A program made the translations under genes and the position numbers. From assembly GCA_947630535.1 (NCBI GenBank), contig CANRHZ010000003.1, forward strand, positions 1 to 64,000: a stretch of 64,000 bases of DNA, given 5' to 3'. The DNA is from Candidatus Gastranaerophilales bacterium. GTDB lineage: Bacteria > Cyanobacteriota > Vampirovibrionia > Gastranaerophilales > Gastranaerophilaceae. Below the pieces are notes generated by a model. The model saw nothing but the letters and a program-made list of their open reading frames with translations. It did not search any database and was not told where the DNA came from. This document shows, piece after piece, positions 1-64,000 of the stretch. Every line of letters begins with the position of its first letter. The first letter of the stretch is position 1.

Positions 1-444
1 GATTATGTTCAAACAAAAACTTGCGTTAATATGATATATGACCTTAACGGTCTAAAAGGCCCAAATGAAGTCGGAAAGGATGTAGGGTTTATTACAGTTT
101 TATATAGAACAGATAGTGTCGTTGTTGCACCTAATCCATTCCCAAGTGATGCAGGGAGTGGTTCTTCTTATCCCGGAAAAGATGCAACGGGTGATTATAC
201 AAATGATGCCGCTTCTCTTTGCGCTAAGCAATCAGATGATGCAAGGTTACCTGATATAGATGAATTAGGCTCAATGTTTATTAACCGCTCTTTAATAGGT
301 ATCACTTCCAGTCGTTACTACTGGTCAGGGTCCGTTATTTCTTCAGGGGAGAATGGCATTGTATGGAGGCAGTTTATGTATAATGGAAATCGCTACAGAG
401 TCCTTCGTAACGGCAGGTGCTATGTCCGCTGCGTTAAAAGATAA
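1..444 (+). CDS. Pseudopilin/prepilin-like protein, C-terminal part (5' truncated by window)
   Basis: The reading frame is open from base 1, so the gene starts before the window; the ATG at 31 is internal. The visible part has a motif of the form YDLNGLKGPNEVGKD, an Asp/Asn-rich loop seen in minor pilin or type II secretion pseudopilin-like proteins. It also has a C-terminal domain with RLPDIDEL, a YYWSGS motif and Cys near the end (GRCYVRCVKR). The cysteines in TKTCVN, SLCAKQ and the C-terminus could form disulfides, which fits an exported protein. The hydrophobic prepilin N-terminus would lie outside the window. Family assignment comes from motif recall and the exact role is unknown. A strong terminator follows the stop. 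Confidence 0.6.
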   Translation, partial: DYVQTKTCVNMIYDLNGLKGPNEVGKDVGFITVLYRTDSVVVAPNPFPSDAGSGSSYPGKDATGDYTNDAASLCAKQSDDARLPDIDELGSMFINRSLIGITSSRYYWSGSVISSGENGIVWRQFMYNGNRYRVLRNGRCYVRCVKR

Positions 445-451
445 TTTTTAC

Positions 452-481
452 ATCCCGCAAAGATAATTTGCGGGATTTTTA
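452..481. terminator. Bidirectional intrinsic terminator
   Basis: A perfect 10-base inverted repeat (ATCCCGCAAA at 452-461, TTTGCGGGAT at 467-476) with a GATAA loop is followed by T-rich sequence on the plus strand. It lies between the pseudopilin-like gene and the convergent VanY-like gene and could serve both. Confidence 0.8.
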
Positions 482-1015
482 TAGTTCAATTGCTTTTTTA
501 AATATTTTTTTTGTTTCGTCATCAATAAATCTATAGTGCCACGGTTCAAACCCGAGGTTTTGTTTATTATTTTTTGGAAAAGAGTTATAAAAACCGAATT
601 TTTCCGAATTATTAAAAAGCCACAAATACTCTTTTGTATCTTTAAAATCGTCCTCAACCGAATTAATATCAATGGCATAGCCTGTATGGTGCTCTGAAAA
701 ATTAGGGGGAGCGGAAAATTTTAGCCTTGAATAAAATTCTTCTTCGGTTGGCATAAATTTATTTTTAAATTTTTTGGGAAAAATTTCTTTTTGTTCTTCA
801 ACAGAGCGAAAGCCCGATTCTATAAACAGATTAATCCCCTCTTTTTTTGCATTTTTTTGCATTTCAATAAAAGCATTATATGCGTTTTTGTGAATTAATT
901 CTCCCGTTTGGGTTTCAATTAAATCTTTTCTTTCGCATTCAAAATATCTGAAATGGATAATCCCCTTAAAATTAATAAAATCGCCCTTATAGTTTCCTTT
1001 TATAATTTCTTCCAT
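479..1015 (-). CDS. VanY/D-Ala-D-Ala carboxypeptidase family peptidase (M15B)
   Basis: A zinc peptidase of the VanY/LdcB type, which removes terminal D-Ala from peptidoglycan peptides or cleaves related bonds. Visible motifs are SGFRS (67-71), S-x-H-x-x-G-x-A-x-D as SEHHTGYAID (107-116) and EPWHYRF (157-163). The likely zinc ligands are H109, D116 and H160. At 178 residues it is little more than the catalytic domain. I see no signal peptide or membrane anchor, which is odd for an enzyme acting on periplasmic peptidoglycan; it may act on cytoplasmic recycled muropeptides or be exported another way. It is a single gene with an extended -10 box nine bases before the ATG and no Shine-Dalgarno. 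It does not by itself indicate vancomycin resistance. Confidence 0.85.
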   Translation of the reverse strand: MEEIIKGNYKGDFINFKGIIHFRYFECERKDLIETQTGELIHKNAYNAFIEMQKNAKKEGINLFIESGFRSVEEQKEIFPKKFKNKFMPTEEEFYSRLKFSAPPNFSEHHTGYAIDINSVEDDFKDTKEYLWLFNNSEKFGFYNSFPKNNKQNLGFEPWHYRFIDDETKKIFKKAIEL

Positions 1016-1034
1016 AACTAAAAGATTATACCAT
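1016..1034 (-). promoter_or_regulatory. Extended -10 promoter of the VanY-like gene
   Basis: On the minus strand the sequence reads TGGTATAAT (an extended -10, TGnTATAAT; the hexamer is at 1025-1030). Nine bases follow and then the ATG at 1015. Transcription would start only 2-3 bases before the start codon, so the mRNA is probably leaderless or nearly so. Confidence 0.6.
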
Positions 1035-1099
1035 AAGTTTGCACTTATTTTTTTGTCGTACTAGAATTAATTTATAAAGAGGAAAAAAGGAAATAAAAA

Positions 1100-3556
1100 A
1101 TGCAGGTTTCATACGAATGGCTAAATGAATACGTTGATATAGAAGGAATAACCCCTGATGAAATTGCTAATAAACTTACTATGAGCGGGCTTGAAGTTGA
1201 AGAAATTGAAGAAGTAAAACCCAAATTCACAAACATAATAACGGTTAAAATTGAAAAAATAGATAATCACCCCAATGCGGATAAATTACACCTTGTAACC
1301 GTAAATACAGGCTCTGAAACAAAAACGGTTGTTTGCGGAGCACAAAATATTGAAGTCGGACAAATTGTCCCATATGCTTCCGTTGGCTCATTTGTTCTTG
1401 ACAGAAAAACAAAAGAACAGTTTCAATTAACCCCTGCTATTATAAGGGGGGTTGAATCTCAAGGGATGCTATGCTCGGAAGATGAACTCGGGCTTTGTGA
1501 TATGCAAAAAGAAAGCGGGATTTTAATTTTAAACAGGCTTTTAAAAGATATAAAATTAGGGGAAAAACTTGAAAAAGTTTTAAACATAAATGATGAAATA
1601 ATTTTCCATACCGCACCCACCGCAAACAGGGGGGATGAAATGTCTGTAATAGGCATTGCAAGGGAAATTTCCGCACTGTTTAACAGAAAAATGAAACTTT
1701 CTTGGATGACCCCTCAAGAGGATAAAAAAGCGGATTTTAAGGTTGAAATAAAAAATGATGAGGTTTGTAAATACTATTCAATAGGGGTGCTAAAAGATAT
1801 AACAATTAAACCCGCCCCCGAATTCATACAAAGAAGGGTTATTGCGGGTGGAATGCGCCCGATTAATAACGTTGTGGATATTACAAACTACGTTATGCTT
1901 GAATATGGAACCCCCTTACATGCGTTTGATTATGACAAATTAAATAAATATCTCTGTGTAAGGTATGCAAAAGAAGGGGAAAAAATTACAACCCTTGATG
2001 GAGTTGAGCGTACCATGACAGATAAAACCGTTGTAATTTCAAAAGAAGATGAAGCGGTTTGCCTTGCGGGAGTTTTTGGGGGGAACAATTCCGAAATTGA
2101 TGAAAATTCAAAAAATTTAGCCCTTGAAGCTGCATACTTTACCCCGCACACAAACAGAAAATCTGCCCGTTCAATCGGGTACCGTTCAGAGGCATCAGCA
2201 AGGTTTGAAAGAGGGGTTGATATTGCCCTTGTTAAACAAGGTCTTTATCAGGCTATTAACCTTTTAATTAAGTATGCGAATGCAAAATTTGAAGGAATAC
2301 AAGAAACAGGTAAAGATGAACTTGAACCAATTCATATAACCTTAAGAAATTCTGAAATAAAAAGAATTTTGGGTTCTGAAATTGAGCAAAATAAATGTAT
2401 TGAAATATTGGAAAATTTGGGCTTTAAGCTTTTAGGAAAAAACGAATCCGCACAAAAATTTGAAGTTCCAAGTTACAGAATGGTTGATGTCTATAGAGAA
2501 ATAGACTTAATTGAAGAAGTTTCAAGAATAGACGGATATGAAAAAATTGCTCCTACACTGCCTAAAATATCTGAAGGAGCGGAAATTTCAAACCAAACAA
2601 GAACAATAAAAGAAATTAACGAGCTTTTCTTGGGGCTCGGGTTCTGTGAAATTGTTACAACTTCACTTGTCGGAAATTCTTTTGTGGCAGAATATTTAAG
2701 CGAATTTATCGAACAGGAAAGAGTGGATGTTATAAACCCTCAATCTGAAGATGCAACAACCTTAAGACAGGAACTTATGCCCAATTTGTTATCGGTTGTA
2801 AAAAACAACTATGACAACGGAAATAAAAATTTCAAACTTTATGAAATTGGCAAAACCTTTCATTCTAAAGAAAAACCAACGGAAGATTTTTCGGGCGTTG
2901 TTGAAACGAGAAAAATTTCAGGATGTATATTCGGACACACAAATAATGACTGTTGGAACAAAAAACAAAATCCCGATTTTTATGAAATTAAAGGTGTTTT
3001 AGAAAATATGTTCGAAAAATTAAACCTATCAAAAAGAATAGTATTTTCACCCTTGAAAGAAAATAAGAAATTTATGCATCCTTATCAAACGGCAACAATT
3101 GAACTTTTGGGGAAAAATCCTATTAATCTCGGATATGTGGGAAAAATTCATCCCGTTTTAGCAGACAAACTAAAATTCAATCAGGACTTATTTGTTTTTG
3201 AAATAAATTTAAGCGCAATCTTGGACAACATAAACGAAAAAGCACCAACCAAATATAAAAAGCTCCCAAATTCAATCCCCGTTATAAGGGACATTGCTTT
3301 CAAACTCGATGATGGTGTAAGTTATGAAACCGTTATGAAAACAATTAAAAAAGTAAGCAACAAAAATATATTCAAGGGTGCAAGCCTTTTTGATGTTTAT
3401 AAGGGCGAAAACATAGGCGAAAACAAAAAATCCATGGCATTCAGAATAACCCTTCAGGATGAAACTAAAACCCTAGTTGATAGTGAGATTGACTTTGAAA
3501 TAAATAAAATAAAAGAGGGGCTTGAAAAAAATATTAAGGGTCTTATGTTAAGATAA
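1100..3556 (+). CDS. pheT: Phenylalanyl-tRNA synthetase beta subunit
   Basis: The beta chain of the alpha2-beta2 enzyme that charges tRNA-Phe in the cytoplasm. The 818-residue length is typical. It starts MQVSYEWLNEYVDI, the usual PheT N-terminus. An EMAP-like tRNA-binding domain (about 40-150, with NHPNADKLHL and VVCGAQN) follows, then a B3/B4 editing domain (about 200-370), a B5 domain (about 400-475) and a C-terminal FDX-ACB anticodon-binding domain (about 720-815, with RDIAF and SLFDVYKG). A purine-rich ribosome site (GAGGAAAAAAGGA) precedes the ATG. The partner pheS is not adjacent in this window, whereas in many bacteria pheS-pheT are contiguous; the upstream gene here runs the other way. 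Confidence 0.97.
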   Translation: MQVSYEWLNEYVDIEGITPDEIANKLTMSGLEVEEIEEVKPKFTNIITVKIEKIDNHPNADKLHLVTVNTGSETKTVVCGAQNIEVGQIVPYASVGSFVLDRKTKEQFQLTPAIIRGVESQGMLCSEDELGLCDMQKESGILILNRLLKDIKLGEKLEKVLNINDEIIFHTAPTANRGDEMSVIGIAREISALFNRKMKLSWMTPQEDKKADFKVEIKNDEVCKYYSIGVLKDITIKPAPEFIQRRVIAGGMRPINNVVDITNYVMLEYGTPLHAFDYDKLNKYLCVRYAKEGEKITTLDGVERTMTDKTVVISKEDEAVCLAGVFGGNNSEIDENSKNLALEAAYFTPHTNRKSARSIGYRSEASARFERGVDIALVKQGLYQAINLLIKYANAKFEGIQETGKDELEPIHITLRNSEIKRILGSEIEQNKCIEILENLGFKLLGKNESAQKFEVPSYRMVDVYREIDLIEEVSRIDGYEKIAPTLPKISEGAEISNQTRTIKEINELFLGLGFCEIVTTSLVGNSFVAEYLSEFIEQERVDVINPQSEDATTLRQELMPNLLSVVKNNYDNGNKNFKLYEIGKTFHSKEKPTEDFSGVVETRKISGCIFGHTNNDCWNKKQNPDFYEIKGVLENMFEKLNLSKRIVFSPLKENKKFMHPYQTATIELLGKNPINLGYVGKIHPVLADKLKFNQDLFVFEINLSAILDNINEKAPTKYKKLPNSIPVIRDIAFKLDDGVSYETVMKTIKKVSNKNIFKGASLFDVYKGENIGENKKSMAFRITLQDETKTLVDSEIDFEINKIKEGLEKNIKGLMLR

Positions 3557-3583
3557 AATCTCTATATACTATAATTGTAATAT

Positions 3584-3620
3584 AAGGCTAAAACTATTGA
3601 TATAGGACGGTTTTAGCCTT
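3584..3620 (+). terminator. Hairpin after pheT, probable terminator
   Basis: An 11-base perfect inverted repeat (AAGGCTAAAAC at 3584-3594, GTTTTAGCCTT at 3610-3620) with a 15-base loop lies 28 bases after the pheT stop. The following tail, ATTATAAAAT, is only weakly T-rich, so termination strength is uncertain. Confidence 0.55.
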
Positions 3621-3640
3621 ATTATAAAATGCTCTTGGGG

Positions 3641-3670
3641 TTGCAAAATTTAATTTTTGTAGTATAGTAT
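3641..3670 (+). promoter_or_regulatory. Candidate sigma-70 promoter of the lytic transglycosylase gene
   Basis: TTGCAA (3641-3646) and TAGTAT (3665-3670) are separated by 18 bases, with an overlapping TATAGT alternative at 3663. Transcription from here would give a leader of about 100 bases before the ATG at 3780, unusually long for this window. Confidence 0.4.
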
Positions 3671-3779
3671 AAATGCAAATTGGGGTTTGCCCGCTTGTAT
3701 AGATTTAGTGTAAGTTAGTAAATACGAAGTCAGGTTTTTACCCCGTTTTCAAGAAAAGTGAATATGAGGATTATTTATT

Positions 3780-4334
3780 ATGACTAGAAAGTTTATTACA
3801 ACTTTAATAGCCACAGTAACATTGTTTGCTATGGGTACAGTAACGGAAGTGTACGCAGCAACTGCTCATGAAATTAAAGATATTATTGTTAAAACTGCAA
3901 TTTCAATGGGAGTTGACCCTTGCGTTGCTTTAAGCATTGCTAAACAGGAATCAAATTTCCAAAACCACAAACAAAACCCCTCGGGCGCTGTCGGTGTTTT
4001 TCAAATAATGCCATCAACCGCAAGAAAGTTGGGTATAAACCCTTACAACTTAAACGACAACATTAAAGGCGGAATTATGTATTATCAAATGATGTACAAA
4101 AAATTCGGTTCTGTTGATTTAGCACTTGCCGCATACAATGCAGGCCCCGGAAATGTCACAAAATATAAGGGTGTTCCTCCGTTTTCGGAAACAAAAAGGT
4201 TCATTAATACAATTAAAACAAACTGCAAAGAATATGAATCTGATCCGCTTGTATTGAAACATAAGCCATCAAACAAAACTCCGGAACTTCCTGTTGATGA
4301 TAATGCCATAATAGTTCCTGACGAAACAATATAA
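3780..4334 (+). CDS. Secreted lytic transglycosylase (SLT domain)
   Basis: Cleaves the MurNAc-GlcNAc bond of peptidoglycan with formation of anhydro-MurNAc. A signal peptide occupies about residues 1-26 (positive N-terminus, hydrophobic core, cleavage likely after YAA). The compact SLT domain shows AKQESNF with catalytic Glu57, GAVGVFQIMPSTA (69-81), and AAYNAGPGNV (117-126). At 184 residues it is one catalytic domain with a short hydrophilic tail. Its Shine-Dalgarno (GAGGA, 3766-3770) sits nine bases before the ATG. It is a single-gene unit between a pheT hairpin and a bidirectional terminator. It probably has a wall-remodelling role; there is no adjacent secretion or pilus gene to point to a dedicated machine. 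Confidence 0.92.
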   Translation: MTRKFITTLIATVTLFAMGTVTEVYAATAHEIKDIIVKTAISMGVDPCVALSIAKQESNFQNHKQNPSGAVGVFQIMPSTARKLGINPYNLNDNIKGGIMYYQMMYKKFGSVDLALAAYNAGPGNVTKYKGVPPFSETKRFINTIKTNCKEYESDPLVLKHKPSNKTPELPVDDNAIIVPDETI

Positions 4335-4341
4335 AAAATAA

Positions 4342-4371
4342 AACGGCTTAAATTCTTAAGCCGTTTTTTTA
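4342..4371. terminator. Bidirectional intrinsic terminator
   Basis: An inverted repeat AACGGCTTAA (4342-4351) / TTAAGCCGTT (4356-4365) with a 4-base loop is followed by T6 on the plus strand and a T-rich run on the minus strand. It separates the converging transglycosylase and MurT-like genes; the last T bases overlap the MurT-like stop codon. Confidence 0.85.
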
Positions 4372-5769
4372 CATGCCAAAATCATCAGTAATATTTTTTA
4401 TATTTTTATTAATTTCTAAAAGCCCCGTATAGGTTACAAGAACAACAAGGTTTTCTTTTTCTTTTAGGTCGTTTAGCGCAATTTTTAAACACTTTGACAC
4501 TTCTTTTGTATTGTCAAATATTTCTAGCAAAGATTGGTTAAATCCTGCGTATTTGAGCCTGAGCGCCATATCGTATGACCTTGTGCCCGTTGTATAAATA
4601 ACATTGTTAAAATCTCTTAAGGCTTCAAAATCCGCATCCCATAGCCACGAAACATCTCTGCCGTCAGCATAGTTATCGTTTATGGAAATTAACATTCTTG
4701 AATTTTGAAGATTTTTTAAACCCCTTAAAACTTCACTTGCGCCAACGGGGTTTTTAATCAGATGAATTGTTAATTTGCCGCCATTTTTAAGTTTAATTTT
4801 TTGATGGCGCCCGAAAACGGGAGAATACTCATCCAATGCACATTCAATAACCTTTTGTTCAATTCCTTGCACAAGAGCCGCACTAATTGCCCCAAGTACA
4901 TTATATGCGTTATATAACCCTGTCAGAGTTGTTTTAAAAATAAAGTTCTTATCTTTATATTTAACATCTAAAATTGATTTATCGGAATAAACAAGAACTC
5001 TTGCGCTGATATCTAAATTAACTCTTTTATTTCCGCATCTGCAATACCAATCTCCAAGCTGGGCATAATATCTTTTATTGTATAAAATTTCATCATGGCA
5101 TAAAGGACAATATATGGCTTCAGATGGGCTTTTTGAAGTTTTTTCATAATCGGCATAATCAACGGATGTAATACCATAGTAGATAAATTTATCCCCGTTA
5201 TGTTTTAGGGAGTCTGATATTTCAAAAAGTGAAGGGTCATCCGCATTTAAAATTATTTTTATATCGGGGCTTAATTCTATACCTTTTATAATTTTTTTTC
5301 TTGCGGTGTCCATTTCGCCGTATCTGTCCAATTGATCTCTGAATAAATTAGTAATTAAAAGGTAATCAAAAACAAACTTATTTGCTACATATGAAAAATA
5401 CGCTTCATCACACTCTAAAACAACCCCGTCTGCCATAAACAGATCTTTATTTTTCTTTAATTTGGGATATAAGCCTGAAGATAGCGCCGTTACAATCCCG
5501 TTTGGCATATTTGCGCCTAATTTGTTATTTATGACATTCAATCCGTGTTTATATAAAATTTCGCTTAAAACCCCTGAAGTTGTAGTTTTTCCGTTTGTTC
5601 CGGTTACGGCAAATCTGGGATGATTAACATAGTTATTGCATTCCGTTAAAAAATCGGGACAAATTTTTTGCACAACTCTGCCGGGGAAGCTTGTTGCCTC
5701 ATAGTTAAAGAACTTAAGTCCTTTTGATACTATATTAGATAAAACAATTGCCTTTTTAAAATTTGGCAT
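4369..5769 (-). CDS. murT: MurT-like lipid II isoglutaminyl synthase subunit (Mur ligase family)
   Basis: MurT with the amidotransferase GatD amidates the glutamate of the lipid II stem peptide. The 466-residue protein has the Mur ligase ATP loop GTNGKTTT (57-64), the conserved NLFRDQLDRYGE segment (141-152), and a four-cysteine zinc ribbon (C221, C224, C243, C245) inserted in the middle domain. A C-terminal DUF1727-type domain covers about 335-460 (TTGTRSYDMALRL). The zinc ribbon and DUF1727 separate MurT from MurC/D/E/F. gatD normally lies next to murT, but here the neighbours are a convergent transglycosylase and a divergent small gene, so either GatD is encoded elsewhere or the protein acts differently. 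Family assignment is firm; the exact reaction in this organism is inferred. Confidence 0.85.
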   Translation of the reverse strand: MPNFKKAIVLSNIVSKGLKFFNYEATSFPGRVVQKICPDFLTECNNYVNHPRFAVTGTNGKTTTSGVLSEILYKHGLNVINNKLGANMPNGIVTALSSGLYPKLKKNKDLFMADGVVLECDEAYFSYVANKFVFDYLLITNLFRDQLDRYGEMDTARKKIIKGIELSPDIKIILNADDPSLFEISDSLKHNGDKFIYYGITSVDYADYEKTSKSPSEAIYCPLCHDEILYNKRYYAQLGDWYCRCGNKRVNLDISARVLVYSDKSILDVKYKDKNFIFKTTLTGLYNAYNVLGAISAALVQGIEQKVIECALDEYSPVFGRHQKIKLKNGGKLTIHLIKNPVGASEVLRGLKNLQNSRMLISINDNYADGRDVSWLWDADFEALRDFNNVIYTTGTRSYDMALRLKYAGFNQSLLEIFDNTKEVSKCLKIALNDLKEKENLVVLVTYTGLLEINKNIKNITDDFGM

Positions 5770-5811
5770 AAAATACAGTTGTCCTACGATTAATTTTTTA
5801 TCAAATTAAAT

Positions 5812-5825
5812 TATAATACAACAAT
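5812..5825 (+). promoter_or_regulatory. -10 box placing the start of the small gene at a leaderless position
   Basis: TATAAT at 5812-5817 is followed by eight bases and the ATG at 5826, with no Shine-Dalgarno between. The -35 region is weak. The predicted transcript would begin 1-3 bases before the ATG. Confidence 0.45.
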
Positions 5826-6179
5826 ATGGAAGTTGTTTATATCTTAATATCTTTTATAGAAATTAGCGTTACCTTATTTTTGGTTGTTGCTTTAAGGGGG
5901 CTAAATAAACGTATAATAACTTTAGATAACAAATTAAAAGAAGAATTTATTTCTTTTAATAAAAACTTTAAAAAAACGGCAAAAATCCTAAATGGCATCT
6001 CAAAAATTGCCCGATTGTATAATACCATCTTAAAAAAAGAAGCAGAATATAAAAAATTTATTAAAGCATATAAAAGCTTAAATTTAGGGATTAACTTAAT
6101 TAATTTATTAAAGGGTAAAAAATTAAAGAAAAAATTTAAAATATTACCAATAATTCGCAAATTTATATTTTATGTTTAA
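5826..6179 (+). CDS. Small membrane-anchored protein of unknown function
   Basis: I do not recognise this 117-residue protein. Residues 4-24 form one strongly hydrophobic segment (ILISFIEISVTLFLVVAL), followed by a lysine-rich, probably helical region. This would give an N-terminal anchor with a basic cytoplasmic helix. The opposite strand is open over almost the same span (5837-6160), as often happens in AT-rich sequence. I prefer the plus strand because of the TATAAT box eight bases before the ATG and because it encodes a plausible single-pass protein. It may still be spurious. Confidence 0.5.
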   Translation: MEVVYILISFIEISVTLFLVVALRGLNKRIITLDNKLKEEFISFNKNFKKTAKILNGISKIARLYNTILKKEAEYKKFIKAYKSLNLGINLINLLKGKKLKKKFKILPIIRKFIFYV

Positions 6180-6283
6180 TTTTTTTTATCTGTTAGTTTA
6201 ATCGTAAGAATTGCCTTTTTGTGTATTTTAGCTCCTTAATATATTATTTAAACTGAATTTAACAGTATTTGAAGGAGTGGTAT

Positions 6284-6592
6284 ATGCTAATTGAAAAAAA
6301 ATACAAAGAAAATGAAAATTATGCATGCTGCGAATTTAAAGGCGTTATGAAGGAAACTATCCCATGGCTTGAATATCTTGCTGATGAATACCATTGCAAG
6401 GTTGATAAAAAAGAATGGAGAAGCAAATATAATAACTATGTGGTATATGATTATGAACCTTTTTGTTCCGAGGGGTTTGAAATCACTATGACACTATCTT
6501 CTAAATCCCCGCAGTTTTTAAATTTCGTTAAATATTTATACGATAAAAAAATGTCTGTTATAAATTATTTAAACGATTGTATTGAAATATAA
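6284..6592 (+). CDS. Hypothetical protein, 102 residues
   Basis: Starts at ATG 6284 with a strong Shine-Dalgarno GAAGGAG (6271-6277) six bases upstream. A TTG at 6269 in the same frame would overlap that site and is rejected as the start. The protein is soluble, rich in charged and aromatic residues, and has no signal peptide or membrane segment. It contains NYACCEFKG, IPWLEYLADEYHC and KSPQFLNFVKYLYDKK. I do not recognise the family. It is monocistronic, and its 3' region contains two stem-loops before the shared terminator at about 6705. Confidence 0.75.
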   Translation: MLIEKKYKENENYACCEFKGVMKETIPWLEYLADEYHCKVDKKEWRSKYNNYVVYDYEPFCSEGFEITMTLSSKSPQFLNFVKYLYDKKMSVINYLNDCIEI

Positions 6593-6690
6593 AACCCTAT
6601 TTTTAAAAAAGGAACATTTCTTACTTTTAAGATATTTAAATAACGGTTTCTTTTACTTAGGGTTCCCTCCATATAGTCTTGTATGGGGGG
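6593..6690 (+). other. Possible structured 3' region or small RNA
   Basis: AACCCT (6593-6598) can pair with AGGGTT (6659-6664). This is followed by a hairpin pairing CCCTCCATA (6665-6673) with TATGGGGGG (6682-6690, one G-T pair). The whole lies between the small gene's stop and the terminator hairpin at 6705. It may be only the 3' UTR of that gene. No known RNA family is recognised. Confidence 0.3.
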
Positions 6691-6704
6691 TTAAAATAAA
6701 AAGA

Positions 6705-6747
6705 CCGGATGAATAAAATCATTCATCCGGCTTTTGGTTTTTTTAAG
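6705..6747. terminator. Bidirectional intrinsic terminator
   Basis: A 10-base perfect inverted repeat (CCGGATGAAT at 6705-6714, ATTCATCCGG at 6721-6730) has a 6-base loop. T-rich tails follow on both strands (CTTTTGGTTTTTTT on plus, TCTTTTTATTTT on minus). It lies between the 102-residue gene and rpsA. Confidence 0.85.
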
Positions 6748-6751
6748 TGTT

Positions 6752-7825
6752 TTAATCTTCGTTTTTATCTTTAAGGCTTAAACCTATTCTATGTTCTTGA
6801 GGGGTGAATTTCTTAATCAAAACTTCAACTTCTTCACCGATTGTAAACATATTGTTTAAATTAACATGTTCATCCGATATTTCATTGGAAGGAAGAAGGG
6901 CTTCAACTCCGGGGTAAATATTAATAAATACACCGAAAGAGGTTATTTTATTAACAGTACCTTTTACAATATCCCCTTCTTTCAATTTATCTGCAATTTC
7001 ATCCCAAGGATTTGCGCCCATTCTTTTTAATGATAACGAAATTCTCTTTAAATCTTCATCAATTTTAATGATTTTAACTTCAATTTTTTGACCCAATGAA
7101 ACAACATCAGAGGGGTGTTTAATTCTTTCCCAAGAAATTTCAGATATCGGAAGAAGTCCGTCTATTCCTTCAATATCAACAAATGCGCCGAAATCTGCAA
7201 TTCTTACAATTTCGCCTTCAACAACCTGATCAACGGCAAGACGTGAAATAATTTCGTCTGCAACCATTTCTCTTTGTTGAGTATAAACCTGTCTTTGAGA
7301 AAGTATAAGTTTATTTCTTTTCGGGTCAACTTCAAGAATTTTAACTTCAATTTCTTGTCCTATTTGATTTTCAATGGGTGCGCCCGTTCTTAATTGGCTT
7401 GAAGGTATAAATCCTCTTAAGCCTTCAACTTCTGCAATAAGGCCGCCCTTAACGGAAGAAATAACTTTTGCCATAGCGTTAGCGTTTTCGTTTTTGATTT
7501 CCGATAATTTAGCCCATGCTTGAGCACATGATAATTTCTTTAAAGATAGCGTTGCAATCTCGTCATCTTCTTCGTCTTTCATAACGTAAAACTCTTTTTC
7601 TTCCCATAATTTAACAATATCATCAGGGTTTTGTTCCGCAAAGTTTGTGATTTCACGGTTCGGAAGAAAAGCCTCCTGTTTAGCTCCTATATCAACAAGG
7701 TAGCCGTCTTTTTCTTTTTTTACAATTACCCCTTTTACGACATCTGCTACGTTTAATTTGTAAGTGTAGCTGTCTTGGAGCATTTTTTCAAATTCTTCTT
7801 TTGAAATTAGTTCTTCTGTTTGCAT
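6752..7825 (-). CDS. rpsA: 30S ribosomal protein S1
   Basis: An RNA-binding ribosomal protein that helps recruit mRNA to the 30S subunit. The 357-residue protein holds four S1 repeats, visible as GVIVKKEKDGYLVDIG (about 31), AKVISSVKGGLIAEVEG (about 118), GEIVRIADFGAFVDI (about 203) and GTVNKITSFGVFINI (about 288). It lacks the six-repeat length of the E. coli protein and is closer to the short forms of Gram-positives and cyanobacteria. It lies 15 bases downstream of ispH on the same strand; an ispH-rpsA pair is a familiar arrangement, supporting a shared transcript. The probable leaderless genes nearby make the role of S1 here worth noting. Confidence 0.95.
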   Translation of the reverse strand: MQTEELISKEEFEKMLQDSYTYKLNVADVVKGVIVKKEKDGYLVDIGAKQEAFLPNREITNFAEQNPDDIVKLWEEKEFYVMKDEEDDEIATLSLKKLSCAQAWAKLSEIKNENANAMAKVISSVKGGLIAEVEGLRGFIPSSQLRTGAPIENQIGQEIEVKILEVDPKRNKLILSQRQVYTQQREMVADEIISRLAVDQVVEGEIVRIADFGAFVDIEGIDGLLPISEISWERIKHPSDVVSLGQKIEVKIIKIDEDLKRISLSLKRMGANPWDEIADKLKEGDIVKGTVNKITSFGVFINIYPGVEALLPSNEISDEHVNLNNMFTIGEEVEVLIKKFTPQEHRIGLSLKDKNED

Positions 7826-7840
7826 TTTTATTTATCCTTT

Positions 7841-8758
7841 CTAAATAGTTTCAAGTTTGTGTTTAATTTTTTCAATAATATAATCGGGGGTTGAAGCACC
7901 TGCCGTTATGCCTATATTTTTTGATTTTTTTATTATCTCTTTAAAATTGTCTAACTCCTTTTCCGATTCAATATGAAGGGTTGGGGTTATTTTGGATAAA
8001 ATTTCGGCAAGGTGGGTTGTGTTTGCGCTTTTTTTGGAACCTGCAACCACCATTAAATCAGACCTTTTGCCAAGCTCCTTTGCTTCATTTTGCCTTAAAT
8101 AAGTTGAGTGGCATATTGTATTTGCGATTTTTAAATCCTTTGTTTTATCAATTAAATAGTCAACAACCTCTTTTAAAAATTCGATTTTTTGGGTTGTTTG
8201 AATAACAATTCCGATTTTTTTATTTTTTAAAAGTTCTTCATTCTGTTTTAATTCATCCAAACTGCCTATAACAAGCACATCTTCTTTATTTAGAGCGTAT
8301 TTTTTGGCATTTTGTTCAATTGCAATAACTTCAGGGTGAATTTTATGTCCTAAAATTAAAAGGAAATATCCTTCGCTCACAAGATTAATTGCGGTGTCTT
8401 GGACTTTTTTAACGTCAAGGCAAGTTAAGTCCACCACGATATATCCCATTTTCTTTATTTCGTTAATTAAATCAATGCTTGCCCCGTGGCTTCTTATAAC
8501 GCAGATAGAATTTTCTTTTGCCGGATTTTCAAGTTCAAGAACGGTTTTAATCCCCAACTGTTCAAGTTCTGATATAACGTCAGAATTATGAATTAACTCA
8601 CCCAAAATATAAATATTTTTATCAGGATGGTCTTTTTTTAGCTTCTTTGTTGTTTCAACGGCTCTTTTAACGCCGTAACAAAAACCCGAGTGGCTTGCTA
8701 TTACTATGTTTTTTTGTGAATTAACTATATTATTCACAACCCTTCTTCTTAGAGTCAT
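7841..8758 (-). CDS. ispH: 4-hydroxy-3-methylbut-2-enyl diphosphate reductase
   Basis: The last enzyme of the MEP isoprenoid pathway, an iron-sulfur protein making IPP and DMAPP from HMBPP. The 305 residues include the three cluster cysteines in SGFCYGVKRAV (Cys27), VDLTCLDVKKVQ and ANTICHSTYLRQNEA, and the conserved SHGAS, GHKIHPEV and TAGASTPD segments. The start at 8758 is uncertain because no clear ribosome site precedes it; a GTG a few codons in is an alternative. It is the first gene of an ispH-rpsA unit and diverges from the class II aldolase gene. Confidence 0.95.
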   Translation of the reverse strand: MTLRRRVVNNIVNSQKNIVIASHSGFCYGVKRAVETTKKLKKDHPDKNIYILGELIHNSDVISELEQLGIKTVLELENPAKENSICVIRSHGASIDLINEIKKMGYIVVDLTCLDVKKVQDTAINLVSEGYFLLILGHKIHPEVIAIEQNAKKYALNKEDVLVIGSLDELKQNEELLKNKKIGIVIQTTQKIEFLKEVVDYLIDKTKDLKIANTICHSTYLRQNEAKELGKRSDLMVVAGSKKSANTTHLAEILSKITPTLHIESEKELDNFKEIIKKSKNIGITAGASTPDYIIEKIKHKLETI

Positions 8759-8830
8759 AAGAAAAATCTTATGCTGATTAATATTTAACCATGGACATTT
8801 TTTTAGTACAATAGTTTTAAAGGGAAAAAA

Positions 8831-9442
8831 ATGAAAAAAGAAATTATATATTGGGCAAAAAGAGCATATAATAAAGATTTAAGCCCTGCCACAAGCGGAA
8901 ATATCTCATGTGTTGATATTGATAACAAAGTTTTAATAACATCCTCAGGCTCATCCTTCGCTGATTTAGAGGAAGATGATATTGTAAAAGTTGATAAGGA
9001 AGGCAATATTATTGAAGGAATAAAAAAGCCTTCAAGCGAAAAAAATATGCATCTTCTAATTTATAAAAAAAGGCCCGATATAAAAGCCATAATTCACTGT
9101 CATTGCCCCTATATAACGGCTTTTGCGGTTTCAAACAAAGAAATTAATGAGGTTATAATGCCTGAATTCGGGCTTTATTTCGGTTCAATTCCGATTTCAA
9201 AATATTTTCTTCCATCAAGCTATGAGCTTGCGCAAAATGTTTCCGATTTATTTAAGAATAAAAATGCGGTATTAATGAAAAATCACGGTATAATTGTCGG
9301 CTCAAAAAGCTTGAAAGAAGCCTTTTATATGCTTGAATCCATCAATGCATACTCTAAAACCTACATATTTTCTAAAATCATATCTTCGCCAAAAAGCCTT
9401 AATAAAAAACAAATTAAAGAAATAGAAAAATTAAAAAATTAA
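8831..9442 (+). CDS. Class II aldolase/adducin family protein
   Basis: A cytoplasmic zinc-dependent aldolase-type enzyme of the FucA/AraD/MtnB superfamily. The 203-residue length is typical. Visible features are the ATSGNIS substrate loop (about 20-26), SSG (about 38-40), the candidate catalytic Glu in SSEKNMH, the zinc-binding HCH pair (about 95-97) and a third His in KNHG. Substrate cannot be read from the sequence; fuculose-1-phosphate aldolase, ribulose-5-phosphate epimerase-like and methylthioribulose dehydratase functions all share this fold. No sugar-catabolic neighbour is present, so it stands alone. An AAAGGG ribosome site lies nine bases upstream of the ATG. Its stop overlaps the converging O-methyltransferase gene by four bases. 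Confidence 0.85.
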   Translation: MKKEIIYWAKRAYNKDLSPATSGNISCVDIDNKVLITSSGSSFADLEEDDIVKVDKEGNIIEGIKKPSSEKNMHLLIYKKRPDIKAIIHCHCPYITAFAVSNKEINEVIMPEFGLYFGSIPISKYFLPSSYELAQNVSDLFKNKNAVLMKNHGIIVGSKSLKEAFYMLESINAYSKTYIFSKIISSPKSLNKKQIKEIEKLKN

Positions 9443-10065
9443 TTCAATTTGATTGATAACATCATCCCCGCATCAAAATTCAGTATTTGGCTTTGATAAT
9501 CGGGATGATTTAAAAGTAATTCAACATAATTTTTTGTTTTTTTATAATGGGATAAAATATTGTCTGCTATTATAATTCCGCCTTTTTTAAGAAGCGGGTT
9601 AAAAGAATTAAAGTAATCAATATATTCTTCTTTATTGGCATCTATAAAAATAAAATCAAATTCAAATTCCCTCTTTTTTTCCATTTCATCCAAAACATCA
9701 ATCGCATCCCCGACAACAACCGTTATAATATCGGATAAATTAGTCTTTTTAAAATTATCTAATGCAAGCTTTGCTCTTTTTTCCCAGTATTCAATCGTTA
9801 TAAGGTTTCCTTTTGTTTCTTTCAGGGCACTTGCAATCCAAATTGAGCTCAAGCCGTTTGATGTTCCGATTTCAAGGGCGGATTTTACCTTATTATTTTT
9901 AACCATCATATTTAAAAAGTTGGCAGATTGCCTGTCTACATTCCAATACTCTTGAATTGTTTGTTCAAGTTCTAAAATAACGGAAGATGTTTCGGATGAA
10001 AAAAGTTTATTTATGTTGTCTTGATAAGTTACTTTGGATTTATCAAGCTCCTCTTTAAATTTCAT
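9439..10065 (-). CDS. Class I SAM-dependent O-methyltransferase (family 3, caffeoyl-CoA type)
   Basis: 208 residues with the O-methyltransferase family 3 pattern. The SAM-binding loop is ALEIGTSNGLSSIW (about 75-88), followed by an acidic TIEYWE motif, a GDA segment, and DFIFIDANKEEYIDYF (about 140). GGIIIADNILSH (about 168) is the typical metal-binding region of this family. The acceptor substrate is unknown. It starts directly against the stop of the upstream propeller gene (10066), so it is probably the last gene of the grpE-dnaJ-propeller operon. Confidence 0.85.
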   Translation of the reverse strand: MKFKEELDKSKVTYQDNINKLFSSETSSVILELEQTIQEYWNVDRQSANFLNMMVKNNKVKSALEIGTSNGLSSIWIASALKETKGNLITIEYWEKRAKLALDNFKKTNLSDIITVVVGDAIDVLDEMEKKREFEFDFIFIDANKEEYIDYFNSFNPLLKKGGIIIADNILSHYKKTKNYVELLLNHPDYQSQILNFDAGMMLSIKLN

Positions 10066-11577
10066 CTAAATGGCCTCTTTTACTTCATCTTTTTTATCTT
10101 CAACCTTAACTTGAGGTTTATCATCTATTATTACGATATCAGCCACATCAATATCAGATGCTGCCTTCTTTTCGAGTTTATTGGTTTCAAGATTGATAAT
10201 AATTATTTTTTTTGTATTAAGCCCTGTTACAATTGCATTATTTTTTTCGGGGATTACGGTTATTTTTGAATAAAAGCCGGTATCATCAAGTTTTATGGGT
10301 TCAAGCATTTTATTTGAAGCTAAGTCGTAAACATTTATTATATTGTCTTTTGAGCACAAAATAAATGCTTTATCGTTATATAATATGGCATCTGTGGGTT
10401 TTTCCGCCAAATCAAGTTCGGCCGTTAATTTAGCGGGTTTTTCCGCTTCAAAATCAATAAAATCATAGATATTTGCTTTGTTTTGGGTTCTTGATATTGC
10501 AACTATTTTGCCGTTTGCCATCATAAGGTTTGATAAATTTTGAATGGTATCAATTTTTTTAATAGCGTACGAACCGGACTTTAAATCCATAACGTATATA
10601 TTTTCATTGTTTTTATCGTTAAACACAAGTGCCTTATCTTGACTTGAAACGGAAATTTTATCGGGGTTTCTGTCTGATTTTATTGTTTTTAAAAGTTGCG
10701 CACTGTTTAAATCTACCATATATATAGAATTTGCTTTTGCGCTTGTAATGTATGCAATTTGTGAAGTTGTATCCAAATCTCCGTCGGATGGTATGTTTTC
10801 AAAGTCTATTTTTGTTAAAACTCTTTCATTAACAAGGTCTATAACCTCTGCTGTTTTAGAGCCGAAATACATAGTAAGCGCAAATTTAGTTAAAGGGGAC
10901 GCTATTATTTTATTCGGGAGCCCCGCTAATTTGATTTCATAAAGGGGTTTTGTTCCCCCTTTATCGTATACGAGAACGAATTTTGTTTTGTTGCTGGTAA
11001 AAAATGTTTTTGTATTTCTAAGTTCAACAATCGGAACAATATCCCCGCCTTCTGATTCTTCATTCTCGCTTACTTTTGAATCACTCGTTGTAATTAAAAG
11101 GTTATCCCCTCTGTTTGGGATTAAAAGGTTACCCATTATGACTTTTAAGCTTTCTGGGACTTTTAATCCTGTAGGGACAAGCATATCCTGCGGCATTACC
11201 CCGAGTTTTACTTTATCGGGCAAATTTTCGTTTTTTGTGATTGAATAGTTTCCGTTTGAATCTTTAAAAATTTTCATCAAAACGTAGTTATTATTTAAAA
11301 CTACAACTTCAGGCAAACTCTTTAGAGTTTTTGATGAGGGGTATGTGTAATCAATTTTTATATTTGCAATATCGTTTCTTTGAGCGGGATATAAAGGCAC
11401 ATACATTGTGGAATTGTTGACAATGATGACGCTGTCAAACCTTTGCGTTGCGTTTGGAAGTTCTTTTTTAACAAAGTTCCAAACATTATCGGGCAATTTG
11501 CTTGCATAGGAAGCCTGGGCTAAAAGCATCATCAAACAAGCACTTAAAAACAGTTTCACTCTTTTATTTATTTTCAT
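10066..11577 (-). CDS. Secreted beta-propeller-like protein
   Basis: 503 residues with a clear signal peptide (MKINKRVKLFLSACLMMLLA, cleavage near SYA-SK at about 25). The mature part has recurring beta-strand blocks such as VIDLVNERVLTKI, YMVDLNSAQLLKTI, YVMDLKSGSYAI, NVYDLASNKMLEPI and IINLETNKLEKK. This is the YVTN/WD-like pattern of a beta-propeller, spread over about residues 200-480. The C-terminal tail is rich in Lys, Asp and Glu. No catalytic motif is evident; binding or scaffolding in the envelope is an inference. It sits 13 bases downstream of dnaJ behind an AAAGGGA ribosome site, so it is likely co-transcribed with the chaperone genes. Confidence 0.75.
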   Translation of the reverse strand: MKINKRVKLFLSACLMMLLAQASYASKLPDNVWNFVKKELPNATQRFDSVIIVNNSTMYVPLYPAQRNDIANIKIDYTYPSSKTLKSLPEVVVLNNNYVLMKIFKDSNGNYSITKNENLPDKVKLGVMPQDMLVPTGLKVPESLKVIMGNLLIPNRGDNLLITTSDSKVSENEESEGGDIVPIVELRNTKTFFTSNKTKFVLVYDKGGTKPLYEIKLAGLPNKIIASPLTKFALTMYFGSKTAEVIDLVNERVLTKIDFENIPSDGDLDTTSQIAYITSAKANSIYMVDLNSAQLLKTIKSDRNPDKISVSSQDKALVFNDKNNENIYVMDLKSGSYAIKKIDTIQNLSNLMMANGKIVAISRTQNKANIYDFIDFEAEKPAKLTAELDLAEKPTDAILYNDKAFILCSKDNIINVYDLASNKMLEPIKLDDTGFYSKITVIPEKNNAIVTGLNTKKIIIINLETNKLEKKAASDIDVADIVIIDDKPQVKVEDKKDEVKEAI

Positions 11578-11590
11578 AAATTATCCCTTT

Positions 11591-12706
11591 TTATTTAAAA
11601 GCGGTTTTAACTTTTTCCATTATACCGTTTTTTTCGGTTTTTTTTGAAAGTTCAAAAAGTTGTCTGTATAACTTTTCTTCTTCACCTGAAAGTTTTTTTG
11701 GTGTGTTAATTTTAATTGTAACATAATGGTTGCCCCTTTGTCCTTCCTTACCAAGATATGGGACACCCTTCCCTTTTATTAAAACCTTTTCAAGATTTTC
11801 TATCCCTTGCGGAATGTGAATTTTTTCTTCTCCGTCTACGGTTTTAACAATAACTTCGTCACCCAAAACGGCTTGCGGCATTGATATTTCAAGAACTGTA
11901 TGAATATCAACCCCATCCCTTATAAATTCTTTTGAGTCTTTAACATATAAAACAATATATAAATCTCCCTTTCGTCCCCCGTTTTTGCCGGCATTTCCTT
12001 CATTTGCAAGACGAATTCTGGAACCTGAATCTACACCTTTAGGAATTCTTATTTTTACTGTTTTTTCTTTATGGATTGTCCCTGTACCTTTACATTTTTT
12101 GCAATTTGAAGATGGGTCAATACCGCTTCCGTTACAATCGGGGCAGGTTGTAACCGAAGTAAAACTTCCCAAAATAGTTCTTGTATTTTGTTGAATTCTT
12201 CCCATCCCCCTGCAAGTTTTACATGCGGTTTCTTTTGCGTTTTTATCTTTGCCTGTGCCATGGCACTCATCACATTCTTCAAGGTGATTAATTTTTATTT
12301 CTTTTTCAACCCCGAAAATCGCATCCATAAAATCAATTTTCATATCCATTCTTAAGTTATCGCCTTCAATAGGCGCATTCGGGTCATGACGGCTTGAAAA
12401 TCCGCCGCCCATCCCCTGGCCAAAAAATGCTTCAAATATATCGTTTATTCCTCCAAACCCAAAATCAAAAGGCCCCTGACTGTATCCCGCATTTTTAAGT
12501 CCGTCCTCTCCGTATCTGTCATAAAGAGCTCTCTTTTCATCATCGGATAGGGTTTCATAAGCCTTCCCCAGTTCCTTAAATCTTTCTTCCGCATCAGGTG
12601 CCTTATTAACGTCGGGGTGAAGTTGTCTTGCTTTTTTTCTGAATGCGGATTTTATTTCATCTTTTGTGGCATTTTTTTCCACCCCTAATATTTCATAGTA
12701 ATCCAT
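11591..12706 (-). CDS. dnaJ: Chaperone protein DnaJ
   Basis: Hsp40 co-chaperone that stimulates DnaK ATPase. The 371 residues show full type I architecture. The J domain carries HPD at 30-32, followed by a Gly/Phe-rich linker (about 75-115). Four zinc motifs follow (CDECHGTG, CKTCRGMG, CPDCNGSG, CKKCKGTG), then the C-terminal substrate-binding domains. Its ATG overlaps the grpE stop by one base (TAATG), giving translational coupling. dnaK is not in this window, although grpE-dnaK-dnaJ is the commoner order. Confidence 0.97.
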   Translation of the reverse strand: MDYYEILGVEKNATKDEIKSAFRKKARQLHPDVNKAPDAEERFKELGKAYETLSDDEKRALYDRYGEDGLKNAGYSQGPFDFGFGGINDIFEAFFGQGMGGGFSSRHDPNAPIEGDNLRMDMKIDFMDAIFGVEKEIKINHLEECDECHGTGKDKNAKETACKTCRGMGRIQQNTRTILGSFTSVTTCPDCNGSGIDPSSNCKKCKGTGTIHKEKTVKIRIPKGVDSGSRIRLANEGNAGKNGGRKGDLYIVLYVKDSKEFIRDGVDIHTVLEISMPQAVLGDEVIVKTVDGEEKIHIPQGIENLEKVLIKGKGVPYLGKEGQRGNHYVTIKINTPKKLSGEEEKLYRQLFELSKKTEKNGIMEKVKTAFK

Positions 12707-13275
12707 TAATTATCCTCGGTCTTTTCAGTTGCAACATTAACCATTACGGGTCTTAATACTTTATCATGAAGCTTATATCCTGTTTGGAGCTCTTTAATTA
12801 CCGTATGGGGTTCAAATTCGTCGGTCGGAGTTTGCATAACAGCTTCCATTATGTTGGGGTCAAACTCTTTACCTTGGGCTTCAATTTTTGTTAATCCGAT
12901 TTTTGCTAAAACATCATTTAACTGTTTTATACAAACATCATAACTTTCTTTTATTGAATTTACATCCTCGATTTTTTCAATTGATGCTAATGCACGCTCA
13001 AATGTATCAAGGACGGGAATAATCTTTTTTAAGGTATCTTCCGCCCCGTATTTAATAAGACTTTCTCTCTCTTGCATCTGACGTTTTCTATAGTTATCAA
13101 AATCAGCTGCAAGCCTTATATATTTGTTGTTAATATCTTCGATTTCTTTTTTGAGTTCTTCTTTTTCATCAACCGTTTTTTCGGTTTGTTCTTCTTTAGT
13201 TTCTTTTTCTTCTTTTATTTCTTCTTTTGCTTCAGCCTGTGCAAAAGGGTTTGTTGTGTTTTCATTATCCGACAT
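12706..13275 (-). CDS. grpE: Nucleotide exchange factor GrpE
   Basis: Releases ADP from DnaK. The 189-residue protein has an acidic, Glu/Lys-rich disordered N-terminus (about 1-50) and a long coiled coil (ELKKEIEDINNKYIRLAADFDNYRKR at about 44-69). The C-terminal beta domain ends with GYKLHDKVLRPVMVNV, the family signature. It has a good Shine-Dalgarno (AGGAG) and a TATAAT box about 44 bases upstream. I see no CIRCE inverted repeat in the upstream region, so HrcA control is not supported here. Confidence 0.96.
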   Translation of the reverse strand: MSDNENTTNPFAQAEAKEEIKEEKETKEEQTEKTVDEKEELKKEIEDINNKYIRLAADFDNYRKRQMQERESLIKYGAEDTLKKIIPVLDTFERALASIEKIEDVNSIKESYDVCIKQLNDVLAKIGLTKIEAQGKEFDPNIMEAVMQTPTDEFEPHTVIKELQTGYKLHDKVLRPVMVNVATEKTEDN

Positions 13276-13318
13276 TGGTTAAAACTCCTGTTTAATAGTA
13301 TAAAAAGGCATTATTAAC

Positions 13319-13324
13319 ATTATA
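13319..13324 (-). promoter_or_regulatory. -10 box of the grpE operon
   Basis: TATAAT on the minus strand, giving a leader of roughly 37 bases that includes an AGGAG site before the grpE ATG. The -35 region is not recognisable. Confidence 0.45.
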
Positions 13325-13411
13325 GAATAAGAAAAATCTTTTGCCATATTAATTAATGATTTATTAATATTTAATTTTGTAAATATTTGTAACAAAAAAT
13401 ATATGTTTAAT

Positions 13412-13473
13412 TTAAGTTTTTGGGCTTAAATGCCGACATGGTACATGTAAAGAACTTAAGGGGGTAAAATCCA
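13412..13473 (+). promoter_or_regulatory. Structured 5' leader of the MGFAASQARF gene
   Basis: TTAAGTTTTT (13412-13421) can pair with AAGAACTTAA (13450-13459) with one T-G pair, enclosing a hairpin ACATG-GTA-CATGT (13436-13448). The Shine-Dalgarno GGGGG (13460-13464) abuts the outer stem, nine bases before the ATG. Folding could therefore expose or hide the ribosome site. No known riboswitch or leader family is recognised. The rest of the gap, 13325-13411, is plain AT-rich sequence. Confidence 0.4.
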
Positions 13474-14169
13474 ATGGGATTTGCAGCAAGTCAAGCAAGA
13501 TTTTTGTCTTTGACATCAAGATTGTCTGATATCGAATACGAAGCGCAGCAAATTTCACAAGAAAGGCTTGCACTCAACAATCAAATGGAATTGTATGCTG
13601 ATGAATATGAGAATGCAACCACGAATGAAACGCTTGTTGCAAGGGTTTATGACCTTCAAGGCAGCGTATCGGAAGTTACCCTTGATTATAATGTTATAAT
13701 AGGCGACCCGCTTGATGGCGGATTGGGAATGAATCTTGTAACATCAAACGGACAAATTGTTGTTCCTGATGAAGCAGAAATGCAGCGTCAGATTGAAAAA
13801 TCGGGAAACCAATTAAAAATTGAAGATTTCTATATTTTTGAACAGGTAAAACAAACCGACGTATTACAAAAAAATATATTGGATGGCAACTTTTATTTTG
13901 CGGCATCAAGAGATGATAAAACAGGCGAATGGGATAAAAAAACGGTAGGACACATTGATACCGTAAGAAGAACATGGGACAGAGCCGATGATGCGGCGGC
14001 AAAAGCAAAATATGATAAAAGAATGAATACGGCAGAAAAGAAAGATGCAATGTTTGAAATGAGGTTGGAACAATTGGACACACAACATAAAGCAATCGAA
14101 ACAGAAATGGAATCTGTTCAAAAACTCGTTGATGATAGTGTTGAAAATACGTTTAAGACATTTGGCTAA
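13474..14169 (+). CDS. Unknown protein with MGFAASQARF N-terminus
   Basis: A 231-residue protein I cannot assign to a named function. The N-terminal 60 residues (MGFAASQARFLSLTSRLSD, then a long amphipathic helix) match a pattern I associate with proteins of gut cyanobacterial relatives, but this is recall rather than a search. The middle (about 60-165) is mixed alpha/beta with many acidic residues. The C-terminal 70 residues are highly charged and probably coiled coil (EMRLEQLDTQHKAIETEME). There is no classical signal peptide or membrane helix. The strong ribosome site and separate terminator suggest a well-expressed single-gene unit. The helical ends with a variable middle are reminiscent of filament or secreted structural proteins, which is speculation. 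Confidence 0.8.
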   Translation: MGFAASQARFLSLTSRLSDIEYEAQQISQERLALNNQMELYADEYENATTNETLVARVYDLQGSVSEVTLDYNVIIGDPLDGGLGMNLVTSNGQIVVPDEAEMQRQIEKSGNQLKIEDFYIFEQVKQTDVLQKNILDGNFYFAASRDDKTGEWDKKTVGHIDTVRRTWDRADDAAAKAKYDKRMNTAEKKDAMFEMRLEQLDTQHKAIETEMESVQKLVDDSVENTFKTFG

Positions 14170-14191
14170 AATGTCTATTTCATAAAATATA

Positions 14192-14223
14192 AAAAGGAGA
14201 AAATGAATTCATTTTCTCCTTTT
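14192..14223. terminator. Perfect 16-base inverted repeat, bidirectional terminator
   Basis: A perfect palindrome of two 16-base arms centred on GAATTC (14205-14210), with A-rich and T-rich edges. It can act as a terminator for both the MGFAASQARF gene and the converging YihY gene, whose stop is six bases away. The absence of a spacer between the arms is unusual; in RNA the central 4-6 bases would form the loop. Confidence 0.7.
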
Positions 14224-14229
14224 CGTGTA

Positions 14230-15075
14230 TTATTTTGTTCTTTTTTCAACCAGTTTATCCAAAGTATGCCCGTTTATTTCTCCGCCGATAAGCATAATAA
14301 CCGATGTGTAATAGAGCCAAACCATTAAAATGGCAAAAACTCCGATTGTTCCATATACTTTATTGTATGTGCCCAATTTGTTTATGTATAAAGAAAAAAG
14401 CCACGAACCGAGCAACCAGAATATACAAAAGAATAAAGACCCGGGGACCACACTTCTTTTGATGGAAAATTGTTTGGAAGGAAGCACATAGTAATTAACC
14501 GCAGCAAGTAAAAAAAGCATAACAAAAGCAAGCGGCCATCTTGTAATCAGCATTGCGTTTGTAATTTCATTTGAAAGATGAAAATAAAACTGTAAAAAGC
14601 CTATAATAACTTTACCAAAAATTACAAGGTTGACACTGATAAAAAGCAAAAAAGCGTTTAAAAAAACCATTGCTATGGCAAGAAGTCTTGTTTGAATAAA
14701 GGGTCTGTCCTCTTTCACTTTGTTTGCACGATTTAAACCTTTGATAATTACCGCTATTGCGTTTGAAGCCAATATTAAGGTAACTATAAATCCGAATGCC
14801 GCAACAATTCCGCCGTTTTGAAAAAGAGTAACTTCCCTTAAAACACCCGTTATAAGTTGAATAACTCCTTCCGGTGCAACGGTTGACAGGGCAGCTATAA
14901 TTTTTGTTACAAATATCTTTTTCCCAAGCCAGCCAAACACGGCAGTTAAAAATAACATGAAAGGAAATATGCCTATCGCAAGCATATATGCCATTTCAGC
15001 GGCAGCATTACCGAAATCCTCGCTTATGATTGTTGATATTAGGGTTAGAATATACTCTTTAATCAATTTAAACAT
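14230..15075 (-). CDS. YihY/BrkB family inner-membrane protein
   Basis: 281 residues with about six membrane segments in the YihY/BrkB pattern. The N-terminus is cytoplasmic with the AAAEMAYMLAIGIFPFMLFL motif region (about 24-43). Later helices lie at about 90-110, 135-160, 180-200, 220-240 and 245-265, the last including GVFAILMVWLYYTSVIMLIG. The family was once annotated as ribonuclease BN, which is now considered wrong; transport or lipid-related roles have been suggested but not settled. The gene overlaps the 3' end of the nrnA-like gene by 13 bases and so is probably translated from the same mRNA. Confidence 0.88.
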   Translation of the reverse strand: MFKLIKEYILTLISTIISEDFGNAAAEMAYMLAIGIFPFMLFLTAVFGWLGKKIFVTKIIAALSTVAPEGVIQLITGVLREVTLFQNGGIVAAFGFIVTLILASNAIAVIIKGLNRANKVKEDRPFIQTRLLAIAMVFLNAFLLFISVNLVIFGKVIIGFLQFYFHLSNEITNAMLITRWPLAFVMLFLLAAVNYYVLPSKQFSIKRSVVPGSLFFCIFWLLGSWLFSLYINKLGTYNKVYGTIGVFAILMVWLYYTSVIMLIGGEINGHTLDKLVEKRTK

Positions 15076-16022
15076 TTTGAAATTTCATCCAATATAAGCT
15101 CGATTGCCTCTTTGGCAGGTTTTTTTATTGTACAACCCGCAGCCATCTTATGTCCGCCCCCGTGAAAATGCTCAACCACGGGAGTTAAATCGCAGGATTT
15201 ACTTCTTAAACTGACTTTTGTTGTTTTATCCGAATTTTCTTTTAAGAGAATTGAGATATCAACATTTGAAATGCTTCTTAGAGTTTCAACAATTCCTTCG
15301 GTGTGTTCGTTTTTAACTTTATATTTATCCATTTTTTCTTGAGTAATAATGGAATAAACCACCCTATCATCAAATAAAAATTTGCAATTTTTAATAATAT
15401 CGGCTTGAAAAGTTATCATTGATTTTGGCTTGTTGTCGTAGCATTTTTTTGCAATATAGGATGTATCAATTCCTGTTTTTGAAAGAGAGGATGCCACAGT
15501 AAATGTTTTAGGAGTAACATTTTCATATTTAAAACAACCGGTATCTGTTAATATGGCAACATAAAGCCCTTCAGCCATTTTTTTGGTAATTTGTATACCT
15601 TTTTTTTCAAACATTTCAAATAAAACTTCGCCCGTGCTTGAATAACCGCCTTTTATAAAGTTAATCGAAGCAAAACCTCTGTTTGTTTTATGATGGTCAA
15701 TACAAATTGTATTTCTTGACCTGTCAAAAATTTTTCTTGCCGTACTTACAATTCTGTCAATTGATGCAATATCGAGTGCAACTATAAGGTCATATTCATC
15801 CTTTATGGTATCAAGGTATTTGGCATCTTGCAGGGCATCTAAAAACTGATAGTTGTATGGAATTGAGGTTATTTTATCGGTCTGAACAAGAATATCCGCC
15901 TTTTTTCCCAAATATTCTTTCATACAAACGGCAGACCCTAAGGTATCACCATCAGGGTTAACGTGGGTTAAAATAAGAATTTTATTGGCAGAATTTATTT
16001 TATTGAAAATTTCATTTAGCAT
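15063..16022 (-). CDS. nrnA: DHH/DHHA1 phosphoesterase, NrnA-like oligoribonuclease/pAp phosphatase
   Basis: Degrades very short RNA oligomers and may dephosphorylate 3'-phosphoadenosine 5'-phosphate. From ATG 16022 the protein is 319 residues. Motifs are THVNPDGDTLGS (19-30), LVALDIASIDRI, CIDHHKTN (the DHH triad), and the DHHA1 motif GGGHKMAAGC near the C-terminus. A TTG nine bases upstream is an alternative start. It is followed by the overlapping YihY-family gene. NrnA-type enzymes can also hydrolyse pGpG, the product of EAL phosphodiesterases; since EAL and HD-GYP genes are in the same window, a link to c-di-GMP turnover is possible but not shown. Confidence 0.88.
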   Translation of the reverse strand: MLNEIFNKINSANKILILTHVNPDGDTLGSAVCMKEYLGKKADILVQTDKITSIPYNYQFLDALQDAKYLDTIKDEYDLIVALDIASIDRIVSTARKIFDRSRNTICIDHHKTNRGFASINFIKGGYSSTGEVLFEMFEKKGIQITKKMAEGLYVAILTDTGCFKYENVTPKTFTVASSLSKTGIDTSYIAKKCYDNKPKSMITFQADIIKNCKFLFDDRVVYSIITQEKMDKYKVKNEHTEGIVETLRSISNVDISILLKENSDKTTKVSLRSKSCDLTPVVEHFHGGGHKMAAGCTIKKPAKEAIELILDEISKCLN

Positions 16023-16217
16023 AATATACAATGTTTATTATCTCACAAGCAACCGTTTTTTGTAAAATTTAAATTTTTTTCTTTTAAAAAAATCGAAATT
16101 TTTCATAAAACTTGAATTGTAAAATAACTTAATGATTTTTCTTGGCAGATAAAATATAGTACAATACCGTTGTATATCTATATCAAAAATTTGTTTAAAT
16201 AACAAAAAAAGGGAAAA
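16023..16217. promoter_or_regulatory. Divergent intergenic region upstream of nrnA and the Tad operon
   Basis: 195 AT-rich bases between divergent genes. TACAAT (16160-16165) and TATATC (near 16173) are candidate -10 boxes for cpaB. TTGGCA at 16142-16147 resembles a -35 but is spaced wrongly for either. AAAGGG lies immediately before the cpaB ATG. No inverted repeat that would mark a regulator site was found. Confidence 0.3.
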
Positions 16218-17075
16218 ATGAGCTTAATAAATAATAAAAAATCACTTATAGCGGCTTTTGTGGCGGGTGCATTTGTGTTTATTATTTTTGGCTCAATTAC
16301 ACTTAAAACAACTCCGACAACAAAAACATCTTCTAATCCCTCATACCAGTACGTTGTTGCAAACAAAGAAATTAAAAAGGGCGATATCATAAAAGAAGAA
16401 GATGTTAAAATACAGGACTTTGTAATTGATATAGAGGGAGCACAAAAAGCAACGGGAGAAGTTGTCGGCAGAAAAGCGGCAACGGATATAGTCCCGCAAA
16501 AACCTATAATGAAAAGTTTTGTCGAAGAAATTAAAGTGGAAGAAAAACCGGATGCAATTGCACTGGAACCAAAAAAAGGGTTTAGGGCAATTCCTGTTTT
16601 GATAAAAAAATCTTCAATCCCTCCTTATCTTAAGGTGGGGTCTGTTTTTGATCTTTATACAAAAGAAAATTCAATGAAAATAGAAAATTTAAAAATTTTA
16701 AATGTTTTGGATGCCCCTAGAGATGAGGGCAACAAAATGCTTATTGTGGAAATAAAAAACGGGGACATTCCTATTTTTATAGAAAGTTTGCGCTCTACAA
16801 AGGGTCTTATTCTGCTCCAAAAAAATATTAGTGATATGGGAGAATACAGATTTTATAGTACCCTTGGGGGAACACCCATACTAAAAGCTTCAAACCAAAT
16901 TAAAAAACAGACTTCGGATAATATGGAAGTTTTGCCTCCCATAAGTCAGATAGACAAAAATATTGTTGATATCTCAAACAATGAAAAACAAACAACAAAA
17001 AGCAATAATAACGAGTATAATGAAGTAGAGATAATCGTCGGAAACAATAAATCAAAGGTGGAATTTACAGAGTAG
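16218..17075 (+). CDS. cpaB: Flp/Tad pilus assembly protein CpaB (RcpC)
   Basis: 285 residues. An N-terminal membrane segment (about 9-28) is followed by a SAF domain (YVVANKEIKKGDIIKEEDV, about 45-63) and the conserved VVGRKAATDIVPQKPI segment (about 82-97). The rest is the RcpC/CpaB periplasmic domain, with a Ser/Asn/Lys-rich tail. In Tad systems CpaB sits in the periplasm with the secretin and stabilises the outer-membrane channel. It is the first gene of the operon, directly abutting cpaC (stop TAG then ATG). Confidence 0.88.
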   Translation: MSLINNKKSLIAAFVAGAFVFIIFGSITLKTTPTTKTSSNPSYQYVVANKEIKKGDIIKEEDVKIQDFVIDIEGAQKATGEVVGRKAATDIVPQKPIMKSFVEEIKVEEKPDAIALEPKKGFRAIPVLIKKSSIPPYLKVGSVFDLYTKENSMKIENLKILNVLDAPRDEGNKMLIVEIKNGDIPIFIESLRSTKGLILLQKNISDMGEYRFYSTLGGTPILKASNQIKKQTSDNMEVLPPISQIDKNIVDISNNEKQTTKSNNNEYNEVEIIVGNNKSKVEFTE

Positions 17076-18413
17076 ATGAGAAAAATATATAAAAAATTAA
17101 TAATATTTTTAATGTTTGTCTTTATTATGCCTGCACTTTGCGCAGACTTTAGAGAAGTAAATTCTAATCCTTTTGAAGATGATATTCTAAATGAAAAAAA
17201 TCAAAACATAAACTATGCATCAAAGCTTCAAGCCTCTTTTGAAACCGTTAATGCCATAAAAGACAACAACCAAAAACTGTATGGTGTGGTCGGGAAATCT
17301 CAGGTATTGAATTTTGATAAAAATATAAAGAGAGTTTCAATAACGGACGATAAAGTTGCGGACATTGTAGTTTTATCTCCTAAACAACTTTTAATTAACG
17401 GTAAATCGCCCGGAACCACAAGCATGATTTTCTGGTCAAAGGAAAATGAATCTCCGGTTTTTTATAACCTTATAATTCAACAAAACACAGACCCTTTTAT
17501 TCAGGCGGTAGAACACGTTGCACCAAATGAAAACATTTCAATTATCTTTAATGATACGGGTGCCGTCATAACAGGTCATATAAGTTCAACCGCCGTTAAA
17601 GAAAAAATTACAAATCTTGCTAAAGCTTATAATTTAAATCTTGTTGATATGACAGAAAGCCCCGCAAAACAGGTTCTTTTGGAAGTCAAAATAACGGAAG
17701 CAAGTAAAAATTTTGCAAGAACATTAGGGTTAAACCTTGTTGCGGGGAAACACATGGACGTAACGGATTTTCATGCAGGACAGTGGGGGCCTAACGGTCA
17801 TGGAACAAGCGGAAAAGCAAGTATAATCCAAACGGGTGAAGGGCTTGTTATAGGTTATTGGAAGGGCGGCAAACTGGGTGTCGATTTTGAAGCAAGTGAA
17901 GCAAAGGGAGATATCAAAATTTTAGCCGAACCTAAACTTTTATCCGTTAACGGAGAAGAAGGAAGCTTTACTGTCGGTAATCAAGTCCCCGTTCCTTCAG
18001 GAGTCGGAAACTACGGAAATGTTTCATATGATTACAAAGATACGGGTGTTATCTTGAAATTTACCCCTACAATTATGGAAGAATCGGGAAGAATCAGGCT
18101 GAATTTACAACCTGAAGTATCTGAGGTGGACAATTCGGTTTCTGTTACCTCGGCTAACGGGGCAGAAGTATACGGATTTAGAACAAGAAAAGTTGAAACA
18201 ACCGTTGAACTTATGGACGGTGAAACACTTATAATAGCAGGGCTAAATAGAAATTCATCTTCAAGAAGCAGGACACAGGTTCCTATTCTTGGTAATATAC
18301 CTGTTTTAGGAGCACTGTTTTCAGTGACCGATGATGAAAGAACGGATGATGAACTTGTTATATTCATCACTCCAAGAATTGTAGATAACTCAAAAAATGT
18401 AGAAAACTTATAA
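17076..18413 (+). CDS. cpaC: Flp/Tad pilus secretin CpaC (RcpA)
   Basis: The outer-membrane channel of the Tad pilus. The 445-residue protein has a signal peptide (about 1-22, MRKIYKKLIIFLMFVFIMPA). Its N-terminal BON/N0-like domain begins GVVGKSQVLNFDKNIKRVSI at about 69, and a pilus secretin domain covers about 200-440. Typical secretin blocks are visible: ILAEPKLLSVNGEEGSF, VGNQVPVP, VILKFTPTI, and the C-terminal VPILGNIPVLGALF. The presence of a secretin implies an outer membrane, so the host is diderm. Confidence 0.92.
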   Translation: MRKIYKKLIIFLMFVFIMPALCADFREVNSNPFEDDILNEKNQNINYASKLQASFETVNAIKDNNQKLYGVVGKSQVLNFDKNIKRVSITDDKVADIVVLSPKQLLINGKSPGTTSMIFWSKENESPVFYNLIIQQNTDPFIQAVEHVAPNENISIIFNDTGAVITGHISSTAVKEKITNLAKAYNLNLVDMTESPAKQVLLEVKITEASKNFARTLGLNLVAGKHMDVTDFHAGQWGPNGHGTSGKASIIQTGEGLVIGYWKGGKLGVDFEASEAKGDIKILAEPKLLSVNGEEGSFTVGNQVPVPSGVGNYGNVSYDYKDTGVILKFTPTIMEESGRIRLNLQPEVSEVDNSVSVTSANGAEVYGFRTRKVETTVELMDGETLIIAGLNRNSSSRSRTQVPILGNIPVLGALFSVTDDERTDDELVIFITPRIVDNSKNVENL

Positions 18414-18415
18414 TT

Positions 18416-19633
18416 ATGGCACCAAAAATAGACACAGTAATAATAGATTTTGAACAGACCTCAAGAGAAATTATGATTAACTTTCTTGAAAAGGTCGAGG
18501 ACATAAATTTGGTTCAACAGTTTAGCGATATTCTTGCCGCACAAGATTATATAACGGAAAATAAACCCCCGCTTGTGATAGTTGATATTTCAAAACAAAC
18601 AGGTCTTTCCCTCGATATAATTTCAAAACTAACTTCAAGTGTTAAAAACATAAAAATTATTGTATTAACTTATGACACCGATTCAAACATAGTAATTAAA
18701 TCTTTAAGGGCCGGGGCAAGGGAGTTTTTAATAAAACCTTTAATAGAACAGGATTTTATTCAGGCCGTTGAAAAAATGAAAGACCTTATTTTAGGCAATA
18801 TTAATGACACAACCAGATGTAAGGTAATAACAACATTTTCAAACAAAGGCGGAATAGGGAAAACTTCTCTTGCGGTTAATCTTGCAATGGAAATTGCAAA
18901 CCTCACAAAAGAAAAGGTTGCGCTTGTTGACCTTAATATGCAAATGGGCGATATTACAACATTTTTAAATATAGAGCCTTCGTTTGATACATCTTATGTT
19001 ATTAACAATATGGACAGGATAGATGAAACTTTCCTTTTAACAACACTCGAACAGTATAATAAAACAAGCTTGTATGTTCTTGCCGACCCGCCCGATATTG
19101 AACAGGCAGAAATTATTACAAGTGAAGATATAACAACCCTCATTAATATTTTGAGAAACGTATTTTCGTATATAATTATTGATACAACATCAAGCTTTGA
19201 TTCAAAAACCATAACCGCACTTGATAATTCGGATTTAATTTTGCTTGTATCCATAATTAATCTTCCTTCAATCAGAAACTGTCAGAGATGTTTTGAATTG
19301 TTCAAAAAATTGGGCTATTCCAAAGATAAAATAAAACTTGTTATAAATCGTTATATGGAAGCAGACGATATAAAAATTGAAGATGTTGAAGAAGTTTTAG
19401 ACCATAAAGTCTTTTTCAAAATTCCAAACAACTATTACACAATTATAAGTTCAATAAATAAAGGTGTTCCTGTATCAGATGCGGCACCAAATTCCAACAT
19501 TTGCAAAAGTTTTAAACAGATGGCCGCACTTGTATCCGACAGTTATTCATACAATAAAAACGGAAATCATACGGTACAAAGAGAATATGGCTTCAATTTC
19601 TTAAACCTATTTAAGAAAAATAAAGGAGAATAA
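18416..19633 (+). CDS. cpaE: Pilus assembly ATPase CpaE/TadZ
   Basis: Places Tad pili at the cell pole in studied systems. The 405 residues comprise a receiver-like domain (about 5-125, with a candidate phospho-acceptor Asp57 in VIVDIS and Lys107 in FLIKP) and a MinD/ParA-type ATPase. The ATPase has a deviant Walker A, KGGIGKTS (144-151), then VALVDLNMQMGDI, and a final helix. CpaE receiver domains are often degenerate; here the Asp and Lys are retained, but the usual N-terminal acidic pair is VIIDFEQ, so phosphorylation is uncertain. The gene starts two bases after cpaC stops. Confidence 0.9.
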   Translation: MAPKIDTVIIDFEQTSREIMINFLEKVEDINLVQQFSDILAAQDYITENKPPLVIVDISKQTGLSLDIISKLTSSVKNIKIIVLTYDTDSNIVIKSLRAGAREFLIKPLIEQDFIQAVEKMKDLILGNINDTTRCKVITTFSNKGGIGKTSLAVNLAMEIANLTKEKVALVDLNMQMGDITTFLNIEPSFDTSYVINNMDRIDETFLLTTLEQYNKTSLYVLADPPDIEQAEIITSEDITTLINILRNVFSYIIIDTTSSFDSKTITALDNSDLILLVSIINLPSIRNCQRCFELFKKLGYSKDKIKLVINRYMEADDIKIEDVEEVLDHKVFFKIPNNYYTIISSINKGVPVSDAAPNSNICKSFKQMAALVSDSYSYNKNGNHTVQREYGFNFLNLFKKNKGE

Positions 19634-19636
19634 TAA

Positions 19637-21184
19637 TTGTCCCTAAAAGACAGACTAAATTCAAATCCAAATCAGGATAGAAATATAAATGACACCAGCA
19701 CATACACAAGCTATGTGCTACAACCTTTAAATGAAGAATTAAGAAACTTAAAAGACCAGCTCCACGTTTTATTGATTGAAAAAGTCAACACAACCCCCAA
19801 CTGGTCATCTTTTGATGATGACGAACAAAAAAATTTAATCAGACAATTTATTGAATTTCAAATAGCAAGCAGCTTCAGACAGGTACCAATTAATAAATCC
19901 GAAAAAGAACGTCTTATAAAAGAAATTATACAGGATACAAAAGGGTTCGGCCCGATTGACCCTCTTTTAGAGGACCCCGGGATAAGCGATATTCTGGTTA
20001 ACGGAGCAAAAAGCGTATATATTGAAAAAAACGGTAAACTTTATAAAACCTCTATCACATTTAAAGATAACGAACATTTAAAAAATATAATTGAGCGTAT
20101 AGTATCAAAAGTGGGAAGAAGGATTGATGAAAAGTCTCCTATGGTGGACGCAAGACTACCTGACGGCTCCCGTGTTAACGCTATTATACCTCCTCTTGCA
20201 ATAGATGGGCCTTCTTTATCCATAAGACGATTTAAAAAAGATGCGGGAACCATTGAAGCCCTTTTAAGGTGGGGCTCTATGAGCAAAGAAATGGCAGATG
20301 TCCTATCGGCTGCCGTTATGGCAAGATGTAACATAATAATTTCCGGAGGAACGGGCGCCGGCAAAACAACTCTTTTAAACAGTTTATCGGCAAAAATTCC
20401 GCCCGGAGAGAGAATTATTACAATAGAAGATTCGGCCGAATTGAGTTTAAAACAAGACCATGTTGTAAGGCTTGAAACCAGACCTAAAAATATTGAAGGT
20501 GAAGGAGAAATTGCAACAAGAGATTTAGTTATAAATGCACTCCGTATGCGTCCTGACAGAATAGTAATCGGTGAATGTCGTGGCGCAGAAACTCTTGATA
20601 TGCTTCAGGCCATGAATACAGGCCATGACGGTTCCTTGACAACCTTGCATGCTAACTCTCCGAGAGATGCTCTATCAAGGCTTGAAACCATGGTTTTATA
20701 TGCGGGAGTTGACCTTCCTTCCAAAAATATAAAACAACAGATAGCATCTGCAATAAACATAATTATACAAGCATCAAGATTGCAAGATGGCTCAAGAAAA
20801 GTAACAAGGGTTTCCGAAATAACAGGCATGGAAGAATCGGTTATTACAATGCAGGATATTTTTGTATTTAATCAAACCGGAATGAGTGAAAATTCTGTTT
20901 TGGGAGTTCATGTTTCAACGGGAATAAGACCCGAGTTTTTGAAGAAGATTGAAAGAGCAGGAATTGAAATAAACGGAAAAATTTTTGATGCCGGATATAA
21001 ACACTCATACATGATTAAAACAAATAACGAAAACTTGATACAGGCTAAGAAAACACCCATAAAACCAAAATTGGATACAAGACAAATAGATTCTGTCAGA
21101 GAATCAATAAAAAGCCAGAATGAATCTGATATAGATATTTTAAGAAGGCTGAATAAAAATGGTAGACGGAATATTAATCTTTAA
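19637..21184 (+). CDS. cpaF: Tad pilus motor ATPase CpaF/TadA
   Basis: A secretion ATPase of the type II/IV superfamily that drives assembly, and possibly retraction, of Flp pili. It is 515 residues and begins at a TTG (19637) behind AAAGGAG (19623-19629). It shows ISDILVNGAKSVYIE (117-130), Walker A GGTGAGKT (237-244), the Asp box ITIEDSAEL, Walker B RIVIGECRG, and the His box HDGSLTTLHANSPRDALSRL. The C-terminal 60 residues (Lys/Asn/Ser-rich) extend beyond the core ATPase. tadB starts inside its 3' end (26-base overlap). Confidence 0.95.
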   Translation: MSLKDRLNSNPNQDRNINDTSTYTSYVLQPLNEELRNLKDQLHVLLIEKVNTTPNWSSFDDDEQKNLIRQFIEFQIASSFRQVPINKSEKERLIKEIIQDTKGFGPIDPLLEDPGISDILVNGAKSVYIEKNGKLYKTSITFKDNEHLKNIIERIVSKVGRRIDEKSPMVDARLPDGSRVNAIIPPLAIDGPSLSIRRFKKDAGTIEALLRWGSMSKEMADVLSAAVMARCNIIISGGTGAGKTTLLNSLSAKIPPGERIITIEDSAELSLKQDHVVRLETRPKNIEGEGEIATRDLVINALRMRPDRIVIGECRGAETLDMLQAMNTGHDGSLTTLHANSPRDALSRLETMVLYAGVDLPSKNIKQQIASAINIIIQASRLQDGSRKVTRVSEITGMEESVITMQDIFVFNQTGMSENSVLGVHVSTGIRPEFLKKIERAGIEINGKIFDAGYKHSYMIKTNNENLIQAKKTPIKPKLDTRQIDSVRESIKSQNESDIDILRRLNKNGRRNINL

Positions 21185-22136
21185 GTTGACATGTTGTTTT
21201 GCTTGTTCTTTGCTTGCATATTTCAGCGTTCTTAACCTCTGTCTTTATTTTCATGTTGACGAAAAAGAGGTCGTATCAAGACTTATATCGGTTAAAGACC
21301 ACAAATATAAATACAAAACTCCCGCAGCAGATAGTTTTACATTGGGAAGAAGCAATTTCCAGTTTAAAATATTTTCAAAAATATTTAAAAATTTTCAACT
21401 TGCGGATAAAATCAAATCAAAGCTTGAGCAGGCGGATATTTCGCTTCAGGTTGATACGTTTTTAATTATAAGCATTGTTTTGTCTGCAATTCCTTTGGTT
21501 TTTGCACTGTTTTTCTTTCCCGTGATTGCAATACTTTGCCCGATTGCTCTTTTTATTCCCATTATATTTGTAAATTTGAGGATAAAAAAAATAACCAATC
21601 TGTTTACCCAGCAATTGCCTGATGCGCTTGATTTACTTTGTAATGCCTTAAGGGCGGGACATTCTCTTTTTAGTGCATTTGAAATTATTGTTAATGAAAT
21701 GCCCCAGCCTATAAACAAAGTTTTTAAAATTTTAACGGATGAAATAGCCCTCGGGGTTGATACAAAAGATGCGATGCTTTCCCTTCAAGAAGCAGTTCCG
21801 GGGTCGGTAGATTTAAGGTTTTTTACAACCGTTGTAATATTGCAAAGAGAAATAGGCGGTAATTTAATAAAACTGCTTGAAATTTTGGCTGCAACAATAA
21901 GAGAAAGGTTTAAAATGATGGGGCAATTAAAGGCTCAAACAATGCAGGCAAGATTGTCAGGCATTATTGTTTCTCTTGTACCTCCGATTATTTCTGTTAT
22001 ATTGTTTTTTATGGCACCTGAATATATGGATTATTTAATTAATCATATATGGGGCAAATGTGCACTTATAGGTGCAATTTTGTTAATGATTGTAGGATTT
22101 TTTGTTATACATAAAATTACGGATATAGAAATATAA
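21159..22136 (+). CDS. tadB: Tad pilus inner-membrane platform protein TadB
   Basis: 325 residues of the type II secretion F domain family. There is an N-terminal membrane helix (about 7-28), a pair of helices around 105-150, then the F domain (DALDLLCNALRAGHSLFSAFEIIVNEMP). REIGGNLIKLLEILA and two C-terminal helices (about 268-320) follow. It pairs with TadC to form the platform for the CpaF motor. It overlaps cpaF by 26 bases and tadC by one (TAATG). Confidence 0.9.
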   Translation: MVDGILIFKLTCCFACSLLAYFSVLNLCLYFHVDEKEVVSRLISVKDHKYKYKTPAADSFTLGRSNFQFKIFSKIFKNFQLADKIKSKLEQADISLQVDTFLIISIVLSAIPLVFALFFFPVIAILCPIALFIPIIFVNLRIKKITNLFTQQLPDALDLLCNALRAGHSLFSAFEIIVNEMPQPINKVFKILTDEIALGVDTKDAMLSLQEAVPGSVDLRFFTTVVILQREIGGNLIKLLEILAATIRERFKMMGQLKAQTMQARLSGIIVSLVPPIISVILFFMAPEYMDYLINHIWGKCALIGAILLMIVGFFVIHKITDIEI

Positions 22137-23080
22137 TGAACATAGAATTTATTTTAAAAATATTCATACTTTTGATTATGACCGTAATGAGCGGATTATT
22201 GGTCTATATGATATTTAACAGAGATACAAGCTACCTTATTGAAAGGCTCAAAAGAGGTCATAGCGTATCAAAAAGAAAAAGTATCTTGGATGATTTGCTT
22301 GAAATTTTAAAACCCTTAACCGCAGCAAATATGAAAAGTAATAAAAATCAAGACACCGTAAGACAAATGTTTATAAGGCTCGGAATGTCCGCAACCGAAA
22401 GTGATGTTATGGACTTTGAAAATAGAAGGGTTCTAAGATTTATAGTTGCCGCATTTATGGGTGTTATAATTGCATTTATATTAATTCCTTTTGTCCATGA
22501 ATCTTCCCTAAAACTTGTTGTTGGCACAATTTTTATTTGTTTGCCCGCATTTATTGCTTATAAAAGTCCAAACTGGATACTTACTAAAAGAATTAAAGCA
22601 AAAGAAAAAGCTTTTGAAAAATATTTCCCTGATGCAATTGACCTTCTTTGTGTTTGTGTGGAAGCGGGGCTTAGTATTGACGGGGCTATAGAGCGTGTCG
22701 GAAAAGAATTTTCAAACTTTTCAAAAGAGGTAGGTTCTGAATTTAACAGGGTTGCAAAAGATATGCTTTCCGGTGTTTCCAAACAAGATGCGCTAAAAGG
22801 GCTTTCAGAAAGAGTTCAAAATAAAGATATTCAATCTTTTGTTGCAATTATTGTGCAGGCAGACAGAATGGGCGCAAGCATTTCAAATTCTCTTGCAATA
22901 TCGGCTGACAGTTTAAGAACAAAAAGGAAACAACGTCTTGAAGCTCAGGTATCTGCCGCAAGTACAAAAATGACTATACCGCTTGTACTTTGTTTACTGC
23001 CTGCTACGTTTGCCGTTGTTTTAACTCCTGCTATTATTCAGGTAGTGGAAAGTTTGGGTAAAATGAATGGATTTAAGTAA
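22136..23080 (+). CDS. tadC: Tad pilus inner-membrane platform protein TadC
   Basis: 314 residues. It has an N-terminal membrane helix (about 7-28), a central pair (about 95-145), a second type II secretion F domain (FPDAIDLLCVCVEAGLSIDGAIERVGKEF) and a C-terminal helix after STKMTIPLVLCLLPATF. Partner of TadB. This is the last recognisable Tad gene; no prepilin (flp), prepilin peptidase (tadV/cpaA), tadD, or pseudopilins tadE/F/G follow it. The ribD start codon lies inside its 3' end. Confidence 0.9.
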   Translation: MNIEFILKIFILLIMTVMSGLLVYMIFNRDTSYLIERLKRGHSVSKRKSILDDLLEILKPLTAANMKSNKNQDTVRQMFIRLGMSATESDVMDFENRRVLRFIVAAFMGVIIAFILIPFVHESSLKLVVGTIFICLPAFIAYKSPNWILTKRIKAKEKAFEKYFPDAIDLLCVCVEAGLSIDGAIERVGKEFSNFSKEVGSEFNRVAKDMLSGVSKQDALKGLSERVQNKDIQSFVAIIVQADRMGASISNSLAISADSLRTKRKQRLEAQVSAASTKMTIPLVLCLLPATFAVVLTPAIIQVVESLGKMNGFK

Positions 23081-24131
23081 AGAAGATGAAAAATATATTA
23101 AAAAATGTTTTTCCCTTGCAAAAAAGGGGAAATTAAATGTACTGCCAAACCCTCTTGTGGGGTGTGTTATCGTTAGGGATAACAAAATAATATCAGAAGA
23201 TTTCCATAAAAAAATCGGTTCATTTCATGCGGAAAGAAATGCTATTTTAAAAACTAAAGATGAATTATTAAAAAATTCAACTTTATATTGTAACTTAGAA
23301 CCCTGCTCACATTACGGAAAAACCCCTCCATGTGCGGATTTAATTATTGAAAAAAAAATAAAAAGGGTTGTTTTTTCAATGTTTGACCCTAATAAAAAAG
23401 TGGACGGAAAAGGTTATAAAAAACTAAAAGATGCGGGTATTGAAGTTGTAGCGGGGGTTTTAGAAAAAGAAGCAAAAGAAATTAATAAAGTTTTTATAAA
23501 AAATATAACAAAAAACCTGCCCTATGTTGCAATTAAAACCGCCGTTACTCTTGATTCTAAAATCGCAACTCAAAATTACTGTTCAAAGTGGATTACAAAT
23601 GAATTATCAAGAAACTGTGTTATGAAACTAAGAAGCTCTTATCAGGCTATCTTAACGGGCTCTAACACCGTTTTTTATGATAACCCTAGATTAACTTCAA
23701 GAATAAAAGGGGGAATTGACCCGATTCGAATTGTGATGGATAGAAAAGGAATTTTAGATTTAAAATCCAATGTTTTTAATGATGACGGGACAAGGGTTAT
23801 TGTAATTGATAACACCAAAAAAAAGTACCCTTCTTATATTGAAAAAATAGGATTTAGCACGGTTTATGATTTAATGAAAACGCTTTATTCAATGAATATT
23901 TATTCTATTTTGGTTGAATCGGGAGGAAAACTTAATTCTGCTATTATAAAAAGCAAAATGGCAGATGAAATTTATCAATTTATTGCACCAAAAATCTTAG
24001 GAGGCGGACTTGATTTTGTATCCGGGTTTTGCTTTCAAAAAATTGATGAATCAATTAAAACTGAAAATTTAAAAATAAAAAGATTTAATGAGGATATTTT
24101 ATTAAATTATAAATTAGTGTATGATAAATAA
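23067..24131 (+). CDS. ribD: Bifunctional riboflavin biosynthesis deaminase/reductase
   Basis: Catalyses deamination and reduction steps between the GTP cyclohydrolase II product and the ribitylamino-pyrimidine of riboflavin synthesis. The 354-residue protein has the deaminase zinc site HAE (54-56) plus Cys80 and Cys89 in PCSHYGKTPPC. The reductase half starts at about 150 (YVAIKTAVTLDSKIA) and includes TGSNTVFYDNPRLTSR and VESGGKLN. Both domains look complete. It overlaps tadC by 14 bases. The usual partners ribE, ribBA and ribH are absent, and no FMN riboswitch is possible given the overlap, so its expression is tied to the Tad operon. Confidence 0.95.
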   Translation: MDLSKEDEKYIKKCFSLAKKGKLNVLPNPLVGCVIVRDNKIISEDFHKKIGSFHAERNAILKTKDELLKNSTLYCNLEPCSHYGKTPPCADLIIEKKIKRVVFSMFDPNKKVDGKGYKKLKDAGIEVVAGVLEKEAKEINKVFIKNITKNLPYVAIKTAVTLDSKIATQNYCSKWITNELSRNCVMKLRSSYQAILTGSNTVFYDNPRLTSRIKGGIDPIRIVMDRKGILDLKSNVFNDDGTRVIVIDNTKKKYPSYIEKIGFSTVYDLMKTLYSMNIYSILVESGGKLNSAIIKSKMADEIYQFIAPKILGGGLDFVSGFCFQKIDESIKTENLKIKRFNEDILLNYKLVYDK

Positions 24132-24146
24132 AAAAGGTTAAAATCT

Positions 24147-24587
24147 ATGAAAATTCTTGTAATAAACGGCCCTAACATTAATATGCTCGGAATAAGAGAA
24201 CCTGAAATATACGGTTCTGTTACATTGGATAAAATTGAAGAAGGGTTGAGGGAATATTCCAAAAATTTTAAAAATCTTGAATTGGAATTTTTTCAATCCA
24301 ACTCAGAAGGTGCTATTGTAGATAAAATTCAATCCGCTCTAAAAGAAAATATTGATGGCATAATAATTAATCCTGCCGCATATACCCATACATCAATTGC
24401 AATTTTAGACAGTATTAAAGCTATAAAAAAACCCGTTGTTGAAGTTCACCTTTCTAACACAAATTCAAGAGAAGAATTCAGGAGTGTTTCATACGTTTCA
24501 AAAGCTGCAATAGGAACCGTTCAGGGTTTTAAGCAAGATAGTTATAAAATGGCACTGTTTGGACTTTATAATTACTTAAATGAATAA
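24147..24587 (+). CDS. aroQ: Type II 3-dehydroquinate dehydratase
   Basis: The third step of the shikimate pathway. The 146-residue subunit is typical of the dodecameric type II enzyme. Motifs are INGPNINMLGIREPEIYG (about 5-22, with catalytic Tyr), FQSNSEGAIVDKI, IIINPAAYTHTSIAI and VEVHLSNTNSREEFR. An AAGGT site precedes the ATG. It overlaps thiL by eight bases and follows ribD by 15, so it belongs to the same transcript. Confidence 0.96.
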   Translation: MKILVINGPNINMLGIREPEIYGSVTLDKIEEGLREYSKNFKNLELEFFQSNSEGAIVDKIQSALKENIDGIIINPAAYTHTSIAILDSIKAIKKPVVEVHLSNTNSREEFRSVSYVSKAAIGTVQGFKQDSYKMALFGLYNYLNE

Positions 24588-25458
24588 AGAAAATCTTTTT
24601 TTAGAAATTATTAATAAAACAATAAGCGATAACTCTTATCTTGGGGATGATTGCGCTTATATTAAAGAATTAAATCTTTTATTATCCCAAGATAGTTTAA
24701 TTGAGGGGGTTCATTTTTCGCTTTCTTATTTTGAGCCTTACGAATTGGGGATGAAATCTTTGCTTGTAAATATAAGTGATATTTTAGCCGGCGGGGGGGT
24801 TCCCAAATATTACAGCGTTTCTTTATCGGGAAAGTTGGATGAAAAATTTATTGAAGAATTTTACAGAGGGCTTGAAGATATATCTAAAACCTATAATTTA
24901 AAATTGATTGGAGGGGATTTAACCAAAGGGGATAAAATAACGGTTTCAATAAGTATTTTGGGAGATACAAAAGGAAGAAATATTTCATCAAGAAAAAATG
25001 CAAAATATAAAGATTTAGTCTATCTGAAAGGGTACCACGGTTCCAGTGCCATGGGTTTAAAGATGTTAAATGAAAAGAATTATGATAAAAATAATGAATT
25101 TATAAAAGCCCATATAAAACCTGTTTTATATCCTGAAATTGCATACGGTATTTCAAAAAAAGCTAAAAACTATGTAATGATGGACACATCAGACGGGCTT
25201 TATGATGCTTTATATAAAGTATCAAAAGCAAGCAATATAGGGTTTATAATTGATACAAATAAGGTTCAAAAAAAAGTGGAAGATAAAAACCTTGTATTAT
25301 ACGGGGGAGAAGATTACGGACTTTTAATATGCTTAAACCCCAAATATAAAAAATTGGCTCAAGAATTGAATTTAATTCAAATAGGCGAAGTTACAAAAGA
25401 AAAAATTGTTATTGACGGTGTTGAAGTTAGCGAAGATAAATCTTATCAACATTTTTAA
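24580..25458 (+). CDS. thiL: Thiamine-monophosphate kinase
   Basis: Phosphorylates thiamine monophosphate to thiamine pyrophosphate. The 292 residues show the PurM/ThiL fold motifs GDDCAYI (about 18), LSQDSLIEGVHF (about 34), LVNISDILAGGG, LIGGDLTKGD, MMDTSDGLYDAL and YGGEDYGLL. It is slightly shorter than the E. coli enzyme (about 325) but has the metal and phosphate sites. It is the last gene of the operon starting at cpaB, and its stop overlaps the converging TPR gene by four bases. No terminator is visible. Confidence 0.9.
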   Translation: MNKENLFLEIINKTISDNSYLGDDCAYIKELNLLLSQDSLIEGVHFSLSYFEPYELGMKSLLVNISDILAGGGVPKYYSVSLSGKLDEKFIEEFYRGLEDISKTYNLKLIGGDLTKGDKITVSISILGDTKGRNISSRKNAKYKDLVYLKGYHGSSAMGLKMLNEKNYDKNNEFIKAHIKPVLYPEIAYGISKKAKNYVMMDTSDGLYDALYKVSKASNIGFIIDTNKVQKKVEDKNLVLYGGEDYGLLICLNPKYKKLAQELNLIQIGEVTKEKIVIDGVEVSEDKSYQHF

Positions 25459-27017
25459 ATTAATTCATTTTGAAGTTTGTTCATAAGTTCAATTGCAGGT
25501 TTATAATCTGGATTAATATGAACTGCTTTTTTAAGTTCATAAAAAGCTTCTTTTTTATTTTCTTTATAGTCTGATAAAAGGGCGCTAAAATAATAATATT
25601 CGGCATTAAGGTTGTCTGAAAATAGTAGTCTGTATACCATTTTTTCTATGTTGGTAAAGTTGTTTTCTTTATAATCAAGGTTTAATAAAACATTATATGT
25701 ATAAGGGTTTAAAATGTTTATTGCAAGAGATTTTATTGCAAACTGCTTTTTTTTGTCGTTTTCACTTTCAAATAAGTCATTTGAAATTCTGTAGTATATA
25801 TAAAAAGCCTTATCATCAATTTCATCTTTTTGTTTATTTAATTTAGCAAGTTTTTTTTCTCCCCCTTCAATATTTTGAAGGCATAGACCCGCTTTTATAA
25901 GGGCTTCAACATTATAATTTGAATTGAACAGTTTTTTATAAAATTCGTATGCCTTTTTATATTCTCCATCCATAAAATAGCAATCTGCCATTCCTAAAAC
26001 GGTTAAATTAAATTTGTTATTTATATCATAGCTTGTTTTTATGTTATTTTTGGCTTCTTCTTTATTACCGATTGCAAGGTTTGCCATCCCTTGAAGGGTT
26101 AAAATTTTATAATCGTTTTTATAGAAATTCAAAATATTTTTTGTTTCTTTTAAAACTTTGTAGTAGTTTCCTTGAAGGTAGTATGTATAAATTTGATTGT
26201 ATTTTTTATCCGAATCGTTTGATGAAAGGTAAGATAAATTTTGATACTTTAATATTTCAAAATCGTTCAAACAAAAAACAGATATTGAATTTTCATTTTC
26301 TTCAATATATTTTGTTGCCTCTTTATACTTTTTAAAAGCTACAAGAGTTTTTAATTTAAAAAGTTTATAACAGGAATTATCGGGGTTTTTTTCAATTGCT
26401 TTATTAACGTATATCAGTGCTTGATTATACTGTTTACACTCATACATGCATTGAGCCATTATGAAATTTGCATAGTCTGAATTTTCAAGAAGAATGGTCT
26501 TTTTTATTAAATTAAATGCCGCTTCTTCAGGCGCATTATTAAAATATATTGTTGCATAGGTTTTTGCAAGATAGCTTTCTTCGTCTTTGGTTAGAGTATA
26601 TAAGGGTTTATATGTTGCTTTAAGGGTTTCTATCTGATTTTTCATTGCATTTTTATTTGAAATTTTAGAAATTGCAATATCCCCTAACGAAAAAAACCCT
26701 ATTTCATAAAGCTTTTTAGAGAGCATAAAAAGTGCCAAGTTGTCGTTTAATAAATCAATTGTGTTTTGAAATTCCGAATATGCGACAACCACGTTTCCGT
26801 TATTTAAATTTTCAATTGCATATAAAAACTTATCTTTTGAATTTTCGTTTTCGTAAATATCCCCTTCTTTTGATTGGTAGTTAATTATGTTGTCGATAAT
26901 TCCCGATAAATTAAAAGCATCTTGAGTTTGTGCAAAAACTGTTGTTGGAATTTGCATAAAAATTATTGTTAAAATTGTAATTATTTTTTTTATTTTCATA
27001 AGTTGTTTATGCTGCAT
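25455..27017 (-). CDS. Exported tetratricopeptide-repeat protein
   Basis: 520 residues. A signal peptide is visible (KKIITILTIIFMQIPTTVFA, ending near residue 29), and the remainder is almost wholly TPR-type helices. Examples are NFIMAQCMYECKQYNQALIYVNKAIEKNPD around 185-215, KILTLQGMANLAIGNKEEAKNNI around 300-325, and EYYYFSALLSDYKENKKEAFYELKKAVHINPD at 473-504. It probably acts as a periplasmic scaffold; no partner is evident. It overlaps the upstream HD-GYP gene by 11 bases if the ATG at 27017 is used; the ATG at 26999 gives a tidier signal peptide. No Shine-Dalgarno supports either start. Confidence 0.8.
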   Translation of the reverse strand: MQHKQLMKIKKIITILTIIFMQIPTTVFAQTQDAFNLSGIIDNIINYQSKEGDIYENENSKDKFLYAIENLNNGNVVVAYSEFQNTIDLLNDNLALFMLSKKLYEIGFFSLGDIAISKISNKNAMKNQIETLKATYKPLYTLTKDEESYLAKTYATIYFNNAPEEAAFNLIKKTILLENSDYANFIMAQCMYECKQYNQALIYVNKAIEKNPDNSCYKLFKLKTLVAFKKYKEATKYIEENENSISVFCLNDFEILKYQNLSYLSSNDSDKKYNQIYTYYLQGNYYKVLKETKNILNFYKNDYKILTLQGMANLAIGNKEEAKNNIKTSYDINNKFNLTVLGMADCYFMDGEYKKAYEFYKKLFNSNYNVEALIKAGLCLQNIEGGEKKLAKLNKQKDEIDDKAFYIYYRISNDLFESENDKKKQFAIKSLAINILNPYTYNVLLNLDYKENNFTNIEKMVYRLLFSDNLNAEYYYFSALLSDYKENKKEAFYELKKAVHINPDYKPAIELMNKLQNELI

Positions 27018-28749
27018 CGTAATAGTTAAGGAATGTTTTTAAAAATCTTTCTTCTTCGCTTGAAAATTTTCTGTTTTTTTTATTTTTATTAAGTCTGTAT
27101 AAATCATTCATTTTGTATTTGGATAAAATTGAAGTATCGTTTGGGTTGATTTGTATATCTTTCATAATTTCCAATATTTTATCAGATTCAATAGACATAA
27201 AAATATCAACGATTTTAGAATCAAAGTGATGGTCTTTGCCTTTTACAATTATATCAAGGGCATTAAAAATGTCCATTTTTGAACGGTAGTGCCTTTTACT
27301 TGTAATAGCATCAAAAACATCACAAACTGCAAGTATTCTTCCGCCTAAAGGAATATCTTCTTTTGAAATACCGCTTGGATACCCTGTGCCGTCATATTTT
27401 TCGTGGTGGCTTGATGCGATATTGGCAACCCTTTTAAAGTCTTTTGTAGAATAAATTTTAGATAAAATATCATGTGTAATTTTTGCATGTTGTTGAATTT
27501 CTTTGTATTCTTTTTTTGTAAGACTTCCTTCCTTTTGTAAAATGTAATCTTTTATTCCGATTTTGCCGATATCATGAAGCAAAGATGCCTGTCTTACAAT
27601 TTCTATGTCGTTTTCATCCATTCCCATTTTATTGCAAATTAAAACGGCATATTTTGTAACCCTTAAAGAATGACCGGCGGTTATTTTATCTCTTGCATCA
27701 ATAGAAGCTGAAAGAGTATCTATAAAGCTTGATAAAAGTTGTTTTTGATCTTCTATAAACTGTTTTTGTTTTGAAAAAAGTGTGGCATTTTCTAAGGCTA
27801 TGCCTGCGGATGAACCTATTGCAATAAGCAAATCTTCATCTTTTTGGGTAAAGTGCCCCCCTTTTTTATTTAGAACTTGGAATGCGCCTATAATTTCATG
27901 GCTCATATTTCTTATAGGCATACAGAGTATTGATTTTGTTTCATACCCTGTTTTTAGGTCTATCTCTTTATTAAAACGCTTGTCGTTGTAAGCATTTTTT
28001 ATGTTTATGGTTTCTCCCGTTTGTATAACATACCCTGCAATACCTTTGTCGGCTTTGAACCTGATTTCTTTTAAATCCATCCCGAGAGCAACTTTTGACC
28101 ATAGTTCGTTTTTTTGTTTATCAAGAAGAAAAACCGTACATCTGTCTGCGTTAAGGGCAAGATTAATTTCTTTTGCAATAATATTTAAAAGTGTATCCAG
28201 ATTTGTTTCAAGTGCCATTGTTCTTCCCACTTTTAAAAGGGCTAAAAGAGGGTCATTTTTATGGTCGGGTATAAAGCTTGGGGGAGCAAGCTTTATAATT
28301 CTTTTTTGTTTTGCTTTTTCAATTGTCGTTTTAATAAACATAAGCTTGTTATCAAAAATAAATTCGCCTATATTAATTAATTTGGCATTATTGATAAAGT
28401 CTATCGCATCATCATAGTTTTCTTCTTCATATTCCATAAGAGCAAACATAAAAAGGTTAACTTTTTGCGCCCGATATAAATTTGAAGATACCGCAAGATA
28501 CTTTGCATCATTTAAAATACTGTAGGCTCTATAACTGTTTTTTTCATCGTTTATATATTTTAGATAAGCATACAAACTCATTGATATTGATACAAGTTCA
28601 AAATCTTTATTTGCAATTCCGATTTTTCTGTATTCATCAATTTGTTTAATATTTGTTTTTTTTGCTTTTTCGGGGAGATTTAAAACTGTTTCTATAAGAT
28701 TATCTTTAATTTTTTGCAAAGATATTTCATCTGTTTTGATATTATTCAA
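27007..28749 (-). CDS. GAF-HD-GYP cyclic di-GMP phosphodiesterase
   Basis: 580 residues. The N-terminal 150 are helical and TPR-like (YRAYSILNDAKYLAVSSNL). A GAF domain at about 185-325 has NADRCTVFLLD, KGIAGYVIQTGE and LCMPIRN. An HD-GYP domain at about 345-515 has the motifs LLHDIGK, HHEKYDGTGYPSG (the GYP loop) and GGRILAVCDVFDAITSKR. HD-GYP enzymes hydrolyse c-di-GMP (or related cyclic dinucleotides) to GMP using a bi- or trinuclear metal centre, and all the signature residues I can see are present. The start is a TTG at 28749. Its -10 box overlaps the stop codon of mnmG. Its partner downstream is the exported TPR protein. Confidence 0.92.
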   Translation of the reverse strand: MNNIKTDEISLQKIKDNLIETVLNLPEKAKKTNIKQIDEYRKIGIANKDFELVSISMSLYAYLKYINDEKNSYRAYSILNDAKYLAVSSNLYRAQKVNLFMFALMEYEEENYDDAIDFINNAKLINIGEFIFDNKLMFIKTTIEKAKQKRIIKLAPPSFIPDHKNDPLLALLKVGRTMALETNLDTLLNIIAKEINLALNADRCTVFLLDKQKNELWSKVALGMDLKEIRFKADKGIAGYVIQTGETINIKNAYNDKRFNKEIDLKTGYETKSILCMPIRNMSHEIIGAFQVLNKKGGHFTQKDEDLLIAIGSSAGIALENATLFSKQKQFIEDQKQLLSSFIDTLSASIDARDKITAGHSLRVTKYAVLICNKMGMDENDIEIVRQASLLHDIGKIGIKDYILQKEGSLTKKEYKEIQQHAKITHDILSKIYSTKDFKRVANIASSHHEKYDGTGYPSGISKEDIPLGGRILAVCDVFDAITSKRHYRSKMDIFNALDIIVKGKDHHFDSKIVDIFMSIESDKILEIMKDIQINPNDTSILSKYKMNDLYRLNKNKKNRKFSSEEERFLKTFLNYYDAA

Positions 28750-28786
28750 ATTTCACTACCTGTATAATTCCTTTGTTATAAAATTT

Positions 28787-28792
28787 ATTATA
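28787..28792 (-). promoter_or_regulatory. -10 box overlapping the mnmG stop codon
   Basis: On the minus strand mnmG ends ATT GTA TAA T, so its TAA stop lies within TATAAT. This would start a transcript about 30 bases before the TTG of the HD-GYP gene, with an AGGTA ribosome site between. Confidence 0.5.
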
Positions 28793-30692
28793 CAATTTTT
28801 CCTCTTAATTTTCCACTCTCTATTAACACCATTAATACAGATATATCAGCAGGTTTAACTCCGCCTATTCTAAGAGCTTGCGCAAGAGTTTTGGGTTTAA
28901 TTTTATTTAAAAGTTCTTTTGTTTCGGTTGAAATTTGTTTAATTTCCATAAAGTCAATGTTATCAGGAATTTTTATTTTTTCCAATTTATCTGAAATTTC
29001 AACCTGATTTTTTTGTCTTTCAATGTAACCTTCATACTTTATTAAAATTTCAACCTGTTCAATTATTTCTTTATTAAGATAAATATCATCGGTTTCAAAA
29101 CTTTTTTTGTGGCCCATATCAAGGAGTATAAGAAAATCAATATCGGGTCTTTTTATGAGTTCGTATGCGTTTTTTGCGGAATCAAAACTTTGATTTAATT
29201 TACTCATTATTTCCCGATTTTTTTCACTAAAAGATATTTTTGAATTTTTAAGATTTTCAATTTCTTTTAATACGGCTTCTTTTTTAAATCTGAACCTTTC
29301 AATATCTTCATTTTTAACAAGCCCTATTTCATACCCTTTTTCCATTAATCTGAAATCTGCATTATCCTGTCTTAAAATTAATCTGTATTCAGACCTTGAA
29401 GTTAACATTCTGTATGGTTCCAATAAATCTTTTGTAACCAAATCATCAATAAGCGTTCCTATATAAGAATTTTTTCTTTCGGGTTCAAACATTTCTTTGT
29501 TTTGAAGATAATAACAAGCGTTAATTCCCGCAATAAGCCCCTGAGCTGCTGCTTCTTCATATCCTGAAGTTCCGTTTATTTGCCCTGCCATAAAAAGACC
29601 TTTAACTTTTTTTGTCATAAGCGAATGTGTTAATTCAACGGCAGGAACACTATCATATTCAACGGCATAGGCAGGTTTAATAACCGAAACATTCTCAAGC
29701 CCTTCTAAGGACCTTAACATTTTAAATTGAACATCAATAGGCAAACTTGTTGAAAACCCTTGAACGTAGGTTTCATAAGTATTCATTCCTTCAGGTTCTA
29801 TAAAAATATGATGAGAGGGATTATCTTTAAACCTTACAACTTTATCTTCAATTGAAGGACAATACCTTGGACCCACCCCATGGATTAACCCCGAATACAG
29901 AGGAGATTTATCCAGATTTTCTTTTATTATTTTATGGGTTAATTCGTTTGTTCTTGTAAGATAACAGGGTATTTGGGGTCTTATATTTTTTTCTTTTTTA
30001 AAAGAAAAGAAATTATAACAACCGTATTTATCGGGTTCATCAGGCGGTTGAATTTGGAGCTTTGAATAATCTATTGTTCTTGAATCAACTCTTGCAGGAG
30101 TTCCCGTTTTTAAGCGTTTTAGGGGAAAACCCGCTTTAATTAAAGATGATGAAAGATAAGATGCTGATCTTTCTCCCATTCTGCCCGCACAGAAAGATTG
30201 AAGCCCGATAAAAATTTTACCGCCAAGGCTTGTACCTGTTGTTAAAATACAACATCTTCCTTTATATTGAACACCAAGTTCATCTGTTACACCTTTTATT
30301 TCATTATTTTCTATAATTAATTCGGTTATTTGGGTTTGAAAAAGAGAAATGTTTTTTTCTTCTTCAATTAATTTTCGCATTGTGTATTTATATAAAATTT
30401 TATCAGATTGCGCTCTTAGCGCCCTAACGGCAGGGCCTTTGGATAAATTAAGAGTTTTTAGTTGCACATAGGTATTATCTGAAATTCTTCCCATAACACC
30501 GCCAAGGGCATCAATTTCTCTTACCAAATTAGATTTTGCGGGCCCCCCGACCGCCGGATTACAGGGCATAAGTCCGATATTTTCAATATTCAAGGTAAAT
30601 AAAGCAACCTTGCATCCTAATTTAGCTGCGGATATAGAAGCTTCAATACCGGCATGTCCCGCTCCGACTACAAGTACATCAAAGTTAAACAT
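28788..30692 (-). CDS. mnmG: tRNA uridine-5-carboxymethylaminomethyl modification enzyme MnmG (GidA)
   Basis: An FAD-dependent enzyme that with MnmE installs the cmnm5 group on wobble uridine 34. The 634 residues are full length. The N-terminal FAD motif GAGHAG is at 10-15. Other family segments are CNPAVGGPAKSNLVREIDALGG, AGRMGERSA, KTGTPARVD, GVGPRYCPSIEDKV, FIEPEG and the C-terminal YEGYIERQ with the helical MnmE-binding domain. Partner mnmE is not in the window. It starts exactly at the stop of thrB. Confidence 0.97.
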   Translation of the reverse strand: MFNFDVLVVGAGHAGIEASISAAKLGCKVALFTLNIENIGLMPCNPAVGGPAKSNLVREIDALGGVMGRISDNTYVQLKTLNLSKGPAVRALRAQSDKILYKYTMRKLIEEEKNISLFQTQITELIIENNEIKGVTDELGVQYKGRCCILTTGTSLGGKIFIGLQSFCAGRMGERSASYLSSSLIKAGFPLKRLKTGTPARVDSRTIDYSKLQIQPPDEPDKYGCYNFFSFKKEKNIRPQIPCYLTRTNELTHKIIKENLDKSPLYSGLIHGVGPRYCPSIEDKVVRFKDNPSHHIFIEPEGMNTYETYVQGFSTSLPIDVQFKMLRSLEGLENVSVIKPAYAVEYDSVPAVELTHSLMTKKVKGLFMAGQINGTSGYEEAAAQGLIAGINACYYLQNKEMFEPERKNSYIGTLIDDLVTKDLLEPYRMLTSRSEYRLILRQDNADFRLMEKGYEIGLVKNEDIERFRFKKEAVLKEIENLKNSKISFSEKNREIMSKLNQSFDSAKNAYELIKRPDIDFLILLDMGHKKSFETDDIYLNKEIIEQVEILIKYEGYIERQKNQVEISDKLEKIKIPDNIDFMEIKQISTETKELLNKIKPKTLAQALRIGGVKPADISVLMVLIESGKLRGKIV

Positions 30693-31619
30693 TTATAAAA
30701 TCCTTGCGCCTTTTTCTTCTATGGAATAGGTATGAATTTTAGAATTAACATTGATATTATCCCAGCATGTATGGACAATATCTTTAATTTCATCCGTATT
30801 TTTCCCGTTTGAAACAACCGCAATTGAAGGGCCTGCACCCGCAAGGACACAACCGAGAGCACCATCTGTGTGTTTTAGTTCATCCATTATATTATTTAAT
30901 CCAGGAACAAGCTTCATTCTGTATGGCTGGTGGAGTTTATCCGCCATTGCAAGTTTCATTAATTCCTCATCTTTGGTATGTACTGCCTGAATAAACATAC
31001 TTGCATGTCTTAAATTAAAAACTGCATCTTTCATTGGTACATTTTCAGGTAAAACGGAACGGGAGATATCGGTTGCAAGTTCAAAATCGGGGTTACAAAC
31101 GGTTATTTTCCATTCTTTTGGCCAAGGAAGCTTTCTATATGTAACAGAGCCTGTTTCTTCAAGACATGCAATGGTCATTCCCCCGACAAAAGCGGGAGTG
31201 ATATTATCAGGGTGTCCTTCTATTTCGTTTGCAATTGCTAACAGAACATTTTGATCGGCAGGGCGCCCCAATAGCTCATTTGCGGCAAGAAGTCCGCCGG
31301 TAATAACGGAAGCGGAAGAACCCATTCCCCTTGCAATGGGAATACCCGTTTTAATATTTATTTTTAATTCGCTCGGGGCTTGACCCACATAGTTATATAA
31401 AAGCTCAATAGCTCTAAATACTATATTGTTTTTACTGGTCGGAATATTTTCGGATAGAGAATCTGCATCTGCTCCAAGGACGTTAATTTCAACCCCGCTT
31501 CCGGGTAAAATGGTTTCTTCTACCGTAATGACATTGTAAACGGGAAGCGCAAGCCCGAAACAATCAAACCCGCATCCTAAATTTGCAATTGTGGCAGGTG
31601 ATTGGACACTTACTTTCAT
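30693..31619 (-). CDS. thrB: Homoserine kinase
   Basis: A GHMP-family kinase that phosphorylates homoserine in threonine synthesis. 308 residues with SPATIANLGCGFDCFGLAL (8-26), the ATP loop PIARGMGSSASV (94-105), and the third motif VLAGAGPSI in the C-terminal domain. thrC and hom are not here; instead it lies between dnaN and mnmG with five and zero bases of spacing, so it is expressed with replication and tRNA-modification genes. Confidence 0.95.
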   Translation of the reverse strand: MKVSVQSPATIANLGCGFDCFGLALPVYNVITVEETILPGSGVEINVLGADADSLSENIPTSKNNIVFRAIELLYNYVGQAPSELKINIKTGIPIARGMGSSASVITGGLLAANELLGRPADQNVLLAIANEIEGHPDNITPAFVGGMTIACLEETGSVTYRKLPWPKEWKITVCNPDFELATDISRSVLPENVPMKDAVFNLRHASMFIQAVHTKDEELMKLAMADKLHQPYRMKLVPGLNNIMDELKHTDGALGCVLAGAGPSIAVVSNGKNTDEIKDIVHTCWDNINVNSKIHTYSIEEKGARIL

Positions 31620-31623
31620 TTTA

Positions 31624-32772
31624 TTACCTCACCTGTACCGGCATTATAAGACAAAGATAATTATTTGTTTCTTTATTATCATCCTCTACTTCAGGTTTTA
31701 TAACGGAAGCAGACAGGTTTGTTGACATTTCAAACCTTATTTTTGACTCCGATATATTCCTTAGAACATCAAGAACGAATCTGTAGTTAAATGCAATAAG
31801 AAGATTTTCGCCGTTATATTCTATATCTATTTTTTCTTTAGCAGAACCCGATTCAGGAGTATCCGTGCTTATTTCAATTGAAGAATCCTCAAAATTGAAT
31901 TTAATTATATTTGTTCTGCTATTTACCATGACAGAAACCCTGTCTATTGAATTTATAAACTTTTCTCTGTCAATTATTGCAATTTTTTCATTTGTGGTAG
32001 GTATTAACTGTTGATACTTAGGGTAGGTACCATCTATTAAGCCTGATTGAAAATTAATATTGCTGAATTGAAAAAGTATTTTTGCACCCTTAACGGTAAA
32101 TTTAACGGTTTTATCCGAAACTAAAGGAATTAATTTTGAAATCTCAATTAAGGTTCTATAGGGGGATATAAACGTCGCACTTTCAGATTTAGAGTTAATG
32201 GGAATTCTGCTTCTTGTAAGTCTGTTACCGTCAGTTGCAACCATTTCTAAAGTATTATCGGATATTGTAAAACAAACCCCGCCCAATACTCCGCTTGATT
32301 CAGTTTGTACTGCGGAAAAAGCCGTTTGTTTAATTGCTTTATTTAAATCTTTTGTAGAAATTTCAAACTCTTTTGTTTCTAATATTTCTTCATTTTTTCT
32401 TGTTGCAAAAACGTCAGGAAATTCATCACTGTTAAGTGTTACAACTTCATATTTTGTTTTTCCGCCCTGAATTTTAACGGTGTTTGTTTCTTTATTCAAT
32501 TCAAGTGTAATTTCGCTCTCATCAGGAAGCTTTGTAATCATATCTTCAAGCGTTCTTGCATGGATTGCAATTTTTCCTTCATCTTCAATTTTAGCTTCCG
32601 TTACATAACTCATTGAAAGGCTTAAATCCGTTGTGGTTAATTTGATTTTATCTTTCTCAATTGTTTCTATAAGTATTGAAGAAAGTATCGGTTGAGCGCC
32701 TCTGCCTGCTATAATACCCCTTACGGCTTTTATAGAATTTAAAAAATTATCCTTCTTAATTGCTATTTTCAT
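31624..32772 (-). CDS. dnaN: DNA polymerase III beta sliding clamp
   Basis: A ring-shaped processivity clamp. The 382 residues form three DNA clamp domains: about 1-120, 130-250 (TEKAVCLIAL is on the other strand; the protein reads LEMVATDGNRLTRSR) and 255-382 (ending YLCLIMPVQVR, the usual clamp C-terminus). dnaA and recF are not adjacent. Instead dnaN leads a dnaN-thrB-mnmG operon, so the usual dnaA-dnaN origin context is broken. A TATAAT box (32802-32807) and an AAGGA site precede it. Confidence 0.96.
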   Translation of the reverse strand: MKIAIKKDNFLNSIKAVRGIIAGRGAQPILSSILIETIEKDKIKLTTTDLSLSMSYVTEAKIEDEGKIAIHARTLEDMITKLPDESEITLELNKETNTVKIQGGKTKYEVVTLNSDEFPDVFATRKNEEILETKEFEISTKDLNKAIKQTAFSAVQTESSGVLGGVCFTISDNTLEMVATDGNRLTRSRIPINSKSESATFISPYRTLIEISKLIPLVSDKTVKFTVKGAKILFQFSNINFQSGLIDGTYPKYQQLIPTTNEKIAIIDREKFINSIDRVSVMVNSRTNIIKFNFEDSSIEISTDTPESGSAKEKIDIEYNGENLLIAFNYRFVLDVLRNISESKIRFEMSTNLSASVIKPEVEDDNKETNNYLCLIMPVQVR

Positions 32773-32801
32773 TTTTCTTTAATTCCTTATATTTTATATT
32801 A

Positions 32802-32807
32802 ATTATA
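32802..32807 (-). promoter_or_regulatory. -10 box of the dnaN operon
   Basis: TATAAT on the minus strand gives a short leader of about 20 bases with an AAGGA ribosome site (complement of TCCTT near 32784) before the dnaN ATG. The surrounding 60 bases are almost pure A/T. Confidence 0.5.
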
Positions 32808-32901
32808 ATATAAATAATTAATAATAGTAATAAAGACTGTTAAAATTGTGCAAAACGGGGTAAAACCATAAAAAAATACGGTAAAAATAAAAACCCGTTT
32901 T

Positions 32902-32945
32902 TGTTCAATTCCTGTTTAAAAACTGTTCAATTCCTGTTTAAAACT
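32902..32945. repeat. Two-copy 22-base tandem direct repeat
   Basis: TGTTCAATTCCTGTTTAAAA is repeated at 32902 and 32924 with a period of 22, the copies differing by one A in the run. The second copy runs into the 3' end of comFC (stop at 32938). It has only two copies, so it is not a CRISPR. It could be an operator pair, a replication slippage product, or part of a 3' structure. Confidence 0.75.
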
Positions 32946-33642
32946 TTTTTGTTTTTGATAGAGTTAAACAGATTAAATTTTTAATTCCGTTTCTTTTAAA
33001 TAAAGAGGTTATAAAATCAAGAGTAGAGCCTGTTGTTATAATATCATCAAGTAAAATTATTAATTTATCGGTATAAAAATCACTGTTTAATTCAAAAGAA
33101 CCGACGGGGTTATTTTTTCTTGTCTTTGCATTTAGTTTGTACTGGGGAGTTGTATATTTAACTTTGTGTAGTACATTTTCATTAATTTTACAACCGATTA
33201 GCTCTTTTAATTTGTATCCTATTTCAACTACATTATCGTATCCTCGTTTGTTATAGTTCTTTTTATGGGTTACAACGGGGATAATAATTGCATCTTTATA
33301 ATCAATATCTGATTTTTCATACTCTTTTATTTTATTTAAATATGAAAATAAGTATATAGCCCCCAATTTGGCGCATTTTCTATTGTGTTTGAATTTCAGT
33401 TCATGGATTAAATTTTTTATGACCCCTTCATAATAAAAAGCCGAATAAACTTTATATCCGTTTATAATACTATGTGCAAAAGGGGATAAGTTTTGAACAG
33501 TTTTTGAACAACTTTTGCACAGAATTCCTTCCTGAATTGAACAATTGCAATTTATACATTTCTTTTTATAAATCAAATCAAAAATTTCTTTGATAAAGAT
33601 TTTATATAAACTTTTTATGAAATTAAATTTTGCACCTATCAT
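32938..33642 (-). CDS. comFC: ComF family protein (phosphoribosyltransferase-like)
   Basis: 234 residues counted from ATG 33642. This start is chosen because a TATAAT box lies six bases upstream and any longer reading would run through the promoter and into gcvPB. An N-terminal four-cysteine zinc motif (CINC, then CKSC) is followed by the type I phosphoribosyltransferase domain (HELKFKHNRK, then KRGYDNVVEI). The PRPP loop is ILLDDIITTGST (about 195-206). ComF proteins assist DNA uptake in naturally competent bacteria, and the window also encodes ComM, but no uptake pore genes are here. Confidence 0.88.
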   Translation of the reverse strand: MIGAKFNFIKSLYKIFIKEIFDLIYKKKCINCNCSIQEGILCKSCSKTVQNLSPFAHSIINGYKVYSAFYYEGVIKNLIHELKFKHNRKCAKLGAIYLFSYLNKIKEYEKSDIDYKDAIIIPVVTHKKNYNKRGYDNVVEIGYKLKELIGCKINENVLHKVKYTTPQYKLNAKTRKNNPVGSFELNSDFYTDKLIILLDDIITTGSTLDFITSLFKRNGIKNLICLTLSKTKKF

Positions 33643-33664
33643 TTTTCTATTATATAATTTTTTT
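33643..33664. promoter_or_regulatory. Symmetric divergent promoter with palindromic -10 box
   Basis: ATTATATAAT (33649-33658) is a perfect 10-base palindrome that reads TATAAT on both strands. The plus-strand hexamer is 33653-33658 and gcvPB starts at 33665. The minus-strand hexamer is 33654-33649 and comFC starts at 33642. Both gaps are exactly six bases and neither has a Shine-Dalgarno, so both mRNAs should be leaderless. TTGCAC at 33630-33635 is a weak -35 for gcvPB with 17-base spacing; it lies inside the comFC coding region. Confidence 0.6.
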
Positions 33665-35089
33665 ATGGCAAAGAGTATATTTGAAAAAAACATTGATGAT
33701 ATTTCCACAAAACCTATGTTTTTTGAAGGTTTTTGTTATGAGGGAGAATTTAAAAGAAAAGAAAAAGTAAATATTCCCCAGTTATCTGAACTTGAAGTTA
33801 TGCGTCACTATAAAATGTTATCAGATAAAAACTTTTGTATTGAAAAAGGGTTTTATCCTCTCGGGTCTTGCACAATGAAATATAATCCGAGAGTAAATGA
33901 AGAAATATCAAGCCTGAAAGGTTTTTTAAATCTTCATCCCCATCAGGATGATGAAGATGCGCAAGGTTCTCTTGAAGTTATGTATAAATTACAAGAGGCT
34001 CTTAAAATTATATCAGGTATGGATTATGTTACTTTGCAGCCCATGGCAGGTGCGCACGGTGAATTAACAGGAATGATGATAATAAAAAAGTACTTTGAAC
34101 AAAAAGGCGAAAAAAGAAAAAAAGTTATCATCCCCGATTCAAGCCATGGTACAAACCCGGCAAGTGCTGTAATGGCAGGGTTTGAAGTTGTTGAAATTAA
34201 ATCTGATAAAAGGGGTTTAATTGATATTGAAGAACTAAAAAAAGTTTTAGATAATAACACGGCTGCAATAATGATGACAAACCCTAATACTTTAGGGCTT
34301 TTTGAAGAAAATATACTTGAAATATCTAAAATAATGCATAATAACGGCTCGCTTTTATATTATGACGGTGCAAATCTGAATGCAATTATGGGATATACTA
34401 ACCCTAAATTAATGGGGTTTGATGTTGTGCATATGAACCTGCACAAAACCTTTTCCACCCCCCACGGCGGCGGAGGACCGGGAGCCGGGCCTGTCGGGGT
34501 TGTTGAAAAACTGAAAGATTTCTTACCCGCTCCCACAATTGAACAAAAAGACGGAAAATATTTTAGAAACTATAATCATCAAAATTCCATAGGAAAAGTA
34601 AGTGCATTTTATGGCAATTTCAGCGTTTTATTAAGAGCGTATACTTATATTTTAATGCTTGGAAGGGATTTAAAGAAAGTTTCCCAAGATGCGGTATTGA
34701 ATGCAAACTATGTTAAAGAAAAATTAAAAAAATATTATAAAGTCGCATACGATACTAAAAGTTTGCATGAATTTGTTTTAACCACAGAAAATCTTCATTC
34801 TAAAGGCATAAACACCCTAAAAATTGCAAAAAGACTTATGGATTTTAATATTCACCCCCCTACAATATATTTTCCTTTAATTGTCCATGAAGCAATGATG
34901 ATAGAACCTACAGAATCAGAATCCAAAGAAGTTTTGGATAATTTTATTGATGTTATGATAAAAATATTAAAAGAAGCAGATATCGAACCTGAAAAATTTG
35001 ATTTATATCCGCTTACAACGGAAACAAAAAAAGTAGACGAAGTTCTTGCGGCAAGACAACTTAATTTAAGATATAAAAATGAAAAATAA
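33665..35089 (+). CDS. gcvPB: Glycine dehydrogenase (decarboxylating) subunit 2, P-protein
   Basis: The C-terminal half of the split P-protein of the glycine cleavage system; it binds PLP and decarboxylates glycine with GcvPA, passing the aminomethyl group to GcvH. From ATG 33665 it is 474 residues, normal for GcvPB. The PLP lysine is K261 in NLHKTFSTPHGGGGPGAG. An upstream in-frame ATG region starting at 33590 would add 25 hydrophobic residues that cross the divergent promoter and comFC, so it is rejected. gcvPA, gcvT and gcvH are not adjacent, which is unusual for a gene usually paired with gcvPA. queA overlaps its 3' end by 11 bases. Confidence 0.94.
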   Translation: MAKSIFEKNIDDISTKPMFFEGFCYEGEFKRKEKVNIPQLSELEVMRHYKMLSDKNFCIEKGFYPLGSCTMKYNPRVNEEISSLKGFLNLHPHQDDEDAQGSLEVMYKLQEALKIISGMDYVTLQPMAGAHGELTGMMIIKKYFEQKGEKRKKVIIPDSSHGTNPASAVMAGFEVVEIKSDKRGLIDIEELKKVLDNNTAAIMMTNPNTLGLFEENILEISKIMHNNGSLLYYDGANLNAIMGYTNPKLMGFDVVHMNLHKTFSTPHGGGGPGAGPVGVVEKLKDFLPAPTIEQKDGKYFRNYNHQNSIGKVSAFYGNFSVLLRAYTYILMLGRDLKKVSQDAVLNANYVKEKLKKYYKVAYDTKSLHEFVLTTENLHSKGINTLKIAKRLMDFNIHPPTIYFPLIVHEAMMIEPTESESKEVLDNFIDVMIKILKEADIEPEKFDLYPLTTETKKVDEVLAARQLNLRYKNEK

Positions 35090-36125
35090 CCTTACTCTAT
35101 CTGAATTTGATTATTTTCTTCCCGAAAAACAAATTGCTAAATTCCCTTTAGAAAAAAGAGAAGATGCAAAAATGCTTGTTTTGGATAAAAAAACGGGGGA
35201 GATTTCCCATAAACACTTTTATGATTTTATTGATTATTTAAATAAAGATGATATTCTTGTCTTAAACAATACAAAAGTTATCCCCGCAAGACTTTTTGGA
35301 AAAAAATCAACAGGCGCAAAAATTGAAATTTTATTAACCAAGCCAAAAGAAAATAATGAGTGGTGTGCAATTATAAGAAATTCAAAACGTCTTAAAACGG
35401 GAGATATTATTAAAATTTCAGATAATTTTAGTGTTTTATTAAAAGAAAAAAAAGAGAGCATAAAAGATAATATTCCTGAGCACATAGTAAAACTACAGTT
35501 TGATGAAAACAATATTGATGATGTTTTAAATAAATTCGGTTCAATACCGCTTCCTCCATATATCAATAGAAACGCTACAACAAAAGATAAAACGGACTAT
35601 AATACGGTTTATGCAAAAATCTCGGGTTCTGTTGCATCCCCCACCGCAGGACTTCATTTTACGGAAGAAATACTTGATAAAATTCAAAACAAAGGGATAA
35701 AAATATGTTATATTACCCTGAATGTGGGGCTTGGAACTTTTTTACCCGTTAAAACCGAAAATATCAAAGAACATAAAATGCACACTGAAAGCTACAGTAT
35801 CCCTAAAGAAACGGCAGAAATAATTCAAAATAAAAAAGGAAAATTAATTGCAATTGGAACAACTACAACAAGATGCCTTGAAGCAGTTTATCAAAAATAT
35901 AATAAGATTGTTGAAACAACGGGAGAAACCGACATTTTTATTTATCCCCCTTTTGAATTTAAAGTAACAGATAAGCTCTTAACCAATTTCCATCTTCCAA
36001 AATCTACTCTTTTAATGCTGATATCTGCATTTTCAGACAAAGAAACAATTTTAAAAACCTATAAAATTGCAGTAGATGAAAATTACCGCTTTTTTAGCTA
36101 CGGGGATTGCATGTTTATAAAATGA
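35079..36125 (+). CDS. queA: S-adenosylmethionine:tRNA ribosyltransferase-isomerase
   Basis: Adds the epoxycyclopentanediol precursor of queuosine to tRNA. The 348 residues contain the family blocks FDYFLPEKQIAKFPLEKR (8-25), DILVLNNTKVIPARLFG (about 58-74), VASPTAGLHFTEEIL, ITLNVGLGTFLPVKTE and NFHLPKSTLLMLISAF. Other queuosine genes are absent. It overlaps gcvPB and its TGA stop overlaps the chromate transporter ATG (ATGA). Confidence 0.96.
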   Translation: MKNNLTLSEFDYFLPEKQIAKFPLEKREDAKMLVLDKKTGEISHKHFYDFIDYLNKDDILVLNNTKVIPARLFGKKSTGAKIEILLTKPKENNEWCAIIRNSKRLKTGDIIKISDNFSVLLKEKKESIKDNIPEHIVKLQFDENNIDDVLNKFGSIPLPPYINRNATTKDKTDYNTVYAKISGSVASPTAGLHFTEEILDKIQNKGIKICYITLNVGLGTFLPVKTENIKEHKMHTESYSIPKETAEIIQNKKGKLIAIGTTTTRCLEAVYQKYNKIVETTGETDIFIYPPFEFKVTDKLLTNFHLPKSTLLMLISAFSDKETILKTYKIAVDENYRFFSYGDCMFIK

Positions 36126-36649
36126 TAAGCCTTTTTGAAATTTTTAAAATTTATTTTGTTATAGGTTGTCAGCTTTTTGGCGGCGGATATGTCATTTTGC
36201 CTCTTTTAAAAAAGTATTTAATTGAAGATAAAAAATGGATAAAAGAAGATGAGCTTCTTGATTATTTTTCTTTAAGCCAGTGTTTGCCGGGGATTATAGC
36301 CGTTAATATTTCAATATTTTCAGGCTACAAATTAAGAAAAATAAAAGGCGCCATTGTTTCTTTATTTGCGCTCATTTTGCCTTCTTTTATAAGCATTATT
36401 CTCATTGCTTCTTTTTTAAATAATTTAGCAAATAACAAAATAATACAAGATATATTTTTCGGGGTAAGAATTTCTGTTATTGTTCTTATTTTTTATATGA
36501 TTTATGATGTTTTTAAAAGTTATTCAAATAAGCTATTTTCCGTTATTTTGTATTTTATAATTTTATTTTTAATAATATTTACCCCTCTTACTCCCGCAAT
36601 GCTTGTTTTGTTAACTGTTTTAGCGGTTTTATTCGGGAGAAGAAAATAA
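36122..36649 (+). CDS. Chromate transporter family protein, first half (short ChrA)
   Basis: A six-helix half of a two-gene CHR transporter, 176 residues from ATG 36122. The motifs are YFVIGCQLFGGGYVILPLL (about 8-26) and the FSLSQCLPGIIAVNIS segment (about 45-60), matching the CHR domain. A TTG at 36107 would add five residues, but the ATGA overlap with queA is the natural start. CHR proteins can export chromate, but in most bacteria the natural substrate is unknown. It pairs with the next gene (one-base gap), and the two probably form a heterodimer. Confidence 0.9.
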   Translation: MISLFEIFKIYFVIGCQLFGGGYVILPLLKKYLIEDKKWIKEDELLDYFSLSQCLPGIIAVNISIFSGYKLRKIKGAIVSLFALILPSFISIILIASFLNNLANNKIIQDIFFGVRISVIVLIFYMIYDVFKSYSNKLFSVILYFIILFLIIFTPLTPAMLVLLTVLAVLFGRRK

Positions 36650-36650
36650 A

Positions 36651-37187
36651 ATGGAATATCTTATTTTATTTTATGAATTTTTAAAAACAGGTCTTTTTGC
36701 GGTAGGCGGCGGGTATGCTACAATTCCTTTTTTATTTCAAATGACAAAAGTTCATAATTGGTTCAATCAAAACGAACTTATTAATATGATTGCAATTTCA
36801 AATATTACCCCCGGGCCCGTCGGGATTAACATGGCGACTTATTCGGGGTTTAAAACCTTAAAAATTACGGGAAGTTTTATAACTACTTTTGCAATCATTT
36901 TAGGGCCTTTTATTTTAACATTGATTACAATTTATTTTTTAAATAAATTCAAAAATTCAAAAACCCTAAATCAAATTTTTATTGCCCTTCGTCCGACATC
37001 CTGCGCACTTTTAACTTATGTTGTTTTAAGACTAATATATGATAATGTGTATAATCTGAAAACACTTAATATAAAGGCATTTATTATACTTATTATCCTT
37101 TTTATATTCTATCCCTTTATGAAAAAACGCCCGAGCCTTATTATATTTTCTGGCGGAATTTTAGGAATTATTTTTAATTGTTTCTAA
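36651..37187 (+). CDS. Chromate transporter family protein, second half (short ChrA)
   Basis: 178 residues with the CHR domain in the pattern FLKTGLFAVGGGYATIPFLF (about 10-29) and the segment MIAISNITPGPVGINMATYSG. Hydrophobic helices follow to the C-terminus. The two halves have diverged, and both have a GGGY motif, as in paired short CHR genes. Its 3' end overlaps the converging glutamate-cysteine ligase gene by 27 bases, within coding sequence on both strands. Confidence 0.9.
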   Translation: MEYLILFYEFLKTGLFAVGGGYATIPFLFQMTKVHNWFNQNELINMIAISNITPGPVGINMATYSGFKTLKITGSFITTFAIILGPFILTLITIYFLNKFKNSKTLNQIFIALRPTSCALLTYVVLRLIYDNVYNLKTLNIKAFIILIILFIFYPFMKKRPSLIIFSGGILGIIFNCF

Positions 37188-38444
37188 GATTAAATCCGCA
37201 ATGCATCTTTTTGAATGTATTAAATCTATAAGCCAATCCAAATATTTTTGTTCATCTATATCAAGGTGATATTGGGCAAGATATAGTATTTTTTTCACAA
37301 CATCATAAGCTTTCATATTTAATTTTTTTACAGTGTAATCAACCCCGAATTTAGCAGATAAAAATCCGAGTTCTTCCAAATCATAAGAATTTAAGGGAGA
37401 TAAAAAGTCTAAAATTTCGTCAGTTGCTTTTGTTGAATAGAGTATTCCTTTATAAATAGCTCCTATTCCGATTGCAACTTCAAGGTTTTGACTGTCATGG
37501 TTTCTGATTTCAATACAATTTTTTAACCTGACATCAGGAAAACAAAGGCTTTGATGAACCATATAATCTTTAGGCTCAGGCTTATATCCCATAAACCCTT
37601 TTTCCATAAAATCTCTGAATGTAATTTGTCCGTTTATTTCAATATACCTGTCATCCCGCTCAATAAAAAGCATTGGAACATCAAGGATATAATTTGCATA
37701 CTGTTCATAGATATCTCCTTTTTTATCAATTATATCTTTATAAAAAAGGTTACATCTTTCACTTCCCGTATATTTCCAAGCAAGTGCCCTTATACTTTTA
37801 TATTTTGTCAGTTTGTTATTTCTAAACGGACTGTTTGCAAAAAAGCCTGTTAAAAACGGGCTCATAAGACAAGATGCCCTAATTTTTCTTTTTGCATCAA
37901 ACCTGTTTGTATAATCAATGTTGATTTGAACTCCCGCAGTTTCCCTCATCATAACGGGAGCCAACTTTCCTTTTTTAAAAAGATAGTCTGCCATAATTTT
38001 ATACCTTCTTTTATTTAAAATTTGAAGGTTGTTATAACAGGTTTTAGGGTTATTACCAATTGCAAAGAATTTAACTTTATATATTTGGGCGAGTTCATCA
38101 ATTTTATTTATATAATCCTGAGCTTGAATTTGAATTTCGTATAAACTTTCTTTGGGGCTCAGACTAATTTCAAATTGACCCCCCGGTTCAAGAGAAATAG
38201 AACTTCCTTCATTATTTTTTGCGCCTATAATTGTGTCTTTATCATAAATAACTTCAAAATTATAAAGGTTTGCAAAATTTCTTATAATTTCAAACAGATT
38301 TTTAAAATCAGGTTGTCTGAAATCATTTTTATTTAATGAAATTCTTTCATATTCAAGCCCAATCTTTTTATCAAAAGATTCGCCTTCCGAGTAGTAATTA
38401 ATTATATCTTCAAAGGTGAGTTTTTTTAACAGTACGTTTTGCAT
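37161..38444 (-). CDS. gshA: Glutamate-cysteine ligase, plant/cyanobacterial type (GCS2 family)
   Basis: Makes gamma-glutamylcysteine from glutamate and cysteine, the first step of glutathione or a related thiol. The 427-residue length and motifs GLEYERISL, SSISLEPGGQFEISLSPKESL, NPKTCYNNLQILNKRRYKIM, MMRETAGVQINIDY and FANSPFR match the GCS2/EgtA-type family rather than the E. coli type. gshB is not in the window, so whether the product is glutathione, gamma-glutamylcysteine or an ergothioneine precursor is unknown. It is a single gene with an extended -10 eight bases from its ATG. Confidence 0.85.
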   Translation of the reverse strand: MQNVLLKKLTFEDIINYYSEGESFDKKIGLEYERISLNKNDFRQPDFKNLFEIIRNFANLYNFEVIYDKDTIIGAKNNEGSSISLEPGGQFEISLSPKESLYEIQIQAQDYINKIDELAQIYKVKFFAIGNNPKTCYNNLQILNKRRYKIMADYLFKKGKLAPVMMRETAGVQINIDYTNRFDAKRKIRASCLMSPFLTGFFANSPFRNNKLTKYKSIRALAWKYTGSERCNLFYKDIIDKKGDIYEQYANYILDVPMLFIERDDRYIEINGQITFRDFMEKGFMGYKPEPKDYMVHQSLCFPDVRLKNCIEIRNHDSQNLEVAIGIGAIYKGILYSTKATDEILDFLSPLNSYDLEELGFLSAKFGVDYTVKKLNMKAYDVVKKILYLAQYHLDIDEQKYLDWLIDLIHSKRCIADLILETIKNNS

Positions 38445-38461
38445 ACAATCATATTATCACA
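38445..38461 (-). promoter_or_regulatory. Extended -10 promoter, leaderless start of gshA-like gene
   Basis: The minus strand reads TGTGATAAT (TGn plus GATAAT, with the hexamer at 38453-38458), then eight bases and the ATG at 38444. No Shine-Dalgarno is present. Confidence 0.5.
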
Positions 38462-38514
38462 ATTATAATTTTAAAGATTGCCCTTGTGTAAACTCTATAA
38501 GACTAAAATAAAAA

Positions 38515-38535
38515 AAGCCGCCAAAATGGCGGCTT
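38515..38535 (-). terminator. Intrinsic terminator of the alcohol dehydrogenase operon
   Basis: AAGCCGCCA (38515-38523) pairs with TGGCGGCTT (38527-38535) with a three-base loop, and on the minus strand is followed by a long T-rich run. It lies just after the alcohol dehydrogenase stop. Confidence 0.85.
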
Positions 38536-38539
38536 AAAT

Positions 38540-39739
38540 TTATAAAGAAGTTTTATATATTTCCATAACCGAAGTTTCATTTGCCTCTGTCGGTGCAATT
38601 GCAAGAAGTCCGCCAAGAGAGGGAGTATTAAATGCAAGATATGTAAGTTTTTGAACATCATTATCCATAAAACCTTTATCTTTTAATTTTTCGCCAACTC
38701 CGACTGATTTTAACCATTCATAAACCTTATCGCCCGCAATTTGAGCTTCATCAGGCGTACCTTTAAGTCCCGGAGCTATGGGAGATAAAATGTATGCTAA
38801 AACATTTGATTTAGCGGGGTAAATATTTTTTATAACCGAAGGAAGAAGCATAGCAAGCCCCAACCCGTGAGATAAATCATGCTGAAGTGCACTTAAAGGA
38901 TGCTCAAGCGCATGGGTATAATGTAAAAGTCCGTTATCAAAACAAATTCCGCCCAATAATGAAGCATATAAAAGGTAATACCTTGCTTCAAGGTCGGATG
39001 GATTATCAAGAGCAGCGGGCAGATATTTTTTTACAAGCTCTATTGTTTCTTTTGCAAGTGTTATTGCAAAAGGGGATGCAACTTTAGATGTTGCAGCTTC
39101 AATAACGTGATTAATTGCATCAATTGAAACATACCTTGTTTGATCGGAAGAAAGTTTAACCGTAAGATTAGGGTCATCAATTGAATACATAGGATAAATG
39201 CAATCGTAAGCAATTGCAGGTTTATAATCTTTTGAAGTTATTGTTGCAACGGCAAAGCGGTTTGCTTCCGTTCCGGTTCCATGGGTCAGATTAATTGCAA
39301 CAATCGGAACCGCAGAATTTGGTGTAAATGTGCCTTCATAAAGATTATCCGCATTATAATCTTGGTTTTTAATTAAAATAGCAGTTGATTTTGCGGTATC
39401 TATGGCGCTTCCCCCGCCGATACCAATAACAGCCTGTGCTCCAAATTCAACGGCCTGTTTGGTTGCTTCATCTATTTGGGTTGTAGTCGGGTTTGGGGAG
39501 CACTTTGCATAGTTTGTATATGAAACATTGTGTTTAATTAAAGCTTTTTCAACATAATCCCAAGCGCCGGTTATTTTATAAGCGCCCTTACCGCTTATAA
39601 CAATAACTTTTTTAATATCTTTTTCTTTTAGTTTTTGTACAATATCGTCTATTTTTTCAATGGCACCAACCCCAAAATAAACATTTGATTTACATAAAAT
39701 TTCTTTTACTTCGTTAATGTTGACGTCTTTTTCCCACAT
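38540..39739 (-). CDS. Iron-containing alcohol dehydrogenase
   Basis: A group III metal-dependent alcohol dehydrogenase of 399 residues. The NAD-binding part has GIGGGSAIDTAK (about 107-118). The metal-binding half has the His ligand region DAINHVIEAATS (about 209), HALEHPLSALQHDLSHGLGLAMLLP (about 275) with several metal-binding His, and the segments between. The substrate is unknown; family members act on simple alcohols, aldehydes, butanol, lactaldehyde or 4-hydroxybutyrate. It lies 13 bases after the glutamate synthase operon on the same strand, so it may be co-transcribed. Confidence 0.9.
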   Translation of the reverse strand: MWEKDVNINEVKEILCKSNVYFGVGAIEKIDDIVQKLKEKDIKKVIVISGKGAYKITGAWDYVEKALIKHNVSYTNYAKCSPNPTTTQIDEATKQAVEFGAQAVIGIGGGSAIDTAKSTAILIKNQDYNADNLYEGTFTPNSAVPIVAINLTHGTGTEANRFAVATITSKDYKPAIAYDCIYPMYSIDDPNLTVKLSSDQTRYVSIDAINHVIEAATSKVASPFAITLAKETIELVKKYLPAALDNPSDLEARYYLLYASLLGGICFDNGLLHYTHALEHPLSALQHDLSHGLGLAMLLPSVIKNIYPAKSNVLAYILSPIAPGLKGTPDEAQIAGDKVYEWLKSVGVGEKLKDKGFMDNDVQKLTYLAFNTPSLGGLLAIAPTEANETSVMEIYKTSL

Positions 39740-39752
39740 AAAAACTCCTTTC

Positions 39753-42065
39753 TTATTCTATGTTGCTTGTCATTCTCCATACACCGCAAGGACAAACCCC
39801 TGCGCATATTCCGCATCCTATACATTTTTTTTCATCTGAAATATATGCAAATTCATCCCCCATCTCAACTCTTTCAATTGCGCCTTTGGGGCAAGAATTC
39901 ATACACATTTTACAATCCCTGCATACGGCACAACTTAAGCATCTGTTTTTTTCATCTTCCGTATCCATTGCATAAAGGTCAGATCCTTTTTTTGTTGGAT
40001 AATATGCACATTTAACCTCATCATTTTTAATTCTTTCTTTAGTTTTAAAGAGTGTCATTTCTCTTTTATTTAGCATATTATCTATATTTATGGCAGCTTC
40101 TCTGCCCTTGCCGATTGCATTACAAAATAGCCCTTGTCCCGTGCAATCTCCCACAAAAAATATCTTTTTGTTTTTTTCTGACTGGTTAAATTCGTTTATA
40201 AGAGGGAATTTTCTTTCATTTAAATATTTTTCATCAATAAAATCAAAAATCGGCCTGTCGCCTATTGAAATAATAACGGAATCCGCTTTAAGAACCCTTC
40301 CGTCTTTAAGATGAACTCCTGCTTCATCAATTTTTTCGGTAAAACAGGGGTATAAAATTTTAGCGCCTAAAGACTTTGCATGTTCAAGTTCTTTATCGAA
40401 TGCAAGAGGTTTTTGAATGTCAATTGCACAAACACTTTTTGCCCCCGTTTTATATGCCCCGATTACAACATCCATTGCGGCATTACCTGCACCTATTATT
40501 ACAACATTTTTGCCGATTTTGAATTTTTCGCCTTTGTTAATGTGTTTTAGAAAATCAAGCCCTTTTATAAGTCTTTCTTTTCCTTCCACGGGTAAAACCG
40601 CAGGATTATGCGCCCCTATTGCAACAACGATTGCATCAAATTCTTTTTTAATTCTGTCAAATTCGTCTTTATCTATTGTTGATTTGGTGTGGAAAACAAT
40701 TCCCGAATTCTTAATGATTTCAAGCTCCGCTCTTAAGGTTTCTTGGTTTAATCTGTCAGAAGGAATAACCTGCCTTAATTTTCCGCCGATTTCTTCATCC
40801 TTTTCAAAAACCTCAACTCTGTATCCGAGCTTTATTAACTGCCATGCAGCAGAAAGCCCCGCAACCCCGCTTCCTATTATTGCTATTTTTTTGTCCCGAG
40901 TTGGCTCATATACTTTAATATCTACATTTTCAAAGCTCTTTATTCCTAAAGGTGCAACCTTTATATGTTCATCAACGGACGTTCTTGAGCAATTAGTCAT
41001 ACAAAGATTAGGGCAAACTTGACCGCAAACACTTGCAGGAAAAGGGGAATAATCGTATACGAGGTTCATTGCTTTTGAAGTTTCACCTTTTCTTAAAAGT
41101 TCAATTCTTTTTTGGGTAGGAATTGAAACAGGGCAATCAAATTCACAAGGGGGGGAGTATAAATTATTTTCCCATGTAGGATATCTTAAACGGTTATCCC
41201 CTGTGTTTATAACATCAATTACATCCGTATATTCTCCGAAAAATTCAGAAAATATACCCCCCCTCACCCACTTTTGTTCTCTGAATTCTTTAATGGTAAA
41301 GGGAACCTGTTTTATTTTTTTATCATAAGGTTTTGCAAGAATTTTTTTCCAAACTCTAAAATCAATTAATTCTTCATAAAGTTCGGGTTTTTCAATTTCA
41401 TTTAAAAACTTAATTAATCCCGATTTTAAAAAGTTTTTATCGTTTTCATCCAAATCATAAATATCAACATCATTTGTAAGCCCCGATACGTTTCCTCTTA
41501 CGTATACAACCCCGCCTACCATGCCGCAGCATGAACGGTTAGATAAAACGGACTCCATATCCTCGCATTGATATCCGCAAACAACGGCCCTGCCCCCGCC
41601 CATAAATTCAAATGAGAAAGAGCCCGTGTTTTTTAAAACCCAAAATTCGGGTTCTTCAAACTTGGGGTCATGTTTCATTAAAGCGCCCGAACGGGTTCCT
41701 ACCCTGCCCGCTACATAAATTTTTCCCGAAGCCTGACAGTGTGCGGCAGTATCCCCCGCATCTCCCAAAACTACAATCTCGGCTCCCGAATTTAGCCAAC
41801 CAATATCAGCAGGCGCAGAACCTTTTACAATAATTTTTGTTCCTGCCATACCCATTGAGCCTACTCTTTGACCGGGGTTTGTTATATGGAAAATTAACGG
41901 CTTTCCGTCTTTTGACCAGAGAGGGCCTCCTATATCATGCTGGCCTGAGGCTATAATTTTAAACTCGTTAAATCCCATCTCGATTTTTTCATAAATAATA
42001 TCGAGAAGTTCTTTAGTCGATAATCTTTTATTGTCCTGTAAGCTATCAATTATAGTTGTATTCAT
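39753..42065 (-). CDS. Fused GXGXG domain-GltD-type oxidoreductase-ferredoxin protein of glutamate synthase
   Basis: 770 residues that fuse parts that are separate subunits in many organisms. Residues about 1-250 form the GltB C-terminal GXGXG beta-helix (GGPLWSKDGKPLIFHITNPGQRVG, MGMAGTKIIVKG, GYQCEDMESVL). Residues about 305-370 form the GltD N-terminal cysteine-rich Fe-S domain (CEFDCPVSIPTQKR, PASVCGQVCPNLCMTNCSR). Residues about 393-680 are the FAD/NAD(P) reductase with two GxGxxG (IGSGVAGLSAAW, IGAGNAAMD). The last 70 residues have two ferredoxin clusters (CAVCRDCKMCMNSCP, CIGCGICAGVCPCGVW). It supplies electrons and the GXGXG structure for the other two subunits. Family knowledge supports NADPH or ferredoxin as donor; which it uses here is unclear. 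Confidence 0.88.
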   Translation of the reverse strand: MNTTIIDSLQDNKRLSTKELLDIIYEKIEMGFNEFKIIASGQHDIGGPLWSKDGKPLIFHITNPGQRVGSMGMAGTKIIVKGSAPADIGWLNSGAEIVVLGDAGDTAAHCQASGKIYVAGRVGTRSGALMKHDPKFEEPEFWVLKNTGSFSFEFMGGGRAVVCGYQCEDMESVLSNRSCCGMVGGVVYVRGNVSGLTNDVDIYDLDENDKNFLKSGLIKFLNEIEKPELYEELIDFRVWKKILAKPYDKKIKQVPFTIKEFREQKWVRGGIFSEFFGEYTDVIDVINTGDNRLRYPTWENNLYSPPCEFDCPVSIPTQKRIELLRKGETSKAMNLVYDYSPFPASVCGQVCPNLCMTNCSRTSVDEHIKVAPLGIKSFENVDIKVYEPTRDKKIAIIGSGVAGLSAAWQLIKLGYRVEVFEKDEEIGGKLRQVIPSDRLNQETLRAELEIIKNSGIVFHTKSTIDKDEFDRIKKEFDAIVVAIGAHNPAVLPVEGKERLIKGLDFLKHINKGEKFKIGKNVVIIGAGNAAMDVVIGAYKTGAKSVCAIDIQKPLAFDKELEHAKSLGAKILYPCFTEKIDEAGVHLKDGRVLKADSVIISIGDRPIFDFIDEKYLNERKFPLINEFNQSEKNKKIFFVGDCTGQGLFCNAIGKGREAAINIDNMLNKREMTLFKTKERIKNDEVKCAYYPTKKGSDLYAMDTEDEKNRCLSCAVCRDCKMCMNSCPKGAIERVEMGDEFAYISDEKKCIGCGICAGVCPCGVWRMTSNIE

Positions 42066-42076
42066 AATTTTTTACC

Positions 42077-43720
42077 TTAACAAACATGTTGAATGCCCAA
42101 TCTCTCAGATACGTTTTTGTCAACCGTAACAAGTGCATCCGAGCGCCCGACAGGCAAAGAAGAATTACCTATAGGTGCCATTAATTTTTTCAATTCTATA
42201 TCGCAAGCTAAAAAGTAATTTACGATATTTTGCGCAACTTTATCTATATCAAGCCTTTTCATAAGTATGGGATTTTGAGTTGTTAATCCCGCAGGACAAA
42301 GGCCCGTATTACATGCATTGCACCTTCCGTAATCATCCCCCAAGCATCCTGCTATTTGAAGGATTAAACGTCCCGTAAATACACCGTTTGCGCCCAGACA
42401 AATCATTTTAAATGCGTCCGCTGCAAGAGTTCCTCTCATTCCAAGACCGCCTGCTGCCCAGAGAGGAATTTGTCCCTGTTTGCCCTGATGAACCGCAGCC
42501 AAATAACAATCTCTAAGACGTGAAACAATGGGGTGTCCCGTATGGTCAAGGGATGTTTCATGAGCTGCACCCGTTCCGCCTGCTATACCGTCTAAGAAAA
42601 ATCCGCCCACTATATCATAAGGGTCTCTTAAAAGGTTGTTATACACAGAAACCGAAGTAGTGGAAGCTGCAACTTTTATTGCAACGGGAACTCTGAACTT
42701 AAAGGCGGCATTCATTGATAAAAACATCTTTTGAACGGATTCTTCAATTGAATATAGCCCCTGATGGTTGGGGGGAGATAAAAGGTCTGATTTTGGCACT
42801 CCTCTTATTTCTTGTATATGACGTGCAACTTTCTTTGAAAGCAAAAGCCCGCCATCACCCGGTTTTGCGCCCTGTCCGATTTTAATAAGTATACCGGCGG
42901 GGTCCTCTATCATATAGGGCATTGAATTTATTATTCTGTTCCATCCGAAATGTCCCGAGGCTATTTGTAAAATCATATATTTTATATACTTTGATCTCAA
43001 AAGTTTTTCAGGCAAACCCCCTTCTCCCGAGCTCATTCTGATTGGAATGTTATGAACTTCATTAAGATAGGCAACCGCAATCGAAATAGCTTCCCACAGG
43101 CGGGGAGATAGCGCCCCTATTGACATATCCCCTATAATAATCGGATAAATCCATCTTGTTGTGGGGATTTTTTTATCTATGGTTAAATTTCCCATTCCGT
43201 CAACCGAAAAAGGAAGATTTTCAGGGGGCATTACCCTTCCAAACGGTGCGAGAAGTTCAAAGGTGTGCCTCATTGCATCCAATGAAGGGTCGGTCATTTG
43301 GGAAATTCTTCCCACTTTGATTTTATCTAAAGTCCTTCCTTCGGTGTGCAGATTTGTTCTTCCCCCTCTTTTCGGAGATTCTGCGTTTTGCGCCCTATAT
43401 TTAACATTCATTCTGTTTCTGTCATTATAAACGGGTTTTATTGCTCCGTTCGGACAAACCTTAGCGCACATTGTACACCCGACACAGTTTTTTGATTTTG
43501 TAACAACCTGCTTAATAACGGGTATGGTTGTTTCACTAACATGCGGAGTAGGTAAATCCCCTTCGGATATAACTTTTCTTCTTTTTTGTACGTCGGCTTT
43601 TATTGCGCCAAAGGTACAAACGGCAACACATTTTCCGCAAAGAGTGCACTTATTTGCGTCATGTTCAATTTCCCAGACTAAATCCTGTTTATCTATTCCC
43701 GTTATTTCTACTGTTGCCAT
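42077..43720 (-). CDS. gltB2: Glutamate synthase, central FMN domain with N-terminal ferredoxin motifs
   Basis: The glutamate-forming subunit of archaeal-type split glutamate synthase. The first 90 residues bear two 4Fe-4S ferredoxin motifs (CTLCGKCVAVC, CVGCTMCAKVC). The main part is the FMN-binding Glu_synthase barrel (about 140-520), with SPPNHQGLYSIEE, KVAASTTSVSVYNNLLRDP and GGFFLDGIAGGTGAAHETS, and the 3Fe-4S cysteines in RCNACNTGLCPAGLTTQNP. It combines 2-oxoglutarate with ammonia released by the GATase subunit. It lies 11 bases after the GATase gene's overlap region and 11 bases before the fused subunit. Confidence 0.92.
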   Translation of the reverse strand: MATVEITGIDKQDLVWEIEHDANKCTLCGKCVAVCTFGAIKADVQKRRKVISEGDLPTPHVSETTIPVIKQVVTKSKNCVGCTMCAKVCPNGAIKPVYNDRNRMNVKYRAQNAESPKRGGRTNLHTEGRTLDKIKVGRISQMTDPSLDAMRHTFELLAPFGRVMPPENLPFSVDGMGNLTIDKKIPTTRWIYPIIIGDMSIGALSPRLWEAISIAVAYLNEVHNIPIRMSSGEGGLPEKLLRSKYIKYMILQIASGHFGWNRIINSMPYMIEDPAGILIKIGQGAKPGDGGLLLSKKVARHIQEIRGVPKSDLLSPPNHQGLYSIEESVQKMFLSMNAAFKFRVPVAIKVAASTTSVSVYNNLLRDPYDIVGGFFLDGIAGGTGAAHETSLDHTGHPIVSRLRDCYLAAVHQGKQGQIPLWAAGGLGMRGTLAADAFKMICLGANGVFTGRLILQIAGCLGDDYGRCNACNTGLCPAGLTTQNPILMKRLDIDKVAQNIVNYFLACDIELKKLMAPIGNSSLPVGRSDALVTVDKNVSERLGIQHVC

Positions 43721-44817
43721 CTTTCAACCTTTAAATCCCCACCGACAATTACCATCTCTCGTTCATTCGGATAAATATCGGTTTCATTTTTTCTGTTTGG
43801 TAAAACTTCGTTAATTCCTGTTACTTCGCTTGTAATAATAACCGTTTTATCGTCATGCCCCACAACCACGGGTCTTAATTTTTTGCTATCGCAGGTTACA
43901 AATAAAGTTCCGTCGGGAGTAACACCTATTATTGTATTTGGGCCGTTAATTTCAAGGTGGGCAAGAGATGCTTTAATTCTAAGCAAAACCTCTGAATCGC
44001 TCCTTTTTAGCATTTCATCATATTCAAGCGGTGTAATTACGTGTTTATAATATTTTAAGGGCCATTTTAAAATTTTATTCACATAGTGCAGAGTATATAA
44101 AAAACACTGCGAATCCGATTCAAAACCTATATATCCTTTATGCAGGTTCTTTTGGAAGTTTTTATTCTTTTCATAGAAAGTGTTTTCACCGTTTGCAAGA
44201 ACCGTGTATCCTTGCAAAAAGAACGGATGAGCGGCATATCTTACAATGTCATAGTTTGTATTTTGACGGCATTGAACGGTTATAATTTTGGATACAAAGT
44301 CGTTATTCGGAGTGTGCAACCCGAAATAAGTACCTATATCTTTGGGGTTGCCTATTTCTTTTAACATCAAAACATCATGCCAGAAAGAATAAACATATCC
44401 TTCATCTTCAACTTCAAGAGCACGTCTTAACTGAAGTCTTGTATCGACAAGAAGTTCTTCTTTTTCTTCTTTTGTTGCGTATTTATAGAGTTTGGGGTAA
44501 TTAAAAACCTCAAAAACGTAGTTTGGCATCGGGGAAATTTGGAGCCCTTTTGCATTTTTGTTTATATCGGGTGTCCACTGTAAAAGCCTTGTAAAACCGA
44601 TTGAATGCAGAATATCTTCCGCTATTCTTATCCCTTTATCGGTACATGCCATGGATAAAAGAGGTAAATCTTTATACGGTTCAAAAATTCCGCCCAAATC
44701 CTGCATCACAAATGCAAATCCGGAATTGTCATGCCCTTTTTGTTGAGAACGCATTAACTCAAGGGTTTTTGAAGGGTGAAAGTATTCGCTTGATTTAATT
44801 GCCCCTATTCTGCACAT
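43708..44817 (-). CDS. gltB1: Glutamate synthase, class II glutamine amidotransferase subunit
   Basis: Hydrolyses glutamine to glutamate and ammonia for the synthase. The 369-residue protein starts MCRIGAI, so the N-terminal Cys2 becomes the nucleophile after Met removal. HDNSGFAFVMQD (about 30-41) and the class II fold blocks NGENTFY and ESDSQCFLY follow. It is the first gene of the operon gltB1-gltB2-fused GltD; its 3' end overlaps gltB2 by 13 bases. A dyad just upstream (44844-44861) is a candidate operator. Confidence 0.9.
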   Translation of the reverse strand: MCRIGAIKSSEYFHPSKTLELMRSQQKGHDNSGFAFVMQDLGGIFEPYKDLPLLSMACTDKGIRIAEDILHSIGFTRLLQWTPDINKNAKGLQISPMPNYVFEVFNYPKLYKYATKEEKEELLVDTRLQLRRALEVEDEGYVYSFWHDVLMLKEIGNPKDIGTYFGLHTPNNDFVSKIITVQCRQNTNYDIVRYAAHPFFLQGYTVLANGENTFYEKNKNFQKNLHKGYIGFESDSQCFLYTLHYVNKILKWPLKYYKHVITPLEYDEMLKRSDSEVLLRIKASLAHLEINGPNTIIGVTPDGTLFVTCDSKKLRPVVVGHDDKTVIITSEVTGINEVLPNRKNETDIYPNEREMVIVGGDLKVERWQQ

Positions 44818-44834
44818 TAGTTTTTTTGCCTCTC

Positions 44835-44861
44835 ATAATAAACAGGTGATAAGATACACCT
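44835..44861 (-). promoter_or_regulatory. Candidate promoter and dyad operator of the glutamate synthase operon
   Basis: The minus strand has AGGTG-N8-CACCT (44861-44844), a symmetric site containing GTG-N8-CAC. Three bases downstream is TATTAT (44840-44835), a possible -10. The ATG is 17 bases further on, with only GAGAGG as a distant ribosome site. CRP/NtcA-type sites have the form GTA-N8-TAC, so the dyad may be a variant. Its position inside the -10/-35 spacer is more like that of a repressor site. Confidence 0.35.
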
Positions 44862-44919
44862 ATACTCTACATTTTAGTGAGAATACTGTCAAGAAAAATC
44901 AACTATTTATGACAAAAAT

Positions 44920-46152
44920 TTACTTTAATAACTCATCTAAAATTCCGATTAATGCAATTTTAACGTGGTAATAACTCAAGCCCCCCTGCATATAAACAGC
45001 ATAAGGCGGACGAATGGGCCCATCAGCGGAAAGCTCTATAGTGGAGCCTTCAATAAAACTTCCCCCGGCCATAATTAATTTTGTATCATACCCGGGGACA
45101 ATATCAGGCACGGGGGTTAAATAACTTTCAACAGGAGAATACTTTTGGAGTGCTCTGCAAAATTTTTCCTGTTCAATTTCAGAGTTAAATTTAATTGTCT
45201 GAATTAAATCTACCCTTTTTTCATTAGATTTTGGGTGAGTTACAAAACCGACATTCTCAAAAACCTTAGCGGAGAGTATTGCCCCCTTAAGAGCCCCTGC
45301 AACAATTGAAGGCGCCATAAATAAACCCTGAAGAATTGTTCTTGTTGTATTAAACATTGCGCCCCCCTCTTTTCCTATCCCGGGCGAAGTCAATCTTCTT
45401 GCGCAAAGTTCAACAAGCCTTTTTTTGCCTGCAATATAGCCGCCCGCTTCCACTATACCCCCTCCGGGATTTTTAATAAGGCTTCCTGCAATAATATCGG
45501 CACCAACTTCAAGAGGTTCTTTTGTATCGGTAAATTCCCCGTAACAGTTATCAACAAAACATATAATTTCAGGGTTTATGCCTTTTACAATTTTAACCGT
45601 TTTTTCAATATCTTCCAAAGAAAGAGATTTCCTTAAAGAGTAACCTCTTGATTTTTGGATTAAGACTATTTTTGTATTTTTTTTAATATATGAAGGTATT
45701 TTTTCAAAGTCAATTTCAAAGTCGTTTTTTAAGGGCACTTCATCATATTCAACTCCGTTGCCCATAAGAGAAGTTTCAAAATACTCGTCGTTTTTTCTTT
45801 TGCCTATTATTTCTTCTAAAGTATCATAAGGCGCACCTGCTATTGATAAAAGGTGGTCTTTATTATGAAGTATTCCAAATAAAACGCAAGATAATGTATG
45901 AGTACCTGAAACAAAGTGGGGGCGGACAATTGCCGATTCAGCCCTGAAGGTATCCTGAAAAACCTTATCAAGCGCTTCCCTTCCAAGGTCATCATGACCG
46001 TAGCCCGTTACGGTGTAAAAATGTTCTTCTCCGATTTTGTTTTTATAAAAAGCATCCAATACCTTTTTTTGATTAAATTCCGCTATTTCATCAATTCGTT
46101 TGAATTCTTCTTTAAGTTCATATTCCGCTTTATCTACAATTGTTTTTGACAT
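44920..46152 (-). CDS. Methionine gamma-lyase family protein (aluminium-resistance protein type), PLP enzyme
   Basis: 410 residues of the Met_gamma_lyase/YnbB family, a fold-type I PLP enzyme related to cystathionine beta-lyases. The motifs are FYTVTGYGHDDLGREALD (45-62), IVRPHFVSGTHTLSC (75-89), FVDNCYGEFTD (199-209) and the PLP lysine K227 in GSLIKNPGGG. The family is often labelled aluminium resistance; the true substrate is not established and may be a sulfur amino acid. A GAAGGA ribosome site precedes the ATG. It lies upstream of the glutamate synthase operon on the same strand but with about 100 bases and a promoter between, so it is probably independent. Confidence 0.88.
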   Translation of the reverse strand: MSKTIVDKAEYELKEEFKRIDEIAEFNQKKVLDAFYKNKIGEEHFYTVTGYGHDDLGREALDKVFQDTFRAESAIVRPHFVSGTHTLSCVLFGILHNKDHLLSIAGAPYDTLEEIIGKRKNDEYFETSLMGNGVEYDEVPLKNDFEIDFEKIPSYIKKNTKIVLIQKSRGYSLRKSLSLEDIEKTVKIVKGINPEIICFVDNCYGEFTDTKEPLEVGADIIAGSLIKNPGGGIVEAGGYIAGKKRLVELCARRLTSPGIGKEGGAMFNTTRTILQGLFMAPSIVAGALKGAILSAKVFENVGFVTHPKSNEKRVDLIQTIKFNSEIEQEKFCRALQKYSPVESYLTPVPDIVPGYDTKLIMAGGSFIEGSTIELSADGPIRPPYAVYMQGGLSYYHVKIALIGILDELLK

Positions 46153-46211
46153 AGTTATCCTTCAATTCATATTTATTTTATCAACAAAATGAAAAATTTA
46201 TATTTTTAATC

Positions 46212-46224
46212 TATAATTTTTTTT
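46212..46224 (+). promoter_or_regulatory. -10 box, leaderless start of the glycosyltransferase gene
   Basis: TATAAT (46212-46217) is followed by seven bases and the ATG at 46225. ATGAAA at 46189-46194 is a four-of-six match to -35 with 17-base spacing. No Shine-Dalgarno is present. Confidence 0.5.
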
Positions 46225-48201
46225 ATGAAAAAGAGTCTGCTTTTTTATTTTCTATGCTTATTAACCGTATTTGCATTTATTGTCGGTATATTTTTTATAC
46301 CCGAACAAAAAGTACATGCAAACCTTTATGCACCAATTTATAACAATATTGATGTTAACATTAATACATACAATTCAAAAAATCTTGAAGCATATCTTCT
46401 TAGTGATAATTCCCTATATTCAATGACAACAAAGAAAAACACCCTTTATGGTACCATAAGGGGAAAAACAAACTCTTTATATATTGTTTTAAATTCGGAT
46501 GATGTTGATTGTATTAAAGAAATTGTTTTATATAACGACTTAAAAACTTTTTATTTTAAAGGAATTCAAGGTTTAAAAAAGACCGAAAAAGAAATATGCA
46601 TTAAAAATAACTGTTATAATTCAACCCTTTATCAATTTCCCGATTACATTAAATATAACAAAAATTCTTCTTCCCTGAATTATCATTCAAATATAAATAC
46701 AATTTCAAACATTATTTTGCACCTGTTTTCAAATATAAAAATATTTTTTATTCCCTATATTTTGCTTTTCTTAACGATTATTTTTTATATAAATAACCAA
46801 TCAGAAATAAGAAGTCTAAAATTTAATCCTTATATGGCTTTTGTTTTGATATTTTTTATTTTGGGATTGAATTATATAAACGGATTTCTTGATTACCTTC
46901 CGTGGGTGGATGAGTATTGTACAATTGAATATTCAGACCCCAAAAAAGATTTTTTTACAACCTTTTCTGACCCGGGGAACCCTCCTTTATTTTATATATT
47001 ATTTAGAGCCTTTATATCATTTTTTGGTATTACGGTATTTTCCATGAAAATTTTCCCTATAATAATAAGCTTTTTTGCCGTTTTTATACTATGGTATTTT
47101 ATTAAAACAAAATATGATATTAAAACCGCAAACATAGCAGCTTTTCTTGCGTTTTTAAATGTTCCCCTTATACATTTTTCTCAAGAAACAAGATGCTATA
47201 TTTTACAGGTTTTCTTTACTCCGATTATTGTTTATATGTTGTTTAAAATAATCGAAGAAAATAAAACCAAATATTATATTTACTATTCTATATGTGTAAT
47301 GATTACGGTAAATATACACTATTACGAAATAATTTTTCTTTTATCAAACTTTATTATTCTTACCATTTATTTTATTAAAGAAAAAAGGTATAAAGATATA
47401 TTAAAGTTTTTTGTATCCAATTTTATAGGGGCTTTATTTTTCCTTCCCTTCTTTTTTCATACTGCATTTTCTGATGCGCTTAATAATAAATCTTTTAATA
47501 CATGGATTCCAAAAACGGATTTTAACCAGATTATAAAGTGCATTAACTATGTCTTTGGAGGAATTTATGCGGTTTTAATTTCCGTTTTGGTTTTTATTTA
47601 CTATCTTTTTTCAAAATCAAAAAGAAAAGGTGTTGTTATATATTGCTTTTTAGCTATTTTCCTTACAATTTTAATCGGGTGCATTTTATCTTATATAATT
47701 AGACCAATGCTTGTCCCGAGATACCTTTTGCTTTTAAGTCCTCTTTATATAATTTTTTTAAGCGTTATTTTTACAGACAATCACAAATATAAATATTCAA
47801 TTCTGCTTTTTATAATCTGGCTTTTAGTTATTCAATCAGGGTTTTATGAAAAAAATAACAGAAGAAAACTTTTGGTTGAAGGCCCGCTTGTTTTATCCAA
47901 ACAGTATTATGAAATAAACCATCCCAAAGAACAAACATTTGCAATCTTAAATGACTTTGCAAATCCTGATTATTTAGATAACAAAGATAAATATACAAAT
48001 AAAGCAATCTGTGTGTTTTCTTCTTCCATAAACAGTACAAAATTACTAATAAAAAAGATTTTTTTGGCTCATAAGAATGCAACAATTTTTACATCCAATA
48101 TTCTCCCGCTTGATTCTAATGCCATAAAAAATGATAAATATACCTGCTTTTTTAATTCGTCCACGGATATGTGCGTTTGGAAAATAGAAGGAGATATATG
48201 A
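46225..48201 (+). CDS. Polytopic membrane glycosyltransferase, GT39/PMT-ArnT-like
   Basis: 658 residues. A first hydrophobic helix (about 5-25) is followed by a soluble region (about 30-165) with a disulfide-capable CIKNNCY. About 11 more helices extend to residue 560 and a C-terminal domain of about 100 residues follows. The first loop after the second helix has WVDEYCTIEYSD and DPGNPPLFYILF, where the acidic pair resembles the catalytic Asp/Glu of GT-C enzymes (ArnT, PMT). FSQETRCYILQ and an Arg-rich RPMLVPRYLLLLSPLY loop also fit. It probably transfers a sugar from a polyprenyl-phosphate donor to an envelope acceptor. The HAD phosphatase gene overlaps its stop (ATGA). Confidence 0.8.
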   Translation: MKKSLLFYFLCLLTVFAFIVGIFFIPEQKVHANLYAPIYNNIDVNINTYNSKNLEAYLLSDNSLYSMTTKKNTLYGTIRGKTNSLYIVLNSDDVDCIKEIVLYNDLKTFYFKGIQGLKKTEKEICIKNNCYNSTLYQFPDYIKYNKNSSSLNYHSNINTISNIILHLFSNIKIFFIPYILLFLTIIFYINNQSEIRSLKFNPYMAFVLIFFILGLNYINGFLDYLPWVDEYCTIEYSDPKKDFFTTFSDPGNPPLFYILFRAFISFFGITVFSMKIFPIIISFFAVFILWYFIKTKYDIKTANIAAFLAFLNVPLIHFSQETRCYILQVFFTPIIVYMLFKIIEENKTKYYIYYSICVMITVNIHYYEIIFLLSNFIILTIYFIKEKRYKDILKFFVSNFIGALFFLPFFFHTAFSDALNNKSFNTWIPKTDFNQIIKCINYVFGGIYAVLISVLVFIYYLFSKSKRKGVVIYCFLAIFLTILIGCILSYIIRPMLVPRYLLLLSPLYIIFLSVIFTDNHKYKYSILLFIIWLLVIQSGFYEKNNRRKLLVEGPLVLSKQYYEINHPKEQTFAILNDFANPDYLDNKDKYTNKAICVFSSSINSTKLLIKKIFLAHKNATIFTSNILPLDSNAIKNDKYTCFFNSSTDMCVWKIEGDI

Positions 48202-48857
48202 AATTTCAAAACATAAAAGGAATAATTTTTGATTTGGACGGAACCCTTCTGGATACGGTTGATGATTTGTTGGATTCCGTTAATTATGCTTTTAATTATT
48301 TAAATTTACCCCTAAAAACAAAAGATGAAGTAAGAACAAATGTAGGCTTCGGAATTTATAAGCTTATGCAAAAATTACTTCCAAGCAATGTTGATGATAT
48401 GACCTGTAATCTTGCAATTGAAAAATTCAGAGAGTATTATATGAATTTAAAAACCTCTAAAACAAAGCCCTATGAAGGCATTATAGATATGCTTATTGAA
48501 TTAAAGAAAAGAAAAATTAAAACGGGGGTTCTTTCAAATAAGTTTGATAAAGGTGCAAAAATGCACACAAAAATGTTTTTTAACGATTTGATTGATTATG
48601 CCCAAGGGGAAGATGAGTATATGGGAATTTTAAGAAAACCAAGCATTAAGGGCTTAAATATAGTGGTTGAAAAATTGGGAGTTGAACTTAAAAATTGTAT
48701 TTTTGTCGGTGATTCGGAAGTTGATATTCAAACCGCAAAAAACGCTTTAATTCCCTGTATCAGCGTTCTTTGGGGGCTAAAAACAAAAGAATTTTTAATT
48801 CAATCGGGCGGAGAAATTTTTGTAAACTCGCCATCAGAAATTTTAAATATGATATAA
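48198..48857 (+). CDS. HAD-superfamily phosphatase (phosphoglycolate phosphatase-like)
   Basis: 219 residues from ATG 48198, chosen because GAAGGAG (48187-48193) lies just upstream and the ATG overlaps the previous stop in an ATGA. HAD motifs: I FDLDGT (11-16, nucleophile Asp12), II LSNK, III Lys in RKPS, and IV GDSEVDIQTAKNA. The alpha-helical cap between motif I and II is of C1 type. The substrate is unknown; phosphoglycolate, pyrophosphate or a sugar phosphate are all possible. Its coupling to a glycosyltransferase suggests, without proof, a phospho-sugar or nucleotide product. The stop codon lies within the comM -10 box. Confidence 0.88.
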   Translation: MKFQNIKGIIFDLDGTLLDTVDDLLDSVNYAFNYLNLPLKTKDEVRTNVGFGIYKLMQKLLPSNVDDMTCNLAIEKFREYYMNLKTSKTKPYEGIIDMLIELKKRKIKTGVLSNKFDKGAKMHTKMFFNDLIDYAQGEDEYMGILRKPSIKGLNIVVEKLGVELKNCIFVGDSEVDIQTAKNALIPCISVLWGLKTKEFLIQSGGEIFVNSPSEILNMI

Positions 48858-48864
48858 TTCTTCT
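48853..48864 (+). promoter_or_regulatory. -10 box of comM nested in the previous gene's stop codon
   Basis: TATAAT (48853-48858) contains the TAA stop of the HAD gene (48855-48857). Six bases later is the ATG of comM with no Shine-Dalgarno, giving a leaderless transcript if this box is used. No convincing -35 is visible. Confidence 0.5.
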
Positions 48865-50382
48865 ATGGTTATAAAAGTTATCAGTGCTGCTACTATAGGG
48901 CTTGAAGTCCATAAAATTTCGGTTGAAGTTGATATAACAAATTCGCTTCCGCAAATTGCAATTGTAGGTCTTGGAGATACTGCAATATCGGAAGCAAAAG
49001 AGAGATTGAAGCTTGCAATTAAAAATTCAAACTATCAGTTCCCCTCAACCAAGGTTGTTATTAACCTTGCACCGGCTAATCTTAAAAAAGAAGGCGCCGC
49101 CTATGACTTAGCAATGGCAGCAGGAATTTTAACCAAAGAAAAAATTATTAATGACATTCCCATTGATACTGCATTTTTAGGCGAACTTTCGCTTGATGGG
49201 TCTATTCGCCCCGTTAGCGGGGTTTTGCCCATAGTATCGGGGTTATATGAATTAGGAATAAAAAAAGTAATTGTTCCCTATGACAATTTATCCGAGGCAA
49301 GCTTTGCTTCAGGCATTGAGGTTATGGGGGCAAAAAATCTTGTTGAGGTTGTTGAATACTTAAACGGGAATATGGAATTAAAAGAACTAAAACAGGACCC
49401 GAATGATTTTTTAAATATGGAATTTGAATATGATATTGATTTTAAAGATATCAAAGGACAATCTCACGCAAAAAAAGCTCTTGAAATTGCCGCAGCGGGC
49501 GCACACAATGTTTTAATGTCAGGAACCCCGGGGTCCGGTAAAACAATGCTTGCAAGAGCGTTTTCTTCAATTCTTCCTCCCTTAACCAAAAATGAAGCAA
49601 TTGAATTAACTAAAATTTATTCTATAGCGGGTTTAATTGACTCTAAAACCCCGCTTGTAATTAAACGTCCTTTTAGAGCACCTCACCATAGCGCATCTTC
49701 CGTCGGTATAACGGGCGGAGGTTCCAATCCAAAACCGGGAGAGATAACTCTTGCCCACAGAGGCGTTTTATTCTTAGATGAAATGCCGGAGTTTCAACGT
49801 TCGGTACTTGAAGTTTTAAGACAACCCTTGGAAGAAAATTTTGTTACAATATCAAGAATTCAAAACACAATTAAATATCCTGCAAACTTTATATTAATCG
49901 GTGCCATGAACCCATGCCCGTGCGGGTTTTTGGGGGACAGAAAAAAACAGTGTATATGTTCCGAATTTCAAATAAACAGGTATAAAGCCAAGCTTTCAGG
50001 CCCTCTATTAGACAGAATTGATATCCAAATCAATGTTCCAAGACTTACGGATGAAGAATTGACGGCAATGAAGCCCGATAATGTAACTTCAAAAGAAATA
50101 AAAAAAAGAGTAATTAATGCAAGACAAATACAACTAAAAAGGTATGAAAAAGAAGGCATTTATACAAATTCCGAGTTAACTCCAAAACTTATAAATAAAT
50201 ACTGTAAAATAGATGAAACTTCAAAATCAATGTTAAAAGGTGCAATAAACAGATTTAACCTTTCTGCAAGAAGCTATGACAGAATACTAAAAATTTCAAG
50301 AACAATAGCGGATTTGAATTTACATGAAAATATCCTTAATGAAGATATCGCACAGGCTCTTATGTTTAGGGGTTTAAATTAA
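48865..50382 (+). CDS. comM: YifB/ComM family Mg-chelatase-like AAA+ ATPase
   Basis: 505 residues. An N-terminal Lon-like domain (about 1-175, VDITNSLPQIAIVGLGDTAISEAKERL) is followed by a Mg-chelatase type AAA+ core with Walker A GTPGSGKT (220-227), RAPHHSASSVGITGGG, Walker B VLFLDEMPEF and MNPCPCGF with CxC. The C-terminal helical lid is ARSYDRILKISRTIADL. In Vibrio and Haemophilus ComM is a helicase that promotes branch migration during natural transformation. It is much wider spread than competence, so the label does not prove DNA uptake. Confidence 0.94.
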   Translation: MVIKVISAATIGLEVHKISVEVDITNSLPQIAIVGLGDTAISEAKERLKLAIKNSNYQFPSTKVVINLAPANLKKEGAAYDLAMAAGILTKEKIINDIPIDTAFLGELSLDGSIRPVSGVLPIVSGLYELGIKKVIVPYDNLSEASFASGIEVMGAKNLVEVVEYLNGNMELKELKQDPNDFLNMEFEYDIDFKDIKGQSHAKKALEIAAAGAHNVLMSGTPGSGKTMLARAFSSILPPLTKNEAIELTKIYSIAGLIDSKTPLVIKRPFRAPHHSASSVGITGGGSNPKPGEITLAHRGVLFLDEMPEFQRSVLEVLRQPLEENFVTISRIQNTIKYPANFILIGAMNPCPCGFLGDRKKQCICSEFQINRYKAKLSGPLLDRIDIQINVPRLTDEELTAMKPDNVTSKEIKKRVINARQIQLKRYEKEGIYTNSELTPKLINKYCKIDETSKSMLKGAINRFNLSARSYDRILKISRTIADLNLHENILNEDIAQALMFRGLN

Positions 50383-50438
50383 AAACTGTTCTTGTTTATA
50401 TCGCCTGAATAGAGAAATAATTTAAAATTGAAATTAAT

Positions 50439-50466
50439 TATAATTTTATAAGGTTAAAAAAAGGAG
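50439..50466 (+). promoter_or_regulatory. -10 box and ribosome site of the thioredoxin-ccdA operon
   Basis: TATAAT (50439-50444) is followed by a leader of about 24 bases holding AAGGAG (50461-50466), eight bases before the ATG. In contrast to the leaderless genes, this transcript has a classical ribosome site. Confidence 0.5.
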
Positions 50467-50474
50467 AAAAATTT

Positions 50475-50870
50475 ATGAAAAATAAAATTATAATTTTGCT
50501 TGTATTTATGGTTCCTATTGCCATGTTTGCTTTTTTGCAAGGTATTACAAAAAATTCGGTTGCAAACGCTAATTCCTATCAATCAACAGACAAAGCAAAA
50601 ATAATAAAATTCTATTCCCCAATGTGCTCGGAATGTAAAAAAGTAAGCGAAAATGTTAAAAATGTTCACAACGACTATAAAGACATTATAATTCTTGAAG
50701 AAATTAATGTTGCAGACACTTCTCAAAAAACAAAAGACTTAATTGAAGCATACAAAGTTACGGTTGTTCCAACGGTTATTTTTGTTGACAAACAAGGAAA
50801 AATAACGAACAGACAGGAAGGCATGATTGAAGAAATAGAAATAAGAAACAACTTAGACGAGATTAAATAA
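50475..50870 (+). CDS. Membrane-anchored thioredoxin-like protein
   Basis: 131 residues. An N-terminal hydrophobic segment (about 4-22) acts as an uncleaved anchor or signal peptide. The thioredoxin domain (about 40-125) has active-site Cys51 and Cys54 in MCSECK and the cis-proline segment VVPTVIF. The CSEC spacing with acidic residue between the cysteines suggests a reducing periplasmic role rather than oxidising DsbA function. It overlaps the ccdA gene by one base (TAATG), so the two almost certainly form a relay. Confidence 0.88.
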   Translation: MKNKIIILLVFMVPIAMFAFLQGITKNSVANANSYQSTDKAKIIKFYSPMCSECKKVSENVKNVHNDYKDIIILEEINVADTSQKTKDLIEAYKVTVVPTVIFVDKQGKITNRQEGMIEEIEIRNNLDEIK

Positions 50871-51589
50871 TGATTGAATTAATACAAAATTTTCAAACTC
50901 AGCTTCAAGGGGGAAATTTTTCTCCCCTTCTTCTTTTGGCATCTTTTTTAGGGGGAGTTATTGCATCAATAAGCCCTTGTACTCTTGGGATTTTACCTAT
51001 TATAGTAGGGTATGTGGGCGGATTGGACAGAGAAAGAAATTCTTTTATAACATTTATTCAGCTTCTGTCTTTTGTATTCGGCTTGAGCCTAATTTTAACC
51101 TTCATAGGGATTTTTTGCGCCCTGACGGGAAAAGTTTTTATGGCAATCGGGGGAAATTACTGGGTAATTTTTATGGGCTCTTTGATAATGATATTCGGGC
51201 TTAATTTGCTTGGTTTGATTGAAATACCGACACCGACTTTTGTTAAAAGAATGCCAAAATCAAAGGGGGCAAGCCTTTTTGTTTATCCTTTTATTTTGGG
51301 TTTTTTATTCGCCCTTGCCGCCACCCCGTGTTCTACTCCTATTCTTGCGGGGATTATGAGTTTTGCAACTTTATCATCAAATATTTTATATGCAGCCCTT
51401 TTGCTTTTATTATTTTCGTTGGGACAGGGGGTTATTATAATCCTTGCAGGTGTTTTTACCTCTCTTGTTAAAAAAATAAGAGGATTTAACCGTTACAGTG
51501 TTTACCTTATGAAGCTGTGCGGAATATTACTTATAGCATCTTCTTTATATATTTACTACAAAGTTTTTTCTTCCGTTATTATTCATTAA
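50870..51589 (+). CDS. ccdA: CcdA/DsbD-family thiol-disulfide transporter
   Basis: A 239-residue polytopic membrane protein that moves reducing equivalents from cytoplasmic thioredoxin to the periplasm, for cytochrome c maturation or general disulfide reduction. There are six helices and the two redox cysteines: Cys37 in SISPCTLGILP and Cys154 in AATPCSTPILAG. The upstream thioredoxin-like protein is the likely electron acceptor. No cytochrome c gene is in the window, so the target is unknown. Confidence 0.92.
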   Translation: MIELIQNFQTQLQGGNFSPLLLLASFLGGVIASISPCTLGILPIIVGYVGGLDRERNSFITFIQLLSFVFGLSLILTFIGIFCALTGKVFMAIGGNYWVIFMGSLIMIFGLNLLGLIEIPTPTFVKRMPKSKGASLFVYPFILGFLFALAATPCSTPILAGIMSFATLSSNILYAALLLLLFSLGQGVIIILAGVFTSLVKKIRGFNRYSVYLMKLCGILLIASSLYIYYKVFSSVIIH

Positions 51590-51681
51590 TTTACATAAGT
51601 TTACAAATAAACACACAAAAAGACATTTTTTTATTATCAGTTGTTTTTATAAACATGTTAATGAAGGAAAGTGTAGGATTT

Positions 51682-52440
51682 ATGTCAAATTCAATTAACG
51701 GACAGAATAATTTTTCAAATATTGGAAAAGATTTTTTAAAGGGCGCAGCTATAGGTTCGGCGGCCTATGCAGGTAATAGAGCTATAAAAGCTGCTATACC
51801 CGCTTATAAAAAAGCTATACAAAGTCAAATGAGCCTTTTACAATCTCCCGATGCGGCAAGCTATATACAGAATAAGCAAAATGTCGTAGATATTATTAAG
51901 AGCGGCAAATTATACGATAATGTGTCCGACGGTTTGAAAAAATATTATAAACGAGTCGGCGGACTTATGGAACAACTTAAAGCAGGTAAAAAGGCAGGCC
52001 AAGAGCAGTTTTCAATGAGCAAGCTTCAGGAACAAATGAGCGAATTTGAACCCATTAAAGAAAGTGCCCAAAATTTAACAGAGCAAGTTAACGATATTTG
52101 CAAAAATGGCGGTATAGAAAAATTCGAAAGACAACTTCAAAAAGAAAAAAATATTCTTGCTAAAGGAAAAACATCAAAATTCTATGCTCTTGAAGATGCA
52201 TTTTCTGCAACAACAAGCAAGGCAAAATCAAAATTGTCAAATGCTAAAAACATACTTGAAACATTTATTAAATCCGATTCTAAAAAAGAATTCATTTTAA
52301 ACAATAAAGACAAAATTAAATCTTCGCTTAAAAATGTTGCAAAACCCGCATTGATAGGTGCAGCCGTTATAACCGTTTTGGGAATTGCCGCAAGAAGTTT
52401 ATTTAATAAGAAAAACAAAGAAAGCGAAGCACAATCTTAA
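51682..52440 (+). CDS. Unknown protein with glycine-zipper N-terminus and C-terminal hydrophobic segment
   Basis: 253 residues from ATG 51682 (start chosen from TAGGA just upstream; an in-frame ATG at 51661 is an alternative). Longer readings into ccdA add a hydrophobic segment and cross into that gene. The N-terminus contains GAAIGSAAYAGNRAIKAA, a glycine/alanine-rich zipper. A long Lys/Glu/Gln-rich, probably coiled-coil region follows (about 60-200), then a C-terminal hydrophobic stretch (PALIGAAVITVLGIAARSLF, about 222-241) and a charged tail. Such symmetric architecture suits a membrane-associated scaffold. I do not recognise the family. It follows ccdA by about 90 bases and ends at a strong terminator. 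Confidence 0.7.
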   Translation: MSNSINGQNNFSNIGKDFLKGAAIGSAAYAGNRAIKAAIPAYKKAIQSQMSLLQSPDAASYIQNKQNVVDIIKSGKLYDNVSDGLKKYYKRVGGLMEQLKAGKKAGQEQFSMSKLQEQMSEFEPIKESAQNLTEQVNDICKNGGIEKFERQLQKEKNILAKGKTSKFYALEDAFSATTSKAKSKLSNAKNILETFIKSDSKKEFILNNKDKIKSSLKNVAKPALIGAAVITVLGIAARSLFNKKNKESEAQS

Positions 52441-52463
52441 ATATCCATAAGTAATCCATATTT

Positions 52464-52496
52464 ACCGCACAAATATTTTTTGTGCGGTTTTGTTTT
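52464..52496. terminator. Bidirectional intrinsic terminator
   Basis: ACCGCACAAA (52464-52473) pairs with TTTGTGCGGT (52479-52488) with a 5-base loop and then T-rich sequence. It lies between the glycine-zipper gene and the converging CACHE-GGDEF-EAL gene. Confidence 0.85.
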
Positions 52497-54867
52497 ATTC
52501 TTTGACATTTAAATTTATATAACTTTCATCAAAAATATCGCTATTAACAGGCTTACCGTATAAAAATCCTTGAGCAATAACACATCCCATATTCTTTAAA
52601 AATTCTGCCTGTTCTTCAAACTCTATGCCTTCTGCAACGGTTGTCATATTTAATTTGTTTGCCATCTCAATTATACACCTTACAACCGCCTCACCTTTAT
52701 TATCTCCAATGGTATCTTTAATGAAGCTTCTATCCAACTTTAAAATATCAACGGGTAAAAGCCTTAACATAGTAAGAGAAGAATACCCCGTCCCAAAATC
52801 GTCCATAGAGATAGTGAATCCTATTTCTTTTAATTTGTCTAACACTTCCATAAGCCTTTGTTCATTATTAAAACAAGCGCTTTCGGTAAGTTCAAGTTCA
52901 AGGTATTTAGGATTTACATTATATTTATCACAAAGGTCCTTTAGTTCATCAATAAATGAATCGTTATTAAGGTGTATTCTTGAAACATTAACTGAAATCG
53001 GGAAAACTTCCTTTCCTTCTTTTTGCCTTTTTGATATAAATTCAAATGCCTGTTTCCAGATACACCTGTCCAGTTCAATTATAAACCCGTTTCTTTCAAA
53101 AAGCGGGATAAAGTTTATAGGCGGAATCATTCCTCTTGTCGGATGTATCCATCTTACAAGGGCTTCTGCGCCCGATATTTTTTTATCTTTTAAGTAAAAT
53201 TTAGGCTGCAAAAACATCTTAAACTGGTCATTATTAAGTGCACTATACATTTCAGCTTCGATTGATTTATCCTGTAAAATTTGTGCCCTTATTGCATCAT
53301 CATAAAATTTGTAATAGTTCATGGCATCATCTTTTAAGTTCCTTTTTGCAATTTGTGCTTTTTCGCACATCATTTCAACGGAAAGAGTTTTATCCGTCAT
53401 GGGATAAATTCCAAACGAAAGAGTAAGTTTTGCACTTATATGGCTTTCTTTTTTATCAAAAATGTGGGACATGTGATTTTCATTATATTCTTTTATGTCC
53501 TTTTGCATTTTATTTATAAAACCATCAAGAATGTCTTTTTCATCTTCATACTTGTAAAGAATGATGTATGATGCCGCATAATCTCTTGCACAAAAACCAT
53601 CTTCACCCGTATTCTTCTTAATTATTTCATAGACATCTTTAATTATACCGTTTGCATTTTCTACCCCGTATAATTCGTTTATGGCTTTAAATCTGGTTAA
53701 ATCCATTGAAATTATGGCATAGTTGTTATCGGGGTTTTGTTCAATTAAATCTTTTGATACAAGCAAAAACTTATTTCTGTTATTTCCTTCCGTAACAGGG
53801 TCAATAAAGGCTATATCATAAATTATTTTTTCGTTCTGTTTTAAAATGTAGCTTGAAAAGTAATAAAGCGCCAAAAGAAGTAAACTTATTAAAACAATGA
53901 CCGTAAAGAAACCTATGATAAGGTTATTCATATGGTGCATAATGATATCATAGGGTACGACATTCAATACATAATGTTCGTTTGAATCAATTATGGAATA
54001 GGTTGCGATATATTTGGCTTTTCCTTGTTTATAAATAAAAGTGCCCGTTTTTTTAGATTTTATGTTTGATAAAATTTTATCTTTAGTTGTTTTTTGCAGT
54101 TTTATTTTTTTGTCAAAAAAGTTTTTTGCGCTGCTTTTATCTTTTGGGGGGCTTACTATTATATTTCCGTCTTTGCTTATTATATAGTTAAGTGCGGTTT
54201 TATTATAATCGTTAACTCTTAAAATGTTTATGTATTTATCCGCATAAGTTTGAGAACCGAGAGCCCCGATTACATCCCCGTCTTTATTGTAAACGGGAAC
54301 TCCAAATTCATTAACATAACCCGATGGGGAAGTCGAATCTTTTTGAGTAATCGTAACCGAGGGTTCTCCCATAACGGCTTTAACCAATCTCGGGTCTTTG
54401 AGCCAGTTTACGGAAGGCAGTTTGCCTGCGTTTTTTTGAACCCTTATTGTGTTTCCGTCTAAATAAGCAAAGGCAAGTTTGTTGTAATCGTAATCGTTAA
54501 TATGGTTTTTTAAAAAAGTATAAACTTCACCGGAATCAAAAGTTGAGGTGTAATCTGTTAGCCAAGAGGATAAAACCCTCATTTCGCTTATTGAATTTTG
54601 AATTCTTCCTCTTAAATTTGATGCGGTTTGAATTGCGTTTTTTTCAAGATTATTTTCAGTCGCTCTATATTCGCTTTGTACTATCCATTGAACAAAAACA
54701 GTTGCAAGCAATATGAGAAAAATACTTGCAATTTTCGTAAAAGTATACATATTTGCAATCTTTTTCTCTTTTTGTCTTTGGAATTTAAAATTAAACAACT
54801 TACCTGCCGTTTCTGAAGATTTCTTCTTTACTAAACCATAATACCATTTTTTAGGAGTTTTTGGCAA
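52495..54867 (-). CDS. CACHE-GGDEF-EAL cyclic di-GMP phosphodiesterase with degenerate GGDEF
   Basis: 790 residues. Two membrane helices (about 43-66 and 312-340) flank a periplasmic double-CACHE-type sensor (about 70-310, with VNEFGVPVYNKDGDVIGALG). A GGDEF domain (about 350-510) follows but its active-site loop reads CARDYAASY instead of GGDEF, so it is probably not a cyclase. The EAL domain (about 530-785) looks active: AEALVRW, NVSRI, LELTES, MDDFGTGYSS, ILKLDRSF and TVAEGIE. It should hydrolyse c-di-GMP, with the degenerate domain perhaps binding GTP as a regulator. The start is a TTG; an ATG at 54750 (MYTFTK) is an alternative that places the first helix closer to the N-terminus. Confidence 0.9.
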   Translation of the reverse strand: MPKTPKKWYYGLVKKKSSETAGKLFNFKFQRQKEKKIANMYTFTKIASIFLILLATVFVQWIVQSEYRATENNLEKNAIQTASNLRGRIQNSISEMRVLSSWLTDYTSTFDSGEVYTFLKNHINDYDYNKLAFAYLDGNTIRVQKNAGKLPSVNWLKDPRLVKAVMGEPSVTITQKDSTSPSGYVNEFGVPVYNKDGDVIGALGSQTYADKYINILRVNDYNKTALNYIISKDGNIIVSPPKDKSSAKNFFDKKIKLQKTTKDKILSNIKSKKTGTFIYKQGKAKYIATYSIIDSNEHYVLNVVPYDIIMHHMNNLIIGFFTVIVLISLLLLALYYFSSYILKQNEKIIYDIAFIDPVTEGNNRNKFLLVSKDLIEQNPDNNYAIISMDLTRFKAINELYGVENANGIIKDVYEIIKKNTGEDGFCARDYAASYIILYKYEDEKDILDGFINKMQKDIKEYNENHMSHIFDKKESHISAKLTLSFGIYPMTDKTLSVEMMCEKAQIAKRNLKDDAMNYYKFYDDAIRAQILQDKSIEAEMYSALNNDQFKMFLQPKFYLKDKKISGAEALVRWIHPTRGMIPPINFIPLFERNGFIIELDRCIWKQAFEFISKRQKEGKEVFPISVNVSRIHLNNDSFIDELKDLCDKYNVNPKYLELELTESACFNNEQRLMEVLDKLKEIGFTISMDDFGTGYSSLTMLRLLPVDILKLDRSFIKDTIGDNKGEAVVRCIIEMANKLNMTTVAEGIEFEEQAEFLKNMGCVIAQGFLYGKPVNSDIFDESYINLNVKE

Positions 54868-54897
54868 TAAATTAAATTAATATAAGTTAAAACTAAC

Positions 54898-54933
54898 TTC
54901 AAAACAGTACAAATTCATTGTAATATTTTAACT
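54898..54933 (+). promoter_or_regulatory. Promoter of dnaE, leaderless start
   Basis: TTCAAA (54898-54903) and TAATAT (54921-54926) have 17-base spacing; the ATG follows seven bases later without a Shine-Dalgarno. Confidence 0.5.
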
Positions 54934-57900
54934 ATGAAATACGTACCTTTACATCTGCACACAGAATATAGTCTGTTAGACGGGGCAATTAAAATCCCCG
55001 ATTTATATAAATTTGCTGCAAATAATGATATGCCTGCCGTTGCGATAACAGACCACGGGGTAATGTTCGGGTGTTCCGATATGTTTATTGCAAAAAACGA
55101 ACTTTTATCCCATATGCTATCAGATGATGTGCAGGAAGAAAAAGAAAGAATAAAAGCCGTTAAACCAATTATAGGGTGCGAATTTTATATTTGTGACGGG
55201 GATGTTATTCAAGACAGAACCAAAAAAACAAGATATCACCTGATTTTACTTGCCAAAAACCAAAGAGGGTATCATAACCTTTGTAAACTGGATTCAATTG
55301 CTGCAACAGAAGGCTTTTACAGATATCCGAGGATTAACCATGAACTTTTAGAAAAGTATAAAGATGACGTTATTTGTCTTTCAGCTTGCATTCAGGGGGA
55401 GGTTGCAAAGCTTTTTCTTGACGGAAATGAAAAGGAAGCGGAAAAAAGGGTTCAATACTATAAAGAACTTTTTCAGGATGACTACTATATAGAACTTCAA
55501 GACCACGGATTGACGGAACAAAAAGCTTCAAATCCATTTTTAATGGAGATGGCTAAAAAATATAACATTAAAACCGTTATAACCAATGATTCTCACTATC
55601 TGAAGGCGGAAGATGCCCTCTGGCATGATACACTTCTTTGCGAACAAACAAAATCTTCCAAAAACGAAGAAAAAAGATTTAGATTTCAAAACAATGAATT
55701 TTATGTAAAAACCGTGGAAGAATTAAGAAAATCCTTTTCGTGGATGGATGAAGAATACTTTAATAAATGTATTGAAACCACGGTTGAAGTTGCGGATAAA
55801 ATTGACTTTAAGATGGATGAGCTTGAGTTTGGCAAAACCAAAGAATACCTTCCAAAATACCCATGTCCAAACAATATGAGCGAAGAAGAATACTTTGATT
55901 TTCTTTGTAAAAAAGGACTTAAGGAAAGATACGGAGACCCCGTGCCTGATGAATTAATGAAAAGATACGAGTATGAAAAAAGCGTAATTTTTAAAATGGG
56001 ATTTCCCGCATATTTCCTTTTAACTTGGGACTTTATTAACTGGGCAAAAGAAAATAATATCCCGGTGGGCCCCGGCAGAGGTTCTGCGGCGGGAAGCATA
56101 ATAGCTTATGCTCTTAGAATAACGGAACTTGACCCCATACAACATAACCTCCTTTTTGAGCGTTTTTTAAACCCCGAACGTATATCAATGCCTGATATTG
56201 ATATAGATTTTTGCAAAAGAAGAAGGGGAGAAGTTATAGACTACGTTTCAAATAAATGGGGACAAGACCATGTGTGTCAGATTATAACTTTCGGTACTCT
56301 TGCGGCTAAAGCGGCACTAAAAGCGGTTACAAGGGTATATGATATTGATTTTACAACTTCAAACTCCTGGGCCGGTTTAATTCCAACGGTACCCGGTATA
56401 AAACTTCAAGATGCACTTGCTGAAGGAACCGAGTTTAAAAAGCTTTACGATACAAATTCAGAGGCCAAAGGCTTTATTGATGAAGCCTTGCATATGGAAG
56501 GGCTTAAAAATCAGGTAGGTACCCATGCGGCAGGCATTATTATTGCACCAAAACCAATGAGCGAGATTATTCCCGTTGCCCTGTCAAAAGAAAAATCCAC
56601 CACCACACAGTATCCAATGGCAGGAATTGAAAAAATAGGCCTTTTGAAAATGGACTTTCTTGGTCTTGAAACACTGACCATTATTTCAGATTGCCTTGAA
56701 ATGATTAAAAAAAGAAAAGGGGTAGATATCAAAATAAACGATATTCCGCTTGATGACCCTAAAACATTTGAACTTTTGAAAAAAGGAGAAACAGACGGCG
56801 TGTTCCAGCTTGAAAGTGCGGGAATGAAACGTCTTGTTAAAGAATTAAGGCCTACCGTATTTGAAGATTTGGGTGCTCTTGTTGCGCTTTTCCGTCCGGG
56901 GCCGCTAGAGGCCGGTATGGTTAAAGACTTCGTAGACAGAAAACACGGACGTCAAAAAATAGAATATGCTCATCCTCTTTTAGAGCCCATCTTAAAAGAT
57001 ACGTACGGAACAATTTTGTATCAAGAGCAGATTATGCAAATTTTCCAAACTCTTGCCGATTATTCATTGGGAGATGCGGATATGGTGCGCCGTATGATGG
57101 GTAAGAAAAAACTCCAGCAGATGGCAGAACAAAAAGAAAGATTTGTAAAAGCCTCAGCAAGCAAAGGAATGACCCAAGATGGCGCAAGTCACCTTTTTGA
57201 GCAGATTGAAAGTTTCGCAAAATACTGCTTTAATAAAGCGCACTCATCCGCTTATGCCTTTGTTGCCTATCAAACGGCTTACCTTAAAGCTCATTATCCC
57301 GTTGAATGGATGGCTGCCATGCTGACTTCACAGGCAAATAATCAGGAAAAAACACAAAGCTACATTCTTCAATGCCAGTCATTAGGAATTGAAGTTTTAC
57401 CCCCCGACATAAATAAATCAGATGCCGATTTTACACCTGACGGTAACAGTATAAGGTTTGGGCTTGCTTCCGTTAAAAACGTAGGCAGGGGAGTTGTTGA
57501 AACTATTATGGCATTAAGGCAGGAAAAGAAGTTTGAATCTTTGTATGATTACCTTGAAAGAATGGACGGAAGGGGAGTTAACAAACTTACGGTTGAAGCC
57601 TTAATTAAAGTCGGAGCATTCTCGGGGCTTGAAAAATCAAGAAAACAACTTGTTGAAAACTTAGAGAGAATGAATAAAGAAATAGCGGAAAAGAAAAAAC
57701 ATGCTAAAGCGGGTCAAGTTAGCCTTTTTGATTCACTGGGAGAAAATGCACAGGATTTGGGGCTTCCCACTTTTGAATTGTCGGGGAGTTCGGATGATGA
57801 ATATTTAGATACCGAAATTCAACAGTTTGAGCATGACTTAATGGGAATTTATGTTTCAAGCCACCCTCTATCCAGTATAAAAAATACACTTAAATATATA

Positions 57901-58464
57901 ACAACCGATACTTTATCAGAGATAACTCAAAATCCTGTTAAAGATAAAATAGTAACTATTTGCGGACTTTTATCAAAAGTGGTTACAAAGCCCACAAGAA
58001 ATGACCCCGCAAAACTTTTAAAAATCGGTGAAATTGAAGATTTATCGGGCGGCAGGGCCGAATTTATTTCATTTCCGAAAGTAACCGAACACTATGGCCA
58101 AATTCTTGCAAATGATGAAAAAGTGATACTGACTGCAAGATTAAACTTAAGAGATACGGGCGAAATTAACCTTGCCGTTATGGAAGCTCAGCCTATTCAA
58201 AATGTGAATGTTCTTACAATAAAAATGCTCAAGCACTTTGAATTTGAAGAAAACGAGTATTTAAAAGAACTTTTATCTCAGCATCAGGGAAAAAGCCCCG
58301 TTGTAATTGATTTTGAGGACCCTGAATGTATGAATAAGGATAAAAGGGTTCAAATATTAACAAATAAAAAACTTTGGATTAACCCTGATTCTGATATTCA
58401 GGAAAACATAAAAAAAGCATTCAAAGAAAAAGTTGAACTTGAAATGCTTAATTTAACAAAATAA
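54934..58464 (+). CDS. dnaE: DNA polymerase III alpha subunit
   Basis: The replicative DNA polymerase. The 1176 residues include the N-terminal PHP domain (HLHTEYSLLDGA, 7-18, with metal-ligand histidines) and the palm with GPGRGSAAGS (about 376-385) and the catalytic Asp pair region MPDIDIDFCKRRR (about 418-430). Fingers, the HhH motif (GVNKLTVEALIKVGAFSGL), a beta-binding region and a C-terminal OB domain (TICGLLSKVVTKPTRN at about 1008) follow. It is full length with no internal intein. It is a single-gene unit ending at a strong terminator and diverges from the EAL gene. Confidence 0.97.
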   Translation: MKYVPLHLHTEYSLLDGAIKIPDLYKFAANNDMPAVAITDHGVMFGCSDMFIAKNELLSHMLSDDVQEEKERIKAVKPIIGCEFYICDGDVIQDRTKKTRYHLILLAKNQRGYHNLCKLDSIAATEGFYRYPRINHELLEKYKDDVICLSACIQGEVAKLFLDGNEKEAEKRVQYYKELFQDDYYIELQDHGLTEQKASNPFLMEMAKKYNIKTVITNDSHYLKAEDALWHDTLLCEQTKSSKNEEKRFRFQNNEFYVKTVEELRKSFSWMDEEYFNKCIETTVEVADKIDFKMDELEFGKTKEYLPKYPCPNNMSEEEYFDFLCKKGLKERYGDPVPDELMKRYEYEKSVIFKMGFPAYFLLTWDFINWAKENNIPVGPGRGSAAGSIIAYALRITELDPIQHNLLFERFLNPERISMPDIDIDFCKRRRGEVIDYVSNKWGQDHVCQIITFGTLAAKAALKAVTRVYDIDFTTSNSWAGLIPTVPGIKLQDALAEGTEFKKLYDTNSEAKGFIDEALHMEGLKNQVGTHAAGIIIAPKPMSEIIPVALSKEKSTTTQYPMAGIEKIGLLKMDFLGLETLTIISDCLEMIKKRKGVDIKINDIPLDDPKTFELLKKGETDGVFQLESAGMKRLVKELRPTVFEDLGALVALFRPGPLEAGMVKDFVDRKHGRQKIEYAHPLLEPILKDTYGTILYQEQIMQIFQTLADYSLGDADMVRRMMGKKKLQQMAEQKERFVKASASKGMTQDGASHLFEQIESFAKYCFNKAHSSAYAFVAYQTAYLKAHYPVEWMAAMLTSQANNQEKTQSYILQCQSLGIEVLPPDINKSDADFTPDGNSIRFGLASVKNVGRGVVETIMALRQEKKFESLYDYLERMDGRGVNKLTVEALIKVGAFSGLEKSRKQLVENLERMNKEIAEKKKHAKAGQVSLFDSLGENAQDLGLPTFELSGSSDDEYLDTEIQQFEHDLMGIYVSSHPLSSIKNTLKYITTDTLSEITQNPVKDKIVTICGLLSKVVTKPTRNDPAKLLKIGEIEDLSGGRAEFISFPKVTEHYGQILANDEKVILTARLNLRDTGEINLAVMEAQPIQNVNVLTIKMLKHFEFEENEYLKELLSQHQGKSPVVIDFEDPECMNKDKRVQILTNKKLWINPDSDIQENIKKAFKEKVELEMLNLTK

Positions 58465-58467
58465 ATT

Positions 58468-58499
58468 AAACCCTTCTTTTTTAAAAAGAAGGGTTTTTT
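58468..58499. terminator. Bidirectional intrinsic terminator
   Basis: An almost perfect inverted repeat built around AAACCCTTCTTTTT / AAAAAGAAGGGTTT (58468-58496) with T6 on the plus side. It ends dnaE and the converging hpf gene. Confidence 0.85.
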
Positions 58500-58501
58500 G
58501 A

Positions 58502-58852
58502 TTATTCGTTTTCTTCTTTTGAAGATGTTCTTATTGATTCAAGATTGTTTTTAGATTTTAAATTCTTTTCTTTATATTTTCTGACCTGTCTTTCAAGTTT
58601 GTCAGAAATAAGATCAATGCTTGCATACATAGATTCTGCTTTTTCTTCAACTCTAATCATGTCGCCCATTACTTTACAATTTACTTCTGCAACATGCGAA
58701 TCTGCAACCGACGGGTTTTTAATTACGCTTAAAATAATGTCAATGGCTTGAATTTGGTCAAAATGAGCTGATACCTTTCCAAGTTTTTCTTTTGCATAAG
58801 CCTTAATTGCATCGGTAATTTCAACATTGCGCCCGTTAACATGAATGTGCAT
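58502..58852 (-). CDS. hpf: Ribosome hibernation promoting factor, short form
   Basis: 116 residues of the HPF/YfiA sigma-54 modulation family. It begins MHIHVNGRNVEITDAIKAYA and has the beta-alpha-beta pattern through MYASIDLISDKLERQVRKYKEK (about 79-100), then a short charged tail. Binds the decoding centre of stationary-phase ribosomes. Many cyanobacteria and Firmicutes have a long form with an extra C-terminal dimerisation domain; that domain is absent here. A CGGAG ribosome site and a TATAAT box about 70 bases upstream (58925-58930) are visible. Confidence 0.93.
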   Translation of the reverse strand: MHIHVNGRNVEITDAIKAYAKEKLGKVSAHFDQIQAIDIILSVIKNPSVADSHVAEVNCKVMGDMIRVEEKAESMYASIDLISDKLERQVRKYKEKNLKSKNNLESIRTSSKEENE

Positions 58853-59030
58853 AGAATTTTCTCCGTTTCTAAATTAAATATAACTTCCTTCTTGAACAGA
58901 ATTTAAAATCAGATTTATTTCATCATTATACACAATTTATTTTAGTTTTTAAAGAGTAGAATTTACTTTTTTTATAAAAAATATTTTAATAATAGTGTAT
59001 AATTTAAATATAGACTATATTCGGAGTTAT
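58853..59030. promoter_or_regulatory. Divergent promoter region of hpf and the HD phosphohydrolase
   Basis: TATAAT on the minus strand (58925-58930) gives hpf a leader of roughly 65 bases. TATAAT on the plus strand (58998-59003) lies 27 bases before the HD gene ATG, with CGGAG (59022-59026) as the ribosome site. The two boxes are separated by about 67 bases, so the promoters do not overlap. Confidence 0.5.
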
Positions 59031-59837
59031 ATGAAATCAGCAAAAGAACTCAGCGCAGAAGCTAAGATAATTGAAAGTCTGAAAGATTTTCCAACCTGTA
59101 TAAAACTTGCACAGTATCTTTTATCTGATATTGAATTAAAAGAAATGCAGGATTATGCCAACTCTGTATCAATTAAAAGACTTGGTTTTAACGACCATGG
59201 GCCCGTTCATATGAGGCAGGTTGCAATTAATGCAATTAAAATGCTTAAAATTTTAAAAGATTTTGAAATTCAAACCTCTCTTGAAAAGGAAGAAACGGGC
59301 ACTTTTGAAGATAGTATGTGCGCAGTTACAATTGCCGCTCTTATGCATGATTTAGGTATGTGCGCAGGCAGACAAGGACATGAAGAAATATCCGTTATGC
59401 TTGCACTTCCTATAATAGATAGAGCTCTGAAAGAAATTATAAAAGAAGATATTAAAAAGAAAGTAACAATTAAATCCCTTGCAATTGAAGCTATTATAGG
59501 GCACATGACAACAAGAAAAATCAACTCTCTTGAAGCTGGAATAATCCTTATTGCAGACGGGTGTGATATGACAAAAGGCAGGGCAAGAATTCCTCTTGCG
59601 CTTCATAATACTCCAAGAGCGGGAGATATTCATATATATTCAGCCAATGCAATTTCAAGAGTTAAAATAAGACACGGTGAAACAAAACCCATAAGAATTG
59701 AAATAGAAATGTCGTCCGAGGTCGGATATTTCCAGATAGAAGAAGTTTTATTGACCAAAATAAATTCAAGTCCGGCAAAACAGTTTGTAGAATTGTATGC
59801 GGGTGTTAAAGGGAGCGAATATAAATGCTACCTTTAA
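59031..59837 (+). CDS. HD-domain phosphohydrolase
   Basis: 268 residues from ATG 59031. A GTG at 58995 in frame was rejected because it lies upstream of the plus-strand TATAAT box and the CGGAG site fits the ATG. The motif NDHGPVHMRQV (54-64) supplies the first His, MHDLGM (105-110) the HD pair, and HEEIS plus IADGCDMTKGRARIP the later metal ligands and conserved helix. The NDHG-V-H pattern resembles HD proteins I recall from archaea and Thermotoga-like bacteria. The substrate is unknown, possibly a nucleotide phosphate. It is distinct from the HD-GYP family since it has no GYP loop. Monocistronic, converging on trpA. Confidence 0.82.
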   Translation: MKSAKELSAEAKIIESLKDFPTCIKLAQYLLSDIELKEMQDYANSVSIKRLGFNDHGPVHMRQVAINAIKMLKILKDFEIQTSLEKEETGTFEDSMCAVTIAALMHDLGMCAGRQGHEEISVMLALPIIDRALKEIIKEDIKKKVTIKSLAIEAIIGHMTTRKINSLEAGIILIADGCDMTKGRARIPLALHNTPRAGDIHIYSANAISRVKIRHGETKPIRIEIEMSSEVGYFQIEEVLLTKINSSPAKQFVELYAGVKGSEYKCYL

Positions 59838-59838
59838 T

Positions 59839-60621
59839 TTAGGGAGTATTTATGGCGCTTTTCATCTCTTTTACGTATTTATAAATTTCATCCTGAGCGT
59901 CTGATTGGTATTTATCAATAATTTTGATAATGTAAGAGCCCACAATAACGCCATCCGCATGTTTTGAAACTTCTTTTGCCTGAACAGGGTTATTTATTCC
60001 AAAACCTATGGCGGTTTTTGTAATTGTATTTTGCCTTATTATTTCATCAATTTTGGATAAATCCGTTGTTATTTTTTCCCTGACTCCGGTTGTTCCCAAA
60101 GATGAAACAACGTATATAAACCCGCTTGATTTTTGCGCTATCGTTTTTATTCTTTCGTTTGATGTCGGTGCAATTAATGAAATAATATGTACGTTGTAAT
60201 TTTTTGCCACATCTTCAACTTCTTTTTTTTCTTCAAAAGGAACATCAGGTAAAATTACCCCTCTTATGTTTAATTCATCACACTTTTTAAAGAAATTGTC
60301 ATAACCCATTTTAAAAAGAGGATTTATATAGCTCATAAAACATAAAGGAATTTTGGTTTTTTGTCTTAAAACTTCAAGCATTTCAAAAATTTTATCCAAG
60401 CTTGCTCCTCTTTTAAGTGCAACCGTGCTTGCATTTTGAATAACGGGGCCCTCTGCAATAGGGTCTGAAAAAGGTATTCCTATTTCAATTAAGTCTGCTC
60501 CCGCTTCTTCCATTTTTAAGACAAATTTAATTGTATCTTCTAATGTCGGATATCCGGCAGTTATGAAAGGAATAAAAGCTTTTCCTTTGTTAAATACGTT
60601 ATCTTTAAAGTAATTATTCAT
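59839..60621 (-). CDS. trpA: Tryptophan synthase alpha subunit
   Basis: Cleaves indole-3-glycerol phosphate to indole. From ATG 60621 (within the trpB 3' end, with an AAAGGA site upstream) it is 260 residues; an upstream reading adds nine residues. Motifs: [13 protein letters not shown] (16-28), [20 protein letters not shown] (43-62, containing catalytic Glu46 and Asp53), CFMSYINPL, and [21 protein letters not shown]. It forms the alpha2-beta2 complex with TrpB and channels indole. Its start overlaps trpB by eight bases. Confidence 0.95.
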
Positions 60622-61798
60622 ATATGTTGCGTCCTTTATATCTTGCAATTGAAGCTACGTCTTTATCCCCTCTGCCTGAAAGACAGACAATTATGTTTTC
60701 ATTTTTATCAATATGGGGGGCAATTTCCATTGCATGGTATATTGCATGGGCAGATTCAATTGCACAAATTATGCCTTCCGTTTTTGCAAGGTATTCAAAG
60801 GCTAAAACCGCTTGTTCATCTTTAATTGGAACATAAGTTGCTCTTTTTGTTGAATGAAGATAAGCATGTTCAGGCCCGATTCCGGGGTAATCAAGCCCCG
60901 CCGATATTGAATAAACGGGGGCAATTTGTCCGAATTTGTCCTGACAAAAAAGCGATTTCATACCGTGGAAAATACCTATACTTCCTTTGGTTATGCTTGA
61001 TGCGTGTTTATCCGTATCAACCCCGAGCCCTGCCGCTTCACAACCTATTAATTTAACCGTTTTATCCTGAATAAAATTGTAAAACATTCCCATTGCGTTT
61101 GACCCGCCGCCAACGCAAGCTATAACAGCGTAAGGGAGCCTGTTTTCAACTTTCAGAATTTCGGACCTCGCCTCTTTGCTTATGACGGATTGAAAATCTC
61201 TTACTATCATAGGATAAGGGTGAGGACCCATAACGGAACCTAAAACGTATAAAGTATCATCTACCCTTCTTGTCCATTCTCTCATGGCTTCCGAAACCGC
61301 ATCTTTCAGTGTTCCCGTTCCTGTTTTAACCGAGGTCACTTTGGCGCCCAATAATTCCATCCGATATACGTTAAGCGCCTGCCTTTTTATATCTTCTTCC
61401 CCCATAAAAACTTCGCATTCAAGGTTCAAAAGTGCAGCTGCCGTTGCGGTTGCAACCCCGTGCTGACCGGCACCGGTTTCTGCTATAATTCTTTTTTTAC
61501 CCATATATTTTGCAAGAAGTGCTTGCCCGAGAACATTATTTATCTTATGAGAGCCCGTATGATTTAAATCTTCCCTTTTTAAATATATTTTGCATCCGCC
61601 CAAATCCTTTGTCATATTTTTTGCAAAATACAATATTGAAGGACGATTGGCATAATTTTTCAATAAAAAATCAAGCTCGCTTTTAAATTTTTCATCATTT
61701 TTATAAAACTCGTACGATTTTTCAAGGTTTATAACTTCATTCATAAGAGTTTCAGGGATATATTGGCCCCCAAAATCTCCGTATTTTCCATTTGTCAT
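60614..61798 (-). CDS. trpB: Tryptophan synthase beta subunit
   Basis: A PLP enzyme making tryptophan from indole and serine. It is 394 residues, beginning with the typical [15 protein letters not shown]. The PLP lysine is K85 in [13 protein letters not shown] (80-91). [23 protein letters not shown] and GPEHAYLH are also present. This is the TrpB1 type that pairs with TrpA. It lies four bases after trpF and overlaps trpA. Confidence 0.97.
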
Positions 61799-61801
61799 AT
61801 A

Positions 61802-62398
61802 TTAAATCCTTTTTACAACCTTAATTATATTAGAAACTTTTTCTTTTGTCTTAAATCCGTTTTCTTCCGCTCCTGACGATACATCAACCCCATAAGGGTT
61901 TAATTTTTTTGCCATTTCTTCTATGTTTTGTTCATTCAGACCCCCCGCAACAAAATAAGGGACATTTGAATTTATATTAATATTCCAATCAAAAGTTTTG
62001 TTTCCTCCGCCCTGAATGTCTTTATAATATCTGTCAAAAAGAAGAAAATCGGCATTTGTTTTTATGTCGTAATTTGCTTTTTTAACTTTTATAACTTTTA
62101 TTGTTTTAATTCCTTCTTTTTTTAAATTTATAATAAAATCTTCATCATATTCTCCATGAAGCTGCGCTATATCAATAATTTTATCCCTGTAAAGCTTTAT
62201 AATTTCATCAAAATTTGAATTAACAAAAACTCCCGCTTTCAAAATTTCAGGTTTAATTATTTTTGATATTTTAAGTGCTAAATCATAACTAACTTCTCTT
62301 TTGCCTTTTGCAAAAACAAAGCCCATATAATCAGGATTTGTTTCATTTATGATTTTTGCTTCTTCAATGTTTTTAATTCCGCAGATTTTAACCTTCAT
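61802..62398 (-). CDS. trpF: Phosphoribosylanthranilate isomerase
   Basis: Amadori isomerisation step of tryptophan synthesis. A 198-residue TIM barrel with MKVKICGIKNIEEA (1-14, catalytic Cys6), FVFAKGKREVSYDLA (28-42), AGVFVN, AQLHGEYDE and DVSSGAEENGFKT (about 173-185) holding the C-terminal catalytic Asp. It is a separate gene, not fused to trpC as in enteric bacteria. It starts one base after the trpC stop. Confidence 0.94.
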   Translation of the reverse strand: MKVKICGIKNIEEAKIINETNPDYMGFVFAKGKREVSYDLALKISKIIKPEILKAGVFVNSNFDEIIKLYRDKIIDIAQLHGEYDEDFIINLKKEGIKTIKVIKVKKANYDIKTNADFLLFDRYYKDIQGGGNKTFDWNININSNVPYFVAGGLNEQNIEEMAKKLNPYGVDVSSGAEENGFKTKEKVSNIIKVVKRI

Positions 62399-62399
62399 T

Positions 62400-63164
62400 T
62401 TATCCCTTTAAAAGCTTAATTTGATTAACTTTGTTGTTTGACCTCATAAAAGTTTCACCGATTAAAACCCCGTCTGTTTTGATTTCTTTTAATTTATCCA
62501 TGTCTTTTTTTGTTTTAATTCCTGATTCCGATACAAAAAGAATGTCTGATGGCACATATTTTCTTAATCTTAAAGAGTTATTTATATCCACATCAAAAGT
62601 TGTTAAATCTCTGTTATTGACCCCGATTATTTTCGCACTTGATTTAATTGCAAGCTCTATTTCTTTTTCATTGTGACATTCAACAAGGCAATTAAGCCCA
62701 ATTGTTTCTGCTATATAAGAAAACTTTTTTAATTTTTCCATATCCAATATGGCTGAGATTAATAAAATACAGTCTGCACCTATCACTTTTGATTCATATA
62801 TTTGAACTTCATCAATTATAAAATCTTTCCTTAAAACGGGCTTTTTAGCTTCATGTTTTGCAATTTCAACGTATGAATTATCTCCCATAAAAAAATAAGG
62901 CTCGGTTAAAACAGAAATACAATCAACTTGTGCCAATTTATATTCTTGTGATATTTTCCTGACATCAAAATCGTCTGTAATTATTCCCTTTGAAGGTGAA
63001 GCGTGTTTAATTTCCGCTATTATTGAAATACCGTCCTTTTTAATCGCATCATAAAAAGGAAAATTGCCTTTATCACAACTATATGCCTTATTTTTTAATT
63101 TTTCTCCGTCTAAAAAAACAATTCTTTCCTTTGTTTTAGCCGTTATTTTATCTAAAATATTCAT
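62400..63164 (-). CDS. trpC: Indole-3-glycerol phosphate synthase
   Basis: Ring-closure step of tryptophan synthesis. 254 residues with IIAEIKHASPSKGII (47-61, catalytic Lys), FFMGDNSYVE, PVLRKDFIIDE (about 108-118), GVNNRDLTTFDVD and SESGI (about 214), GVLIGETFMR. Its ATG overlaps the trpD stop by four bases (ATGA), indicating coupled translation. Confidence 0.95.
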   Translation of the reverse strand: MNILDKITAKTKERIVFLDGEKLKNKAYSCDKGNFPFYDAIKKDGISIIAEIKHASPSKGIITDDFDVRKISQEYKLAQVDCISVLTEPYFFMGDNSYVEIAKHEAKKPVLRKDFIIDEVQIYESKVIGADCILLISAILDMEKLKKFSYIAETIGLNCLVECHNEKEIELAIKSSAKIIGVNNRDLTTFDVDINNSLRLRKYVPSDILFVSESGIKTKKDMDKLKEIKTDGVLIGETFMRSNNKVNQIKLLKG

Positions 63165-64000
63165 TTTGAAGCCTCTTGAAATTCAATAAATTTTTTATAT
63201 GCACTTCCGTTTTTAATTAATTTATCGGAAAGTTCTATTCCTTCTTTTATTGTTTTAACTTTTGATGAAACATAAAAAGAAAGAGCCGAATTTAAAAGTA
63301 CAACATCCCTTTTTGCACCTTTTATTGAATTATCCAGTATCCCTTTTAATATAAGGGCGTTTTCCTTAAAATCACCCCCTTGAATATCGTTTAATTTTGC
63401 CCTTTTCAATCCGAAATCCTCCGGACAAAATTCGCCCTTTATAATTTCTCCGTCTTTAATTTGAGAATAGTATGTTTTTGAAACAATGCTCCCTTCATCA
63501 AGCCCGCACTCTCCAAAAAGAACCATCCCTTTTTGCACACCCAAATTTTTCATTGAATTAATAACAGGCTCAATTAAATCCTTAGAATACACACCCACTA
63601 TTTGCATTTTTGCTCTTGCAGGGTTAATCAAGGGCCCGAGGCAATTAAAAATTGTCCTTATTTTAATTTCTTTTCTAACCTTTTGAACATTTTTTAAAAT
63701 CGGGGTGTAGGTCGGAGCAAACATAAAACAAATTCCCGTTTGTTCAAAAATTCTTTGATTTTCTTCGTTTGTATGATTTATATTTACACCGAGAGCTTCA
63801 AGGACATCTGCCGCACCGCATTTTGAAGATGCTGCCCTGTTTCCGTGTTTTGCAATTTTTAGGCCTGATGATGCTACAACAAAAAGGGTTGTGGTTGAAA
63901 TATTAAATGTGTTTGCGCCATCTCCGCCCGTTCCCACTATATCAATAACATCTTTTGTATCTATATTAAGAATTTCCCCCTTTTTTCTTAACAAAAAAAC
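63161..64000 (-). CDS. trpD: Anthranilate phosphoribosyltransferase (N-terminus beyond window)
   Basis: Second step of tryptophan synthesis. The reading frame is open to the window end, so the true start lies beyond it and about 60 N-terminal residues are missing; the TTG near 63994 is not the start. The visible part has the PRPP/Mg loop DIVGTGGDGANTFNIST, the KHGNRAASSKCGAADVLEALG segment, and FNCLGPLINPA, LFGECGLDEGS. It is followed by trpC, F, B and A on the same strand. trpE and trpG are not visible. Confidence 0.93.
   Translation of the reverse strand, partial: VFLLRKKGEILNIDTKDVIDIVGTGGDGANTFNISTTTLFVVASSGLKIAKHGNRAASSKCGAADVLEALGVNINHTNEENQRIFEQTGICFMFAPTYTPILKNVQKVRKEIKIRTIFNCLGPLINPARAKMQIVGVYSKDLIEPVINSMKNLGVQKGMVLFGECGLDEGSIVSKTYYSQIKDGEIIKGEFCPEDFGLKRAKLNDIQGGDFKENALILKGILDNSIKGAKRDVVLLNSALSFYVSSKVKTIKEGIELSDKLIKNGSAYKKFIEFQEASK

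What the first reader, a model, noticed from the sequence alone, without database searches (positions are those of the whole stretch)
13412..14169. Unassigned MGFAASQARF protein with a structured leader and strong expression signals
The protein has a conserved-looking N-terminal segment, helical ends and a coiled-coil C-terminus, but no family I can name. Its leader folds into an outer stem that abuts a GGGGG ribosome site, enclosing an ACATG-GTA-CATGT hairpin, and it ends at a perfect palindromic terminator. It is a free-standing gene that looks highly expressed, so it could be a lineage-specific structural or secreted protein.
Basis: partly seen in the sequence, partly recalled or inferred. 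Interest (0 to 1): 0.5.

Follow-up and report, generated by a model that had tools for sequence, protein, structure and literature searches.

The report
Putative flagellin-like export family, gut bacteria
This gene belongs to an unnamed protein family, present in all 97 related genomes searched, that carries a flagellum-type promoter and tracks with a flagellum-like export machine in bacteria where no flagellin was found, so it is probably one of that machine's exported products.

Summary
The ORF (13474-14169, 231 aa) is real and reaches no Pfam or NCBIfam cut-off and no clear PHROG match. It is one of at least four family members in its genome. The family keeps two ends, an N-terminal MGxxASQARxLxLTAR helix and a C-terminal helix ending near FKTFG/A, around an insert of 107-589 residues, and occurs in 97/97 genomes of its taxonomic family searched. 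In another order (18/18 genomes) the complete ORFs read are 109 aa: the two ends with no insert.

The "structured leader" is a promoter: TTAAGTTT-N12-GCCGACAT (13412-13439) fits the published sigma-28/FliA consensus. Such sites precede 41/60 family members against 7/627 control ORFs. The leader stems show no covariation.

The family follows one of three FlhA clades (10/10 genomes with it, 0/9 of another clade). In the window's genome that FlhA comes with FliE, FliF, FliH, FliP, FlhB-like, rod and FliA-like genes; flagellin was found in 0/14 genomes lacking a second FlhA.

Best reading: a sigma-28-class substrate of a flagellum-derived type III secretion system, exported without a signal peptide. 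Export and assembly are inferred, and the co-distribution may be one ancestral event.

The parts
13412..13439 (+). sigma-28/FliA-type promoter TTAAGTTT-N12-GCCGACAT (-35 at 13412-13419, -10 at 13432-13439), 34 nt before the ATG
   Evidence: 14 of 16 positions of TAAAGTTT/GCCGATAW. A site of 13/16 or more before 41 of 60 family members against 7 of 627 control ORFs. De novo dyad AAAG-N15-GCCG in 26/60 against 0/627. Consensus in print (with N11): PMC2859248 and PMC7286023, passages seen.
13440..13473 (+). short 5' untranslated region with Shine-Dalgarno AAGGGGG (GGGGG at 13460-13464); transcription start expected near 13446 (inferred from usual spacing)
   Evidence: sequence; AAGGAG is enriched upstream of family members, 31/60 against 46/627
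13474..14169 (+). 231-aa protein of the MGxxASQAR...FKTFG/A family (candidate type III export substrate)
13480..13620 (+). N-terminal conserved helix (residues 3-49)
   Evidence: AF2 model from a four-sequence alignment; alignment of 30 members
13627..13977 (+). variable mixed alpha/beta insert (residues 52-168); absent from the 109-aa members of another order
   Evidence: AF2 model; 109-aa members; profile comparisons that place the N- and C-modules at 1-41 and 60-109 of the minimal form
13990..14163 (+). C-terminal conserved long helix (residues 173-230) before the last residue of ...FKTFG
   Evidence: AF2 model; the C-module HMM also matches all 64 ORF rows that have the N-module, one of them (L030, cut by its contig end) only weakly and not at its end
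14191..14224 (.). palindromic terminator shared with the convergent gene at 14230-15075 (-)

Best explanation
The gene encodes a late (sigma-28-class) substrate of a flagellum-derived type III secretion system, without flagellin, of Gastranaerophilales. Shown here: the sigma-28-type promoter, the two-ended family architecture, the lack of a signal-peptide-like segment, and the match in distribution with one FlhA clade, a FliG-like gene and a FliA-like sigma factor. Inferred: that this sigma factor drives the gene; that the protein leaves through the FlhA/FlhB/FliP gate; and that its N- and C-terminal helices pack as an antiparallel coiled coil while the insert is shown outside, much as flagellin keeps its ends for polymerisation and varies its middle. 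Whether it polymerises, caps a rod or is released is open.
For: Promoter: 41/60 family upstreams score 13/16 or more against 7/627 controls, or 7/376 controls with 60 nt or more of intergenic space (Fisher 1.5e-35, relatedness not corrected); de novo dyad 26/60 against 0/627; spacer 12 in 35 of the 41. Machine: own contig C19 carries SLT-FliE-FliF-X-FliH-FlhA, all but X over Pfam cut-offs; C2 has FlgB and FlgC (rod profile over cut-off), two FlgF/G-like proteins, an FlhB-like and a FliA-like protein; C22 has FliP and a FliMN protein. FHIPEP is in 94/95 genomes of the taxonomic family. Flagellin_N is in 0/14 of its genomes that by score have only this FlhA and in 7/7 with a second, higher-scoring one. 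FlhA tree: three clades, each 100/100. The protein family is in 10/10 genomes of clade B and 0/9 of clade C. Strong X matches occur only where the family is. Sigma orthologue 59-100% identical in 11/11 family-bearing genomes searched, best match 26-38% in the 10 others. Ends: N- and C-module together; a 109-aa insert-free form in another order, N-module in 18/18 genomes, made of the two modules. No signal peptide: highest 12-residue hydropathy in the first 40 residues is 1.27 over 55 members, against 1.85-3.35 in six Sec-like proteins picked by eye.
Against: No export assay exists. Family genes do not lie in the T3SS operons of the loci read. 19/60 upstreams score under 13, and the own C21 member has its 15/16 site 191 nt up. 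Own T3SS operon starts score at most 12/16; the own 107-aa relative, the MGW pair and two G040 flagellins score 11 or less. Genome-wide the consensus with up to 3 mismatches is not enriched: 120 sites against 133 for the reversed control. The sigma factor is under NCBIfam's FliA_WhiG cut-off (77 against 190 bits), and FlhB, FlgC and FlgB are just under theirs (338/349, 96/102, 57/59). No sequence relation to flagellin or FliE (hhalign E 0.15 and 0.51). Fold matches are generic coiled coils. The co-distribution is phylogenetically nested and may be one event. Promoter and distribution speak for regulon and lineage, not for location.
Confidence: 0.6

Rival explanations
1. The protein belongs to the sigma-28-type regulon but stays in the cytoplasm, as a scaffold, chaperone or regulator of the export machine.
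For: Own-genome sites with 2 mismatches or fewer also precede two HD-domain proteins, an MgtE_N protein and one that reads like a response regulator with HD-GYP (not searched), all cytoplasmic-looking. The predicted fold is a generic antiparallel coiled coil with an inserted domain.
Against: Up to 16 N-module matches per genome (the first look was capped at 16) with inserts of very different length suit surface display better than a scaffold. Two cell-wall hydrolases (CHAP; Amidase_3 with LysM) that by eye have no signal peptide carry a similar promoter, so the regulon may hold extracytoplasmic proteins.
Confidence: 0.2
2. The proteins are exported by the type III machine but as soluble adhesins or effectors; the conserved ends are export or chaperone signals, not packing or polymerisation helices. 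(Overlaps the best reading on promoter and export.)
For: Same promoter and distribution evidence. The N-terminus is the most conserved part. Inserts vary widely in length, 107-589 residues.
Against: Type III export signals are usually loose and N-terminal (recalled); here the last 50 residues are conserved too, and the 109-aa form is little more than the two ends.
Confidence: 0.25
3. Remnant of a decaying flagellum: the partial flagellar gene set is genome reduction in progress, as PMC3787301 proposes for MEL.A1 (passages seen).
For: [quoted passage not shown] flagellin was found in 0/14 such genomes here.
Against: FHIPEP is kept in 94/95 genomes, and FliE-FliF-X-FliH-FlhA in the same order in seven genomes of six genera. 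Clade-B FlhA coexists with a flagellar-clade FlhA and flagellins in G032, G040, G261, G371 and G375, so it is a second system, not a worn-down first one.
Confidence: 0.05
4. Leader RNA regulator (hairpin at the ribosome site) controlling a highly expressed gene.
For: A stem can be drawn from 13411 to 13460 in this sequence.
Against: Not clearly better than shuffles (16/200), no covariation in five sequences, no Rfam match at gathering score; the same bases form a promoter found before 41 of 60 family members.
Confidence: 0.03

Closest known systems
Bacterial flagellin (PF00669/PF00700 type, class-3 sigma-28 gene)
   Same: Conserved helical N- and C-ends with a variable middle, no signal-peptide-like segment, sigma-28-type promoter, multi-copy, found with a flagellar-type export gate
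   Different: No flagellin model among Pfam matches, and hhalign of the minimal form to two G040 flagellins gives E 0.15; present in genomes where no flagellin was found; the minimal form, 109 aa, is shorter than the flagellin frames seen here (274 aa and more)
Type III needle subunits (SctF/PrgI/MxiH type; recalled)
   Same: Small two-helix protein as minimal form (predicted); conserved C-terminal tail; a type III machine in the genome
   Different: No needle protein among PDB sequence matches of the 109-aa profile; the machine has flagellar rod proteins; no secretin was searched for
Flagellum-derived, filament-less export systems (Buchnera basal bodies, as discussed in PMC3459982, passages seen)
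   Same: Basal-body and export-gate genes kept without filament; proposed use for protein secretion
   Different: Here it is found in 94/95 genomes of a gut lineage, forms its own FlhA clade that can coexist with a flagellar one, and has a candidate substrate family and promoter class
WXG100/LXG type VII substrates
   Same: About 100-aa, mostly helical minimal form; one paralogue has a weak LXG match (E 0.019)
   Different: No WXG motif in the window protein or the 109-aa members; not over the Pfam cut-off; no type VII ATPase was looked for

Membership tests
sigma-28 (FliA) promoter class | TAAAGTTT-N11-GCCGATAA element pair upstream of the start | tested here: met
   14/16 at the window gene, with spacer 12 instead of 11; 41/60 family members at 13/16 or more against 7/627 controls
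sigma-28 (FliA) promoter class | a FliA-type sigma factor in the genome | tested here: inconclusive
   Best NCBIfam hit of L123:16947-17624 is FliA_WhiG, 1.3e-21, but 77 bits against a cut-off of 190; its orthologues co-occur with the family
bacterial flagellin | match to Flagellin_N/Flagellin_C profiles | tested here: not met
   No flagellin model among Pfam matches up to E 10; none for 43 members at E 0.01
bacterial flagellin | constant helical N- and C-ends around a variable middle | tested here: met
   N- and C-module found together in the 64 ORF rows (one, L030, cut by its contig end); helices 3-49 and 173-230 in the model
bacterial flagellin | polymerises into an extracellular filament | not testable with these tools
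   needs microscopy
type III secretion substrate | no cleavable Sec signal peptide | tested here: met
   hydropathy of the first 40 residues at most 1.27 in 55 members against 1.85 or more in six Sec-like proteins; no dedicated predictor was run
type III secretion substrate | export depends on FlhA/FlhB/FliP | not testable with these tools
   needs an experiment; only co-distribution was tested
type III needle (SctF) | sequence match to solved needle proteins | tested here: inconclusive
   109-aa profile against PDB sequences up to E 10: mostly coiled coils of unrelated proteins, IpaB at E 3.3, no needle protein
cis-acting leader RNA | structure conserved with compensatory changes | tested here: not met
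   1/19 pairs with a change on both sides, 106/500 shuffles reach the score; five sequences only
WXG100/LXG type VII substrate | Pfam WXG/LXG match and WXG turn | tested here: not met
   no match for the window protein; LXG below cut-off (15.3 against 26.5) for one paralogue; no WXG in the 109-aa members

The most novel reading that the evidence does not exclude
A flagellum-derived secretion machine with rod proteins but no flagellin builds a non-flagellin filament or needle. In one order the subunit would be a 109-aa helical hairpin. In the gut order the same hairpin has been opened at its turn and given many different inserted domains, making an interchangeable surface display system that evolved in parallel with flagellin.
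Probability: 0.33. Interest if true: 0.88.

Novelty: new variant of a known kind. Interest (0 to 1): 0.72.

Why it matters
Partial flagellar gene sets in gut Gastranaerophilales have been read as motility, as loss of motility, or as ongoing genome reduction (passages seen). These results suggest a third answer that can be tested: a separate export system kept in 94/95 genomes, with its own promoter class and a large candidate substrate family for which no curated model was found. If so, a gut lineage makes a set of variable, possibly surface or secreted proteins that are so far unnamed. It would also be a second case of the flagellin design, constant ends and variable middle, without detectable sequence relation to flagellin.

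Tried and rejected
Leader RNA: fold, alignment fold, pair counts and Rfam gave nothing. Known families: Pfam, NCBIfam, PHROGs and PADLOC gave only weak matches. PDB by sequence: coiled coils and G-alpha noise. Fold search: Foldseek best E 0.15; the VIA-align rows are coiled coils of all kinds, with two flagellar entries (8jmv Z 8.7, 6xl0 Z 8.5) among V-ATPase, SMC and PI3K chains, so not diagnostic. A second structure job, on a 555-aa member, failed (mean pLDDT 42.8). Homology to flagellin and FliE was not found. Promoters before T3SS operons were looked for and are weak: SLT operon 12/16 in the own genome, 13/16 in G026, 11/16 in G021; others 10-12; G375's rod cluster 14/16 but only 6 nt from the start codon taken. 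The own 107-aa relative and the MGW pair have no such promoter (11/16 or less), nor have two G040 flagellins. Viral contigs with the window protein: none; with the minimal form: seven provirus contigs. FlgE, FlgK, FlgL, FliD, Mot and secretin genes were not searched for one by one; only the rod profile, flagellin, FliP and FHIPEP were.

Dropped rows: of 61 distinct family upstreams one lacked upstream DNA (60 counted). L030 is cut by its contig end, so its length (192) is left out of the insert range.

Full report
What is there. The window holds an intact 231-codon ORF at 13474-14169 between a GrpE-like gene (12706-13275, -) and a convergent YihY-like gene (14230-15075, -; both names recalled from the translated sequences, not searched). 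No Pfam or NCBIfam model reaches its cut-off and the best PHROG match is E 0.38. The three homologues found in the titled collection are two Candidatus Gastranaerophilales MAGs and a 'Cyanobacteria bacterium' MAG, so the genome is very probably a gut Gastranaerophilales member (inference).

A family with constant ends. In its own genome the protein has three clear paralogues (C13 two in tandem, 432 and 369 aa; C21 289 aa), which match only at the first 38-67 and last 47-68 residues. Profiles made from 21 seeds found 64 ORF rows with the N-module in the loci then held (repeats of one gene in overlapping loci included), and the C-module profile matched the same 64; in L030, cut by its contig end, that match is weak and not at the end. 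Among 55 distinct members the length is 192-698 aa; without the cut L030 this is an insert of 107-589 residues over the minimal form. Of 43 members scanned, none gave a Pfam match better than E 3.5e-4, and the weak ones fall in different families.

The minimal form. In the order to which G375 belongs, 18 of 18 genomes have the N-module, in open frames of 81 to 181 residues. Nine ORFs read in eight of these loci are 109 residues, or 102 in one that runs off its contig. By profile comparison their residues 1-41 match the N-module (E 3e-19) and 60-109 the C-module (E 1e-25). The window's own genome also has a 107-aa insert-free relative beside the C13 tandem (phmmer E 4e-7 to a family member). 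So the large proteins look like a hairpin opened at the turn and filled with different domains. The AlphaFold2 model of the window protein (four-sequence alignment) has helices 3-49 and 173-230 and a mixed middle; mean pLDDT 86.7 in the best model and 62.7-81.7 in the other four, pTM 0.56. Structure matches are generic antiparallel coiled coils; flagellins 8jmv and 6xl0 are among them at Z 8.7 and 8.5, which by the tool's own note is not diagnostic.

The 'structured leader' is a promoter. Upstream of the window gene and its four closest orthologues the conserved block is TTTAAGTTTTTGG...TGCCGACATG. This fits the sigma-28 consensus TAAAGTTT-N11-GCCGATAA printed in PMC2859248 and PMC7286023 (passages seen). 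In the window the element is 13412-13439, 34 nt before the ATG. With a fixed score (spacer 11 or 12, 110 nt upstream) 41 of 60 distinct members reach 13/16, against 7 of 627 other ORFs in the same loci, or 7 of 376 with at least 60 nt of intergenic space (Fisher 1.5e-35). To avoid choosing the motif beforehand, 4-mer pairs with gaps of 8-20 were counted: the top pair is AAAG-N15-GCCG, 26/60 against 0/627, p 7.9e-31 (246 pairs present in at least 8 members were tested, of 851,968 possible). The members are related, so these are not independent events. On 37 aligned spacer-12 sites the elements carry 0.7-2 bits per position, while 9 of 12 spacer positions carry under 0.5 bit (the elements were used to align, the spacer was not). 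Nineteen of 60 members fall below 13.

The leader stems fail. The fold of 13405-13476 is matched by 16 of 200 shuffles. On the five-sequence alignment 1 of 19 pairs changes on both sides and 106 of 500 shuffles reach the score; RNAalifold predicts no stem there; Rfam has nothing at gathering score.

The machine. FHIPEP (FlhA/SctV) is found in 94 of 95 genomes of the taxonomic family; the one without is 63% complete. In the window's genome C19 carries SLT, FliE, FliF, a 343-aa protein X without Pfam match above 0.05, FliH and FlhA in a row. FliE-FliF-X-FliH-FlhA lie in the same order in seven genomes of six genera, with SLT in five of them. C2 has FlgC and FlgB (rod profile over cut-off; just under their NCBIfam cut-offs), two FlgF/G-like proteins, an FlhB-like protein (338 bits against a cut-off of 349) and, just after it, a sigma factor whose best NCBIfam hit is FliA_WhiG although far below cut-off. 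C22 has FliP and a FliMN-type protein. Flagellin_N was found in 0 of 14 genomes of the family that by score have only this FlhA, the window's genome included, and in 7 of 7 with a second, higher-scoring FlhA. All 14 keep at least one rod-profile match. By sequence this FlhA is slightly nearer to flagellar FlhA (2e-122) than to the injectisome LcrD (1e-114) in the PDB.

Co-distribution. A midpoint-rooted tree of 28 FlhA rows (26 different) from 19 class members and one outgroup genome splits into a flagellar clade (A), the own type (B) and a third clade (C), each 100/100 (the tool warns of long branches, above all the outgroup row). Ten genomes have clade B in the tree and all ten have the family; nine have clade C and none has it. 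In the phylum-wide search 174 of 386 genomes have the N-module: 170 of the own family, three of the same order, one of another order; the nine other class members and the remaining genomes of the phylum have none. X matches strongly (1e-60 or better) in nine genomes of the family and order, at 3e-8 in G375, and no better than 2e-4 in the other eleven searched. The FliA-like sigma has an orthologue of 59-100% identity in 11 of 11 family-bearing genomes searched and best matches of 26-38% in the other ten. Because B, X, the sigma and the family follow the same branches, this could be one ancient event; it shows lineage linkage, not function.

The regulon in this genome. With 2 mismatches or fewer there are 21 sites. 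Ten have an ORF start 21-64 nt downstream and, apart from one that overlaps a 101-aa opposite frame, lie in no ORF of over 100 codons; ten lie inside ORFs; one has neither. The ten lead to the window gene, both C13 paralogues, two HD-domain proteins and an MgtE_N protein by Pfam, one that reads like a response regulator with HD-GYP (not searched), and three small unknowns. With up to 3 mismatches there is no excess over the reversed control (120 against 133), so the consensus alone does not define the regulon. Among the seven control ORFs with good sites are two cell-wall hydrolases without an evident signal peptide (CHAP; Amidase_3 with LysM) and the first genes of one T3SS cluster (G026) and one rod cluster (G375).

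Mechanism proposed. Shown: promoter class, two-ended architecture, absence of a signal-peptide-like segment, co-occurrence. Inferred: the FlhB-linked sigma recognises the promoter; the protein is exported through the flagellum-type gate past the rod; outside, its end helices pair and perhaps stack while the insert faces outward. A cytoplasmic role or release as a soluble protein remains possible. Family genes are scattered, not in the T3SS operons read, so there is no operon support.

What is known. [quoted passage not shown] PMC5877343 cites partial flagellar sets and conflicting views on motility (passages). PMC4451040 infers flagellar loss within the order (passages). PMC7018530 says Melainabacteria normally have flagella (passages). 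PMC3459982 suggests that flagellar type III systems were adapted for secretion on several occasions, for example in Buchnera (passages). I found no paper naming this family or describing a separate system in the searches listed under Tried and rejected.

Verdict. Not an RNA leader and not an isolated orphan. An unnamed, widespread protein family, most likely the late export substrates of a flagellum-derived type III system without flagellin.

Noticed in passing
L179-L185 (IMG/VR contigs), match at 3001: Seven predicted provirus contigs carry a family member (565-773 aa where complete) with a 13-16/16 sigma-28-type site; in six, three of them near-identical, a terminase-like gene (named by recall) and a small gene precede it, and in L184 a secA-like gene follows. 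Either prophages integrate beside these genes or carry them as cargo.
   Followed up: partly
L125:5530-6978 (own contig C55); L083:7158-8615; L084:7646-9094: About 485-aa proteins that match only the C-terminal half of FHIPEP, found in 9 of the 10 clade-B genomes: a stand-alone FlhA-like cytoplasmic domain.
   Followed up: no
L082:7222-9303: A 694-aa protein that joins an X-like (FliG-like) part with an FlhA C-terminal part.
   Followed up: no
L058:12265-13077: A 270-aa Gly/Ser-rich ORF with hydrophobic stretches between the tandem long members and the 107-aa relative; no Pfam match up to E 0.1.
   Followed up: no
L060:5383-6402 (-): Tandem 161-aa proteins MGWAALSLRKM/MGWVTLSLRKM with weak C-module matches (E 1e-6 and 6e-5): perhaps a more distant branch of the family.
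   Followed up: partly
L073:9941-10999 (-); L084:11326-12011 (-); L128:16548-17264 (-): Proteins without an evident signal peptide whose N-terminal region holds an NxxFKA/SFxG-like motif recur in these loci (seen by eye); possibly another export mark.
   Followed up: no
window 16218-19633: Genes that read like a Tad/CpaB-CpaC-CpaE pilus group (named from sequence by recall, not searched).
   Followed up: no
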